This document shows positions 1 through 53,555 of a stretch of DNA of 53,555 nucleotides, one piece after another. The position numbers were made by a program, and so were the translations under genes. The stretch's first letter is position 1. Each line of letters opens with the position of its first letter. Source of the DNA: Geminicoccaceae bacterium (lineage in GTDB: Bacteria > Pseudomonadota > Alphaproteobacteria > Geminicoccales > Geminicoccaceae); contig JAGRGG010000118.1 in NCBI GenBank assembly GCA_020445645.1, positions 685-54,239 of the forward strand. Direction: 5' to 3'. The notes under the pieces are model-generated. The model saw nothing but the letters and a program-made list of their open reading frames with translations, had not been told where the DNA came from and searched no databases.

Positions 1-1
1 G

Positions 2-124
2 GCGGGGTTCAATTTCAGGTACAACAACTGCTCTGCGCTGGGAGTTGGAGATGCGGAGCGCGCGGCGCGAGCGTTGGGCGGCGTGAAAGGGAGGCGACTG
101 ACGTATCGGCGGCCTAACATCTAA
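2..124 (+). pseudogene. IS1595-family transposase, C-terminal fragment (cut by window edge)
   Basis: An open frame enters from the left edge and ends at TAA 122-124, giving 40 residues. The visible part contains FNFRYNN, then GVGDAERAARALGGVKG and the ending RRLTYRRPNI. This arrangement (F-x-F-R-Y-N, then D-x-x-R-A-x-x-A-L, then a K/R-R-L-T-Y-R tail) is what I know from the C-terminus of ISXO2/IS1595-type DDE transposases. The rest of the gene lies outside the window, so I cannot say whether it is intact. The terminal inverted repeat of the element could not be recognised in the following 200 bases. Confidence 0.7.
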
Positions 125-325
125 GCCGAGACCAAAATCTCCATGACCGTCAATTAAAAGAACACGTATCGTACGGTTATAGTCCTTGCCCGCATCATGC
201 CAGGGCATCATCTCGAGGAGACAGCTAATGCCTATCTCCATCATTTCATCTGTTACTTCAACCTTCGCATTGATATTCTTGTGGCAGTCGTAGCTCATCT
301 TAGCGACCCCAGGAGAAAGCTTGGT

Positions 326-571
326 ATGAACGACAACGAAAGCACGCAGCGATCATTGCCAAACCCCGACAAGCAGGCTGGCCGCAAGCCCCGGAGCAAA
401 GCCATCTCTGGCCCCGACCAATACACCCGCTTCCTCGAAGCCGCCCGCGAGCTTGGCGCCGATCCCCACGACCCCCGCATCCGCGACGTACTGAGGGGCA
501 TGGCCGCGCAAGGCCCCAAGCCACACGCTGAGGAGCCGAAGCGGCGGAAGAAGGCCCGCGAAGACGAGTGA
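326..571 (+). CDS. Small hypothetical protein, 81 aa
   Basis: ATG at 326 is preceded by AGGAG at 311-315, which favours this start over an in-frame ATG at 197 whose extra N-terminus does not look protein-like. The product is hydrophilic and basic at both ends (N-terminal KPRSK, C-terminal KRRKKAREDE). In between is a short segment, YTRFLEAARELGADPHDPR, that should form a helix. There is no signal peptide or membrane segment. I do not recognise a named family. Small proteins with this kind of helix and basic tail are common beside mobile elements in alphaproteobacteria, and this one follows an IS1595 remnant. The function is unknown. Confidence 0.6.
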   Translation: MNDNESTQRSLPNPDKQAGRKPRSKAISGPDQYTRFLEAARELGADPHDPRIRDVLRGMAAQGPKPHAEEPKRRKKAREDE

Positions 572-592
572 GGCCGGCAGTAGCCGCCGGCC
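572..592 (+). terminator. Hairpin after the small hypothetical gene
   Basis: A perfect 7-bp stem, GGCCGGC (572-578) with GCCGGCC (586-592) and a 7-base loop, starts right after the stop codon at 571. No T-run follows, so termination would be weak or factor-assisted. Confidence 0.4.
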
Positions 593-605
593 TTCGGGAA
601 GAGCG

Positions 606-671
606 GCCGCTTGTTTGCAAGGTATACAAACGCCAAAAAAAGGCCCCGCGCCGGCGGGCGCGAGGCGTGAA
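606..671. repeat. Half copy of the dispersed palindromic element
   Basis: GTTTG and CAAAC form a small inverted repeat around 611-631. An A-run follows, and then GGCCCCGCGCCGGCGGGCGC and GAGGCGT, which is the right-end core of the element family seen complete at 1838-1955. The left end is missing. The AAACGCC segment next to the core resembles the arm of the copy near 53.4 kb, which suggests a subfamily. Read on the minus strand, the core followed by a T-run could act as a terminator. Confidence 0.6.
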
Positions 672-724
672 CCTACGCCTCCCACCCCCGTTGTCGCCTC
701 CAGACCAACCGAAGGAACGAAACG

Positions 725-1834
725 ATGGCAACCAAGGTCAAAGGCCCGAAGGTGCGCTACGGCGTCGTCGGCGGGGGGTGGATCGCGCAGGCGGCGTTCA
801 TGCCCGGCGTGGCGCAGACCGACAACTCGACGATGACGGCGCTCGTCAGCGGCGACCCGGAGAAGCGGGACAAGCTGGCCGAGCGGTACGGGCTTCGCGC
901 CTACGACTACGACGGCTACGAGGCGATGCTCGATTCGGGCGAGGTTGACGCCATCTACCTCGCCCTTCCCAACAACATGCACCGCGACTACGCCGTCGCC
1001 GCCCTCACGAAAGGGGTCCACGTCCTCCTCGAAAAGCCGATGGCAACCTCCGTGACCGACGCCGAGGCGATCCGGGCGGCGGCGAAGGAGACGGGGGCGG
1101 CGCTCATGATCGCCTACCGCCTCCATTTCGAGCCGGCGACGGTGGCGGCCCTGGAGGCGGTGCGGTCGGGGAAGATCGGCGAGCCCCTCTTCTTCACCTC
1201 CGCCTTCGCCCAGCACGTTGCGGCCTCGAACCACCGGGCGAAGATGGGCTACTGGGCCGGTCCCGTTCCCGACATGGGAACCTACCCGCTCAACGCCGCC
1301 CGCAACCTGTTCGGTGCCGAGCCCGTCGCCGTCTACGCGGCGGGCGTCAAGAGCCCCGGCGAGGACTACGGCTTCGACGACACCGTCGCCGTCACCCTCG
1401 TCTTCCCGAAGGGCCAGACCGCCCAGTTCACCGTCTCCTACGCCGGTAACGAGGCGAACCAGTACCGCCTCTGCGGCACCAAGGGCGACATCGAGCTGAA
1501 CCCCGGCTTCACCTTCGGTCAGGGCCTCGTCATGAAGACGACGGTCGGCACCGACAAGGAAGAGAAGACCTACCCCGCGACCGACCAGTTCGGCGGCGAG
1601 ACCCAGTACTTCTCCGCCTGCCTCCTGGAGGGCAAGACGCCCGAGCCCGGCGGCGAGGAGGGGATGCTCGACGTGCGCGTCCTCGAAGCCGTCCAGCGCG
1701 CCCTCGAAACCGGCGAGGTCCAAAAGATCCCGCCCCACGAGCGCGGGCGCAGGATCGACCCCGCCCAGGCGGTCGAACTGAAGCTCGCGGAGACCCCGGA
1801 CCTCGTCAACGCGGCGGCGCCGGGCGAAGGGTAG
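725..1834 (+). CDS. Gfo/Idh/MocA-family NAD(P)-dependent oxidoreductase
   Basis: Soluble 369-residue sugar or polyol dehydrogenase-like protein. The N-terminal Rossmann fold carries RYGVVGGGWIAQ at residues 11-22. The family signature EKP lies at 103-105, and its Lys104 is the expected catalytic or substrate-contacting residue. The C-terminal half has YRLHFEP followed by KIGEPLFF, typical of the alpha/beta sheet domain, and is closest in feel to the glucose-fructose oxidoreductase branch. No Tat signal is visible, so it should be cytoplasmic. The length is normal for the family. The substrate cannot be inferred. It stands alone, converging on the PrpB-like gene with a palindromic element filling the whole gap. 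Confidence 0.9.
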   Translation: MATKVKGPKVRYGVVGGGWIAQAAFMPGVAQTDNSTMTALVSGDPEKRDKLAERYGLRAYDYDGYEAMLDSGEVDAIYLALPNNMHRDYAVAALTKGVHVLLEKPMATSVTDAEAIRAAAKETGAALMIAYRLHFEPATVAALEAVRSGKIGEPLFFTSAFAQHVAASNHRAKMGYWAGPVPDMGTYPLNAARNLFGAEPVAVYAAGVKSPGEDYGFDDTVAVTLVFPKGQTAQFTVSYAGNEANQYRLCGTKGDIELNPGFTFGQGLVMKTTVGTDKEEKTYPATDQFGGETQYFSACLLEGKTPEPGGEEGMLDVRVLEAVQRALETGEVQKIPPHERGRRIDPAQAVELKLAETPDLVNAAAPGEG

Positions 1835-1837
1835 GAC

Positions 1838-1955
1838 ACGCTTCGCGCCCGCTGGCGCGGGCCTTTTTTTATCTGTTGTTGGAGTGTGGCACGGGCGTTC
1901 GTGCCAAGCGCGGCCAACAGACAAAAAAGGCCCCGCGCCAGCGGACGCGAAGCGT
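1838..1955. repeat. Complete dispersed palindromic element / bidirectional terminator
   Basis: The 118-bp element lies between the stop codon of the oxidoreductase (1832-1834) and the stop codon of the lyase on the other strand (1955-1957). Its outer ends, ACGCTTCGCG and CGCGAAGCGT, are inverted copies and extend inward about 30 bp with few mismatches. The left end makes hairpin GCCCGC (1847-1852), loop TGGC, GCGGGC (1857-1862), then C and seven T residues, an ideal intrinsic terminator. The right end mirrors this for the minus strand. The centre has TCTGTTG/CAACAGA and TGGCAC/GTGCCA inverted repeats. Confidence 0.85.
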
Positions 1956-2878
1956 CATTCCCCGGCCGGCAGCGCGCTCTTGAGCAGGGAGGCGTCGAGC
2001 GCCTCGTAGTCGTGGTAGCCGATGAGGCCATAGAGGTCGCGCCGGGTCAGCATGGCGTCGATGTGCCCTTCGACGCTGCCTTTGCTCTCAAGGTCCGCGT
2101 AGAAGCGCCGCATCGCCCCCGCCGCGACGCGGAGGGCCGAGACCGGCCAGATCACCATCGCGTAGCCGAGCGCCTCGAACGCCGCCGCCGTGGTCGGCGG
2201 GGTGCGGCCGAACTCGGTCATGTTGGCGAGCAGGGGTGCCTCGATCGCGTCCCGGAAGCGGCGCAGGTCGTCGTGCGAGGCGAGGGCTTCGGGGAACACG
2301 GCGTCGGCCCCGGCGGCGAGGTAGAGGCGGGCGCGGTCGATCGCGGCGTCGATGCCTTCGGATGCCGCCGCGTCGGTGCGGGCGATGATCCTCAAGTGCC
2401 GCCGCGCCCGCCGCGCCGCCGCCACCTTCGCCGCCATGTCCCGCGCCGGGACGAGCCGCTTGTCGCTCAAGTGCCCGCACTTCTTCGGCAGCACCTGATC
2501 CTCGATGTGGACGGCCCCCGCCCCCGCCTCCTCCAGCTCGCGGACGAGGCGCATCGCGTTGAGGGCCTCGCCGTACCCCGTGTCGCCGTCGACGACGAGC
2601 GGCAGCCCCGTCGCCCGCGCGATGGAACGCACGGCACCGCAAAGCTCCTCCTGCGTCAGGATGCCGAGATCCGGCAGCCCCCGCGAGGCCGTGAGCGCCG
2701 CCCCCGAGACGTAGAGCGCCTCGAACCCCGCTTCCTTCGCCAGGAGCCCGGACAGCGCGTCGTGCGCCCCCGGCAAACGGAGGATGCCGGGCTTTTGCCA
2801 GCGTTCCGCAAGCCGGAGGCCGGGCAGGGTTTCGGGCGCGTCGCGGGTGAGCCAGGGTTCGCTCGAAGGCGTGGTCAA
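1955..2878 (-). CDS. prpB: Isocitrate lyase/PEP mutase superfamily protein, 2-methylisocitrate lyase-like
   Basis: Protein of 307 aa, the usual size for PrpB. The superfamily active-site motif KKCGH is at residues 132-136, with catalytic Cys134. Upstream are VVDGDTGYG (95-103, metal-binding Asp) and HIEDQ (124-128). 2-Methylisocitrate lyases split 2-methylisocitrate to pyruvate and succinate in the propionate methylcitrate cycle, but close homologues act as oxaloacetate decarboxylases or other C-C lyases. No prpC or prpD lies beside it, so the assignment is by family only. The start is TTG at 2878, preceded by an AGAAGGGAG-like ribosome binding site. The stop codon overlaps the end of the palindromic element. 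Confidence 0.85.
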   Translation of the reverse strand: MTTPSSEPWLTRDAPETLPGLRLAERWQKPGILRLPGAHDALSGLLAKEAGFEALYVSGAALTASRGLPDLGILTQEELCGAVRSIARATGLPLVVDGDTGYGEALNAMRLVRELEEAGAGAVHIEDQVLPKKCGHLSDKRLVPARDMAAKVAAARRARRHLRIIARTDAAASEGIDAAIDRARLYLAAGADAVFPEALASHDDLRRFRDAIEAPLLANMTEFGRTPPTTAAAFEALGYAMVIWPVSALRVAAGAMRRFYADLESKGSVEGHIDAMLTRRDLYGLIGYHDYEALDASLLKSALPAGE

Positions 2879-2964
2879 GGCGGGGCTCCCTTCTGCTCTC
2901 CGCCTTCCTGCGCTGCACCCGGGGGGCGCGTCAAGCCGCGCCCCCCGAGGAAGAGCCCCTCGCC

Positions 2965-4008
2965 TTACCGCTTCGCCCCGAACGCGCCGCGCACCTCGCT
3001 CGTCGCCCAGCCGCTCGGACCCCCAGCGAGGCCGAAGTCGCCCGCCATCTCGTCGGCGGCTGGGCCGAAGAACTTGCCGTTCACCCGCCCCGTCAGATGG
3101 CCGTTGGTCGAGGTGATCCCGCCGGCGAAGCCGTTGCCGGTGATCGTCACGGTCGAGAAGTTCAGCTTGCCCCAGGCCGTGCCGTCGGCCTTGGCGAGCG
3201 CCATCTGCGCGCCCACCGTACCCTTGGCGAAGTCGGCGCTGGCATTCAGGGATCCCGCGAGGTCGTTCAGGACGTGGCGGGTCGCGGCGTCGTACTCGAC
3301 CGCCATCGCGGCGCCCGTGTAGGTGGCCTTGCCCGAAAGCGGCATCGCCATGGTCTTCAGGCCCCCGTAGACCGTGCCGATGTCGGCGAGGTCGGCGCCG
3401 TTCACGGCGAGCGCCCAGGCGCCGTACAGGCTGTAGTCGAGCGCTCCGCCGCCGATGTCGGACAGGGTGAGCCGCATCAGGGGAACGCCGCCCGCCGCGT
3501 AAGTGCGCAGCCCGCGATCGGCGGCGACGGCGGGGGCGTCGGTGGCAAAAGCGAAGGGCTCGTCGCCGCGCGTCAGGGTGAACGTGCCGTCGGCGGCGAC
3601 GGCGAGCTTCATCTTCTTGCCCGCATCCGACTTGTAGGCTTCGAGCAGCACGTCGTCGCCAGTGCGGATCGCCCTTGCTAAGGGCGAGTCGCCCCGGACA
3701 AGGGGCTCGCTGGCCGACCCGCCGGTCGTGCCCCCAGTCGTGGTGGCGCCGCTGGAGGTCGTGCCGCCCGACGTGGCCGACCCGCCCGTGGTGCCGCCCG
3801 TCGTCGTGCCACCGGTGGTGGCGCCGCCCGACGTGGAGCCGGCACCACCGTTGCCGCCCGTGGTGCCACCACCGGTCGTGCCGGCGCCGTCGCCGCCCTG
3901 CCCGGCGCCGATCGGGCCATCGGACCCGCCGCCGGTGCAGGCCGCGAGCGAGAGGACGAGGGCAAGCGCGCTGAAGCCGAGGAAGGGAAGACGAGACATC
4001 GTCGTCAC
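2965..4008 (-). CDS. Surface lipoprotein with TbpB-like beta-barrel domain
   Basis: Protein of 347 aa. It has a lipoprotein signal peptide with lipobox SLAAC (cysteine near residue 24), then about 75 residues of Gly/Thr/Ser low complexity built on GGTTGG-like units (plus-strand 3700-3960), and then a folded domain. The C-terminal NGKFFGPAADEMAGDFGL matches the F-F/Y-G-P-x-A-x-E-x-x-G hallmark of the C-lobe barrel of transferrin-binding protein B and related Slam-dependent surface lipoproteins. The Gly/Thr linker probably holds the barrel away from the outer membrane. The ligand is unknown and no Slam or TonB receptor gene is nearby. A second, damaged relative lies at 36269-38164. The short N-terminal MTTM may not be the true start; M5 is also possible. 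Confidence 0.75.
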   Translation of the reverse strand: MTTMSRLPFLGFSALALVLSLAACTGGGSDGPIGAGQGGDGAGTTGGGTTGGNGGAGSTSGGATTGGTTTGGTTGGSATSGGTTSSGATTTGGTTGGSASEPLVRGDSPLARAIRTGDDVLLEAYKSDAGKKMKLAVAADGTFTLTRGDEPFAFATDAPAVAADRGLRTYAAGGVPLMRLTLSDIGGGALDYSLYGAWALAVNGADLADIGTVYGGLKTMAMPLSGKATYTGAAMAVEYDAATRHVLNDLAGSLNASADFAKGTVGAQMALAKADGTAWGKLNFSTVTITGNGFAGGITSTNGHLTGRVNGKFFGPAADEMAGDFGLAGGPSGWATSEVRGAFGAKR

Positions 4009-4101
4009 CGTATGTAAGGGTGTAGGGATCCGCTCGCCCCGGAGTGTGCCTTGGTTCCGCCTCTCGGATCCTGCCTTGATGCCCTCTCGGCCCTTGTAGT
4101 A

Positions 4102-4143
4102 GGAACGTCCGTTAACTTATTGTTAAGCAAAGAATGCCGTTCC
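4102..4143. promoter_or_regulatory. Nested inverted repeat between divergent genes
   Basis: The 208-bp gap between the lipoprotein gene (minus) and the glutathione transferase gene (plus) contains an AT-richer island. GGAACG (4102-4107) pairs with CGTTCC (4138-4143), and inside them TTAAC (4112-4116) pairs with GTTAA (4122-4126). Nested dyads in a divergent promoter region suggest an operator, but no regulator is identified. Confidence 0.35.
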
Positions 4144-4216
4144 CTTTCTCTTGTCACCGCCGCCCCGGAGGGGCTATGCCCACCGCAGCGTCCATCGCCC
4201 GAAGGGAACCTCCGCC

Positions 4217-4840
4217 TTGAAGCTCTACTACGCCCCCGGCGCCTGCTCGATCGGCATCCACGTTCTCCTCGAGGAAATCGGCAAGCCTTATGAGCGTGAG
4301 AAGATCAGCTTCGCCGACGGCGCGCAAAAATCGCCCGCCTACCTTGCCCTCAACCCCAAGGGCAAGGTACCGCTCCTCGTCCTGGACGACGGCGGTACGC
4401 TCACCGAGTTCCCGGCCATCGCCCTTTGGCTCGCCCTCACCAACTCCGACAAGAACCTCCTGCCGGTCGACCCCGAGGGGCAGGCGCGGACCTTCGAAGC
4501 GATGGACTACGTCGTCGCCACCGTCCACATGCAGGGCTTCACCCGCATGTTCCGGCCCGGCAACTTCGCGCCGAGCGAGGCCGACCACGACGCGGTGAAG
4601 GCGCGCGGCCGCGAGATCTTCACGACTGGGCTCGACCTCATGGCCGAGCGGCTGGGCGAACGCCCCTACCTCGGCGGCGACGTCCTCTCGATCGCCGACG
4701 CCGCCCTGTTCTACGTCGAGTTCTGGGCCACCCGCATGGGGATCGACCTGCCCCCCGCCTGCGCCGCCCACTTCGCGCGCATGACCGCCCGCCCCGCCGT
4801 CCGGCGCGTCTTCGAGGCCGAGGGCATCAAGGCCGGCTAG
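4217..4840 (+). CDS. Glutathione S-transferase
   Basis: Cytoplasmic 207-aa protein with the two-domain GST layout. The thioredoxin-like N-terminus starts KLYYAPGACSIGIHVLLEE, where the Ser/Cys of GACS occupies the beta-class catalytic region. The glutathione-binding NPKGKVPLL and LTEFPAI (cis-Pro and E-x-x-A-I) follow. The helical C-terminal domain ends with LSIADAALF, the conserved N-capping motif. I chose TTG at 4217 because GAAGGGA lies about ten bases upstream and the family begins with K-L-Y-Y. An upstream ATG at 4151 would add 22 non-conserved residues. It overlaps the convergent ada gene by 4 bp. The substrate is unknown. Confidence 0.88.
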   Translation: MKLYYAPGACSIGIHVLLEEIGKPYEREKISFADGAQKSPAYLALNPKGKVPLLVLDDGGTLTEFPAIALWLALTNSDKNLLPVDPEGQARTFEAMDYVVATVHMQGFTRMFRPGNFAPSEADHDAVKARGREIFTTGLDLMAERLGERPYLGGDVLSIADAALFYVEFWATRMGIDLPPACAAHFARMTARPAVRRVFEAEGIKAG

Positions 4841-5928
4841 CGCTTCGCCTCCCGCTCCAGCAGCGCCCGCTTGCGCGCGACCCCCCAGCGGTAGCCCGAG
4901 AGCGCGCCGTCGCCCCGGACGACGCGGTGGCAGGGGATGGCGAGCGCCACCGGGTTGGCGGCGCAGGCGCCGGCGACCGCCCGCACCGCCTTCGGCGCCC
5001 CGATCACCGCCGCCACGTCCGCGTAGCTCGCGGTCGCGCCCGGCGGGATCCTGCGCAGCGCCTCCCAGACCCGGCGCTGAAAGGCGGTGCCCCGGACATC
5101 GAGAGGGAGGTCGAGCGGCGCCTCGGGCCGCTCGACGAAGCCGGTCACGGCCGCCACCGTGCGCGCGAAACCGGCGTCGCCGGGGGCGAGGTCGGCGTTC
5201 GGGAACCGCGCCCGCAACTCGGCCTCGAGCCCCTCCCGGTCGTCGCCGAAGCGGATGGCGCAGACCCCCGTCTCGGTCGCCGCCACGAGGATGTGGCCGA
5301 GCGAGCAGGCGGCAATCGCGTAGCGGATCCGCGCCTTCGCCCCGCCGTCCCGGTAGGCCGAGGGCGTCATGCCAAGCACCGCGGGCGCCTCGGCGTAGAA
5401 GCGCCCGCTGCCGCCGTAGCCCGCGTCGTGGAACGCCGCCGTCACCGTCTCGGCGCCGGCCAGCCCGTCCCGCAGGCGCTCCGCCCGCCGCGCCGCCGCG
5501 TAGCCCTTCGGCGTCACGCCCGTGAGGCGCTTGAAGGTGCGGTGGAAGTGATGCGGGCTCATCCCGGCTCCAACGGCGAGGTCGGCGAGGCGGGGTTCCG
5601 CCTCGGCCGCGTCGATGGCGCGGCAGGCGGCGGCGACCGCTTCGGCGTGCCGCTCCGCCGCCGTGCCCCCGTCGGGCCGGCAGCGCAGGCAGGGGCGATA
5701 CCCCGCCCGACGCGCGGCCGCGGCGTCGGCGTAGAAGGCGACGTTCTCCCGCCGCGCCTCGCGTGACGGACAGGACGGGCGGCAGTAGACCCCCGTCGTC
5801 GCCACCGCGTAGACGAACCGGCCGTCCGCCGCCGGATCGCGCCGTCGCACCGCCTCCCGACGCGCCGCGTCGTCGCCGAAGTCCCGGCACGACGCATCGC
5901 TCCGCACCGCCGTCCGCAATCCCGTCAT
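4837..5928 (-). CDS. ada: Bifunctional DNA repair/transcription factor Ada
   Basis: Full-length 363-aa Ada. The N-terminal zinc domain has four cysteines, C49 and C53 (YCRPSC) and C80 and C83 (CLRC); the first accepts a methyl group from DNA phosphotriesters. An AraC-type helix-turn-helix follows (about 95-200, with PHHFHRTFKRLTG). The C-terminal O6-methylguanine-DNA methyltransferase has active site IPCHRVV with acceptor Cys333. In this family, methylation of the N-terminal cysteine turns the protein into an activator of its own gene and of other alkylation-repair genes. No alkB or alkA is adjacent. The gene is monocistronic and converges on the glutathione transferase with a 4-bp overlap. 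Confidence 0.95.
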   Translation of the reverse strand: MTGLRTAVRSDASCRDFGDDAARREAVRRRDPAADGRFVYAVATTGVYCRPSCPSREARRENVAFYADAAAARRAGYRPCLRCRPDGGTAAERHAEAVAAACRAIDAAEAEPRLADLAVGAGMSPHHFHRTFKRLTGVTPKGYAAARRAERLRDGLAGAETVTAAFHDAGYGGSGRFYAEAPAVLGMTPSAYRDGGAKARIRYAIAACSLGHILVAATETGVCAIRFGDDREGLEAELRARFPNADLAPGDAGFARTVAAVTGFVERPEAPLDLPLDVRGTAFQRRVWEALRRIPPGATASYADVAAVIGAPKAVRAVAGACAANPVALAIPCHRVVRGDGALSGYRWGVARKRALLEREAKR

Positions 5929-6036
5929 GGCTCTTCCCCGCCGGCTGTCTCTTGCCCGAACCTACCTCTTCGCCCCGTCGGCGGCACTCCGCCGCTTGCG
6001 CTCGAATCCAGGAAAGGCGGCGTCGGACGCGCCCCA

Positions 6037-7614
6037 TCAGTGCCACCGGTCGGGCGTCTCCGCCTTCCTGCGCGCCATGAAATCCAGCAGCGCCTCGTCG
6101 ATTCCCGGATCGAGCGGCGGCGCCTGGTAATCGGCGAGCATCCCCTTCCAGCACGCGTTGGCCCGTTGTTCGAGATCCCGGCCTCCGGCCTCGGTCCACT
6201 GCTCGAAGGACGCCGTGTCGGCGAGCCTTGAGGGGTGGTTCGCGGTCTCGAAATGCCGCATCGTGTGGGCGCAGCCGAGGTAGTTGCCGCCCGGCCCGGC
6301 CTCCAGGTAGGCGTCCGGTGCCAACGCCTCGTCGTCGATGGTCAGCCCCTCCACCATCCGCAGCATCATCCCGCAATGGTCGAGGTCCATGACGAACTTC
6401 TCGTAGCCCATCGTCAGCCCGCCCTCGAGCCAGCCCGCCGCGTGGAAGACGAAGTTCGACCCGGCCAGCACGCCCGCCATCATGCCGGCAACCGATTCCT
6501 GCATCGCCTGCCCGTCCGCGACCTTGGACGCGGTCAGGTGCCCGCCGCAGCGCAGCGGCAGGCCCAGCCGCCGGCACAACTGCGCGATGGCGAAGGTGGC
6601 GAGGTTCGCCTCCGGGGTGCCGAAGGTCGGTGCGCCGGTCTTCAGGTCCATCGTCGTGAGGAAGCTGCCGTAGACGACCGGCGACCCCCTCCGCACGAGC
6701 TGGCCGAGCGCGATCCCGGCCATCGCCTCGGCGTGCGACTGCGCCAGCAGCGCCGGCTGCGTGACCGGCCCCATCGCTCCCCCGAGGATGAACGGCGAGA
6801 CCACGACGCTCTGGTTGGCCCCGGCGTAGGCCCTGAGCGCGCCCGACATGGTGCCGTCGTAGACGAGCGGCGAGTTGACGTTGATGTTGCCCTGGACGAC
6901 GCAGTGCTCCTCCAGGTAGCCCTCTCCGAAGACCAGCTTGGCCATGGCGATCGAGTCCTCGGCCCGCTCGGGCGCCGTCACCGACCCCATGAACGGCTTG
7001 GTCGAGTAGCGCAGGTGCGCGTAGACCATGTCGAGGTGGCGCTTGTTGACCGGCAGGTCGACCGGCTCGCACACCGTGCCGCCCGAGTGGTTGAGCCAGG
7101 GCGAGGCGTAGGCGAGCTTCACGAAGTTGCGGAAGTCCTCGATCGTCGCGTAGCGCCGCCCCCGGTCGAGGTCGGTGACGAAGGGCGGGCCGTAGGCGGG
7201 CATCAGCACCACGTGCCGGCCGCCCAGCACGATCGAGGATGCCGGGTCGCGCCCCTCCATCCGAAAGCCGGACGGGGCGGTTGCGCAGAGCGCCCGCGCG
7301 TGGCCGGGGTCGAAGCGCACCCGCGAGCCCGTGACCGTCGCCCCGGCCCCGTGGAACAGGCGCAGCGCCTCAGGATCGTCCCGGAACTCGATGCCGATTT
7401 CGCGCAGGATCCAGTCGGCGTGCGCTTCGAGTCCGTGCAGCGCCTCCTCGTGCAGCAGTTCGAACGTCGGCGTCCGGCGCAGGATGATCGCCGGGGCCGG
7501 GGCCGCGCGGCCCCGGCGCGCGAGGCGGGCCGCGCGCCCGCCGCGTTTCGCGGGATGGTCCGCCGGCGCCGGCTCGATGCTGCCGGAGGCTCGTGCCAAT
7601 CGCTTTTCCTCCAT
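6037..7614 (-). CDS. Trimethylamine methyltransferase (MttB) superfamily protein
   Basis: Protein of 525 aa, close to the family norm. It aligns by eye with non-pyrrolysine MttB homologues: LMPAYGPPFVTD, an LNHSGGTVCEP region, and a long C-terminal barrel with LRCGGHLTASK and GSNFVFHAAGWLEGGL. There is no in-frame amber codon, so it belongs to the MtgB/MtpB-like branch, which demethylates quaternary amines such as glycine betaine onto a corrinoid protein. No corrinoid protein, RamA or transporter gene is beside it, so substrate and acceptor are unknown. The N-terminus (about 45 residues, Arg/Ala rich) is poorly conserved and the start could lie further in. The serine-cycle genes at 14-18 kb make a C1 link plausible, but this is inference. 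Confidence 0.85.
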   Translation of the reverse strand: MEEKRLARASGSIEPAPADHPAKRGGRAARLARRGRAAPAPAIILRRTPTFELLHEEALHGLEAHADWILREIGIEFRDDPEALRLFHGAGATVTGSRVRFDPGHARALCATAPSGFRMEGRDPASSIVLGGRHVVLMPAYGPPFVTDLDRGRRYATIEDFRNFVKLAYASPWLNHSGGTVCEPVDLPVNKRHLDMVYAHLRYSTKPFMGSVTAPERAEDSIAMAKLVFGEGYLEEHCVVQGNINVNSPLVYDGTMSGALRAYAGANQSVVVSPFILGGAMGPVTQPALLAQSHAEAMAGIALGQLVRRGSPVVYGSFLTTMDLKTGAPTFGTPEANLATFAIAQLCRRLGLPLRCGGHLTASKVADGQAMQESVAGMMAGVLAGSNFVFHAAGWLEGGLTMGYEKFVMDLDHCGMMLRMVEGLTIDDEALAPDAYLEAGPGGNYLGCAHTMRHFETANHPSRLADTASFEQWTEAGGRDLEQRANACWKGMLADYQAPPLDPGIDEALLDFMARRKAETPDRWH

Positions 7615-7695
7615 GTCATGCCGCCCCTTCTTCAGTACGCCGATGCATCAAAACGTGGGTTTGGAACGCGCCGCAAGCCGCATGACGTGCGGGCC

Positions 7696-7717
7696 GTTCC
7701 GCGCCGGCGGACGCGCA
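7696..7717. repeat. Fragment of the dispersed element core
   Basis: The 217-bp gap 7615-7831 between the divergent MttB-like and glycosyltransferase genes contains CCGCGCCGGCGGACGCG, the right-end core of the palindromic family, without its partner arm or a T/A-run. Nothing else was identified in the gap; it must hold both promoters. Confidence 0.45.
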
Positions 7718-7831
7718 AAACCCAATGTGGACGAAACGGCAACAAATCGCCGCGCCCGCTGGCACCGATGCCCGCCCGTGGGCGTTGGGACCGGTGGAGC
7801 GAACGAACAAGCCTCGGGTCCGTAACCGATC

Positions 7832-8902
7832 ATGAACCCTGTACCTGCCTCGCGGCCCGTTGCTGCGGTCGTCGCAATCCCCGTGCGCAACGAGGCGGCA
7901 CGGCTCGGGCGCTGCCTGGACGCGCTCGGGGCGCAGGCCGGCGGGTTCGAGGTCGTGCTCCTCCTCAACAACTGCGAGGACGACAGCAGGGCGGTGGCGG
8001 AGGCGGCGAAGCCCCGGTTGCCCTACCGCCTCCACCTCGTCGAGGCGCGGCTCGAAGGCGGGCGGGCGCACGTCGGCTGGGCGCGGCGCCTCGCGATGGA
8101 CGCGGCGGCGGACCTCGTGGGGCCAAGCGGGATCATCCTCACGACCGACGCCGACAGCCGGCCTGTGCCGGGCTGGCTTGCCGCCAACCGGGCGGCGGTC
8201 GCGGGCGGGGCCGACGCGGTCGCCGGGATTATCGTCCCGGACCCGGCCGAGCGGCGGGGGCTGCATCCGATCGCCCGGCAACGGCTCTCGGGCCAACGCC
8301 GCTACGAGCGGCTCATGGAGCGCCTCGCGAGCCTCCTCGACCCGGAAGAGCACGACCCCTGGCCGCGCCACGGCTACCACTGCGGCGCCAGCATGGCGGT
8401 GCGGCTGGGCGTCTACCGCAGGGTGGGGGGCCTGCCGCCGGAGCCGTCGAGCGAGGACCGGGCCTTCTTCGCCGCCGTCCTGCGCCAGGACGGGCGGGTG
8501 AGGCATTGCCCGAAGGCCCGGGTCGTCACCTCCTGCCGGCTGGACGGCCGCGCCGCCGGCGGCATGGCCGATACGCTCTTGCGCTGGAGCGAGGCGCGGG
8601 AGGGGGAAGCCATCCCGGCGGCGCGGTCCGTGGCCCGCGCCGCACGGCTGCGCGCCGCGCTGCGCCGGGCGTGGCGGGCAGGCTCGCCGGCGGCCTTTCC
8701 CGCCCTTCCCCCTGCGGCGCTCGCGGACGTGCTCCAGGCTCCCACCTTCGGCCTCGCCCTGGAACGCGCCGCCCGCCGCCTTGCTGCCCTCACCCCCCGC
8801 CTCGTCCCCGCCGCACGCCTCGCGGAGGAGATCGCGGCGGGGCTTCGGCTGGCGGCGGGGCTGGAGAGCGGAGCGCCTTCGGCCCGTCGGGATCGGCGCT
8901 GA
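7832..8902 (+). CDS. Family 2 glycosyltransferase
   Basis: Protein of 356 aa with a GT-A fold. The N-terminus VVAIPVRNEAARLGRCLDAL is the nucleotide-sugar binding start. LTTDADSRPVPGW gives the metal-binding D-x-D (Asp106, Asp108). A later acidic motif, SSEDRAFF, supplies the likely base. There are no obvious membrane spans, so it should act on a cytoplasmic or membrane-surface acceptor. A gene set of glycosyltransferase, NodS-like methyltransferase, PIG-L deacetylase and acyl-CoA dehydrogenase-like protein, as found here at 7.8-12.7 kb, looks like a conserved neighbourhood. It suggests this enzyme adds a sugar to a common product. Sugar donor and acceptor cannot be read from the sequence. 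Confidence 0.85.
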   Translation: MNPVPASRPVAAVVAIPVRNEAARLGRCLDALGAQAGGFEVVLLLNNCEDDSRAVAEAAKPRLPYRLHLVEARLEGGRAHVGWARRLAMDAAADLVGPSGIILTTDADSRPVPGWLAANRAAVAGGADAVAGIIVPDPAERRGLHPIARQRLSGQRRYERLMERLASLLDPEEHDPWPRHGYHCGASMAVRLGVYRRVGGLPPEPSSEDRAFFAAVLRQDGRVRHCPKARVVTSCRLDGRAAGGMADTLLRWSEAREGEAIPAARSVARAARLRAALRRAWRAGSPAAFPALPPAALADVLQAPTFGLALERAARRLAALTPRLVPAARLAEEIAAGLRLAAGLESGAPSARRDRR

Positions 8903-9251
8903 GGCTTAGAGGGCGTTGCGGGAAGCCGATCGTCGAGGCCCGACGGCGCCCACCAGGCTAAGGGTCCGGGTGCCCGTCCGCCAAGACGGCCTTTCCGGCG
9001 CCCGGACCGCGGCGACTGCCTTGATCCGTTCCTCGTCGGGCCTCATTTCACCCTTCGACCCCGGAAGGCGCATCGGGCGGGGCACGCCTTTCGTCCGACC
9101 GCGCGGGATCCCATTCAACGCCGCGCTTCGGCTCCGCGGCGTCCTCGGCCAACGGCGACCCAATTCTACGGTTTCGTGCTGGCGAAGGGCGGGCCGGCCA
9201 CGGATCCGCGAGCGTCGCCGGTCCGGGCGAAACGAAGGATAGGAGACCACG
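8903..9251. other. Intergenic region, no gene recognised
   Basis: 349 bp between two plus-strand genes. The only structure seen is a long-loop inverted repeat GATCGGC (8891-8897) / GCCGATC (8925-8931) spanning the glycosyltransferase stop. Open frames here are Arg/Pro/Ser rich and look like chance. GAAGGATAGGAG just before 9252 is the ribosome binding site of the next gene, whose promoter is presumably in this stretch. Confidence 0.5.
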
Positions 9252-10100
9252 ATGAGCACGACCGATGCCTTGGAACGTCGCCCGGCCGACGGCGCGGACG
9301 CCGAAGCCGGCCCCTCCGCGACCCCGCGGGAGAAGGGTAAGGAGGAGCGCCGCGCCGTCCTTTACCGGATGGTGATGCCGGACCACCTGTGCCCCTTCGG
9401 GCTGAAGGCCAAGTCGCTGCTCGAACGCCAAGGCTACGCGGTCGAGGACCATCACCTCACCACGCGCGGGGAGACCGACGCCTTCAAGAAGGAGCACGGC
9501 GTCGAGGCCACGCCGCAGGCCTTCATCGACGGCGAGCGCGTCGGCGGCTACGACGACCTCAAGCGCCTCTTTGGCAAGACCGTGCGCGAGGACCAGGAAA
9601 CGACCTACGCGCCGATCGTCGCCATCTTCTCCACGAGCGCGCTGACGGCGCTGGCGATCGTCTGGAACGTCCACGGGGGCCTGCCGCCGCTGACGTGGCT
9701 CAAGTGGTTCATCGCCGTCTCCATGACCGTCCTCGCCATCCAGAAGCTGCAGGACGTGGAAGGCTTCGTGAACGGCTTTTTGGGCTATGACCTGCTCGCG
9801 CGGCGCTGGGTGCCCTACGGCTACGCCTACCCCTACCTCGAGGCCTATGCCGGCATCGGCATGCTGGCCCTGATCGGTTCGGGCTCGCCCTTCGTGTGGC
9901 TGGTCGCGCCCGTGGGCCTCTGCATCGGCACGATCGGCGCGGTCAGCGTCGTCAAGGCGGTCTACGTCGATCGGCGCGAACTCAAGTGCGCCTGCGTCGG
10001 TGGCGGCTCCAACGTGCCGCTCGGCGTCATCTCCCTGACCGAGAACGTCATGATGGTCGTACTGGGCCTTTGGATGCTCGGCGCGCAGACCCTCGGGTAG
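9252..10100 (+). CDS. Glutaredoxin domain fused to a MauE-like membrane domain
   Basis: Protein of 282 aa. A charged leader (1-33) is followed by a glutaredoxin-like fold (about 34-110) whose active site is C47-P-F-G, so it has a single thiol rather than CPYC, with TPQAF as the cis-Pro motif. Then come four or five predicted membrane helices (about 120-280), ending in KCACVGGGSNVPLGVISLTEN, which is characteristic of MauE/methylamine-utilisation-type redox membrane proteins. The Cys-x-Cys near the fifth segment may exchange electrons with the glutaredoxin domain. MauE homologues help form disulfides or tryptophan-derived cofactors in the periplasm. No mau genes are near. The 3' end overlaps the convergent methyltransferase gene by 53 bp. 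Confidence 0.82.
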   Translation: MSTTDALERRPADGADAEAGPSATPREKGKEERRAVLYRMVMPDHLCPFGLKAKSLLERQGYAVEDHHLTTRGETDAFKKEHGVEATPQAFIDGERVGGYDDLKRLFGKTVREDQETTYAPIVAIFSTSALTALAIVWNVHGGLPPLTWLKWFIAVSMTVLAIQKLQDVEGFVNGFLGYDLLARRWVPYGYAYPYLEAYAGIGMLALIGSGSPFVWLVAPVGLCIGTIGAVSVVKAVYVDRRELKCACVGGGSNVPLGVISLTENVMMVVLGLWMLGAQTLG

Positions 10101-10689
10101 GCGGCGCGCCCGTCCGCCGCCACAGGTCCAACCGGTAGCTGTCGGTCCGCGCCTCGGCGACGGCGCGGACGGCGCCGCCCAGGGCCTGCCGCAGCCGCCG
10201 GGTCGCCTCGTCGCCGCTGAGGGGGTAGTCGGTTTCCCTGATCCAGTGGACGAGGAGGAGGTCGCCGCCCGGACGGAGCGCGGCTTCGATGGCGGCGGCG
10301 GCGGCTTCGATGTCGGCGGGAGACCAGTAGTAGACGACCTCGGAGAGGAGGATCAGGTCGAAGGGGCCGGGGGGCGCCTCGGCGGGGAAGCGGGCGCGCC
10401 GGAAGGTCACGCCGAGCAGGGCGGCGCAGCGGGCGCGGGCGGCGGCCAGCGCCTTCTCGGCCACGTCGAGGGCGAGAAGGCGGCCGCAGCGGGGAGCGAG
10501 GCGCTCGGTCAGCACGCCAATGGCGCAGCCGACTTCCAGGGCATGGTCGTAGCGGGGACCGAGGGCGCCCAGCGTCGCCGCGTACTTCGCTGCCTCGTAG
10601 GGACTGGTGGCGAAACGCCAAGGGTCGGGGTCGGCGTCGTAGAGCGATTCGAAGTAGGCAGGGGGCAACGAGTGTGGCGGGCGGGTCAA
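10048..10689 (-). CDS. NodS-like SAM-dependent methyltransferase
   Basis: Protein of 213 aa, class I fold. The N-terminal FESLYDADPDPWRFATSPYEAAKY and SAM motif I ALEVGCAIGVLTERL (residues 50-64) strongly resemble NodS, the N-methyltransferase that methylates the free amine of deacetylated chitooligosaccharides in Nod factor synthesis. Motifs FDLILLSEVVYYW and LRPGGDLLLVHW follow. I chose TTG at 10689 because it overlaps the TGA of the PIG-L gene by 3 bp (TTGA), a coupling used repeatedly in this genome. The order deacetylase then methyltransferase suggests that an N-acetylated sugar is deacetylated and then N-methylated. That is inference; the actual substrate is not known. Confidence 0.8.
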   Translation of the reverse strand: MTRPPHSLPPAYFESLYDADPDPWRFATSPYEAAKYAATLGALGPRYDHALEVGCAIGVLTERLAPRCGRLLALDVAEKALAAARARCAALLGVTFRRARFPAEAPPGPFDLILLSEVVYYWSPADIEAAAAAIEAALRPGGDLLLVHWIRETDYPLSGDEATRRLRQALGGAVRAVAEARTDSYRLDLWRRTGAPPTRGSARRASKGPVRPS

Positions 10690-11420
10690 GGATCGGCCTC
10701 CAGGAAGACCTCGGGACCAAGGAGCGCGGCCTCGATCATCGCGGGCGGCAGGCGAAAGCCGGCGGGGTCGTCGTCGACGAGGTCCGCGACCTGCGAGCGG
10801 TGACGGGCGATGGCCTCGGCCTTCGCCGCGCGGAACGGCCCGACGGCGAAAGTGAAGCCTCGGGGCGGCCCGCCGACGGGGGTGCCGGGGGACAGGGCGC
10901 GGCCCCAGACGGGGTATTCGAGCAGGCGGGGCCGGGGCCGCAGCCCCGCCCGCAAGGCCGCCGCGAGGTCGAAGGCGGCCCCGTGGTCGCGGTGGGGGTC
11001 GTGCCGCCACGTCGTCAGCAGGGTCGCGGGAGAAACCTTGGCGAGGACCGAACGCAGCCGCCCCAGCGCGTCCGCGAACCCCCCCTCCCCCCGGCGCGGC
11101 ACGGCGGCGTCGGGCAGGCGCAGGAAGCGGGGCGGACGCGGACAGCCGAGTGCCAGAAGCGCCGCGCGCAGCTCCCCCTCGCGCAGGTCGCGCAGAACCT
11201 CCCCCGCGTAACGCCGCGACCCGAGATGCGAAGCGGCTCCGTCGCTCACCGCCACGACCAGCGGCGGATGCCCCGCCGCCGCGAGCGCCGCGACGAGTGC
11301 GCCGCAGCCGAGGCTCTCGTCATCGGGATGCGGTGCCAGCAGCAGGACCTCGCCGAGCGCGGCGGGGTCGCCCAGCGGGGGCAACCGTGCGGCTGCGGCG
11401 AGGAAGGCGGGGGCGTCCAC
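10686..11420 (-). CDS. PIG-L/LmbE family deacetylase
   Basis: About 244 aa. The zinc motif LLLAPHPDDESLGCG (His31, Asp33, Asp34) and the second motif WRHDPHRDH (His143, Asp145, His146) are intact, as expected for an N-deacetylase of GlcNAc-containing substrates. The start is uncertain. GTG at 11420 gives a normal N-terminus. An ATG at 11477 would read through the palindromic element and add a basic tail of repeat-encoded residues. It is translationally coupled to the methyltransferase downstream. Upstream, the acyl-CoA dehydrogenase-like gene is on the same strand, but a terminator-like palindrome now sits between them and may weaken or break the operon. Confidence 0.85.
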   Translation of the reverse strand: MDAPAFLAAAARLPPLGDPAALGEVLLLAPHPDDESLGCGALVAALAAAGHPPLVVAVSDGAASHLGSRRYAGEVLRDLREGELRAALLALGCPRPPRFLRLPDAAVPRRGEGGFADALGRLRSVLAKVSPATLLTTWRHDPHRDHGAAFDLAAALRAGLRPRPRLLEYPVWGRALSPGTPVGGPPRGFTFAVGPFRAAKAEAIARHRSQVADLVDDDPAGFRLPPAMIEAALLGPEVFLEADP

Positions 11421-11431
11421 GTCAGGGGGAG

Positions 11432-11571
11432 ACGCGCTTCGCGTCCGCTGCGCGGGGCTTCCCTTTTTCTTTTTCATCTGTTTGCCGGGCTTGGTCCGGG
11501 CGCCCGGACCAAGCCCGGCAAACAGATGAAAAAGAGGAAAAAAGACCCCGCACCAGCGGACGCGAAGCGTC
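11432..11571. repeat. Dispersed element with a perfect 68-bp central palindrome
   Basis: The outer ends carry the family core (CGCTTCGCGTCCGC on the left, GCGGACGCGAAGCGT on the right). The centre, 11468-11501 against 11502-11535, is a perfect 34+34 bp palindrome with no spacer; its middle is GGTCCGGGCGCCCGGACC. T- and A-runs flank it. It could extrude as a cruciform or act as a very strong RNA hairpin on either strand. It lies inside what looks like an operon (acyl-CoA dehydrogenase to PIG-L). Confidence 0.88.
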
Positions 11572-11579
11572 GTCTTCTT

Positions 11580-12749
11580 TCAGCACCACAGATCCCCGAG
11601 CGGTTCGTCCGCGTTCAGGACGAAGGCGGCGGCGGTGGCGAGGGCGCGGTCGGGAGCGGGTTGGCGGAGGTAGAGCTGGAGGTCGCGGGTGAGGCGGTCG
11701 AGGGGGGAGGAGGCCATGAAGGCCTGGACGCCGACGGCGCGGTGGGCGAGTTCGAGGGTGTCGAGGGCGGCGCGCTCGACGGCGAGGCGGGCGAGGTGGA
11801 CCCGGGCGATCAGACGGTCGGGGGCGACGGCGTCGATGGCGGCGAGGCGGGCGGCTTCGTTCAGCCAGAGGCGGGCGGTTTCCGTCGCCGTCGCCATCCG
11901 GCCGAGGCGGGCGAGTTGATGGGGGTCTTCGCCCCGGCCCGTCCGGCGGAGGTGGTTCCGCACCGCCTCGGCCAGGGCCTCGACGCCGCCGAGGTGCACG
12001 GCGGCGAAGCGCCACGCGCCGGCGGAGAAGTCGGGCTCGCGCGCGTAGTCGCCGGGGTCGCCGATCAGGTCGTCGGTCGCGACGCGAAGGCCGGTGAAGT
12101 CGAGCCGGCCGCTGCGCGACGCGCGCATCCCGGAGACCCGCCAGCCCGACAGGTCGACCCGGTCGTCGTGGGGGGCGTCGAAGCGGACGACGAGCATCCG
12201 CACCGAGCCGTCGGGCAGCCGCGCCGTGACGAGGGGGCGGTACACGTCGCCGGCGCCGGAGGCGAAGGTCTTGGCGCCTTCGAGTCGGTAGCAATCCCCC
12301 TCGGGGAGGAGGCGGAGCGGGTCCGACCCTTCGGTGTTCCAGACGGCGAACAACATCCCCGCCCTCGCGTCGGCGGCGAGGCGCCGGGCCCGCGCTGGGC
12401 CGCCGTGGCGTAGGATCAGCCGCCAAGCGTTGACGTGGCCCTCGTAGAGGCGGCCCAAGGGCAGGCTGCCCCGGCCGATCCGCCGCAGCACGTCCAGGAG
12501 GAGGAGCGAACCGAGCGCCTCGCCCCCGGCCCCGTACCCCCCGAGCGTGGGCGGGAGCGGCAAAGCGAGGAGGCCCGCATCGGCCAGCGCCCGGACCTCC
12601 TCGGCCGGGAAGGCGCCGTCGGCGTCGCGGGCGGGTGCCAGGGACGCGGCGAGGTCGGCGACGCGCGCGGCCCCGGCGAGGACGCTGTTGCCGTCGCACT
12701 TCGGCGGGTCGGCGAGGTTCGACGCGGGGTCGTTGAGGAAAGCCTGCAT
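11580..12749 (-). CDS. Acyl-CoA dehydrogenase-like flavoprotein
   Basis: Protein of 389 aa with the three-domain acyl-CoA dehydrogenase layout: an N-terminal helical domain (FPAEEVRALADAGLLALPLPPTLGGYG), a beta domain around YRLEGAKTFASGAGDVYRP, and a C-terminal helical domain (about 240-389). The beta-domain sequence is closer to the flavin monooxygenase/uncharacterised branch than to classic fatty acid dehydrogenases, and the catalytic glutamate cannot be assigned by eye. It is the first gene of a minus-strand set with PIG-L and a NodS-like methyltransferase. The enzyme may therefore oxidise or desaturate an acyl or sugar-linked intermediate rather than serve beta-oxidation. That is inference from context. 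Confidence 0.75.
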   Translation of the reverse strand: MQAFLNDPASNLADPPKCDGNSVLAGAARVADLAASLAPARDADGAFPAEEVRALADAGLLALPLPPTLGGYGAGGEALGSLLLLDVLRRIGRGSLPLGRLYEGHVNAWRLILRHGGPARARRLAADARAGMLFAVWNTEGSDPLRLLPEGDCYRLEGAKTFASGAGDVYRPLVTARLPDGSVRMLVVRFDAPHDDRVDLSGWRVSGMRASRSGRLDFTGLRVATDDLIGDPGDYAREPDFSAGAWRFAAVHLGGVEALAEAVRNHLRRTGRGEDPHQLARLGRMATATETARLWLNEAARLAAIDAVAPDRLIARVHLARLAVERAALDTLELAHRAVGVQAFMASSPLDRLTRDLQLYLRQPAPDRALATAAAFVLNADEPLGDLWC

Positions 12750-12793
12750 GGGCGAATAACGGGAACGAAGGCCGAACGTTGCCTCGTAAGATC

Positions 12794-12920
12794 ACGCTTC
12801 GCGTCCGCCGGGGCGGGGCCTTTTTTATCTGTTGGTCGAATGTGGCACGAACGCCCGTACCGAGCACGGCCAACAGATGAAAAGGGAAGAGAAGGCCCCG
12901 CGCCGGCGGACGCGAGGCGT
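12794..12920. repeat. Complete dispersed palindromic element
   Basis: 127 bp between the acyl-CoA dehydrogenase-like gene start and the LysR gene stop. The left end CACGCTTCGCGTCCGCC is followed by GGGGCC and a T-run, and the right end mirrors it. Inside are ATCTGTTGG and CCAACAGAT. The central block is related to that of the copy at 1838-1955, but the middle 8-mer is inverted (GAACGCCC here, GGGCGTTC there). Confidence 0.85.
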
Positions 12921-12931
12921 CGTCTTCGCTC

Positions 12932-13843
12932 TTACGCCACCCGCTTCGCCTCCGTCAGCAGCCAGTCGCGGAAGAGGGCGGCGTTGCGGCTTAAAGGGGC
13001 TCCCGACGGCTGGACAAGATAGAAGGAGCGGTCGGAGCCCAGCGTGGCGTCGATGGGGCGGACGAACTCGCCGCGGGCGATGAAGTCTTCCGCGAGGCGG
13101 CGGCCGCAAAGCGCGATGCCCTCGCCGCGCGCCGCCGACTGGAGGAGGACGAGGTAGTTCTCGAAGGCGAGGCCGCGTTTTCTGGGGGCTTCCTCGACGC
13201 CGTGGCCGCGCAGCCACGTTTCCCACGTCACCCAGTTGCGGTCGAAGGCGCCGAGGTGGAGGAGGGTTTCGTCGAGCAGGTCGAAGGGAGAGGCGGGCGG
13301 GGGGCGGCCCTGAAGGTAGGCGGGGGCGCAGACGGGCCAGATCTCGTTGTCGAAGAGGGGCGTGCTCTCGACGCCCGGCCAGTCGCCGCGCCCGTAGCGG
13401 ACGGCGAGGTCGATCCCGGCGGCGGCGAGGTCGCGGACGGGGGACGCGGCGACGAGGCGGATCTCGACGGCCGGGTGGCGCGAGCGGAATTCCATGAGGC
13501 GGGCCATGAGCCAGTAGGAGGCGAAGGTGACGCTGGTGGCGATCGTCACCTCGCTCGCCGCGTGCGCCCGCCTGATGTCGGTCGCGGCACCCGCGATGTG
13601 GTCGAGCCCGCTCGACACGGCCCGCCAGAAGCGTTCGCCGTCCTTGGTCAGCTTGAGGCGGCGCGGCAGGCGCTCGAAGAGGGGAGCGCCCAGGTGTTCC
13701 TCCAGAAGATGGATCTGCCGGCTGACGGCGGCCTGCGTCACCCCCAGCTCCTCGGCGGCGTGGGTGAAGTTGAGGTGGCGGGCCGCCGACTCGAAGACGA
13801 CGAGGCTGTTGACGGGCGGCAGCGCCTTGCGCAGCGACGCCAT
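12932..13843 (-). CDS. LysR-family transcriptional regulator (GcvA-like)
   Basis: Protein of 303 aa. The N-terminal winged helix PVNSLVVFESAARHLNFTHAAEELGVTQAAVSRQIHLLEEHLG (residues about 10-54) is typical of the GcvA subgroup. The remainder is a periplasmic-binding-protein-like effector domain with DLAVRYGRGDWPGV. The start ATG at 13843 has AGGAG six bases upstream on the minus strand. It is divergent from the serine-cycle operon, the standard arrangement for a LysR regulator and its target. QscR, the known serine-cycle regulator, is also LysR-type, but whether this protein is its functional equivalent is inference. The likely effector would be a serine-cycle intermediate. Confidence 0.88.
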   Translation of the reverse strand: MASLRKALPPVNSLVVFESAARHLNFTHAAEELGVTQAAVSRQIHLLEEHLGAPLFERLPRRLKLTKDGERFWRAVSSGLDHIAGAATDIRRAHAASEVTIATSVTFASYWLMARLMEFRSRHPAVEIRLVAASPVRDLAAAGIDLAVRYGRGDWPGVESTPLFDNEIWPVCAPAYLQGRPPPASPFDLLDETLLHLGAFDRNWVTWETWLRGHGVEEAPRKRGLAFENYLVLLQSAARGEGIALCGRRLAEDFIARGEFVRPIDATLGSDRSFYLVQPSGAPLSRNAALFRDWLLTEAKRVA

Positions 13844-14014
13844 GACTTCTCCTTATGACACGATGAGGATTTTGGGCGTTTCCAGGCGACGCGGCATGGT
13901 GTCTGATCGACCCTGTCACGATACGGAACGCGCGGGAGGGGGGCAACGACCGCGCGAAGGGCCGGGCAGGACGGCTGCCCTTGGCCCAGACAACCAACGA
14001 GGAGGGTACCACCC
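13844..14014. promoter_or_regulatory. Divergent lysR/sgaA control region
   Basis: The 171-bp gap contains a direct repeat CACGAT at 13859-13864 (within TGACACGATGAGG) and 13917-13922 (within TGTCACGATACGG), 58 bp apart, compatible with the spaced half-sites used by LysR tetramers. GAGGAGGG at 13999-14006 is a strong ribosome binding site for sgaA. No confident -35/-10 pair was assigned. Confidence 0.4.
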
Positions 14015-15205
14015 ATGCCGGGTCGCAAAGGTCTTTTCATCCCTGGTCCCACGAACGTGCCGGACGAGATCCTCCGCGCCATCGACGTGCCGATGGAGGA
14101 CATGCGCGCACCCGACTTCCCCGAGTTCACGCTCCCCCTCTTCGAGGACGTGAAGAAGGTCTTCAAGTCCGAGACGGGCCAAGTCTTCATCTTCCCGGCG
14201 TCGGGCACCGGCGGCTGGGAGGCCGGGATCACGAACACCCTGTCCCCCGGCGACAAGGTGCTGGCGGCGAGCTTCGGCCAGTTCTCGCATTTGTGGATCG
14301 ACCTCTGCCAGCGTCACGGGCTCGAGGTCGAGGTCTGCGACGTGCCGTGGGGCGAGGGCGTGCCCTTGGACCGCTACGCCGAGATCCTGAAGGCCGACAG
14401 GGCGCACGAGATCAAGGCCGTGCTCGTCACCCAGAACGAAACCGCGACCGGCGTCACCTCGGACGTGGCGGGCGTCAGGAAGGCGCTCGACGACGCGGGA
14501 CACCCGGCCCTCCTCATGGTCGACGGCGTCAGCTCGATCGCCAGCATCGACTTTCGCATGGACGAGTGGGGCGTCGACATCGCCGTGTCGGGCTCGCAGA
14601 AGGGCTTCATGATGCCCACGGGCCTCGCCATCGTCTGCGTGAGCCAAAAGGCGCTCGAAGCGCGCAAGTCCGCGAAGCTGTACCGCACGTACTTCAGCTT
14701 CGACGACATGATGAACATGAACAAGAACGGCTACTTCCCCTACACCCCGGCGACGAACATGCTCCGGGGCCTCAGGAAGTCGGTCGACATGATCTTCGCC
14801 GAAGGGCTCGACAACATCTTCGCCCGCCACCACCACATCGCGGAAGGGGTGCGGCGCGGCGTCCACGCCTGGGGCCTCAAGCTCTGCGCCGTCGAGCCGA
14901 AGTGGTACTCGGACACGGTGAGCGCCATCGTGGTGCCCGCCAACGTCGACGGGGCCGAGGTCGTGAAGCGGGCCTACCACCGCTACGACCTCTCGCTCGG
15001 CGCCGGGCTCGCCAGGGTCGCGGGCAAGGTGTTCCGGATCGGGCATCTGGGCTCGCTCAACGAGATCATGGCGCTCTCGGCGCTGGCAGGCGCCGAGATG
15101 GCGCTGGTCGACTGCGGCGCCGACATCAAACTCGGGTCGGGCGTGGGCGCGGCCCAGGCCTACTACCGCGAGCGCGACCGGGCGGAGCGCCGCGCCGCCG
15201 CCTGA
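14015..15205 (+). CDS. sgaA: Serine--glyoxylate aminotransferase
   Basis: Protein of 396 aa, class V PLP enzyme. The N-terminus [17 protein letters not shown] and the PLP-lysine motif VSGSQKGFM (Lys196) match methylotroph serine-glyoxylate aminotransferase. [13 protein letters not shown] supplies the aspartate that contacts the cofactor nitrogen. It converts L-serine plus glyoxylate into hydroxypyruvate plus glycine, the entry of the serine cycle for formaldehyde or formate assimilation. It is the first gene of sgaA-mtkA-mtkB-hprA. The strong ribosome binding site 9 bases upstream fixes the start. Cytoplasmic. The enzyme also handles photorespiratory-type glyoxylate, so methylotrophy is suggested but not proven. 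Confidence 0.93.
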
Positions 15206-15234
15206 CGGCCTTCGACGATCGGACCACGACGACT

Positions 15235-15259
15235 CCGGCCGCGCGGAAGGCGCGGCCGG
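15235..15259 (+). other. Intra-operon hairpin between sgaA and mtkA
   Basis: A perfect 10-bp stem CCGGCCGCGC (15235-15244) / GCGCGGCCGG (15250-15259) with loop GGAAG. No T-run follows, and the mtkA ribosome binding site AAGGGGAAGG starts just after it. This suggests transcript processing, stability control or attenuation of translation rather than termination. Confidence 0.5.
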
Positions 15260-15278
15260 CAAGGGGAAGGCTCGGCCG

Positions 15279-16454
15279 ATGGACATCCACGAGTACCAGG
15301 CGAAGGAGCTGCTCGCCCGCCACGGGGTGGTGATCCCGCGCGGCGAACTCGCCTACAGCCCGGAGCAGGCGGTGCTCAGGGCCAGGGAGACCGGCGGCTC
15401 GGCCTGGGTCGTCAAGGGGCAGGTCCATAGCGGTGCCCGCGGCAAGGCGGGCGGGATCAAGTTCTGCAAGGACCCGCACGAGGTCTGGAACGCGGCCGAC
15501 ACGCTCCTGGGCAAGCGGCTCGTCACCCATCAGACGGGACCGAAGGGCAAGCCGATCTTCCGCCTCTACGTCGAGGCGGCGGCGAGGATCGAAAGGGAAC
15601 TCTATCTGGGCTTCGTCCTCGACCGCCAGAGCGAGCGGATCATGGTCATCGCCTCGGCGGAGGGCGGGACGGAGATCGAGGACGTGGCGGCCGAATCCAT
15701 CCACCGCGTCATCGTCGAGCCCGCCGTCGGCCTCCAGGCGTTCCAGGCGAGGGCGCTCGCCTTCAAGCTGGGCTGCGGCGGCGACGAGATGGCGCAGATG
15801 GTCCAGACCATGCTCGGCGCCTACAGGACCTTCCGCGACCTCGACGCCACGATGATCGAGATCAACCCGCTCGTCGTCACCGAGGAGAAGGCGGTGGTGG
15901 CACTCGACTGCAAGATGTCGTTCGACGACAACGCGCTCTACCGCCACCCCGACATCGCCGAATTGCGCGACCGCTCGCAGGAGGACCCGCGCGAGGGGGC
16001 GGCGCTCGACCGGGGGCTATCCTACGTTGGCCTCGACGGCACGATCGGCTGCATGATCAACGGCGCCGGGCTTGCGATGGCGACGATGGACATGATCATG
16101 CTGGCGGGCGGCAGGCCCGCGAACTTCCTCGACATCGGCGGCGGCGCCACGCCCGACCGGGTCGCCAAGGCCTTCCGCCTCGTCCAGGCCGACGACAACG
16201 TGAAGGTGATCCTCGTCAACATCTTCGCCGGGATCAACCGCTGCGACTGGGTGGCGAAGGGGATCGTCGAGGCGGTGGGGGCAACGAAGCTCAGGCTGCC
16301 GCTCGTCGTCCGCCTCGCCGGCACCAATGTCGAGGAAGGGCGCCGGGTGCTGGCCGAGAGCGGCCTTGCGATCGTGAGCGCCACGACCCTCGCGGAAGCG
16401 GCCGAGAAAGCCGTTGCCGCCGCCAAGGCGACCGAGACGGCGGGGACTCCTTGA
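15279..16454 (+). CDS. mtkA: Malate--CoA ligase (malate thiokinase) beta subunit
   Basis: Protein of 391 aa, homologous to succinyl-CoA synthetase beta (SucC). It begins [17 protein letters not shown], the usual SucC-type N-terminus, followed by an ATP-grasp domain with [21 protein letters not shown]. The C-terminal flavodoxin-like domain contains [17 protein letters not shown]. Pairing with an alpha subunit gene directly downstream, and location between sgaA and hprA, identify malate thiokinase rather than the TCA-cycle enzyme. The reaction is malate + CoA + ATP to malyl-CoA, which malyl-CoA lyase then splits to glyoxylate and acetyl-CoA. The lyase gene (mcl) is not in the window. Confidence 0.92.
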
Positions 16455-16455
16455 G

Positions 16456-17343
16456 ATGAGCATCCTCCTCGACAAGAACACCCCCGTCATCGTCCAGGGG
16501 TTCACCGGCAAGATCGGCACCTTCCACGCCCAGGACATGATCGCGTACGGCACCAACGTCGTCGGCGGGGTGACGCCGGGGCGGGGCGGCACGAAGCACC
16601 TGGACCGGCCCGTCTTCGACAGCGTCGAGGACGCGGTCGCGGCGACCGGGGCCACGGCCTCGATCGTCTTCGTCCCGCCGCCCTACGCCGCCGACGCCGT
16701 CATGGAGGCGGCCGACGCCGGGATCGGCCTTTGCGTCGCCATCACCGACGGCATCCCCTCCTTGGACATGATGAACGTCAAGCGCTACATGTGGCGCTTC
16801 CCGAAGGAGCGGCGGATGCGGCTCATCGGCCCCAACTGTGCCGGGATCATCACGCCGGGGCAGGCCATCCTCGGCCTCATGCCGACCCATATCTACAAGC
16901 GGGGCTCCGTCGGCATCGTCGGCCGCTCCGGCACGCTCGGCTACGAGGCCGCCGACCAGATGAAGGCCCTTGGCATCGGCGTCAGCACGAGCGTCGGCAT
17001 CGGCGGCGACCCGATCAACGGCAGCTCGTTCCGGGACATCCTGGAACTGTTCAAGGACGACCCCGAGACCGAGGCCGTCGTCATGATCGGCGAGATCGGC
17101 GGGCCGCAGGAGGCCGAGGCGGCCGACTACATCAAGGCGGGCTTTGGCAAGCCCGTCATCGGCTACGTCGCCGGGCTCTCGGCGCCGAAGGGCAAACGGA
17201 TGGGCCACGCCGGCGCCATCGTGTCGAGCGTCGGCGAGAGCGCCCCCGAAAAGGTGGAACTGCTCAAGGCGGCCGGGGTACACGTGGCCCCGAACCCGTC
17301 CGAGATCGGCGCCACCGTGCAACGCGCCCTCGGGCTGCACTAG
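16456..17343 (+). CDS. mtkB: Malate--CoA ligase (malate thiokinase) alpha subunit
   Basis: Protein of 295 aa, SucD-like. [14 protein letters not shown] near the N-terminus binds Co[11 protein letters not shown] (156-165) follows, and the phosphohistidine motif is MGHAGAI with His251. ATG at 16456 lies one base after the mtkA stop (16452-16454), so translation is coupled. Together with MtkA it makes the heterotetrameric ligase. Length and motifs are complete. Confidence 0.92.
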
Positions 17344-17367
17344 ACGCCACAAGGGGGGCATCGAACC

Positions 17368-18339
17368 ATGACCAAGCCGCGCGTGCTCGTCACCAGACGC
17401 TGGCCGGAAGCCGTCGAGGCGGCGCTGAAGGAACGCTACGACCTCGTCCTCAACGAGGACGACCGGCCGATGGACGAAGACGGGCTGCGCGCGGCGCTCC
17501 GCGACATGGATGCCGTCCTGCCCACCGTCTCGGACAGGCTCGACGCCGCCGTGTTCGAGGTCGAGAACCCGAAAGCGCGTTTCCTGGGCAATTACGGCGT
17601 CGGCTACAGCCACATCGACACCGAGGCCGCAAAGCGGCACGGCATCGTCGTCACCAACACGCCGGACGTCCTGAGCGACTGCACGGCGGACTTGGCGATG
17701 GCGCTCCTCCTCGCGTCGGCGCGACGGATCGGCGAGGGCGAGCGGCAGGTGCGCGGCAAGGCGTGGTCCGGCTGGCACCCGATGCACATGCAGGGCGGCA
17801 AGGTCGCCGGCAAGACGCTGGGCATCATCGGCTTCGGGCGGATCGGCCGCGAGGTGGCCAAGCGGGCGCACCACGGCTTCGACATGAAGGTGGTCTACTT
17901 CGACAAGTACCCCGCCAAGCCCGAGGTCGAGCGGGATCTGGGCGCCGAACGCCGCGACACGGTCGACGACGTGCTGGCCGAGGCCGATTTCGTCTCGCTC
18001 CACTGTCCCGGCGGCCAGGAGAACTACCACCTGATCGACGCCGAGCGCCTGAAGCGGATGAAGCCGACGGCCTACCTCGTCAACACAGCGCGCGGCGAGG
18101 TCGTCGACGGGGCGGCGCTCGCCGAGGCCCTGAACGCCGGCACGATCGCCGGTGCCGGGCTCGACGTCTACGAGGGCGAGCCCAAGGTCAACGAGGCCCT
18201 GCTCGCCTGCGAGAACGCCGTCCTCCTGCCGCACCTCGGCAGCGCCACCAAGGACACCCGGATCGCCATGGGGATGCGCGTTCTCCAGAACCTCGATGCC
18301 TTCTTCGCGGGCAAGGAGCCGCCCGACCGCGTCGCCTGA
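17368..18339 (+). CDS. hprA: Hydroxypyruvate reductase / D-2-hydroxyacid dehydrogenase
   Basis: Protein of 323 aa. The NAD-binding loop is TLGIIGFGRIGREVAKRA (150-167), followed by the catalytic triad Arg242 (NTARGEVVD), Glu271 (YEGEP) and His289 (LLPHLGSAT). It sits in one operon with sgaA, whose product hydroxypyruvate is the expected substrate. It yields D-glycerate, which glycerate kinase feeds to 2-phosphoglycerate. The family also includes glyoxylate and phosphoglycerate dehydrogenases, but context supports hydroxypyruvate reductase. AGGGGGG-like ribosome binding site about 10 bases upstream. Two strong hairpins follow the stop. Confidence 0.92.
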   Translation: MTKPRVLVTRRWPEAVEAALKERYDLVLNEDDRPMDEDGLRAALRDMDAVLPTVSDRLDAAVFEVENPKARFLGNYGVGYSHIDTEAAKRHGIVVTNTPDVLSDCTADLAMALLLASARRIGEGERQVRGKAWSGWHPMHMQGGKVAGKTLGIIGFGRIGREVAKRAHHGFDMKVVYFDKYPAKPEVERDLGAERRDTVDDVLAEADFVSLHCPGGQENYHLIDAERLKRMKPTAYLVNTARGEVVDGAALAEALNAGTIAGAGLDVYEGEPKVNEALLACENAVLLPHLGSATKDTRIAMGMRVLQNLDAFFAGKEPPDRVA

Positions 18340-18372
18340 CGGCCTCGGCCGGCTCCCGCCCCGAAGGAAGCG

Positions 18373-18414
18373 CGCCGCAACGTGCATATGTCCCCCCTGT
18401 TGCACGTTGCGGCG
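18373..18414 (+). terminator. First of two hairpins after the serine-cycle operon
   Basis: Perfect 14-bp stem CGCCGCAACGTGCA (18373-18386) / TGCACGTTGCGGCG (18401-18414), loop of 14 bases including six C. No T-run follows. Confidence 0.6.
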
Positions 18415-18422
18415 ACGCACCT

Positions 18423-18456
18423 ACGCTTCGCGCCCGCTGACGCGGGCGCGAAGCGT
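18423..18456. terminator. Second hairpin, made of the dispersed-element end
   Basis: Perfect 15-bp stem ACGCTTCGCGCCCGC (18423-18437) / GCGGGCGCGAAGCGT (18442-18456) with loop TGAC. The arm is identical to the outer end of the dispersed palindromic element at 1838, but here the two ends are fused back to back with the interior deleted. It is symmetric and could stop transcription from either side. Confidence 0.7.
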
Positions 18457-18522
18457 TCTCCTTCCCTACTCGAACCCTGATTTGCTATCCAGCCCCCGAC
18501 CTGCGGCCTTTGGGGACGAGCC

Positions 18523-19944
18523 TTGCACGCTGCGACGGTACGAGACGAGCCGTGGGACGGGCGGCGCCACGAGGCCAAGGCCGGCCGCATCAGCCTCTCG
18601 CCCGACCGTCGGCTCCAGTCCGGGCTCACGCTGGCGCTGACGTGGCTGGGCGTCCTCGTGATGTTCGTCGTCCCGCCGCCCCTGCTCACCGAGATGGGCA
18701 TCCCCTACGACGCGCCCACCGGCGGCTTCGTCTTCAAGCTCCATCCGAGCACCTACCTGCTGCTGCTCGCCTTCCTCATCGCCCTCGTCGAGCGCGGCAA
18801 CCCCGTGCGCGCGTTCGGCCGATCGCTCGGCCACCAGCCGGCCGTCGCCTTCTACCTGTTCGTCGAGGTCCTGCTCATCGCCTACTCGGTGCTGCGCTAC
18901 GGCTTCTCCGGCGCCGCCTTCTTCATCGACTCGCAGCTCGTGCCGGGCATCCTCGCCCTTCTCCTGGCCCGGTTCGACCTCGACACCCTGGTCCGCCTGT
19001 TCCGCTTCATCCTGGTCGTCCTCGTCGTCAACGCGATCTTGGGCGTCGGCGAGCAGCTGCTCCAGGAGCGCCTCATCCCGCTCACCGTGGCGGGCGGGGT
19101 CGTCCTCCACGAGGACGTGTTCCGGGCGACGGCGCTCATGGGCCACCCGCTCGCCAACGCCGCCGTGATGGGCTTCGCCCTCTTCGCCTTCTACGCGGTG
19201 CGCCCGCCCCTGCTCCGGGCGTTCCTCTGCCTGCTCGGGGTCGTGGCGCTGCTCTCGTTCGGCGGGCGCACCGGGTTCGCCGTCAACGTCGCCCTGCTCC
19301 TCCTCCTGGTCGGCGTCGACCTGATCGGGACGCTGCGGCGGGGCGAAAGCTCCTACCGCCTCCTCACCGGCGGCACGGTCCTCGCCCTCCTCCTCCTCGG
19401 CGTCGTCCTCGTCGCCGTGGCGTTCGGCGGGGTCGGCCAGCGGATCATCGAGAAGCTCACCTGGGACGAGAGCGCCAGCGTCCGGCAGGTGAGCTTCACC
19501 GTCTACCGGTTCCTCACGCCCGAGCAGCTCCTGTTCGGGGTCAGCCCGGACGAGATCCTGAAGCTGATCGCGCGGCTCGGCATCGGCAGCGAAGCGGCGA
19601 CGATCGAGAACTTCTGGATCGTCCTCTCGCTCCAGCTCGGCGCCCTGTTCTGCGCCCTGTTCGCCGCGGGATTCCTCGTCTTCATCGTCCACCTCGACCG
19701 CATCGGCCCCGTCGCCCTCCGGTTCGGCCTCTTCGGCTTCGTCCTCGTCGCCTCGACCAGCAACTCGCTCTCGTCGAAGACGGCGATCTTCGGCATGGTC
19801 GTCGCCATCGCCCACGGCACCGCCGCGTATCGCCTGCGGGCGGCGGAGGCCGACGAGCCGGAGCCGAGGCGGTTTCCCTACCCGCCGACGCGCCAGCGGA
19901 CGCGAAGCGCGCCCTACCCCGGCCCCCAGCCGCGCGACAGGTAG
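18523..19944 (+). CDS. Polytopic polysaccharide polymerase/ligase-like protein (VpsF / O-antigen ligase type)
   Basis: Protein of 473 aa with about 10-12 predicted membrane helices. A large hydrophilic region around residues 300-360 contains SVRQVSFTVYRFLTPEQLLFGVSPDEIL, the sort of periplasmic loop found in Wzy/WaaL/VpsF proteins. TTG at 18523 is the only start near the first helix, so the N-terminus is uncertain. The last 20 residues (PTRQRTRSAP...) are encoded by a half copy of the dispersed element at about 19886-19912, so the natural C-terminus may have been altered. It overlaps the cox operon end by 31 bp. It may polymerise or ligate the polysaccharide made at 40-52 kb, which has no other Wzy-like gene; this is inference. 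Confidence 0.7.
   Translation: MHAATVRDEPWDGRRHEAKAGRISLSPDRRLQSGLTLALTWLGVLVMFVVPPPLLTEMGIPYDAPTGGFVFKLHPSTYLLLLAFLIALVERGNPVRAFGRSLGHQPAVAFYLFVEVLLIAYSVLRYGFSGAAFFIDSQLVPGILALLLARFDLDTLVRLFRFILVVLVVNAILGVGEQLLQERLIPLTVAGGVVLHEDVFRATALMGHPLANAAVMGFALFAFYAVRPPLLRAFLCLLGVVALLSFGGRTGFAVNVALLLLLVGVDLIGTLRRGESSYRLLTGGTVLALLLLGVVLVAVAFGGVGQRIIEKLTWDESASVRQVSFTVYRFLTPEQLLFGVSPDEILKLIARLGIGSEAATIENFWIVLSLQLGALFCALFAAGFLVFIVHLDRIGPVALRFGLFGFVLVASTSNSLSSKTAIFGMVVAIAHGTAAYRLRAAEADEPEPRRFPYPPTRQRTRSAPYPGPQPRDR
19886..19912. repeat. Half copy of the dispersed element inside a coding end
   Basis: GACGCGCCAGCGGACGCGAA followed by GCGC matches the right-end core of the family. It forms the last codons of the VpsF-like gene and abuts the end of the cytochrome oxidase operon. 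Confidence 0.55.
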
Positions 19945-20213
19945 TCGGCGAAGGTGAAGGCGAAGAGGACGGCGAGCCAGACGAGGCCGGCGCAGGCGGC
20001 GAGGCGCAGCACCGGCCCCGACTCCTTCAGGTGCATGAAGAAGAGGGCGACGAGCAGCGCCTTCAGGGTGCCGATGCCCATGCTGACGACGGTGTTAAAG
20101 ACCCCCATCGGCACGTAGGCGAGGCCCCAGGTGAGGCCGAGGAGCGCCATGAGCGTGACCCAGACCAGGATGCCCGGCCACCACAGGCCGTGGAACGCCC
20201 CGATCGCCCTCAC
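19914..20213 (-). CDS. Cytochrome c oxidase subunit IV
   Basis: Protein of 99 aa with three predicted membrane helices. It has LKALLVALFFMHLKESG, the family hallmark F-M-H-L/M-K, and ends in a short tail after FAFTFADYLSRGWGPG. GTG at 20213 overlaps the coxC TGA by 3 bp (GTGA). It is the last gene of the oxidase operon. This subunit is non-catalytic and helps assemble or stabilise the CuB site in prokaryotic oxidases. The 3' end overlaps the convergent VpsF-like gene. Confidence 0.85.
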   Translation of the reverse strand: MRAIGAFHGLWWPGILVWVTLMALLGLTWGLAYVPMGVFNTVVSMGIGTLKALLVALFFMHLKESGPVLRLAACAGLVWLAVLFAFTFADYLSRGWGPG

Positions 20214-20854
20214 TGCGAGCGCCCCGGCAGGTAGATGAGCGGGTAGAGGAAGATCCAGACCACGTCGACGAGGTGCCAGTAGAGCCCGAGCACGGTGAGC
20301 GTCGCCGACTGCTGATAGGCGAGCCGGCCCGTCCTGACGAGGAAGAGGACGACGAGCACGGCGGTGATGGCGACGGTGAGGTGGACGGCGTGAACGCCGG
20401 TCAGGAAGAAGTAGAGGTAGTAGAAGATCTCGGCGTGCTCCGGGTCGGCCTTCTCGAAGGCGAAGCGCAGCCCCGGCACGAGGCTGTTGTCCCAGTCGAG
20501 GTAGTACTCGTAGGCCTTCAGGCCGAGGAAGAAGGCGCCGAGCGTCGCCGTGAGGCCGAGCGCCAGCGTCACGGCGTCCCGCCGCCCCTCTTCGCCGGCA
20601 CGGACGGCTAGCCACATGGTCAGGCTCGAGGTGAGGAGGATCGCGGTGTTGGCGGTGCCGATCAGGATCTCGGTCTCGCGCGCCGCGGCGAACCAAGCTT
20701 CGGGGTAGAGGTGGCGGTAGACGGCGTAGCCGAGGAGGAGGCCGCCGAAGAACAGGGCCTCGGTGGCGAGGAAGATCCACATGCCGAGTTCCGCCGCGTG
20801 GCGCTGCTGCCCGAGGTCGTCGAACTGCTCGGCGAGGGCCTGCGGGTCGCTCAT
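20210..20854 (-). CDS. coxC: Cytochrome c oxidase subunit III
   Basis: Protein of 214 aa. Helices include [19 protein letters not shown] (the conserved W-x-F-L-x-T-E), [29 protein letters not shown] and [18 protein letters not shown], all standard subunit III landmarks. It is short by about two helices relative to mitochondrial subunit III, as in other caa3 and bo3 types. ATG at 20854 overlaps the coxA TGA (ATGA). Subunit III stabilises proton uptake in subunit I. Confidence 0.93.
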
Positions 20855-22581
20855 GACGCGGGCCGTCCGTCGGACGGGTGGTCCAGATGCCCGCCCGGCG
20901 GGCGGCGGGGCGGGTGGTAGTCGTAGGCCTCCTCGTCGACGCGGGGGGTCGACGGGAAGTTGTGCTTGGGCGGCGGCGAGGCCGTCCGCCACTCCAGCCC
21001 CTTCGCGTCCCAGGGGTTGTCGCTGGCCGGCTGCCCGTAGCGCAGCGACCAGAGGAAGTAGCCGAGCGGCAGGAGGTAGGCGGCCCCCAGCACGACGGCG
21101 CCGGCGGACGAGAGCACGTGGTAGACCTGGAACTCGGACGGGTACTCGTGGTAGCGGCGCGGCATCCCCATCCAGCCGAGGATGAACTGGGGAAAGAAGG
21201 TCATGTTGAAGCCGAAGAACATGAGAAGGGCGGCAAAGCGCGCCCAGGCCTCGGGATAGAGCCTGCCCGTGATCTTCGGCCACCAGAAGTGCAGCCCGCC
21301 GAAGAAGGCCGAGACCATGCCGCCCACCATGACGTAGTGGAAGTGGGCGACGACGAAGTAGGTGTCGTGGACGTGGACGTCGATCGGGAGCGACGCGACG
21401 AAGAGCCCGGTGAGCCCCCCCATCGTGAACAGGCCGATGAAGCCCAGCGCGTAGAGCATGGGCGCGTCGAGGACGATCGAGCCCCGGTAGAGGGTGGCCG
21501 TCCAGTTGAAGACCTTGATCGCCGACGGCACGGCGATGACGTAGCTCAGGAACGAGAAGACGAGCCCCGCGTACATCGACTGGCCCGCGACGAACATGTG
21601 GTGGCCCCAGACGAAGAAGCCGACGACGGCGATGCTGAGCAGGGCGTAGACCATGAACTGGTAGCCGAAGATCCGCCGCCTGGCGAAGCAGGTGACGATC
21701 TCGGTGACGACCCCCATGCCGGGCAGGATCATGATGTAGACGGCGGGGTGCGAGTAGAACCAGAACAGGTGCTCGAACAGGACCGGGTCGCCGCCGAGCG
21801 CCGGGTCGAAGATGCCGACGCCCAACAGGCGCTCGATCATGATGAGCAGGAGCGCCATCGCCAGCACGGGGGTGGCGAGCAGCATGATGAGCGCCGTCGC
21901 GTAGATCGACCAGACGAAGAGCGGCACGCGGAACCAGTGCATCCCGGGCGCCCGCATCGTGTGGGTCGTGACGATGAAGTTGAGCCCGGTCGCGATCGTC
22001 GAGAAGCCGGAGACGAAGATGCCCGCCGCCGCCGCGACGACGTAGCCGTTCGAGTAGGTCGTCGAGTAGGGGGCGTAAAAGGTCCAGCCGGTGTCGACAC
22101 CGCCCATGACGAGGACGTAGAGGACGAAGGCCCCGGCGATGACGATGAGCCACCAGGACATGAGGTTGAGGCGCGGAAAGGCGAGGTCGCGGGCACCGAG
22201 CATGAGGGGAAGGAGGAAGTTGCCGAGCGTCGCCGGGATGGCCGGGACCAGGAAGAACCAGACCATGATGACGCCGTGCAGGGTGAAGAGCTTGTTGTAG
22301 CCCTCGGCCGAGACGAGGTCGCCCGCCGGCGTGAACAGCTCCATGCGGATCAGGGTCGCCGCCGCCCCGCCGATGAAGAAGAAGACGGTGATGGTCAGGG
22401 CGTAGAGGATCGCGATCCGCTTGTGGTCGGTCGTGAACAGCCAGCTCTTCACGCCGTGGCCGGCGGTGAGGTAGCTCGTCGCCTCCTCGCGCCCGACCCC
22501 CCGCTCGGCCTGACGCGGCAGGGAATGGCTGCCCGAGCCGCCGCTCGAGCCGCTGCCCTGGGCGTCCACGATCGTGTTCAT
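20851..22581 (-). CDS. coxA: Cytochrome c oxidase subunit I, caa3 type (A2 family)
   Basis: Protein of 576 aa, 12 core helices. Heme ligands are His102 (FTLHGVIM), His413 and His415 (VAHFHYV). CuB ligands are His278 (with cross-link partner Tyr282 in HPAVY) and His327/His328 (GHHMF). The D-channel glutamate of type A1 (HPEVY) is replaced by alanine, and a preceding Tyr276-Ser277 pair is present. This marks the A2 (YS motif) group known from Rhodothermus caa3. A Ser/Gly-rich N-terminal leader of about 35 residues is unusual. It reduces O2 with proton pumping in the inner membrane. ATGA overlap with coxB. Confidence 0.96.
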
Positions 22582-23525
22582 CCTTCCTTCCCCCCGTCGC
22601 CGATCGACCTGATCCAGGCCTGGAGCGCCTGGAGTTCCCCCTCGTCGATGCTGCCCTGGAACGAGGGCATGATCGGCTTGTACCCCGCCGCGACCTGGGA
22701 TTTCGGCCTCAGGATCGAGTCGCGGACGTAGCGCTCGTCGGCCGTGACGACGGCGCCGCCCTCGAGCGGTACCGGTCCGCCGTAGAGGCCGTGCAGCGGC
22801 GGCGCCCGCACGCTGCCGCCGGCCTCGTGGCAGCCGGAGCAGCCGAGTTCATGGTAGAGTCGCCGTCCCTCGGCGACCAGGGTTTCACCCGTCGGCTGGG
22901 CGTCGAGCCAGCGGGCGTAGTCTTCCGGCGGCATCGCGGTGATGGTGCCGATCATGCGGGAGTGGTCGGTGCCGCAGAACTCGGCGCAGAACAGGCGGTA
23001 CGCGCCCGGCTCCTTCGCCTCGAACCACATCTCGTTGTCGCGCCCCGGCACCACGTCGTGCTTCACCCGAAACGCCGGGACGTAGAACGAGTGGATCGTG
23101 TCCTGCGAGACCATGTCGAGCTTGATCGGCCGCCCGATAGGGATGTGAAGCGCGTTGATCTCGCGCTGCCCGCCCGGGTGCTCGGTCTTCCACATCCACT
23201 GCTTGCCGACGACGCTGATCTCGAGCGCGTCCTTGGGCGGGTAGAACAGGGTGAATTCCTGCCCGGCCGCCCAGGTGAAGAGGAAGAGGAAGATGAAGAG
23301 CGGGATGAGGGACCAGCCGGCCTCGAACTCGAGGTCGATCAGCTTCGAGACCCGCCCGCCGTGCCGGGCCTTCGATCCCCGCCGGTAGCGGGTGCAGAAG
23401 TAGACAAGGAGGAAGGCGACGGCGAGCGTCATGAAGGCGCTGAGGCCCAGCAGCGTGAAGAACACGGCGTCGGTGCGCGGCGCGAAGGTCGACGCTTCCT
23501 TGGGGAAAAAGCTCAGGCCCTCCAT
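22578..23525 (-). CDS. coxB: Cytochrome c oxidase subunit II with fused cytochrome c (caa3)
   Basis: Protein of 315 aa. Two N-terminal helices (about 20-45 and 72-88) precede the cupredoxin domain. The CuA ligands are His145, Cys180, Glu182, Cys184, His188 and Met191 (in [13 protein letters not shown]). A C-terminal mono-heme cytochrome c domain follows, with C229-S-G-C-H and the likely axial Met286 in KPIMPSF. The fused heme makes this a caa3-type oxidase, able to take electrons directly from complex III through the fused domain. There is no cleavable signal, only the N-terminal anchors. Confidence 0.95.
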
Positions 23526-23529
23526 GCCG

Positions 23530-24294
23530 CTAGCCCTCCCCGCCCGCCCGCTTGCGGCCGAGGCGGACGACGAGGAGGCCGATGCCGAGCACCGAGGCGA
23601 CCCCCGCCACCTGGAGTGCTCGCACCACCGTCTCGGTATGGATCCCCTTGAGCAGGTCGTGGCCGTAGCAGAGGAGGACGAGGTCGCGGACGAGCCCGCC
23701 GACCCCCCCGGCCCCGGCGCCCTCGACGGCGGCCCCTAGCGGTCCGGGCGCCACGGCGACATCGAGCAGATATTTGGAGATCCGGCCGTCCGGGGTCAGG
23801 ACGACGAGCCCGGCCGGGTGGGCGAACTGGTCGTCGTCGGGGTCGTAGGCGTAGCGCAGCCCGACCGCCTCGACCAAGGGAGACGCGTCGCCCGTGAGCA
23901 GCGTCGCGTTCCGGTCGACGCTCGGGAACGCCGCCAGTTGGTCCGCGCGCATGGCGGCGGCGAGGGGCGGCCCGTCCTTCGGGTCGATGCCGACGACGAC
24001 GAGGCGGTAGGCGTCCGTGCCCCCCGCGAGCGCCGCGGCGGTGGCGCCGAGCACCGTGCCGCAAAGGGTCTTGCAGTCGTAGTCGGCGAAGAGGAGGACG
24101 ACGGGCGGGCCGCCCAGGAGGCCGCCGAGGCGGACGGAAGCGTCCCCGTCGTCCCGCAGGACGAGGCCCTTGGGCACCGCCTCGCCCAGGCGCTGGGTGA
24201 AGCCGAGCCCCTCGATCGTGCCGGACGCGAGGACGGCGCGGGCGTGTCCGGCGGCGGCCAGGAGCAGGCAGAGCGCCAGGACCGCCGCCCTCAA
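23530..24294 (-). CDS. SCO1/SenC-family copper chaperone
   Basis: Protein of 254 aa. A signal peptide or anchor (1-22) is followed by a thioredoxin-like domain with the copper-binding C74-K-T-L-C78 and distal His159 (DDQFAHPAGLVVLTPDG). A C-terminal membrane helix (about 220-242) is also present. It delivers copper to the CuA centre of CoxB. The start TTG at 24294 overlaps the TGA of the upstream gene (TTGA). Only 4 bp separate its stop from the coxB start, so it is made together with the oxidase. Confidence 0.9.
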   Translation of the reverse strand: MRAAVLALCLLLAAAGHARAVLASGTIEGLGFTQRLGEAVPKGLVLRDDGDASVRLGGLLGGPPVVLLFADYDCKTLCGTVLGATAAALAGGTDAYRLVVVGIDPKDGPPLAAAMRADQLAAFPSVDRNATLLTGDASPLVEAVGLRYAYDPDDDQFAHPAGLVVLTPDGRISKYLLDVAVAPGPLGAAVEGAGAGGVGGLVRDLVLLCYGHDLLKGIHTETVVRALQVAGVASVLGIGLLVVRLGRKRAGGEG

Positions 24295-24782
24295 GGCCGC
24301 CCTCCCACGTTCGCCGGCGCCCGACGGTTGCGCGGGGGCGGCTCGGGCGGCAGGAGGGGCGCGTAGGCGGCGGCGCCCCTCGCGGCGATCGCCGCCATCG
24401 CCGCCTCGATCGGCATCCCCTCCCCTTCCCCCCCGAGCAGGCGCGCGGACCGGGTCCGGACCCCGGCCAGCTCCGCCGTCGGGTCGGTCTGGAGGCGGGG
24501 GCGGGGGGGCACGGCGTCGCCGCTCGCCATCGGGTGGATCGACTCCTGCAGGGCGTGACGGTCCGACACGAAAGTGCCGAACAGCCACGTCACCCCGAAG
24601 AAGGTGAGGCCGATGAACAAAGCGAGGCCGCCGATCGTGGCGAGGACGACCCCCGCCCGCACGCGGTCCGGCTCGTGCCTGGGATCCGGGGCCGCCTCTC
24701 CCTCCGCGCGGCGGTGCCAAGCGCTTCTGAGGATCGCCACGAACGCGAAGGCGCCGGCGAGGCGGCGGAGGAGGCTAGGCAT
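24291..24782 (-). CDS. Single-span membrane protein of the ACIII-cox operon
   Basis: Protein of 163 aa with one clear helix (about 42-68, GVVLATIGGLALFIGLTFFGVTWLFG) and a second weak hydrophobic stretch near the N-terminus. A Pro/Arg-rich tail ends PRNRRAPANVGGRP. I do not recognise a named family; by position it corresponds to small accessory genes found between actF and the oxidase genes in other ACIII clusters. ATG at 24782 overlaps the actF stop by 8 bp. It probably assists assembly or links the two complexes; this is inference. Confidence 0.7.
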   Translation of the reverse strand: MPSLLRRLAGAFAFVAILRSAWHRRAEGEAAPDPRHEPDRVRAGVVLATIGGLALFIGLTFFGVTWLFGTFVSDRHALQESIHPMASGDAVPPRPRLQTDPTAELAGVRTRSARLLGGEGEGMPIEAAMAAIAARGAAAYAPLLPPEPPPRNRRAPANVGGRP

Positions 24783-25803
24783 CGTGGGCACCGTGGGCAC
24801 CCCGCTTGGCTTCCCTTTGCCGGTGCCCCGTCGGCAGCGCGAGGGCGAGCCCGCCAAGGACCAGGAGCCCGCCCCCCGCTGCCGGGAGCAGCACCCAGCC
24901 GCCCGGCCCCGCCGGCAGGACCATCCAGGCGAGGTGGAGGAGGACGCCGAGGAGGACCAGTCCTCCCATGACCGCGAGAGTCCCGGGGTCGCGCCGCGAC
25001 GCGCGGGGGAGAAGGACGAGGAAGGGGACGAGGCCGCCGGCGAGGAAGGCGAGAACGGGCAGAACCGGCCAGAACCCGGCCTCGCGGGCGGCGTACCACG
25101 CCACCTTCTCGGGCAGGTTGCTGTACCACATGACGAGGTACTGCATGAAGGCGAGGTAGACGACGGCGAGGAGCGCGGCCAGCAGCAGCCCGCCCAGATC
25201 CTCGGCGACGGCGGGCTCGGTCGCCGCCCTGAACAGCGCCGCCAGCGCCAGGGCCTCGAGGATTGTCTGGACGGCGACGAGGGCGGGGTAGGTCGTCGAG
25301 ACCCATTTCGGATCGAGTGGCATCAGCCAGTCGAGGGCGACGACGGTGACGGCGACGACGTAGAGGACGAGGCCCACGGCCGAGACGCCGACCCCGGCCC
25401 TGCGCCCGGCCGGCAGGAACAGGGCGAGGGCCGCGAGAAAGCCGAGCGAGAGGGCGGCGCGGGCGAGGAACAGGGGTTCGTTCAACCAGTAGGTCCCGAC
25501 GCCCGGCCGTTCCTCCAGCCCGTGCGGCCAGCCGTAGAGGCTGCCCAGGAAGAAGGCCGGGACCACCGCGACGAGGGCGAGCCAGGGCAGCGTCGCCGTG
25601 AAGGCGGCGAAGGTCGGGCGCAGGGCGTCCCCCCAACGGCCGCCGGTGAGGCCGTGCGTCAGGAGAAGCGCCAGCGCGCCCAAGGCGGGGCCGAGGCAGA
25701 AGGCCCAGGCGAAGAGGAGGCCGCGCAGGGCGAGGCTCAAGTCGAGGAAGGCGGCCAGGACGAGGAGGGCCAAGCCCGCCGCGAGGGTGAGGGGCCGGAT
25801 CAT
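24775..25803 (-). CDS. actF: Alternative complex III subunit ActF
   Basis: Protein of 342 aa, nearly all membrane (about ten helices). PFFLGSLYGWPHGL-like and YLNEPLFLARA-like segments (here VPAFFLGSLYGWPHG and TYWLNEPLFLARAAL) and LVMWYSNLPEKVAWY match the quinol-site side of ActF, a relative of NrfD-type ActC. ATG at 25803 overlaps the actE stop (ATGA). Together with ActC it forms the membrane core of the complex, with a quinol site near ActC. Confidence 0.85.
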   Translation of the reverse strand: MIRPLTLAAGLALLVLAAFLDLSLALRGLLFAWAFCLGPALGALALLLTHGLTGGRWGDALRPTFAAFTATLPWLALVAVVPAFFLGSLYGWPHGLEERPGVGTYWLNEPLFLARAALSLGFLAALALFLPAGRRAGVGVSAVGLVLYVVAVTVVALDWLMPLDPKWVSTTYPALVAVQTILEALALAALFRAATEPAVAEDLGGLLLAALLAVVYLAFMQYLVMWYSNLPEKVAWYAAREAGFWPVLPVLAFLAGGLVPFLVLLPRASRRDPGTLAVMGGLVLLGVLLHLAWMVLPAGPGGWVLLPAAGGGLLVLGGLALALPTGHRQREAKRGAHGAHDA

Positions 25804-26330
25804 CGTCCCGTATCCGCGGGCTGCAGGGCCGCCTGCCGTTCGGCAGGATCCATGCGTGCCAGCTGCAAGGCCCGGATGTAGGCGATGATTGCCCAGCGGT
25901 CGCGCGGCGGCACCCGGTCGGCGTAGGAATACATGACGCCGTAGCCGTCGGTGATGACGTCGAAGTAGTGTCCGGCCGGCGCCCTCAGCAGGCGCAGGGT
26001 ATGGTAGGAGGGCGGGGGTGGGAACCCCCTTTGGACGACGATGCCGTCGCCGTCGCCGACGGCGCCGTGGCAGGGCACGCAGAAGGCGTTGAACCGTTCC
26101 CGGCCCCGGTCGAGCAGGGCAGTATTCACGGGGGGCGGGATCGAGGCCGCCCCGTCCCTGAAGAGCGCCGACCTGTCGACCGCCCCGTCCGGCAAGGGCT
26201 GGGCCTCGGTGCCGTCCGGCAAAAAGGCGCTCTTCTCGTAGGCCTCGTATTTCGGCTGGTCGTACATGTCGGTGAAACAGCCGGCCAGAAGGAGGAGCGG
26301 CAGCGGCAGAAGGACCCACCCCCGCCTCAT
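25800..26330 (-). CDS. actE: Alternative complex III subunit ActE, mono-heme cytochrome c lipoprotein
   Basis: Protein of 176 aa. The signal peptide ends in a lipobox LLAGC (Cys18). The heme motif C84-V-P-C-H88 and GYGVMYSYADRV supply the c-type heme and its likely methionine ligand. DMYDQPKYEAYEKSAFLPDGTEA near the N-terminus is a conserved ActE feature. It is the periplasmic electron exit that passes electrons to the caa3 oxidase. ATGA overlap with actD. Confidence 0.9.
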   Translation of the reverse strand: MRRGWVLLPLPLLLLAGCFTDMYDQPKYEAYEKSAFLPDGTEAQPLPDGAVDRSALFRDGAASIPPPVNTALLDRGRERFNAFCVPCHGAVGDGDGIVVQRGFPPPPSYHTLRLLRAPAGHYFDVITDGYGVMYSYADRVPPRDRWAIIAYIRALQLARMDPAERQAALQPADTGR

Positions 26331-26845
26331 GTGGAGGTCTCCCGGACGGCGATGGGGCGGAGAGCCTCGAGGAAGGCGCGCGTCCCTTCGGGCTCGAACT
26401 TCGGGTCGCCGCCGTCCACGACGAGGAAGAAGCGGTCCTGGCTCGCGCGCTCGATGCCGGAGACGGCGAAAAGGGGGTCGTGCAGCCGGGGCAGGCCCGT
26501 GCGCCACAGGAGCGCGACGAAGCCGCCGACGGCGGCGCCCAGGACCGCGAACTCGAAGGTGACGAGCATGAACGCCTGCCACGCGACGAGCGGCCGCCCG
26601 CCGGTGTTGAGCGGGTAGTCGATCGCGTTCATCCACACCTGGAGGAAGAATCCCGCGGCCGCACCAATGGCGCCGCAGGCGAACATGACGACCCGAAGCC
26701 GGCTGGGACGGATCCCAAGGGCCTCGGCGAGGCCGGAGACGGCGAAGGGGGCGAGCGCGTCGAGGCGGCTGTAGCCGGCGCCCCGCGCCCGCTTGATGGC
26801 GTCCAGCAGGTCGTCGGCGGCGGCGAACTCGGCGAGCAGCGTCAT
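26327..26845 (-). CDS. actD: Alternative complex III subunit ActD
   Basis: Protein of 172 aa (DUF3341 family). An N-terminal soluble part (LLDAIKRARGAGYSRLDALAPF) is followed by two membrane helices (about 60-80 and 98-120). The segment QVWMNAIDYPLNTGGRP is the conserved family signature. A non-redox subunit that packs against ActC in known ACIII structures. ATGA overlaps on both sides. Confidence 0.9.
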   Translation of the reverse strand: MTLLAEFAAADDLLDAIKRARGAGYSRLDALAPFAVSGLAEALGIRPSRLRVVMFACGAIGAAAGFFLQVWMNAIDYPLNTGGRPLVAWQAFMLVTFEFAVLGAAVGGFVALLWRTGLPRLHDPLFAVSGIERASQDRFFLVVDGGDPKFEPEGTRAFLEALRPIAVRETST

Positions 26846-28247
26846 CGGCCTGCCCCCTCCTCACGGACCAGTTCGCGCATCTCGTGCATCGAGACCACCG
26901 GCACGAAACGGGCGAGGAGGAGGAACAGGGTGAAGAAGAATCCCAGCGTGCCCAACAGCAATGCCACGTCCCAGAAGGTCGGGGCGTAGGTCTGCCAGTT
27001 GGCGGGCAAAAAGCCGTGCGAGAGGGTGTTGATGACGATGAGGAGCCGTTCCAGCCACATGCCGAGGTTGACCAGGATCGAGACGACGAAGATGAGGGCG
27101 ATGCTGTAGCGGGCGGGCCTGAACCAGAACACCTGCGAGGCCAGCACGTTGCAGAACAGCATGATCCAGTAGAGGGGCCAGTAGTCGCCGACGAACTCGT
27201 ACACGACGAGGCCGCGCTCGTAGATGTCACCCGAGTACCACGCGGCGAACCACTCGATCAGGTAGGACCAGCCCATGACCGTGGCCCCCAAGACCATGAT
27301 CTTCGCCATCGCCTCGAAGTGGCGGGGCGTGATGAGGTCGTGGAGCCCCAGCGCGTGGCGGATCGGCACGGCCAGCGTCACCACCATCGCGAAGCCGGAG
27401 AACATGGCGCCGACGACGAAGTAGGGCGGGAACACGGTCTCGGCCCAGCCCGGCATCAGGCTGGCGGCGAAGTCGAGGCCGACGACGCTGTGCACCGAGA
27501 CGACGAGCGGCACGCCCATCGCCGCCATCGCCCAGTAGTAGCGCTCGTAGCGCGCCCAGTGGTGCGCGGAGCCGCGCCAGCCGAGGGCCAGCGAGCCGTA
27601 GGCGAGTTGCGCGATCCGCCCCTTCGCCCGGTCGCGGAGCGTGGCGAAGTCGGGGATGGCCCCCGTGTACCAGAAGAGGAGCGAGAAGATCAGGTAGGAG
27701 AGGATGGCCCAGAGATCCCAGACGAGCGGGCTCTTGAACTGCGGCCACGCCTCCATGACGTCGGGGTAGGGGATGAGCCAGTAGAACAGGTACGGCCGGC
27801 CCAGGTGGATGATCGGGAACACGCCCGCGATGGCGGCGGCGAACAGGGTCATCGCCTCCGCGAAGCGGTTGATCGACGAGCGCCACTTCTGCCGCGTGAG
27901 GAGGAGGAGCGACGAGATGAGCGTGCCGGCGTTGCCGATGCCGATCCACCAGACGTAGTTGGCGATGGCAAAGCCCCAGACCACCTCGGTGTTGACGCCC
28001 CAGATCCCGACGCCGGCGTAGAACAGCCACGCGATCGAGACCAGCATGAGGAGGGTGAGGGCACCCCCGAACGCGAGGAGCAGCCACCAAAGGCGGCCTG
28101 GCCGGCGTTCCAGGACGGCGTCCGACACCTCCTTCGTCACCGAGGCGTAGCCGTCCCGCCGGTCGACGAAGGGCGGCAGGTGCCCCTCGGTCCCGGAATC
28201 CCCTGGGCTCCCCGACGACGAGGCGTCGCTCGATGCCGCGGCGGCGC

Positions 28248-28251
<4 letters not shown>
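26842..28251 (-). CDS. actC: Alternative complex III subunit ActC (NrfD-like)
   Basis: Protein of 469 aa, about ten membrane helices. The N-terminus LPPFVDRRDGYASVTKEVSDAVL is followed by WGFAIANYVWWIGIGNAGTLISSLLLL and RPYLFYWLIPYPDVMEAWPQF, the usual ActC landmarks. It belongs to the NrfD/PsrC family and should hold the menaquinol or ubiquinol oxidation site. A Ser/Ala-rich leader of about 20 residues precedes the conserved part. ATGA overlap with actB and actD. Confidence 0.93.
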
Positions 28252-31216
<2,965 letters not shown>

Positions 31217-31220
<4 letters not shown>

Positions 31221-31870
31221 CGGTGGCACACCGAGCAGTCGGTGAGGCGGCCCTTCTGGACGCCGTAGAGCCCGACGAGGCGGCGCCCGAGGGACAACTG
31301 GTCGTCGGGCGGCACGTAGTCGGGGTCGAAGACCGCCTCGCGCGGGCGCAGGTACTTCTCGGGTTCGCGGTGGCATTCGAGGCACCAGCCCATGTAGAGC
31401 GTGTTCGCCTTCATCATGAGCGGCATCTCGTCGATCTGCCCGTGGCAGGTGGTGCAGCCCACCCCCTTGGCGACGTGGATCGAATGGTTGAAGTAGACGA
31501 AGTCGGGCAGGTCGTGGACCCGGTGCCAGCGGAGCGGCTCGCCCCGGGCGAGGCTTTGGCGCACCGGCGCCAGCATCGGCGCCCCCGTCCAGAGCTGCGA
31601 ATGGCAGCTCATGCAGGTATGGGTCGGCGGGTAGCCGGCAAAGGCGCTCTCCTCGACCCCGGTGTGGCAGTAGCGGCAGTCGATCCCGAGCCCGCCGACG
31701 TGGTGCTCGTGGCTGAACGGCACGGCCTGCTCGACGTAAGAACCGACATCGGTCGCCCAGGTCGAGCGCCAGTACAGCATGACGAGCGATAGGACCGCGA
31801 GCGGCACGAGCACGATGCCGACGAGGAAGAGCCGGGCAAGGGTGTTGGCGCGCGGGCGGAAGATCTGCAA
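31217..31870 (-). CDS. actA: Alternative complex III subunit ActA, pentaheme cytochrome c
   Basis: Protein of 217 aa. An N-terminal anchor helix (about 13-33) is followed by five CxxCH motifs: C65-H69, C86-H90, C139-H143, C163-H167 and C212-H216. This is the classic count for ActA. It is periplasmic and accepts electrons from the Fe-S chain of ActB, passing them to ActE. It is the first gene of the 12-gene minus-strand operon; its promoter should lie in 31871-32009. Confidence 0.94.
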
Positions 31871-32009
31871 GCGGGACGAACCCCTTGAGGGCGTTGGACG
31901 CGATCGTTTCCTCGGCAGCTAGCCTTGCCGCAAACGCCCCGACTTGCAAGAGGTGCCAACTGTCGCGGGTGCAATCTTAATGTACGGCTTAAAGTCCTTC
32001 CGCCGTTGG
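31871..32009 (-). promoter_or_regulatory. Presumed promoter region of the ACIII-caa3 operon
   Basis: The only sizeable non-coding stretch upstream of the 12-gene operon, about 140 bp. It has an AT-richer segment (GCAATCTTAATGTACGGCTT on the plus strand around 31971-31990). No confident -35/-10 pair was assigned. It shares the gap with the terminator hairpin of the decayed TRAP genes. Confidence 0.35.
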
Positions 32010-32032
32010 GCTTCGCGCAGCGGGTGCGAAGC
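32010..32032. terminator. Hairpin after dctM remnant, element-end derived
   Basis: GCTTCGC (32010-32016) pairs with GCGAAGC (32026-32032), nine-base loop. The arms are the GCTTCGCG end of the dispersed element family, so this looks like a collapsed copy. It lies a few bases after the dctM stop codon on the minus strand. Confidence 0.5.
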
Positions 32033-32037
32033 GTGTC

Positions 32038-33187
32038 TCAGTACCCGAACGCCCCGAGCAGCCCGTAGGTGAGCGCCGGGAAGGCGAGCAGGAGGGCGAC
32101 GCGGACGGCGTCGGAGAGGAGGAAGGGAAGGACGCCCTTGAACGTCTCGCGCATGGGCACGTCCTTTGCCATCTTGTTGATGACGAAGACGTTGAGCCCG
32201 ACGGGCGGCGTGATGAGTCCGACCTCGACGACAACGAGGACGATGATGCCGAACCAGATCGCCGCGTGGTCCGGGGCAAGGCCGAAGTCGAGCGCCATGA
32301 AGCCGTTGAAGACTTCGGCGCCGATAATGATCAGGAAGATCATGCCGGTGGCGGTCGTGGTCTCGCGCAGGCTCTGGACGAAGGCGGGGAGACCGACGCG
32401 GTTGAAGACGGCGATGATCCCGGTACCGACGACGCCGAACGCCGCCGCCTCCGTGGGCGTGAAGACGCCGAGGTAGATGCCGCCCAGGACGACGAGGAAG
32501 AGGCCGCAGGCGGGGAGGAGGCCGATCAGCGCGCGGCGGCGCTCGTCCCCCGTTACTGGGGCCGGCGGGGCCGGCCTCGGGCCGGACGCGGACGTAGAGA
32601 GCGATGGTGATCGCGTAGCCGAGGGCCGCGAGCAGGCCGGGGAGGAAGGCGGCGAGGAACAAGGCGGCAAGGTTCTGCTCGGCCAGGATCGCGTAGACGA
32701 TGAGCGCGATCGAGGGCGGGATGAGGATGCCGAGCGTGCCGCCCGCCACGAGCGCGCCCGTGCTGAGCGCCCCTTCGTAGCCGTAGCGGCGCATCCCGGG
32801 CAGCGCCACCTGGCTCATCGCCGCCGCCGTGGCGAGCGAACTGCCGCAGATGGCGCCGAAGAGCGCGCAGCCGGCGATGGCCGCGATGGCGAGCCCGCCC
32901 CGCCAGTGGCCGACGAGGGCGTTGGCGCCCCGGAACAGGGCACCGCTGATCCCGGCGTGCGCCGCGAGGTAGCCCATGAGGAGGAAGAGCGGGATGACCG
33001 AGAAGCTCTCCGAGACCAGTTGAAAATTGGGGCCGGTCTTGAGGGTGGCGAGGAAGGTGGTCAGGCCTGCGAGGTGGACGTAGCCGGCCCCGCCGGCGAC
33101 GATCATTGCCACCCCGATCGGCACCCGGACAAACATGAGGAAAAGCATGAGGGCGGTGTAGAGGACGCCGACCGCGAGGCCGCTCAC
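32038..33187 (-). pseudogene. dctM: TRAP transporter large permease DctM, frameshifted
   Basis: Two frames together cover a full DctM of about 380 aa. From GTG 33187 the frame reads GVLYTALMLFLMFVRVPIG, then IPLFLLMGYLAAHAGIS and LGILIPPSIALIVYAILAE, up to about 32570. From there the second frame continues GIYLGVFTPTEAAAFGVVG and LITPPVGLNVFVINKMAKD to the stop at 32038. The shift (one extra base or two missing) lies near 32555-32580 in a GGCC-rich run. It could be a sequencing error, but the neighbouring dctQ and dctP are also broken, so true decay is more likely. Membrane transporter of organic acids in the intact form. The GTG overlaps the dctQ stop. Confidence 0.85.
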
Positions 33188-33718
33188 GAAGGGTCGTCCC
33201 CGTCCCACCCGGGTTTTTCAAGGCCGCGCCGGAAGGTGACGACGCTGACGACGGCGAGGAGCGCGAAGCACGGCACGGTGACGAGGAAGCCCCACCACGT
33301 CGGCGGGCGCAGCACCATGCTCTCGTCGCCGTAGGCGCGAAGGTCGAGCGCCCCCGCCGACAGGCGCCACGCGAGGAGAAGGGCCACGGCGCCGAGCAGC
33401 GGGGAGCCGAGCGCGTCGAACCCGGCCCGGACGGGGCCGGGCGCCCGTTCGGTGAACACGTCGACGATGGCGTTGCCCTTCTCGTACTGGCAGTAGGGCA
33501 GGAACAGGCTCACGGCGACGGCAATGAAGAGGCTCACGATCTCGATGTCGCCCCGGATCGGCGCGTCGAACAGGTAACGCCCGGTGACGCTGACGGACGG
33601 TGAGCAGGGCCAAAAGGACGAGGACGAGCCTGCCCAGAACGGCGAGCGCGCGGCACAAGGCGGCGAGGGGGCCGGAAGGGTGACGCCCCGGTTCGCCCTC
33701 GAAGGCCCGCTCGCTCAC
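33184..33718 (-). pseudogene. dctQ: TRAP transporter small permease DctQ, frameshifted by a 4-bp tandem duplication
   Basis: GTG 33718 starts the first frame (through LVLVLLALLT). The conserved part, VSVTGRYLFDAPIRGDIEIV then SLFIAVAVSLFLPYCQYEKG and the following helices, is in another frame, ending at 33184. At 33592-33600 the bases GACG are repeated as GACGGACGG. Removing one 4-bp unit restores a continuous frame, so this is a real duplication mutation and not a homopolymer miscall. Intact, it would be the four-helix partner of DctM. Confidence 0.85.
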
Positions 33719-33728
33719 GGAGGGCGCG

Positions 33729-35170
<1,442 letters not shown>

Positions 35171-35237
35171 GGGTGACGTGCTCCTCCCGTTCTTCGGGCA
35201 ATCTTGTCGAAAGCCATCGCCGCTGTCGCGGGAGAAT

Positions 35238-35265
35238 ACGCTTCGCGTCCGTCGCGCGAGGCCCC
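35238..35265. repeat. Half copy of the dispersed element
   Basis: ACGCTTCGCGTCCGTCGCGC followed by GAGGCC, the left-end core, directly precedes the stop codon of the AEC transporter gene (35269). The opposite arm and the T-run are missing. Confidence 0.55.
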
Positions 35266-35268
35266 CCC

Positions 35269-36198
35269 TCAACCGAGGAGCAGCAGCAGCAGGGTGATCG
35301 TGCCGAGCGAGAACAGGGTCGAGAGGAGGATCGCCGCCGCGATCTCGCCCTCGGCCGTGCGGTAGCGGCCGGCGAGAAGGTAGACGTTGATGCCGGTGGG
35401 CAGGCCGGCGATGAGGGTCGCGGCCTTGGTCCAGAGCGCGTCGAGCCCGGCGAGGTGGGCCAGGGTGAAGACCAGGAGCGGCTGGAGGAGGAGCTTGAGG
35501 GCGGCGAGCAACGCCGCCCGCGGCAGGACGCCCCGAAGGCCGAAGGCGCGCAGGGAGGCGCCCATCGAGAACAGGGCGCAGGGCAGGGCCGCCTCGGCGA
35601 CGAGGTCGACGACGCCGGCGAGCGGCGTGGGCAATGCCGCGCCCGACAGGTTGAGGGCGAGTCCGGTCACGAGGCCGACGACGATCGGGTTCATCGCCAT
35701 GCCGCGCACGACCTTGAGGAGGATCCCGCCGAGCCGCACGTCCTCGCCCCGCCCGGCTTCGACGAGGGGGATGACGACGGAGAAGAAGGTCATGCCGTGG
35801 CAGGCGAGGAGGGTGAAGAGGGGCAGCGCGACCCGGTCGCCGTAGGCGGCAAGGGCGAGGGGGATGCCGAGGATGGCGATGTTCGAGAAGCTGGCGCCGA
35901 ACGCGAGCAGCGCCCGCCGATCGAGGGCGCCGACCCCGAGGCGGGGGAGAAGGAAGAAGCCGATCGTTCCGTTGAGGAAGGCGCCCGCGAAGTAGCACAG
36001 GAGGAAGGTGCCCGTGCCCGCCGCGGAAAGATGGCTCGTCGAGAGCTTCTGGAACAGCAGGAGCGGCAGGGCGAAGTTGAAGACGAAGGCCGCGAGCCCC
36101 TGCCCCGCCGCCGTGCCGAAGCCGCGGGTGAAGGTGGCGCCAAAGCCGAGCGCCACGACCCCGAAGATCGGCAGGATGATGGTGATCAGGACGTTCAT
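35269..36198 (-). CDS. AEC-family transporter
   Basis: Protein of 309 aa with about ten predicted helices in two halves of five, as in auxin-efflux-carrier-type bacterial transporters (Pfam Mem_trans). Landmarks are NVLITIILPIFGVVALGFGA, SFSNIAILGIPLALAAYGD and PTGINVYLLAGRY. Family members export or take up small organic anions such as malate or malonate. ATG at 36198 is the first methionine before the first helix. The gene stands between denD and the damaged lipoprotein gene. Substrate unknown. Confidence 0.88.
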   Translation of the reverse strand: MNVLITIILPIFGVVALGFGATFTRGFGTAAGQGLAAFVFNFALPLLLFQKLSTSHLSAAGTGTFLLCYFAGAFLNGTIGFFLLPRLGVGALDRRALLAFGASFSNIAILGIPLALAAYGDRVALPLFTLLACHGMTFFSVVIPLVEAGRGEDVRLGGILLKVVRGMAMNPIVVGLVTGLALNLSGAALPTPLAGVVDLVAEAALPCALFSMGASLRAFGLRGVLPRAALLAALKLLLQPLLVFTLAHLAGLDALWTKAATLIAGLPTGINVYLLAGRYRTAEGEIAAAILLSTLFSLGTITLLLLLLG

Positions 36199-36268
36199 GG
36201 CCGCGAGGTGGGCCGCAAGATCCGGCCGCGAGTCAAGGCGGATCGGCGGCTTCGTTCCCGGAGGCCGG

Positions 36269-38164
36269 CTAGTCGATCGTCCGATCGGGATCGAAGAAGA
36301 GGTTCGGATCCTCGTCGGTGCCGGTGTCATAGGGGCCGCGGCCGGCGAAGCCGCCTGCGACCGTGGTAGGGCCGTCGAGCCTGAAGGCGCCCGCCACCTC
36401 CTCGCCGGCATGGCCGAAGAAACTGCCCTCGGCCGCGCCGGCGTGGCCCCGGTCCGAGGTCACGGCACCCTTGAAGCCCGTGCCATCGATGCGGAGATCC
36501 CGGCCCTCGACTCTGCCCCAGGCCGACTTGTCGCCGGCGTCGTAGAGGTCGAGGGCGGCATCCAGCGTGCCGGCGGCGAAGTCGGCGGTGCCGCGCAGGT
36601 TGCCGATGAGATCGTTGCGCCCGTCCCCGTCGCGCTCGATCGCCGCCATTGACCCATAGTATTCGGCCGTGCCCGTGGCCGGCATGTCGGCCAAGGTGGT
36701 GGGCACGCCGCCGTAGAAGGCGTTCGGGTCGAGGATCGAGCGGCCGTCGTCGGCGAGACGCGTCCAGACGCCGTAGGTCGTGTAGCTGAGGCTGGCGGGC
36801 TCGATGTAGCCCGCTTCCTTGCCGTTCCCGTCCCGCACGGTGATGCCGACGGGGTTGGCGGCGAGGGTGACGACGCTTCTTGTGCGGTCGTCGTAAGCGT
36901 AAAGCCCGCTCTGGATCTGTGGCCCGCCAGGGCGGCGGGCGCTTTGCCCGGCCGGAGCGTCAGGGTCTCGCCGTCGAGGGTGAGGCGCAGCGTCCCCTTC
37001 ACGTCGTAGGCGATTTCGGCGGCGTCGGCGGGCTCGGTAGCGTAGGCAATGCCCCGGCCGATCCCGATCGCGTTCTTGAGATAGGGCGTGTCGTCGCTGT
37101 TGGGGCTGAGGTAGGGGATCTGGCCGGCGATGGCGATCACGTCGCTGCTCGGGCGCAGTCGGTAGGTTCCGAAGCCGCCGACGAGGGTGGACGGTCCCTC
37201 GAGGCGGAAGATCCCTGCCATCTCGTCGGCGTCGGGGCCGAAGAAGCGGCCCTCGGCCGTGCCGGCGTGGCCTAGCTTCGAGGTCATGGCGCCCTTGAAG
37301 CCCGTCCCGTCGAAGGCGAGGTTCTTGGCCAGGGTCTGGCCCCAGATCGTGCCGTCCGCCGCGTTCGCAGGCGCCGTCGCGAGCCGCATGGTACCGGTTT
37401 CGAAGTCGGCTTCGCCGAAGGATTCGCCGACGAGGAGCGCCTCCTTCCCCGCCCCGTACTCGACCGCAACGGTGGTGCCGCTGAAATAGGCCCCGCCCGT
37501 CGTCGGCACCTTGTCCGACGCGGCCGGCAGTCCGCCGTAGAAGCCGCCGGCGGCGCCCCCGTCCGCCGTCCCGGCCCAGGCGCCGAACGTGATTCGGTCG
37601 AAGGGGGAGAAGAGGGCGAGGCCGCTCCTGTCCGGGCCCTGGAGTTGATCCGGGCCGAACGGGTAGGCGGCGAGCGCGACGTGGTCCGTGCCGGCGTAGG
37701 TGGCGAGCCCGCCGCCGTTGAAGTAGCCTTCGTCGCCGCGGAACGGAAAAACGTTGGGCACGCCCCGCGGCGCGAGGCGCGCCGTCCCGCCCGTCGTCCG
37801 TCACGACGAGGGCTCCTCCGGCCCCGTAGGCGACGGCCGTGCCCGAAGGCGTCGCGGCGTAGGCGACCTCGCCGCCGGCTGCGATCACCCTGCCCAGGTC
37901 GGTCACGGCGTCCCCGGTTCCGGTGATGTCCCGGTCCTGGTCCTTTCCCAGCACGGCGCGGACGCCTTCCAGTCCCGTCGAGGGGGTCTCGCCGGTGCCG
38001 TCCGCGGACGCCCCCGAGCCTTCGCCCCCGCCCCCGCCGCAGCCGGCGAGCAGCAGGAGCCCCAGCACGGTCGTGGCGGCATGGCGCTTTCCCTCCTTTG
38101 GCGCCTTCGCGTTTCGTGACGACCGTTGCGTGCGCCCCGGACAAGCTGACCGATATACCCGCAA
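36269..38164 (-). pseudogene. Two-lobe TbpB-like surface lipoprotein with two compensating frameshifts
   Basis: The start frame from about 38164 has a lipobox LLLAGC followed by a Gly/Ser-rich stretch. Near 37765 the coding sense moves to another frame (VFPFRGDEGYFNGG to about 36930), then returns to the first frame (IQSGLYAYDDRTRSV to the stop at 36269). The shifts are +1 and then -1. Two barrel signatures are present, EGRFFGPDADEMAGIFRLEG and EGSFFGHAGEEVAGAF, each preceded by a matching FDGTGFKGAMTS or IDGTGFKGAVTS unit. So the protein has two TbpB-like lobes, against one at 2965-4008. No clean start lies before the signal peptide; a third lesion is possible. Either a decayed gene or an indel-rich assembly. 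Confidence 0.75.
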
Positions 38165-38285
38165 CTGTCGAGGAGGATGCGGCCCGCCGCCCGACCGGGC
38201 GCCTTCGTCTTCCCTTCGGCAACGACCGCGAAACGAACCCGGCCCCCGGTCGAAGCCCGCGACGACGATTGCGGCGGCGGGTGGG

Positions 38286-39443
38286 TCAGGTCGCGGGCTC
38301 GGCAGGGCGAACGGCCTGCCGCACCGCCTGGATCAGCGTGCGGGTCGGCGCGGCGAGCCCCGGCCTCGCCTTGACGAAGGCCTTGAGACGGTCGTACCCG
38401 AGACGCGGCAGGCCCAGGGGGTTGAGGGTGAGGGTGAGGTCGACGAGCGGCACGCGGTCGACGTTGAAGCGCCGCTTGTGGGCGTAGTCGCCGATGGTGA
38501 AGTCGAAGGTGCGGTACCCCTCGCCGTGGAGGTGGGCCATCGTCTTCTCGATGAGCAGGCGGCCGGGCGACGCGGCGCGCCACGCCCCGCCCGCATCGCC
38601 GATCCGCAGCATGGCGTAGCTTCTGCCGTCGGCGATGCCGAACATGGCGGCGATCGTCCCGCCCCCTGCGCAGAGGACCGTGAGCATCGTCGAGCCGTCG
38701 TCGAGGCCGGCTTCGACGAGGGACCGGTAGAACGCGTCGTAGGCCGGGCGGTCGAGGAGGTAGGGCAACCCGGCCTCGGCGATCCGGCGCCGCTGCATCT
38801 CGGCGAGGTCGCGGTAGACCGACCGCGCTTCGGTCGGGTCCGTGACGCGGTGGAAGGCGGCGTCCGGGGCGTGCGCCGCGAAGACCCGCCAAGCGCGCTC
38901 GAGCTCCTTGCGCACGTGCCGGGTCAGTCCCTGCCGTCGCCAAGCGGCGAAGTCGTCGCCGATCGTGAGCACGTTGCCGAAGACGTTGGCCGGCGTGGTA
39001 TTGCCCAGGAGGGCGAGCGGGTTCGGGCGCCCGCCGAGGTCGAGGGGCATCTTGACGAGGTGGGCGACGGCGGCGCCGGGCGCCGCCCGCCGCAGCGCGC
39101 CCCGCACGGCCCGCCACAAGACCGCGGCCTCGGCGGCCGTCGACGGGGCGGATGGCCCGAGGAGCGGGGCGTTGTAGTCGGTGACGCCGGCATCGGCGAA
39201 TTCAACGACGGGCCAGGGGCGCCCCGAACGACGGACGAGGGGCAGGACGAGCGCCGTGCCGCCGCCCTCGCGCTCCGCCCTGACGACGAGGGGCGTGGCG
39301 CCGCCCTGGGAGCCGAGCGCCGCGTACCACGCGCCGAGCCAGCGGTCGTTCTGGAAGACGGTCGGGGCACGAAGGCCGAGGCCGGCGAGTCCCTCCGCCG
39401 GCCACGCCGTGGCGACCGACACCCTGTAGGCGGCGGGGCTCAC
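38286..39443 (-). CDS. FemAB-like GNAT acyltransferase
   Basis: Protein of 385 aa of the Acetyltransf_6 (BioF2-like) family. FQNDRWLGAWYAALGS near the N-terminus and the second GNAT fold with KTMAHLHGEGYRTFDFTIGDYAHKRRFNVD are typical of proteins found in exopolysaccharide clusters. GTG at 39443 overlaps the TGA of the upstream cupin gene (GTGA), so the two are co-translated. It probably acylates or aminoacylates a sugar or amine using an acyl-CoA or aminoacyl donor. The substrate is not known; the link to the neighbouring polysaccharide genes is inferred from position. Confidence 0.82.
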   Translation of the reverse strand: MSPAAYRVSVATAWPAEGLAGLGLRAPTVFQNDRWLGAWYAALGSQGGATPLVVRAEREGGGTALVLPLVRRSGRPWPVVEFADAGVTDYNAPLLGPSAPSTAAEAAVLWRAVRGALRRAAPGAAVAHLVKMPLDLGGRPNPLALLGNTTPANVFGNVLTIGDDFAAWRRQGLTRHVRKELERAWRVFAAHAPDAAFHRVTDPTEARSVYRDLAEMQRRRIAEAGLPYLLDRPAYDAFYRSLVEAGLDDGSTMLTVLCAGGGTIAAMFGIADGRSYAMLRIGDAGGAWRAASPGRLLIEKTMAHLHGEGYRTFDFTIGDYAHKRRFNVDRVPLVDLTLTLNPLGLPRLGYDRLKAFVKARPGLAAPTRTLIQAVRQAVRPAEPAT

Positions 39444-40366
39444 GCCGCCTTCTCCCCGCTCGCGGGAACGAGGGCGCCGCGGTCGAGGCGGAACTCGATC
39501 AGGCGGCGCTTCGCCCGCAGACCATCGAGCCAGCCGCTGCGCCGCGCGCCCGCTTGCAAGGCCGCCTTGGCGAGGAAGGCCGGCCCCGACGTCGCCCGGC
39601 TTCGGGGGGCAACATGCATGTGACGGCGCAGGATGCCATTCGCCACGTTGAGCATGTGGCGGCGGCGGATGTCGTCGGTCCAGTACTCCATCGTCATCGA
39701 GACGTTGAGGCAATCGAGGTTCTCGATCCGGTGCGGCGCGTTGAGCGGCCAGTGCGCCATCTCGCCGGGGACCAGCTCGTGGACGAAGGCGCCCTCGTCG
39801 AAGCCCGGTTCGTAGGCCATGTCGACCTCGATGCCGTAGAGGGCGATGTCCTCCAGCTGCTCCGGGGCGAGAAAAGGCGGCTCGACCGGGTAGACGTAGA
39901 GCCGCTTGCGGCCGTGGACCTGCCAAAGGGCCTGTCCCGGCAGGTCGGCGTGGTAGTAGACCTGGGCGTTCGGCGACGAGATCAGGATGCCGATCGACGG
40001 CTCGAAGGCGCCGAGCCCCGGCAGGTACCCGTCCAATTCGGCGAAGATGCCTTCCAAGACCGCCCTGTAGCGCGGGTCGACCAGCATTACCCGGCGCAGG
40101 TTGAGCCACATCCGCCCGCCGGCGATGGCGTCGATCGTCTCCCTGCCGTTGATGTCGCCAAGCTCGCCTTCGCGCCAGAAGCGCCGCCCCCCTTGCGCGC
40201 CCATGTGGATCAGGCTGTAGTGCTCTTTAGGGTAGGCGTCGATCAGCGCCGCCAGCCCGTCGAGCGAGAACAGGGGCTGCTCGTGCAGGCGGTGGCGCAG
40301 CACGCAGGGCCGGCTGCCCCAGGCGGTCCTTTCCTCGGCCGTCCAGCTTTCGAACACGGGCTGCAT
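39440..40366 (-). CDS. Cupin-like (JmjC-related) protein
   Basis: Protein of 308 aa. The double-stranded beta-helix core contains the metal motif YYHADLPGQALWQVHGRKR (His139, Asp141), and a distal His212 in APHRIENL. This H-x-D...H triad is that of Fe(II)/2-oxoglutarate oxygenases of the cupin_8 type, so a hydroxylase role is plausible. ATG at 40366 is preferred over 40423 because AAGGGACG precedes it. It forms a coupled two-gene unit with the GNAT protein. Conserved pairing suggests successive hydroxylation and acylation of one substrate, but no substrate can be read. Confidence 0.75.
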   Translation of the reverse strand: MQPVFESWTAEERTAWGSRPCVLRHRLHEQPLFSLDGLAALIDAYPKEHYSLIHMGAQGGRRFWREGELGDINGRETIDAIAGGRMWLNLRRVMLVDPRYRAVLEGIFAELDGYLPGLGAFEPSIGILISSPNAQVYYHADLPGQALWQVHGRKRLYVYPVEPPFLAPEQLEDIALYGIEVDMAYEPGFDEGAFVHELVPGEMAHWPLNAPHRIENLDCLNVSMTMEYWTDDIRRRHMLNVANGILRRHMHVAPRSRATSGPAFLAKAALQAGARRSGWLDGLRAKRRLIEFRLDRGALVPASGEKAA

Positions 40367-40427
40367 CGTCGTCGTCCCTTCCCCTGGCACACTTCGCATT
40401 TCGGTAGTGCTCGCACGTTGCATGGTT

Positions 40428-40443
40428 GGAGGCTGGAGCCTCC
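40428..40443 (-). terminator. Small hairpin between GT4 and cupin genes
   Basis: GGAGGC (40428-40433), loop TGGA, GCCTCC (40438-40443). It lies in the 156-bp gap between the GT4 gene end (40523) and the cupin gene start on the minus strand, and may end the minus-strand polysaccharide transcript. No T-run. Confidence 0.4.
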
Positions 40444-40522
40444 GCCGTGAGCCGTCGTGGACGGAACAGGCTTCATCTCGTCGTCGTCATGCACATTCAG
40501 ATCAAGATCCCATCCCGACCCT

Positions 40523-41776
40523 CTAGCCGTCCTTTCGGGCTAAGCCGCGATCGGTTTCCCGGCCCGGCCGCGGCTTTGCGCCGGAGCGCGCCAGCCGGAG
40601 CGGCGCGTTCCGTTCCGGCAGCCGGGAAGGCTCCGTGATCAGCGCGAGGTAGCGGTCGACGCTTTCCTCGACCGAGAACTGACGCACGTAGGCATCGGTG
40701 CCCGGCGGCGGTCCGGCGGCGTCGAGGGCCGCGTCGAGGGCCACCGCCATGCCGCCGGCGTCGCCCATCGGCACGAGCCGGCCGAACCGTCCGCCTTGCA
40801 GGATCTCGCGTGGGCCGACCGGGCAGTCGGTGCTGACGACGGGAAGGCCTGCGGCGAGCGCCTCGACGAGGACGTTGCCGAAGCCCTCGAAGCGCGACGA
40901 CAGGGCGAACACGGCGGCACGCGCCAGGGAGGCGAAGACGTTGCGCTTCACCCCCGGCAACATGACCCGATCGGCGATCCCGGCCTCGGCGGCGACCGCC
41001 TCGATGCGTCCCCGCTCGCGCCCCTCACCAAGGATCATGAGCCGTACCGGGCGGCGCCGGTTCAGGTGGGCGACCGCGCGGACGAGGGTCGGAAAGTCCT
41101 TTTCGGGTGCCAGCCGTCCGATGCCCATGACGACGGGTGGGCCGCCATCGCCGAGCCAGGGATGATCGGCCGGTGCGGCGAGGAGGTCTGGAAGGTTGGC
41201 CGGAAGGACGGGGTTACGGACGAGCGCGATCCGCCTTCCGGGCAGAAGGGAGGCAAGCTGGCTGCGGACCCCTTCCGAAACGGCGACGACGTGGTCGGCC
41301 CCACGGTAGGCAAGCGGCACGAGCAAGGGCAGAATCCTGTAGCGCCAGCCGCCCTCGAAGTCGATCTGGGAGCGCAGCGGCGCGTGCTCGATCAGCACCG
41401 TGTGAAGGTCGGTCCGGGCGAGCTTGGCGGCGGCGAGGAGGGCGATGTTGAGGTGGGGCTGGCCCGAGACGACGGCGCGGGGGCCTGCCTCACGCAGGTA
41501 GCGCACGAGCTTCGGGAAGACCCTGAGCGTCGAGGTGTCCGCTTCACCCAGGGGCCTGAGCCGCGCACTGCCGAGCCGGACGAGTTCACCGCCGCAGCCG
41601 AACGGGACGATGTCGACGGCAAGCCGGCGTTCGGCGAGCCCGCGGGCGATGCGGAGCATCGACAATTCGGCCCCGCCCGTATGCAGGTGGGGAAGGAGGA
41701 CGGCGACGTCGGTCCGCCGGTCGGCGGCCGGTGCTTCGTGGTCGCCCCGGTCGTGGCGCGCCGTCGGAGGGGTCAC
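40523..41776 (-). CDS. Family 4 glycosyltransferase
   Basis: Protein of 417 aa, GT-B fold. N-terminal DVAVLLPHLHTGGAELSMLR is the acceptor-side start with the G-G-A/V-E motif. The C-terminal donor site has IGRLAPEKDFPTLVRA, then SSRFEGFGNVLVEALAAGLPVVSTDCPVGPREIL, with the E-x-x-x-x-x-x-x-E pair. It closely resembles the GT4 at 50561-51757 in layout and spelling, so one may be a duplicate of the other. GTG at 41776 overlaps the GH5 stop (GTGA). A short basic tail after ITEPSRLPE is unusual. It adds a sugar in repeat-unit assembly at the inner face of the membrane. Confidence 0.9.
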   Translation of the reverse strand: MTPPTARHDRGDHEAPAADRRTDVAVLLPHLHTGGAELSMLRIARGLAERRLAVDIVPFGCGGELVRLGSARLRPLGEADTSTLRVFPKLVRYLREAGPRAVVSGQPHLNIALLAAAKLARTDLHTVLIEHAPLRSQIDFEGGWRYRILPLLVPLAYRGADHVVAVSEGVRSQLASLLPGRRIALVRNPVLPANLPDLLAAPADHPWLGDGGPPVVMGIGRLAPEKDFPTLVRAVAHLNRRRPVRLMILGEGRERGRIEAVAAEAGIADRVMLPGVKRNVFASLARAAVFALSSRFEGFGNVLVEALAAGLPVVSTDCPVGPREILQGGRFGRLVPMGDAGGMAVALDAALDAAGPPPGTDAYVRQFSVEESVDRYLALITEPSRLPERNAPLRLARSGAKPRPGRETDRGLARKDG

Positions 41777-42978
41777 GAGAGGCGTCCCCTCAGGTCGAGG
41801 GCGTCGCTGGCTTCGGGTGCCAGGACCCGGCGCCGGTTCGGCGGCGGGGACCGATGCCGCTCCCGCCACGTTGCGGGCGTGTCGCCTTCGACGACGGCGA
41901 TCCCGAAATCGTCGGCATAGTCCCAGACCGTCCAGCCGATACCTTCGCCCTCCAGCGCCGTCCGCACATCGCGGATCCAGTGCCAGCGGTCCTCCGACGG
42001 GGCGAAGGGCCGGTAGACGCCGAACTCGCTGCAAAGGAGAGGGAGGCCCGTCCGTCGACCCCAGGCGGCGGCGACGGCGATCTCGGCGGCGATGCGGTCG
42101 GCGCCCCAGTCGGACCAGGCATAGTCGGCGAGCGTTCGGCGCGCCGCCGCTTGGTCGGGGCCTGTGACGATCGTCGGCGGCGCCTCGTCGAACCGCGCTG
42201 GCGGGTAGGGGACCCTGCGCAGGAGGGGGATCCCCGTGCCGGCGAACCCCCAGTTGGCGCCTTGGTGCGTGACGACGTAGGGTTGATAGTAGTGGAAGAC
42301 GCCGATGAGCCCGTCGCGCCCGTCGCCGAGCCCTTCGAGCGTCAGTTCGCTTAAGCCCTCGATGCCCCCCCCGTAGCGGCCGGTGACGAGTACGGCGCGG
42401 GGCGGCGCCGCTTCGCGCACGACGCGCAGGACCCGCGCCTGGAGGCGGGGCCAAGCGTCGGCCGGGCTCTCGTAGTATTGCGGCTCATTGAGCAGCTCGA
42501 AGGCGAGCCTTTCCGCCGGCACGTCGGCGTAGCGTTCGGCAAGGCTGCGCCACAGGCCGACCAGGGCGTCGCCCGCGGCCGGCGAGGCTTCGAGGCAGCG
42601 GTGGAAGTCGTGGTTGCCGTGGCAGTCGAGGATCGCGGCGAGCCCGGCTTCGCTTGCCATGGCGATTGCCCGATCAAGGTCGCCGATCCCCGGCACATCC
42701 AGGGGATCGTCGACGCGCCAGCCGAGGGTCGAGAAGTCGACGCAGACCCGCACGTGGTCGAAGCCGGCTTCCCAGATGGTGGCGAAGTCGGCGGGGCCGC
42801 AGGGCTGCCGCCGGTCGAGCTGCAGCCAAGCGCTCAGGTTGACGCCATGGCGCAGGGCCGGTATGGGCACGGCGGGGGACGGCGCGGCTTTCCCTTCGAG
42901 CGCCCCTGCCCCCGCGTTCAGAATCGGCGATAGGCACAAGGCGCCCGCCCCGGCGAGAAGGCGCCGCCGGTCCGTCAT
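41773..42978 (-). CDS. Glycoside hydrolase family 5 protein
   Basis: Protein of 401 aa. A signal peptide (about 1-27, RRRLLAGAGALCLSPILNAGA) shows a Tat-like double arginine. The catalytic acid is Glu165 in FELLNEP and the nucleophile Glu318 in LLCSEFG, and the conserved histidine of the LDCHGNHDF segment lies at about 120-123. It is a beta-1,4 or beta-1,3 glucanase/mannanase-type enzyme exported to the periplasm. Placed between the Wzz-like and GT4 genes and coupled to both by 4-bp overlaps, it most likely trims or releases the polymer. The exact linkage cannot be inferred. Confidence 0.9.
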   Translation of the reverse strand: MTDRRRLLAGAGALCLSPILNAGAGALEGKAAPSPAVPIPALRHGVNLSAWLQLDRRQPCGPADFATIWEAGFDHVRVCVDFSTLGWRVDDPLDVPGIGDLDRAIAMASEAGLAAILDCHGNHDFHRCLEASPAAGDALVGLWRSLAERYADVPAERLAFELLNEPQYYESPADAWPRLQARVLRVVREAAPPRAVLVTGRYGGGIEGLSELTLEGLGDGRDGLIGVFHYYQPYVVTHQGANWGFAGTGIPLLRRVPYPPARFDEAPPTIVTGPDQAAARRTLADYAWSDWGADRIAAEIAVAAAWGRRTGLPLLCSEFGVYRPFAPSEDRWHWIRDVRTALEGEGIGWTVWDYADDFGIAVVEGDTPATWRERHRSPPPNRRRVLAPEASDALDLRGRLS

Positions 42979-44456
42979 GACGCCACCTTCCTGCGGCGCA
43001 TGGGGATCGTCGCCAAGACCGGAAGCCCGGTCGACCATTCGAGCTGCTCCGGGGTCAGGTAGCCGCTGCGCAGCAGGTCGCTGACGAAGGCGGTCATGAG
43101 TGCCGCCAGAACCGCGGCGACCAGCCCCACCATCAGGATGAGCGGCTGGGGGTTCTGCGCCTCGACCGGGGGCTGCGCCGGCTGGAGCACGCGGACGTTC
43201 GCGCTGTCGTTTTGCGCCAGCTTGTCGAGGAGACGGGCGTCATCGAGTTCGCGCGCGAGGTTCGTGTAGTTGGCGGCCGCCAGATCCCGCTCGCGGCCGA
43301 GTGCGTCGAGGGTCCGCTCTTTCGCGGCGAGCGCCGCGAGTTCGGCTGCAACCTTGTCCAGCTGGCCGGCGACCGTTTTCCGGCGGGCATCCTCGGCGCT
43401 GACCTGGGCCTCGACGGTGGCGAGCTGGGTGGCGAGGGCTTCATGAACCGGGTTGAGCCCCGTGCGCACCAGTTGGTTGGGGCGTGCGGCAAGCATCCGC
43501 AGCGTCTGCTCGACCTGATCGATGCTGCGCCGCACCTGCTGCACCGGGCGGCTCTGCTCGTTCCAGTCGCCCTTCAGGTCTTCGGCACGCAATTGCAGGT
43601 CGAGCAGGGTCTTTTGCGCCTCGGCCATAGCGGGGTTGGGCTGGTTCTCGGCCTCAAGGACGATCGTGGGCGCAAGGCTCCCGAGTTGGGCCTTCAGCTT
43701 CGCCTCGCGCTCGCGATCGGCGGCAAGCTCGCTCTCGGCGAGCTGGAGGTCGCGCGCCAAGCTGCTCCGCCGGTCGAGCAGCATCTGGCGCTGCGCGTCG
43801 AAGGCGACGATGTCGTTGGCGAGTCGGAACCGTTCGAGCGCCTCTCCGGTGGTATCGAGCTGCTTCTTGGCAGCACCGGTTTCGTCTTCGAGTGCGAGCG
43901 CGCGGATCTCGGCGAAGAGCGGGCGGCGCTTGGCCATGTACGCCTCGATCAGGGCGTTGAGCGCGTCCGCCGCGACGACGGGGTCCGGGTGGCGGAAGGT
44001 CAGCTCGATGATGTTGCTCTCGTCGCCGCCGACGGCGTCGAGGCTGCTGAGGAAGGCTTGCCTCGCGTAGGCCTCGGCGGGGAAATCCTTGCCTTCCGTC
44101 GCCGCCAGCTTCGGATAGAGGCGGGCGATCCCGAGCTTGGCGATGACGGCGTCCGCGATGGCGGGGGCCGCAAGGATCTGTGCCTCCGAACGGATGATCT
44201 GGCTGCGGTCGAAGGCTTGTGGTACGACCTCGGAGGTGCCTGTCTCGACCCGGTAGGTGTATTCGCGGCCATACTTCACGTAGAGAAGCGCGCTCGCGAC
44301 GAATTTTGGCGTGATCAGGAACGACAGGCCGAGGGCAACCCCGAAGGTTGCGGCGAAAGCGGCAGCCAGCTTCCACTTGTCCTTGAAGAGCGCGACGAGC
44401 ACGACCCGTGCCGAAGCGCCAGCGGACTTGCCGAACGGATGGGCTTGCCGGTTCAA
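42975..44456 (-). CDS. GumC/Wzz-like polysaccharide chain-length and export protein
   Basis: Protein of 493 aa. Two membrane helices (about 28-47 and 440-460) bracket a periplasmic coiled-coil region of about 390 residues, rich in heptads such as LDTTGEALERFRLANDIVAF. The C-terminal proline-rich PAQPPVEAQNPQP precedes the second helix, the usual Wzz/GumC layout. No kinase domain is fused; a separate BY-kinase-like gene lies divergently at 44996. TTG at 44456 is chosen because GAGGAG sits upstream. It sets polymer length and links to the export channel. Confidence 0.88.
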   Translation of the reverse strand: MNRQAHPFGKSAGASARVVLVALFKDKWKLAAAFAATFGVALGLSFLITPKFVASALLYVKYGREYTYRVETGTSEVVPQAFDRSQIIRSEAQILAAPAIADAVIAKLGIARLYPKLAATEGKDFPAEAYARQAFLSSLDAVGGDESNIIELTFRHPDPVVAADALNALIEAYMAKRRPLFAEIRALALEDETGAAKKQLDTTGEALERFRLANDIVAFDAQRQMLLDRRSSLARDLQLAESELAADREREAKLKAQLGSLAPTIVLEAENQPNPAMAEAQKTLLDLQLRAEDLKGDWNEQSRPVQQVRRSIDQVEQTLRMLAARPNQLVRTGLNPVHEALATQLATVEAQVSAEDARRKTVAGQLDKVAAELAALAAKERTLDALGRERDLAAANYTNLARELDDARLLDKLAQNDSANVRVLQPAQPPVEAQNPQPLILMVGLVAAVLAALMTAFVSDLLRSGYLTPEQLEWSTGLPVLATIPMRRRKVAS

Positions 44457-44995
44457 GAATGGCTCCTCGCGCCTTTAACGCCGCAGCGGCCGAGCGATCG
44501 ATCAGGCGCCTGTTCTCGTCGATCAACCCTGAACGATCCGCTCGCGTTTGGTGAGATTCCCACAACAGTCTTCACATTTCCTTAAAATGCGTCGGCTATC
44601 GTCAGGTGGAGCGGCATGGTTGGTCCCTTCGAACGGAACGGCGGAAGAAGCGGCCTCTAGCCGATCTTGAGGGCTACAGCCCTGTCATCCCACCGTCAAC
44701 GTCCATCAAGTCGTTCTTTGCCTTCCGACATTTTCGGGTACGCTCTGGTCAAGCGCTTCAAGTCAGAATGTAAGTTTTTCCGACAGTGACGGTGAACTTG
44801 ACAGTAAGATAGAGGAACAGATGGCCAGATTGCTAGCCCCTTTTCGTTCCTGAGTCGAGTGAGACAGCTTTTTGCGCTACCTGGATACTTCAGCAACCGG
44901 AAACTCCGCGTGGACAGCCCGTCGGTGAATGATAGTTTCGCGCAGCACGCCCCCGGCGGTGCCCGTTCGCGCCCGCATCCGTAAGGTATGGTTCG
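44457..44995. promoter_or_regulatory. Divergent control region of the polysaccharide locus
   Basis: A 539-bp stretch with clearly lower GC than its surroundings and no convincing gene. It contains a TTCCGACA direct repeat (44723-44730 and 44778-44785, 55 bp apart) and a near-perfect dyad AGGGCT-AC-AGCCCT (44670-44683). A TTGACA hexamer at 44798-44803 is a possible -35 for the plus strand, but no good -10 follows at 16-18 bp. The region should drive both the Wzz-GH5-GT4 arm and the kinase-GT arm. No regulator gene is adjacent. Confidence 0.5.
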
Positions 44996-45652
44996 TTGGA
45001 AAAGGCTCCCCACCGTTTCCAGATGGTGATCCAGCAGCCTCGACCTCCCGTCGTTCCGACGGGGGAAGCCCTGGATCTGCTGGCGCATAGCTGCGGCGTC
45101 GCCCAGGAAGGGTCGCCGCACCGGCTGGTCGAATTCATCGCGGCGCGCGATGGCGAGGGCACCTCGACCGTGGCCTTGGCCTTCGCCGAAAGCTTGGTCC
45201 GCCTATCGGGCGGAACCGTGCTCCTCGTCGATGCTTCGTCCGGCGGCGGCATCGACGAGGTCGGCCTCATGGAGGCGATGATCGCCGGCCTCCCCGTCGA
45301 GCGGGCCGTCACCGAGCTTGGCGAGGGGGTTTTCGGCGCCCGCCTCAGCGGCATCGCCCATCTGAGCGGGGAACTGATGCGCCGGGTCGGTCACCGCGAA
45401 CTCTGGCGCAACATCTGCGAGCGCTACGACAGGATCGTCGTCGACGCGCCCGCCCTGGAACGGTCGAACCGCGGCATCACCCTTGCCGAACACATGGATG
45501 CCGTCGTGATCGTCGTCGAGGCCGAAGCCACGCGGGGGCCGGTCCTCGGGCGGCTCATCGACCTGCTCCAACGCACCGGCGCCCCGGTCGTCGGCACCGT
45601 CCTCAACAAGCGCAAGTACTACATCCCCAAGTCCGTCTACCGCTGGCTTTGA
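44996..45652 (+). CDS. BY-kinase-like P-loop protein (CpsD/CapB/Wzc C-domain family)
   Basis: Protein of 218 aa. The Walker A region reads ARDGEGTSTVALAFA (residues 50-64): the canonical lysine of GEGKST is threonine (Thr56). The later TVLLVDASSGGG (Walker A') and RIVVDAPAL (Walker B) are normal. The C-terminus LNKRKYYIPKSVYRWL has a small tyrosine cluster. It pairs with the kinase-less Wzz protein across the divergent region, as in two-piece BY-kinases, but the lost lysine predicts weak or no ATP hydrolysis. TTG 44996 is tentative; ATG 45023 (residue 10) is possible. Confidence 0.8.
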   Translation: MEKAPHRFQMVIQQPRPPVVPTGEALDLLAHSCGVAQEGSPHRLVEFIAARDGEGTSTVALAFAESLVRLSGGTVLLVDASSGGGIDEVGLMEAMIAGLPVERAVTELGEGVFGARLSGIAHLSGELMRRVGHRELWRNICERYDRIVVDAPALERSNRGITLAEHMDAVVIVVEAEATRGPVLGRLIDLLQRTGAPVVGTVLNKRKYYIPKSVYRWL

Positions 45653-45669
45653 GGAACGGGGCCGCGGAG

Positions 45670-47166
45670 ATGCCAAACGTCCACGTCCACGTCGATCGGC
45701 CGACGCCGCACTGGCAGGCGACCATCGTCCGGCGGCTCGAGGGGATCCCCCACGTCCGGGTCGGGATCGCAACCCGCTCCGCCGCCCCGTTTCCGCGTTC
45801 ATGGCGCTGGGCGACGCGGCGCTGCCAGGGCCTCGTGCCTGTGCCGCTGACGGGTGCGGCTTTGCCGAGGGACGAGGGCAAGGCGCTCGTCCTGGACCTT
45901 TCATCGCGAGGCGGCGTCCCGGATGCTTGGCGGCTCTGGGACCAGCATGACCGTCCGCTCGCCGCGCCGTTCCCCTTCTGCACCGCCGGACGGCGCGACG
46001 GGCTTGCCGAAGTGCGGCTGATCGACGGCGAGGGCCGTCTCGTCGACCGGGCCTGCCTCGATGCCGGCGAGCGCATCGACCTCCTCCTCGACCGGGCCTA
46101 TGCTTGGGGGGGACGTCTCGTCGAACGGGGCATCTCCCCGCGGCTCGCCGGCGAGGGTGGGCGATGCGGCGCCATCGCCCTGCCGTCATCTTCCGCTCCC
46201 TTGGAGCCGCCCCAGCCCTGGCGGATCGTCGCGGGCGACCTTCTGCGGCAGGCGAAGCGGCGCCTCGCCGATTGGACGCTCGACGAGACCTGGGCCATCG
46301 GCGTCCTCGACCGGCCCATCGTCAGCCTGCTCGACGACGATGCCCTCGCTGATGCACGCTGGATCGCGGCGCCCAAGGGCGTCTACTACGCCGATCCCTT
46401 CGGGGTGCCGGGTCAAGGGACGATCCTCTGCGAACGTTTCGACCACGGCGACGGCAAGGGTAGGCTCGTCGCGCTCGACGCGGGCGTGCCGCCCTTCGAG
46501 CGTCCCCTCGACCTTGGCATCCCGGGCCACGCCTCCTTCCCTTTCCTCGTCGAGGCGGAGGGCAGACTCCTCTGCCTGCCGGAGTCGTCGGCGGACCGAC
46601 GCCTCGCGCTGTGGCGGCGGACCGCCGACGGGTCCTGGCAGCCTGCCGCCACGGTCGCCGAAGGGATCGCCGCCATCGATCCTGTCTTGTTCTCCTGGCA
46701 AGGGCGCTGGTGGCTCGCCTACACGGACGGCGACCTTGGCGCCAGCGACAACCTCTGCCTTCTGCATGCCCCGTCGCCGCAAGGCCCCTGGCGACCCCAC
46801 CCCGCCAACCCCGTCAAGGTTGATGTCCGCTCGAGCCGGGGCGCCGGAACGCCCTTCGTCGCGGGCCGCGCCCTCTACCGACCGGCCCAGGACTGCCTTG
46901 GCGGCTACGGCCAAGCGATCGTGATCAACCGCGTCCATCGCCTCGACCCCGAAACCTACCTGGAAGAGCCGGTGCGGCGGATCGCGCCCGACGGGTCCGG
47001 CCCCTATCGACACGGGGCGCATACCCTATCGGCCTGGGGCGAGCGCACCCTGATCGACGCCAAGCGGCACGGCATGGTGCCGGCTGCCCTCTGGCGGCGG
47101 GTCAGGGGGCGGCTGGCCCCCGCCCTGCGCCGGCCCGCCCTCGAACCCCGTGGAGCACGTGCATGA
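45670..47166 (+). CDS. Beta-propeller glycosyltransferase-like protein (glucosamine inositolphosphorylceramide transferase N-domain type)
   Basis: Protein of 498 aa. The C-terminal two thirds reads as a five-bladed propeller of GH43-like type: WIAAPKGVYYADPFGVP, FPFLVEAEGRLLCLPESS, DPVLFSWQGRWWLAYTDGD, and the end HGAHTLSAWGERTLIDAKRHG. This arrangement is shared with the plant GINT1 N-domain and with bacterial proteins in polysaccharide clusters. The N-terminal 200 residues are less conserved. ATG 45670 follows a GAGGAACGGGG stretch. It is coupled to the next GT4 by ATGA. Catalysis is not shown for most bacterial members. Confidence 0.75.
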   Translation: MPNVHVHVDRPTPHWQATIVRRLEGIPHVRVGIATRSAAPFPRSWRWATRRCQGLVPVPLTGAALPRDEGKALVLDLSSRGGVPDAWRLWDQHDRPLAAPFPFCTAGRRDGLAEVRLIDGEGRLVDRACLDAGERIDLLLDRAYAWGGRLVERGISPRLAGEGGRCGAIALPSSSAPLEPPQPWRIVAGDLLRQAKRRLADWTLDETWAIGVLDRPIVSLLDDDALADARWIAAPKGVYYADPFGVPGQGTILCERFDHGDGKGRLVALDAGVPPFERPLDLGIPGHASFPFLVEAEGRLLCLPESSADRRLALWRRTADGSWQPAATVAEGIAAIDPVLFSWQGRWWLAYTDGDLGASDNLCLLHAPSPQGPWRPHPANPVKVDVRSSRGAGTPFVAGRALYRPAQDCLGGYGQAIVINRVHRLDPETYLEEPVRRIAPDGSGPYRHGAHTLSAWGERTLIDAKRHGMVPAALWRRVRGRLAPALRRPALEPRGARA

Positions 47167-48284
47167 AGCGGCGCATCTACCTCGTGACGCCGGGCGGCGC
47201 GCGCGGGCGCGGCGGGATCGGCCGGATGGTCGCCTACCTTGCCGGGGCCTGGAAGGAGGACGAGCGGGCGGCCGACCTTGTGATCGTCGACAGTTACGGC
47301 CCCGACCGCAAGACGCTGATGCCGATCTACTTCCTTGCCGCCTGCCTGCGGATCACGGCGTCGGCCGCGCTCGGCCGGATCGACCTGCTCCACGTCAACA
47401 TGTCCGAGCGCGCCAGCGTCTGGCGCAAGGGCCTCGTCGTCTGGCTTGGCACCCTCTTCAACGTCCCCGTCCTCCTCCACTGGCACGGGGCCGATTTCAT
47501 CGACTACTACCACGGCCTCGGGCCTGTGCGGCGGCGCCTCCTGCGCGCTACCCTGCACCGGGCGGAGCGGACGATCGTCCTTGGAGCCTTCTGGCGGCGC
47601 TTCGCCGTCGGCGAGCTAGGCCTGCCGATCGAGAAGGTCGGGATCCTCGCCAACGCCGTCCCCGACCCCCGCCGCGCCGCGGACGACCCACCCTGCCCGG
47701 TTCCGGCCGAGGGCGGGGCGGAACGGCCGACGCGGATCGTCTTCCTTGGCCGCCTCGGTGCCCGCAAGGGGGTGCCGGAACTGCTCGAAGCCCTTTCCGG
47801 CCTCGCAGGCGACTGGACGGCCGTGCTTGCCGGCGACGGCGAGGTCGGCCGCTTCCGCACCGAGCTTGCCGTCCTCGGCCTCGACCAGAGGGTGCGGATC
47901 CTGGAATGGGTGGATGCGGCGACGGCGCGCCGGCTCCTCGCCGAGGGCGACATCCTGGTCCTGCCCTCCCGCAACGAAGGGCTGCCGATGGCAGTCCTGG
48001 AGGCGATGTCGCACGGCCTTGCCGTGGTCGCGACGACCGTGGGCTCGGTGCCCGACGCCGTGCAGGATGGCGAAAGCGGCCTCCTCGTCCCGGCCGGCGA
48101 TGCGAAAGCGCTGGGCCAAGCCCTCGCCCGGCTCGTCGCCGATTCCCTCTTGCGCCGCCGGCTGGGCGAGCGGGCGCGGCGGCGCTTCGAGGCCGAGTTC
48201 TCCTTGCCGGTCTACGTCGAGCGGCTCGCCCGGATCTATGCCGGCACGGGGACCAAGCTTGTCCAGCCGGTCGCCGCCGAATGA
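47163..48284 (+). CDS. Family 4 glycosyltransferase
   Basis: Protein of 373 aa, GT-B. N-terminal RIYLVTPGGARGRGGIGRMVAYLA is followed by the acceptor region VPVLLHWHGADF. The donor-binding half has VFLGRLGARKGVPELLEAL and ILVLPSRNEGLPMAVLEAMSHGLAVVAT, with the conserved E-G-x-P and E-A-M. ATG at 47163 overlaps the preceding stop by 4 bp. It transfers a nucleotide sugar during repeat-unit assembly; specificity unknown. Confidence 0.92.
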   Translation: MKRRIYLVTPGGARGRGGIGRMVAYLAGAWKEDERAADLVIVDSYGPDRKTLMPIYFLAACLRITASAALGRIDLLHVNMSERASVWRKGLVVWLGTLFNVPVLLHWHGADFIDYYHGLGPVRRRLLRATLHRAERTIVLGAFWRRFAVGELGLPIEKVGILANAVPDPRRAADDPPCPVPAEGGAERPTRIVFLGRLGARKGVPELLEALSGLAGDWTAVLAGDGEVGRFRTELAVLGLDQRVRILEWVDAATARRLLAEGDILVLPSRNEGLPMAVLEAMSHGLAVVATTVGSVPDAVQDGESGLLVPAGDAKALGQALARLVADSLLRRRLGERARRRFEAEFSLPVYVERLARIYAGTGTKLVQPVAAE

Positions 48285-48297
48285 CCGACCGTCGCCC

Positions 48298-49788
48298 ATG
48301 CTGCTGAAAACCATCCTCGGCTACGCGCCGTCGAACGTGGTGCCGGCCATCATGGCCGTCGCCACGATCTCGGTGTTTACCCGGCTCCTGCCGCCCGAGG
48401 CGTTCGGCCGCTATGCACTGACCCAGGCCGTCATCCTCTTCGGGCAGGCCGCCGCCTTCTACGGCCTCCAGGTCAGCGTCACCCGCTTCCACGAGCGTTC
48501 CAGCGCGACCCGGCAACTCGGCCCACTCCTCGGCAGCGCCTACGCCTGCTACGCGGCCTGCGCCCTTGCCGCTACGCTCGGCTTCGTGGGCTTCGTCCTC
48601 GTCCTCCGGCCGGCGCCCGCGCTGGCCGCTGTCCTCTGGCTCGCTTTGCCGACCATGCTCCTGCGCGGCCTCGTCTACGTCAACCTCGCCAGCCACCGGG
48701 GCGCCGGGCGGATCGCCCGCTACAACCTCGTCGAGGTCGGGCAGAGCGTGCTGGCGTTCGTCGTGGCGCTCGTCCTCGTCGTCGGCTTCGGCTTCGGTGC
48801 CGGCGGGCTCGTCTGGGGCCTGCTCGCGGGCGCCGCCGCCGTCCTTGCCATCGACCTTCCCCTCATGCGGCGGTTCGTCAACCGGCCCGAGCGGGGGCTT
48901 CTCAAGGATCTGTGGCGCTTCGGGGCGCCCCTCTGCGTCGCCCACCTCCTGAGCGCCGTCGTCCTCTACTGCGATCGGCTCTTCATCGAGCGCCTGCTCG
49001 GGGCGGCCGCCGTCGGCCTCTACGCCGCCGCCTTCGCCGTCGTCGACCGGGCGGTCTCGCTCGTGTTCATGGCGGTGACGCTCGGCGCCTACCCGCTCGC
49101 CATCAAGGCCCTCGAACGCGAGGGCCGGGACGCGGCCCGGCGACAGCACGCCCGCAACGGCGTTGCCCTCCTGGCGCTCGCCCTTCCGGCCGCCGCCGGG
49201 CTCGCCGCCGCGGCGCCACAGGTCGCGCACGTCCTCGTCGGCGAGGCCTACCGCGAGGGCGTGGTGGCCCTCATCCCCTGGGTCGCTGGACTTGCGCTCC
49301 TGCGGGGCTTCTCGGCGCATTTCTTCGATCAGGCCCTCCACCTCGGACGGCGGACCGACCTGTTCTTCTACGCACTCGGGCCTGCGGCGGTCGTCGCCGC
49401 GCTCTTGAACCTGCTCCTCCTGCCGGTCCTTGGCCTGTCGGGGGCGATCCTCGCCGCCTTCGTCGCCCAGCTCGTCGCGGTCGCGGTGACGATCGCCCTC
49501 AGTCGGCGGATCTTCCCCGTCCTTTTCCCCTGGGAACAGGCTTTCAGGATCGTGGGCGCCACGGCGGCGATGGCGGGCACCCTGCTCGCCCTGCCCTTTC
49601 CCGTCTCGCCCGTCGGGCTCGGCCTCGTCGTCGCCGGCGGCGTCCTCGTCTACGCCGCCGTCGCCCTCCTGCTCGACGTCGCCGGCGCCAGGATGTGGCT
49701 GCGCGCGGCGATAGCGTCCCGCTTCACGGGGAAGGCCATTGCCGAGCACCCCTCCGCCGCCGTCACGCCGGGGAGGGCCGGGACGTGA
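48298..49788 (+). CDS. Polysaccharide flippase (Wzx/oligosaccharide flippase family)
   Basis: Protein of 496 aa, about 14 predicted helices (MOP superfamily). It begins LLKTILGYAPSNVVPAIMAVATISVFTRLLPPEAFGRYAL, the usual Wzx N-terminus. The middle has LWRFGAPLCVAHLLSAVVLYCDRLFIERLLG. It moves lipid-linked repeat units to the periplasm. ATG at 48298 lies 13 bp after the GT4 stop. The C-terminal tail of about 25 residues is non-helical. GTGA overlap with the next gene. Confidence 0.92.
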   Translation: MLLKTILGYAPSNVVPAIMAVATISVFTRLLPPEAFGRYALTQAVILFGQAAAFYGLQVSVTRFHERSSATRQLGPLLGSAYACYAACALAATLGFVGFVLVLRPAPALAAVLWLALPTMLLRGLVYVNLASHRGAGRIARYNLVEVGQSVLAFVVALVLVVGFGFGAGGLVWGLLAGAAAVLAIDLPLMRRFVNRPERGLLKDLWRFGAPLCVAHLLSAVVLYCDRLFIERLLGAAAVGLYAAAFAVVDRAVSLVFMAVTLGAYPLAIKALEREGRDAARRQHARNGVALLALALPAAAGLAAAAPQVAHVLVGEAYREGVVALIPWVAGLALLRGFSAHFFDQALHLGRRTDLFFYALGPAAVVAALLNLLLLPVLGLSGAILAAFVAQLVAVAVTIALSRRIFPVLFPWEQAFRIVGATAAMAGTLLALPFPVSPVGLGLVVAGGVLVYAAVALLLDVAGARMWLRAAIASRFTGKAIAEHPSAAVTPGRAGT

Positions 49789-50564
49789 AGCAGGCCGCCG
49801 ACGCGACCCTGCCGCGCTTCGCCGGCATCGGCTTCAGCGGTGTCGGTCTGGAGGGGGCGCTCGAGAGCGTCGACCGACGGCCGGCGGACGCGCCCTTCGC
49901 CTACGTCGTGACCCCCAACGTCGACCACGTGGTGCGCCTCAATCGAACCGGCTTCACCTATGCGTCGATGTATGAAGAGGCGCTTTTGTGCCTGTGCGAC
50001 AGTGCCGTGCTCGCGGCCCTGATGCGCCTGCTGCGGGTGAAGATACCCAAGGCGCCGGGCAGCGACCTCGTAGGGCTGCTGCTCGCCAACGCCGTGCGGC
50101 CGGGCGACATCCTCACCGTGGTGGGCTGTTCCGTCGGGGTCGTGGACGCCCTCAGAAAGCGGCACCCGGAGGCGGTCATCCACCACCACGAGCCGCCCAT
50201 GAACTTCATCCTCGATCCCGAGGCCACCGCCTGCGCCGTGGCCTTCGTCGAGGCGCACCCGGCACGGTTCGTCTTTCTGTGCCTCGGCTCGCCCCAGCAG
50301 GAACTGCTGGCCTACTGCCTCAAGCGGCGCGGGCACGCCAAGGGTACGGGGCTGTGCTGCGGCATCGCGATCCACTATGCGACGGGGTCCATCCGCCGGG
50401 CGCCCGTGGCCGCGCGGCGCTTGGGGCTGGAGTGGCTGTTTCGCATGATGAGCGAGCCCGGACGGCTCTGGCGGCGCTACATGATCGAGGGGCCTTACGT
50501 ATTCCTGCTGTTCCTCAAGGAACTGCACCTCACCTCCACCCGATCCCGCGCCTCGAGCAAATGA
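49785..50564 (+). CDS. WecG/TagA/CpsF-family glycosyltransferase
   Basis: Protein of 259 aa, GT26. The family motifs are present: YVVTPNVDHVVRLN (about 40-53), CLCDSAVLAAL with the conserved aspartate near 72, PKAPGSDLV, FLCLGSPQQELL and GIAIHYATGSIRRAP. GT26 enzymes add ManNAc, ManNAcA or glucose to an undecaprenyl-linked acceptor early in repeat-unit assembly. GTG at 49785 overlaps the flippase stop. The length is normal. The sugar is not determined. Confidence 0.92.
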   Translation: MKQAADATLPRFAGIGFSGVGLEGALESVDRRPADAPFAYVVTPNVDHVVRLNRTGFTYASMYEEALLCLCDSAVLAALMRLLRVKIPKAPGSDLVGLLLANAVRPGDILTVVGCSVGVVDALRKRHPEAVIHHHEPPMNFILDPEATACAVAFVEAHPARFVFLCLGSPQQELLAYCLKRRGHAKGTGLCCGIAIHYATGSIRRAPVAARRLGLEWLFRMMSEPGRLWRRYMIEGPYVFLLFLKELHLTSTRSRASSK

Positions 50565-51757
50565 CGGCGCAAACACCCGCGGGGAGCGAAGGGGCCGGCA
50601 CCTGCAGGCTCTCCGTCTACCTGCCGAGCCTGAGCGGCGGGGGGGTCGAGCGGATGACGCTGAACCTCCTGCCCGAGTTCCGCGAGCAGGGGTTCGAGGT
50701 GACGATCGTCCTCGACCGGTGCCGGGGAGAACTCGTCGGACAGGTGCCGTCCTGGACCAGGATCGTCGAACTCGGGGCGTCGCGCACCCTTACGGCACTG
50801 CCGCGCCTCGCCGCCTACCTGCGCCGCGAGCGCCCGGATGTGCTGCTCTCCAGCCTCGGCCACAACAACGTGGCCGCCCTCGTCGCCCGCGCGCTCGCCA
50901 GGGTCCCAACCCGGGTCATCGTCAGGCAGCACAACTTCCTCTCCAAGGAGGCGACCCTCAACCTGGACTTGCGCTACCGCCTCTTGCCCCTGCTCTACCG
51001 CCTCGTCCTGCCCTTCGCCGACGGGATCGTCGCCGTGTCGCGGGGGGTGGCGGACGACATGGCCAAGGCGGCGCGGATCGACGGGCGGACGATCGACGTC
51101 ATCTACAACCCCGTCGTCACCCGGGCCGTGGACGAGCTTGCGGGGGCGGGCATCGCCCATCCCTGGCTTTTGGACCGCGCGACCCCCTGCTTCCTCGCGA
51201 TCGGCCGCCTCGTCGACCAGAAGGACTACCCGACCCTGCTCAGGGCGTTCTCCAGGGTCCGTGAACGCCGCGCCTGTCGGCTCCTCGTCCTCGGCAACGG
51301 ACCCCTCCTCGGCCGGCTCCAGACCCAGGCGGCCACGCTCGGGATCGGGGGCGACGTGCTGTTCAACGGCTATCAGGTCAACCCCTACCCCTTCATCCGC
51401 CACGCCGCCGCCCTCGTCCTCTCCTCGCGCTACGAGGGCTTCGGCAACGTCCTCGTCGAGGCCCTCGCCTGCGGCACCCCGGCCATCAGCACCGACTGCC
51501 CGGCCGGCCCCTCCGAGATCCTGGAAGGGGGTCGCTACGGCAGGCTCACCGCCGTCGGCGACGACGCGGCGCTCGCGGCGGCGATGGACGAGGTCCTCGC
51601 GTCCCCCCCGGACCACCGCCTGCTGCGCGAGGGCGCCGACCGCTTTCGCGTCGAGACGATTGGCGTCGTCTACGCGGCCCTCCTGCGGCGCGTCCAGTTC
51701 GAGCGGAAGGGTTGGAACCGCCGCGTTCCCACCAAGCCCTCCCGCCCCCTCGCCTAA
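50561..51757 (+). CDS. Family 4 glycosyltransferase
   Basis: Protein of 398 aa. N-terminal LSVYLPSLSGGGVERMTLNLL carries the G-G-V-E motif. The donor site has IGRLVDQKDYPTLLRAF, SSRYEGFGNVLVEALACGTPAISTDCPAGPSEIL and the E-x7-E pair. This block is nearly the same as in the GT4 at 40523-41776, which suggests duplication. ATG at 50561 overlaps the GT26 stop (ATGA). It is the last gene of the plus-strand polysaccharide operon; a palindromic element follows. Confidence 0.92.
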   Translation: MTAQTPAGSEGAGTCRLSVYLPSLSGGGVERMTLNLLPEFREQGFEVTIVLDRCRGELVGQVPSWTRIVELGASRTLTALPRLAAYLRRERPDVLLSSLGHNNVAALVARALARVPTRVIVRQHNFLSKEATLNLDLRYRLLPLLYRLVLPFADGIVAVSRGVADDMAKAARIDGRTIDVIYNPVVTRAVDELAGAGIAHPWLLDRATPCFLAIGRLVDQKDYPTLLRAFSRVRERRACRLLVLGNGPLLGRLQTQAATLGIGGDVLFNGYQVNPYPFIRHAAALVLSSRYEGFGNVLVEALACGTPAISTDCPAGPSEILEGGRYGRLTAVGDDAALAAAMDEVLASPPDHRLLREGADRFRVETIGVVYAALLRRVQFERKGWNRRVPTKPSRPLA

Positions 51758-51788
51758 GGACCGGCATCCGGGCATGGGCGTTCGAGAG

Positions 51789-51906
51789 CGCGCTTCGCGC
51801 CTACTCTTTTCTCTTTTTGCCGTTGGCTTTCGGCTCGACACGGGCACCGAGGCCGACGCGATGAACGGACGGAACGGAAGGCACCGCGCCGGCGGGCGCG
51901 AGGCGT
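51789..51906. repeat. Dispersed palindromic element after the polysaccharide operon
   Basis: The left end GCGCGCTTCGCGCC and the right end CGCGCCGGCGGGCGC then GAGGCGT are the family ends. The T-run (TCTTTTCTCTTTTT) follows the left core. The interior (about 70 bp) is diverged from other copies. Positioned as a terminator after the last GT4 and before the Panacea gene. The 234-bp gap holds nothing else recognised except the Panacea promoter. Confidence 0.75.
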
Positions 51907-51991
51907 GTCGCAAGGACGAGAGGGGCGGGCTAAGGGAAGCTTAAGGATTTTGGTCTAGACAGGCCGCCGGTACCGGCAAAGGGGAAGGACC

Positions 51992-52561
51992 ATGTCCAGG
52001 ACCAGGAACGCCTCCCGGCGGGGGGAAGGCGATGCCGCGATCGTCTGGACGCTGTTCCATGCAAGGCAGGCCATGAGCCTTCGCAAGCTCGAATGCCTGC
52101 TGTTCTTGATGGACTGGCGCGCCGCCTACACCTACGGGCGGCCGTTCACCGGGCTCGGCTTTCGCCTTGGGCCGTACGGGCCGAGCGCCATAGGGCTGGT
52201 CCACGACCTCAAGACGATGCGGGGCATCGCGCTCAGGGCGGGCGAAGGGGGGCGGTCCGTGGTCGCCGCAGCACCGGACGTCGAGACGGACCCGTTGCCC
52301 GCCTACACCCTCGGTCTTGCCCCGGCGCTTCGCTTCCACGCGAAGCATACCGCCGTCGAGCTCGCGGAATTCTGCCTCGAGACGACCCCGGCGCGGCGCT
52401 CCGGCCCCGGCGGCGCCAGCGGCCCCAGCGGCATCGTCGCGTTCGACCAGGCGGCCGCCGCCTTGCGCGACCAGCGGCGGCGCACGGTGGCGGACCTCAT
52501 GGCGGAGGCCGACGCGGCGAAGGGTCCCGTCGGACGCCGACTGCGCGGCCGCTCGGGCTGA
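51992..52561 (+). CDS. Panacea-domain (DUF4065, SocA/GepA-like) protein
   Basis: Protein of 189 aa. Residues about 29-72 (LRKLECLLFLMDWRAAYTYG then RPFTGLGFRLGPYGPSAIGLV) match the Panacea fold: L-x-K-L-x-x-L-x-x-x-x-D-W, the G-R-P-F/I-T-G and the P-Y-G-P core. Panacea domains serve as antitoxin or adaptor in many toxin-antitoxin pairs. No toxin-like partner was seen on either side, and the domain also occurs in phage and solitary proteins. AAGGGGAAGGAC ribosome binding site before ATG 51992. Role unknown. Confidence 0.75.
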   Translation: MSRTRNASRRGEGDAAIVWTLFHARQAMSLRKLECLLFLMDWRAAYTYGRPFTGLGFRLGPYGPSAIGLVHDLKTMRGIALRAGEGGRSVVAAAPDVETDPLPAYTLGLAPALRFHAKHTAVELAEFCLETTPARRSGPGGASGPSGIVAFDQAAAALRDQRRRTVADLMAEADAAKGPVGRRLRGRSG

Positions 52562-52593
52562 GGAACGGGGGTTGCCCCGGCTTGAAGGGCGGC

Positions 52594-52755
52594 ACGCTTC
52601 GCGTCCGCCCGCGCGGGGCCTGCCTTGTTCCGCAGGGCGGTTCTTCTTTTTCGACGGTTGCCCAATGCCAGCCATGCCAGCCATGCCATCTGGGCCGATC
52701 TCCAACGACGAACCGACGAACATGAGGAAGGCCTCGCGCCGGCGGACGCGAAGCG
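52594..52755. repeat. Dispersed palindromic element with internal 9-bp tandem repeats
   Basis: Left end ACGCTTCGCGTCCGCCCGCG, right end CGCCGGCGGACGCGAAGCG. Between them lies ATGCCAGCC at 52665-52673 and 52674-52682 followed by ATGCCA (52683-52688), a short tandem array not seen in the other copies. The element fills most of the 211-bp gap between the Panacea gene and the transposase fragment. Confidence 0.75.
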
Positions 52756-52772
52756 CGCAAGCCGGTAGCGGG

Positions 52773-52994
52773 TCAGCTTGAACCGCTCCATTGCCTGTCT
52801 TCCCAATCCTGCAAGAGCCCGACAACGTCCTCCATCTCCCAAAGCTTGCCGGTGACACCGGCCGCCATCACGGGGGTGATGACCTTAAGCGTCCTGTGCT
52901 GGCGCACGAAGTTGCGGTGCATGAAGTGCAGCGCCACGGCCGCTTCGTGGTCCTCCACCTTCTTGCTGAACCCGTTGGTGAGCTGGGCAAAGCG
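52773..52994 (-). pseudogene. Transposase C-terminal fragment (IS1-like annotation group)
   Basis: About 73 residues in one frame: RFAQLTNGFSKKVEDHEAAV, then ALHFMHRNFVRQHRTLKVITPVMAAGVT and KLWEMEDVVGLLQ. The NGFSKK...H...A..HF..x.NF.R.H.TL...P.MEAG...W..E..V.L pattern is the end of a widespread alphaproteobacterial DDE transposase. The DDE catalytic part is missing, so it is an inert remnant. The stop is at 52773-52775. The family name is from memory; the fragment character is clear. Confidence 0.7.
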
Positions 52995-53062
52995 CCACGG
53001 TGAGGCCGGTCCGCCCGGCAAAGACGGTCCGAGACGCGCGCGTCGTCGAGCGCCCCTGTGAC

Positions 53063-53353
53063 GAGAGTCGCCTCCCCGACAAGGACGGCTACGTCCCCTT
53101 CCTCGACGCGCTCACCGCCGAAACCTCGGCCTTCGACGGCCGAATTGGCCTCGTCCACGGCGACACCCACGACTTCAAGATCGACAAGCCGCTCCGCGAC
53201 GCCACCCACCTCCTCCCTAACCTCACCCGCGTCCAGACCTAGACCTTCGGCAGCCCCAACATCCACTGGCTGAAGGTCGACGTGGACCCGGCCTCGCGCG
53301 ACGTGTTCACGTTCCGCCCGATGATCGTGGAGGCGATGCGAAGGCGGAGTCGT
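53063..53353 (+). pseudogene. Phosphoesterase-like protein, C-terminal remnant with internal stop
   Basis: The frame reads GYVPFLDALTAETSAFDGRI, then GLVHGDTHDFKIDKPL, NLTRVQT, a TAG stop at 53240-53242, and then TFGSPNIHWLKVDVDPASRD and VFTFRPMIVEAMR. The pattern V-H-G-D-T-H, then F-G-S-P-x-x-H-W-x-K/R-V-x-V-D matches the end of hypothetical calcineurin-like phosphoesterases. The N-terminal two thirds are absent and the frame is interrupted, so it is not functional. It runs into the palindromic element near 53370 instead of a normal stop. Confidence 0.7.
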
Positions 53354-53369
53354 AGGGGGTACCTGGATG

Positions 53370-53510
53370 CTCCACGTCCGCCGGCGCAGGGCCTTTTTCT
53401 TTGGCGTTTATCCCCCTGACGCAGGGCAGGCAAAATTGCCAAAGATTTTTCAATTGGTTAGATTGCCTGCCCTGCGTCAGGAGGATAAACGCCAAAGATT
53501 TTTGCATCAT
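53370..53510. repeat. Dispersed element variant with 36-bp inverted arms
   Basis: Left core CACGTCCGCCGGCGCAGGGCC plus a T-run is followed by arm 53398-53433, which pairs with 53463-53498 at 35 of 36 positions (the single mismatch is C/T in the CC[C/T]CC run). The 29-base spacer contains GCCAAAGATTTTTCAATTGG. A second copy of CCAAAGATTTTT follows the right arm. No matching right-end core was found before the window ends, so the element may be truncated or extend past 53555. Confidence 0.8.
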
Positions 53511-53555
53511 TATTTGCGTAATACTATCAAAAGCCCCCCCTTGCTTTCACCCCCG

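What the first reader, a model, noticed from the sequence alone, without database searches (positions are those of the whole stretch)
7832..12749. Possible uncharacterised amino-sugar pathway: GT2, NodS-like, PIG-L and acyl-CoA dehydrogenase-like genes
PIG-L enzymes deacetylate GlcNAc-type sugars, and NodS-type enzymes N-methylate the freed amine. The start codon of the methyltransferase overlaps the stop of the PIG-L gene, so the two are made together. With a GT2 and an oxidative flavoprotein nearby, the set could build an N-methylated glycoconjugate related in chemistry to Nod factors, although no nodA/C is present. The glutaredoxin-MauE protein is interposed and may be unrelated.
Basis: inference. 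Interest (0 to 1): 0.6.

Follow-up and report, generated by a model that had tools for sequence, protein, structure and literature searches.

The report
Conserved four-gene amino-sugar cassette, stress-linked
Four neighbouring genes (a sugar transferase, a deacetylase, a NodS-like methyltransferase and a flavin enzyme) form a conserved but uncharacterised gene set that recurs in at least five bacterial phyla, often beside stress-defence genes, and probably builds a modified amino-sugar compound that nobody has yet identified.

Summary
GT2, PIG-L, NodS-like MT and an acyl-CoA-dehydrogenase-fold gene lie as described; the MT start (TTG, 10689) overlaps the PIG-L stop by 4 nt. Anchored on the ACAD-like gene, all 8 carriers among 31 genomes of the order have MT adjacent (one cut by a contig end), and 7 have PIG-L. 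All 14 carriers among 397 Pseudomonadota have MT and/or PIG-L adjacent. The quartet also occurs in Cyanobacteria, Bacteroidota, Deinococcota and Verrucomicrobiota, with natural PIG-L::MT fusions and correlated divergence (rho 0.64-0.85). In two genomes lacking PIG-L/GT2 beside ACAD-MT, a second locus holds PIG-L and GT2.

The 'acyl-CoA dehydrogenase' is nearest to DszC/MsuC monooxygenases and lacks the catalytic glutamate in 63 of 63 sequences. The Nod-factor link is only the NodS-like MT. The recurrent context is stress: catalase, DUF892, Dps, GlgX/OtsAB, Ku/LigD and EcfG-like promoters (13/90 vs 10/759).

Best model, inferred: a soluble N-methylated, flavin-oxidised amino-sugar conjugate of the general stress response. 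The product is unknown. No open-access paper describing the quartet was found. Grx-MauE is incidental.

The parts
7832..8902 (+). GT2: soluble inverting-type GT-A glycosyltransferase (DxD D106/D108, E208-D209 invariant)
   Evidence: Pfam PF00535; AF2 model pLDDT 94.6, nearest folds WrtF, AvpGT, chondroitin polymerase, TarS; invariant motifs; no TM segment; homolog beside the cassette in 74 of 91 loci
10048..10689 (-). NodS-like SAM methyltransferase, TTG start overlapping the PIG-L stop
   Evidence: profile matches PDB 4isc (150 bits) and NodS 3ofj (96 bits)
10686..11420 (-). PIG-L/LmbE-type Zn deacetylase (GTG start; ATG alternative at 11477 lies inside a palindromic repeat)
   Evidence: PF02585 76 bits; PHPDDE and DPHxDH motifs conserved, zinc/catalytic residues invariant in 61 sequences; nearest solved TT1542, diacetylchitobiose deacetylase, BshB
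11580..12749 (-). ACAD-fold flavoprotein, monooxygenase-like, first gene of the ACAD-PIG-L-MT operon
   Evidence: AF2 model pLDDT 94.9; Foldseek best DszC/TdsC/MsuC; catalytic Glu absent
9252..10100 (+). Glutaredoxin-MauE membrane protein between GT2 and MT; probably not part of the cassette
   Evidence: found near only 1 of 91 related cassettes

Best explanation
GT2, PIG-L, NodS-like MT and the ACAD-fold flavoprotein are one co-inherited biosynthetic cassette (shown by comparative genomics). Inferred mechanism: GT2 attaches a GlcNAc-type sugar to a small cytosolic acceptor. The PIG-L zinc enzyme removes the N-acetyl group. The NodS-like enzyme, translationally coupled or fused to PIG-L, methylates the freed amine. 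The ACAD-fold flavoprotein then oxygenates or otherwise oxidises the product; it is not a standard acyl-CoA dehydrogenase. The resulting soluble amino-sugar conjugate is made as part of the general stress response and protects against oxidative, osmotic or desiccation stress. Rough confidence by step: cassette is real 0.97; stress role 0.7; oxygenase-like rather than dehydrogenase 0.65; deacetylation then N-methylation of one amino sugar 0.5.
For: Co-conservation from the ACAD anchor: order, 31 genomes, ACAD in 8, MT in 8, PIG-L in 7, always adjacent; Pseudomonadota, 397 genomes, 14 of 14 carriers with MT and/or PIG-L adjacent. 74 of 91 loci hold all four, in several gene orders. PIG-L::MT fusions in 8 loci. 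Mirror-tree rho 0.64-0.85, permutation maximum 0.26. Split-locus genomes G193 and G303 keep PIG-L and a cassette-type GT2 elsewhere. Zinc motif invariant. MT nearest to NodS among curated families. ACAD nearest to DszC/MsuC, then nitrososynthases; Glu absent at both known catalytic positions in 63 of 63. Stress context: any of KatE/DUF892/Dps/GlgX at 20/91 loci vs 1/40 random stretches, p=0.003; EcfG-like motif upstream of ACAD or GT2 13/90 vs 10/759 control genes, p=4e-8; OtsA-OtsB in the operon of L142; catalase downstream of GT2 on the same strand in Sulfitobacter; Ku, LigD and RpoH beside it in Bradyrhizobium. All four proteins lack membrane segments.
Against: No substrate, product or phenotype is known. 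PIG-L enzymes also act on non-GlcNAc substrates (for example 4-oxalmesaconate hydratase), and class I MTs often O-methylate. G013 carries ACAD-MT and a distant GT2 but no PIG-L at E<=1e-20. Some loci add GT4, GT28-like and GT7C-type transferases, which could mean a longer glycan. Fold alignment alone ties the ACAD model with true dehydrogenases. The stress marker families were chosen after seeing them recur, and single markers are not significant alone. No EcfG-like motif lies in the window itself.
Confidence: 0.5

Rival explanations
1. The cassette decorates a cell-surface polysaccharide or oligosaccharide: the PIG-L and MT modify GlcNAc residues during assembly by several glycosyltransferases, and stress protection comes from the altered envelope.
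For: Extended seven-gene form with GT4, GT28-like and GT2/GT7C transferases in Pedobacter and two alphaproteobacteria, and a Methylobacterium form with GT4-GT2-GT28 plus PIG-L-GT7C; GT4 and GT7C partners weakly match EPS families EpsE and EpsD; GT61 in one locus.
Against: No flippase, polymerase or lipid-carrier transferase was recognised among the neighbours examined; the four core proteins lack membrane segments; the window's order has no GT28x or GT7Cx homolog in any of 31 genomes, so the quartet works alone there.
Confidence: 0.25
2. It makes a redox cofactor by bacillithiol/mycothiol-like logic: GlcNAc put on a small acceptor, deacetylated by a BshB/MshB-like PIG-L, then the amine elaborated.
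For: PIG-L's closest curated families are BshB2 and BshB1; accessory GT4 weakly matches BshA/MshA; catalase, glutaredoxin and GST occur as neighbours at some loci.
Against: Scores lie far below the BshB/MshB cut-offs (42 vs 195; 21 vs 224); no cysteine-adding enzyme (BshC/MshC) was seen in any locus examined; the coupled enzyme is a methyltransferase, which would block the amine.
Confidence: 0.08
3. The flavoprotein is a real acyl-CoA dehydrogenase that supplies an unsaturated acyl group, so the product is an acylated glycolipid related to Nod factors.
For: ACAD fold; Pfam names it an acyl-CoA dehydrogenase; NodS-like MT.
Against: Catalytic Glu missing at both known positions in 63 of 63; no NodA-like acyltransferase recognised in any locus examined; GT2 is soluble and unlike NodC; best matches are monooxygenases.
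Confidence: 0.06
4. The flavoprotein is specifically an N-oxygenase of the nitrososynthase type, so the freed and methylated amine becomes a hydroxylamine, nitrone or N-oxide sugar.
For: Nitrososynthases (3mxl, KijD3, DnmZ) are the next structural group after DszC/MsuC; amine made available by PIG-L in the same operon.
Against: DszC and MsuC, which are S-oxygenases, score higher (93 and 91 vs 66 bits for DnmZ); no test of substrate.
Confidence: 0.2

Closest known systems
Rhizobial Nod-factor modification (NodB deacetylase, NodS N-methyltransferase)
   Same: A deacetylase paired with a NodS-like methyltransferase, probably deacetylation then methylation of one amino sugar.
   Different: The deacetylase is PIG-L (zinc LmbE fold), not NodB; the MT scores 76 vs the NodS cut-off 300; the GT2 is soluble and not NodC; a flavin enzyme is added; distribution is cyanobacteria, Bacteroidota and Deinococcus as well as alphaproteobacteria, and the context is stress.
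Bacillithiol/mycothiol pathways (BshA/BshB, MshA/MshB)
   Same: GlcNAc-transferase plus PIG-L deacetylase making a small intracellular glucosamine conjugate.
   Different: No cysteine ligase seen; GT2 rather than GT4 in the core; scores far below the equivalog cut-offs.
DszC / MsuC / SfnB ACAD-fold flavin monooxygenases and KijD3/DnmZ nitrososynthases
   Same: Fold, closest sequences, absence of the dehydrogenase glutamate.
   Different: 22-25% identity; own invariant motifs (EGHVN, RDLxxYLRQPxPD); fixed genetic partnership with GT2, PIG-L and MT.
PDB 4isc, uncharacterised methyltransferase (Pseudomonas syringae, by recall)
   Same: Closest solved relative of the MT (150 bits).
   Different: Named only 'Methyltransferase' in the record; its gene neighbourhood was not examined here.
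Alphaproteobacterial EcfG/PhyR general stress regulon (for example Sphingomonas melonis Fr1, PMC6599016)
   Same: Includes catalase, Dps-like proteins, Ku, GlgX/trehalose genes and an EcfG-dependent glycosyltransferase operon (#3505-3509).
   Different: Whether #3505-3509 are the GTs of the extended cassette was not checked; the paper's main text does not mention this quartet.

Membership tests
Nod-factor biosynthesis (nodABCS) | NodC-type chitin-oligosaccharide synthase | tested here: not met
   The cassette GT2 matches no NodC model and has no TM segment. Window-genome-wide search for NodC not done.
Nod-factor biosynthesis (nodABCS) | NodB-type polysaccharide deacetylase | tested here: not met
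   The deacetylase is PIG-L, PF02585 76 bits, sole Pfam family.
NodS equivalog | Score over the NCBIfam NF041650 cut-off | tested here: not met
   76.3 bits vs 300.
NodS-related methyltransferases (PF05401) | Pfam gathering score, SAM motif | tested here: met
   60.9 vs 24; ExGCxxG motif conserved.
PIG-L/LmbE deacetylases | Gathering score and PHPDDE...HxDH zinc/catalytic residues | tested here: met
   76 vs 28.2 bits; residues invariant in 61 of 61.
BshB / MshB | Equivalog cut-off | tested here: not met
   BshB2 42.4 vs 195.25; MshB 21 vs 224.35.
Acyl-CoA dehydrogenase | Catalytic glutamate (MCAD-type or IVD-type position) | tested here: not met
   No Glu at either aligned position in 63 sequences; alignment-based, not superposed.
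Acyl-CoA dehydrogenase superfamily | ACAD fold | tested here: met
   AF2 pLDDT 94.9; Foldseek and VIA matches, Z about 40.
ACAD-fold flavin monooxygenases (DszC/MsuC/SfnB) | Oxygenation with reduced flavin | not testable with these tools
   Nearest in sequence and Foldseek ranking, but SfnB 58 vs 430.9 and DszC 44 vs 850 bits.
GT2 glycosyltransferases | Gathering score, GT-A fold, DxD and catalytic ED | tested here: met
   PF00535 40.2 vs 23.3; model and invariant residues.
EcfG general stress regulon | EcfG promoter upstream in the window's own genome | tested here: not met
   No GGAAC-N15-18-SGTT in the window; enriched in related alphaproteobacterial loci.

The most novel reading that the evidence does not exclude
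A previously undescribed, widely distributed class of soluble stress metabolite: an amino-sugar conjugate that is de-N-acetylated, N-methylated (possibly to a betaine-like quaternary amine) and flavin-oxygenated, used by at least five phyla as a protectant under oxidative or osmotic stress.
Probability: 0.35. Interest if true: 0.85.

Novelty: new variant of a known kind. Interest (0 to 1): 0.6.

Why it matters
A four-gene set with no assigned product recurs with the same partners in desiccation- and radiation-tolerant and plant-surface bacteria (Deinococcus, Nostoc, Methylobacterium, Hymenobacter, Spirosoma, Komagataeibacter), often inside stress islands. It is small enough to express whole, so identifying its product is directly testable, and it could reveal a common stress-protective metabolite. 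It also corrects two routine annotations that mislead: 'acyl-CoA dehydrogenase' and 'nodulation protein NodS'.

Tried and rejected
Literature: nine searches aimed at the quartet or its context with different names (PIG-L, LmbE, NodS, ACAD, stress terms) found no paper describing it; one search asked only about nitrososynthases. Only open-access papers are held. Defence or phage origin: PADLOC gives only a weak MADS2-methyltransferase match for the MT, and PHROGs give weak generic matches; rejected. Apparent fusion in Hymenobacter L081 rejected: its N-terminal 564 aa match no family and look like a shadow reading frame. Apparent GT2-ACAD fusion in Methylobacterium L016 not trusted: the GC-rich frame stays open, but the residues after the GT2 domain look like a shifted frame. 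MttB beside GT2 as part of the pathway rejected: absent from 91 related loci. LysR as a dedicated regulator rejected: only 2 weak LysR matches in 91 loci. D. radiodurans heat-stress paper checked, no mention found. Deinococcus ACAD N-terminal domain: no Pfam or PDB sequence match.
Full report
Observation. On the minus strand, reading 12749 to 10048, come the ACAD-like gene, PIG-L and the NodS-like methyltransferase (MT). GT2 lies convergently at 7832-8902 +, with Grx-MauE (9252-10100 +) in between. The MT starts at a TTG that overlaps the PIG-L stop by four bases. Its C-terminal tail runs into the antisense 3' end of Grx-MauE.

Is the set conserved? A plasmid search with PIG-L alone returned loci that mostly held the same partners: Komagataeibacter, Bradyrhizobium and Nostoc with all four; Roseomonas without GT2; Methylobacterium with GT2 upstream; Deinococcus with ACAD, PIG-L and MT. 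A scan of GTDB genomes gave 80 loci in Alphaproteobacteria, Cyanobacteria, Bacteroidota and Verrucomicrobiota. Because that scan was anchored on PIG-L, I repeated the test anchored on the ACAD-like gene. In the window's order (31 genomes) 8 have it. All 8 have the MT adjacent (one cut by a contig end), 7 have PIG-L adjacent, and none of the other 23 has a cassette-grade MT; one (G011) has a weaker PIG-L at 125 bits. In a sample of 397 Pseudomonadota, 14 have it and all 14 have MT and/or PIG-L adjacent. A draw of 276 genomes from another class of the phylum gave 7 carriers; five of the six newly fetched loci show PIG-L beside ACAD, and L158 shows ACAD only. Of 91 non-redundant ACAD loci, 74 hold all four genes. 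The commonest order is ACAD> PIGL> MT> <GT2 (51), then GT2> ACAD> PIGL> MT> (18).

Stronger signs of shared function. PIG-L and MT are one protein in eight loci (Pedobacter, Gloeobacterales, L144). Pairwise distances of the four families correlate (rho 0.64-0.85 against a permutation maximum of 0.26). Two genomes with only ACAD-MT at one locus (G193, G303) carry PIG-L elsewhere, with GT7C and a cassette-type GT2 beside it in G303 and with GT4, GT2, GT28 and GT7C beside it in G193. Thus the set persists even where the operon is split. G013 is the exception: ACAD-MT plus a distant GT2, with no PIG-L found.

What each protein is. PIG-L: all zinc and catalytic residues invariant in 61 sequences; nearest solved structures are a TT1542 hydrolase, diacetylchitobiose deacetylases and BshB. 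MT: nearest curated family NodS (76 bits, next 30), nearest structures 4isc (150 bits) and NodS itself (96 bits); it fails the NodS equivalog cut-off. ACAD-like: confident model (pLDDT 94.9). Sequence profile and Foldseek rank DszC, TdsC and MsuC first, with nitrososynthases and true dehydrogenases after them; VIA Z-scores tie all of them. The glutamate that acts as base in acyl-CoA dehydrogenases is absent at both known positions in 63 of 63 family members, where RDLxxYLRQP replaces the usual motif. I therefore read it as an oxygenase-like flavoprotein; that is inference. GT2: soluble GT-A enzyme with invariant DxD and ED, nearest folds WrtF, AvpGT, chondroitin polymerase and TarS. Its donor and acceptor cannot be told from this.

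Larger form. Pedobacter species, two alphaproteobacteria (L146, L147) and the more diverged L144 and L157 add three more transferases: GT4, a GT28-like protein and a GT2/GT7C protein. Several Methylobacterium genomes have these with PIG-L in a second arrangement. None of the 31 genomes of the window's order has the GT28-like or GT7C-type protein, so the quartet is self-sufficient here. In L142 the operon begins OtsB-OtsA, the trehalose-phosphate enzymes. In five cyanobacterial loci the MT is fused to a HAD phosphatase-like domain. In Deinococcus the ACAD carries an extra N-terminal domain that looks, by eye, like a clan-A glycosidase; no library confirmed it, and homologs lie at Dyadobacter and Spirosoma loci. 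Phosphatases and trehalose enzymes as partners fit a soluble glycoside better than a polymer, but do not prove it.

Stress context. Neighbours recur that belong to stress islands: large catalase (10 loci), a stress-type SDR (12), DUF892 (6), GlgX (4), Dps (3), Ku/LigD/RpoH (Bradyrhizobium), spore photoproduct lyase (L149), and catalase on the same strand after GT2 (Sulfitobacter). Against 40 random 20-kb stretches, nearly all from carrier genomes, any of KatE/DUF892/Dps/GlgX occurs at 20/91 loci vs 1/40 (p=0.003); single markers are not significant, and the markers were picked after seeing them. An independent test is the EcfG promoter motif: 13 of 90 upstream regions of ACAD or GT2 in alphaproteobacterial loci vs 10 of 759 random genes (p=4e-8). 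Control genes include operon-internal ones, which lowers their rate somewhat, but a first control of 727 neighbouring genes gave 19 (p=9e-6). The window itself lacks the motif. In Sphingomonas melonis the EcfG regulon includes catalases, Ku, trehalose genes and an operon of glycosyltransferases #3505-3509 (PMC6599016). Whether those are the extended cassette was not checked.

Conclusion. Shown: a conserved, co-inherited four-gene module across at least five phyla, frequently in stress islands. Inferred: it makes a soluble de-N-acetylated, N-methylated, flavin-oxidised amino-sugar conjugate. The logic resembles NodB-NodS, but it is not a Nod-factor pathway by the tested features. No description of the quartet was found in the open-access literature searched. 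Product identification is the open question.

Noticed in passing
window 11431-11577 and 12788-12927: Two near-perfect palindromes (first folds to -127 kcal/mol, z -15.6) flank the ACAD gene; their arm motif GCGGACGCGAAGCGTC has 12 near-matches in the window. In relatives ACAD and PIG-L usually abut, so these look like REP/MITE-type insertions that may separate ACAD from PIG-L-MT expression.
   Followed up: partly
window 6037-7614: MttB-family (trimethylamine/betaine methyltransferase-like) gene next to GT2; 262 bits vs TMA cut-off 525, so probably another methylated-amine substrate. Not linked to the cassette in 91 related loci.
   Followed up: partly
window 14015-18339: By reading of the sequences, serine-cycle-type genes: aminotransferase, a malate/succinyl-CoA ligase-like pair and a hydroxypyruvate/glyoxylate reductase-like gene, suggesting a methylotroph. 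Not checked against family libraries.
   Followed up: no
L172 1078-9782, L174: Second Methylobacterium-type locus: GT4-GT2-GT28-like, then GT61, an endonuclease/phosphatase-family protein, PIG-L, GT7C and a cassette-type GT2; the GT7C protein is unusually conserved.
   Followed up: partly
L013 5630-6826, L126, L056 8751-9788, L040 18034-19152: A domain that looks like a clan-A glycosidase but matches no Pfam or PDB sequence is fused to the ACAD in Deinococcus and encoded separately near the cassette in Dyadobacter and Spirosoma.
   Followed up: partly
L013 8686-11298; L126 7496-8848: In Deinococcus a DEAD-box helicase gene (D. radiodurans) or a TnpB gene (D. wulumuqiensis) has been inserted inside the cassette, yet the cassette genes stay open.
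   Followed up: no
L069, L082, L057, L079, L070: Cyanobacterial fusion of a HAD phosphatase-like domain to the NodS-like MT, hinting at a phosphorylated intermediate.
   Followed up: no
L123 (G020) about 13.6 kb: A Grx-MauE homolog also lies about 2 kb from the cassette in another genome of the same order.
   Followed up: no
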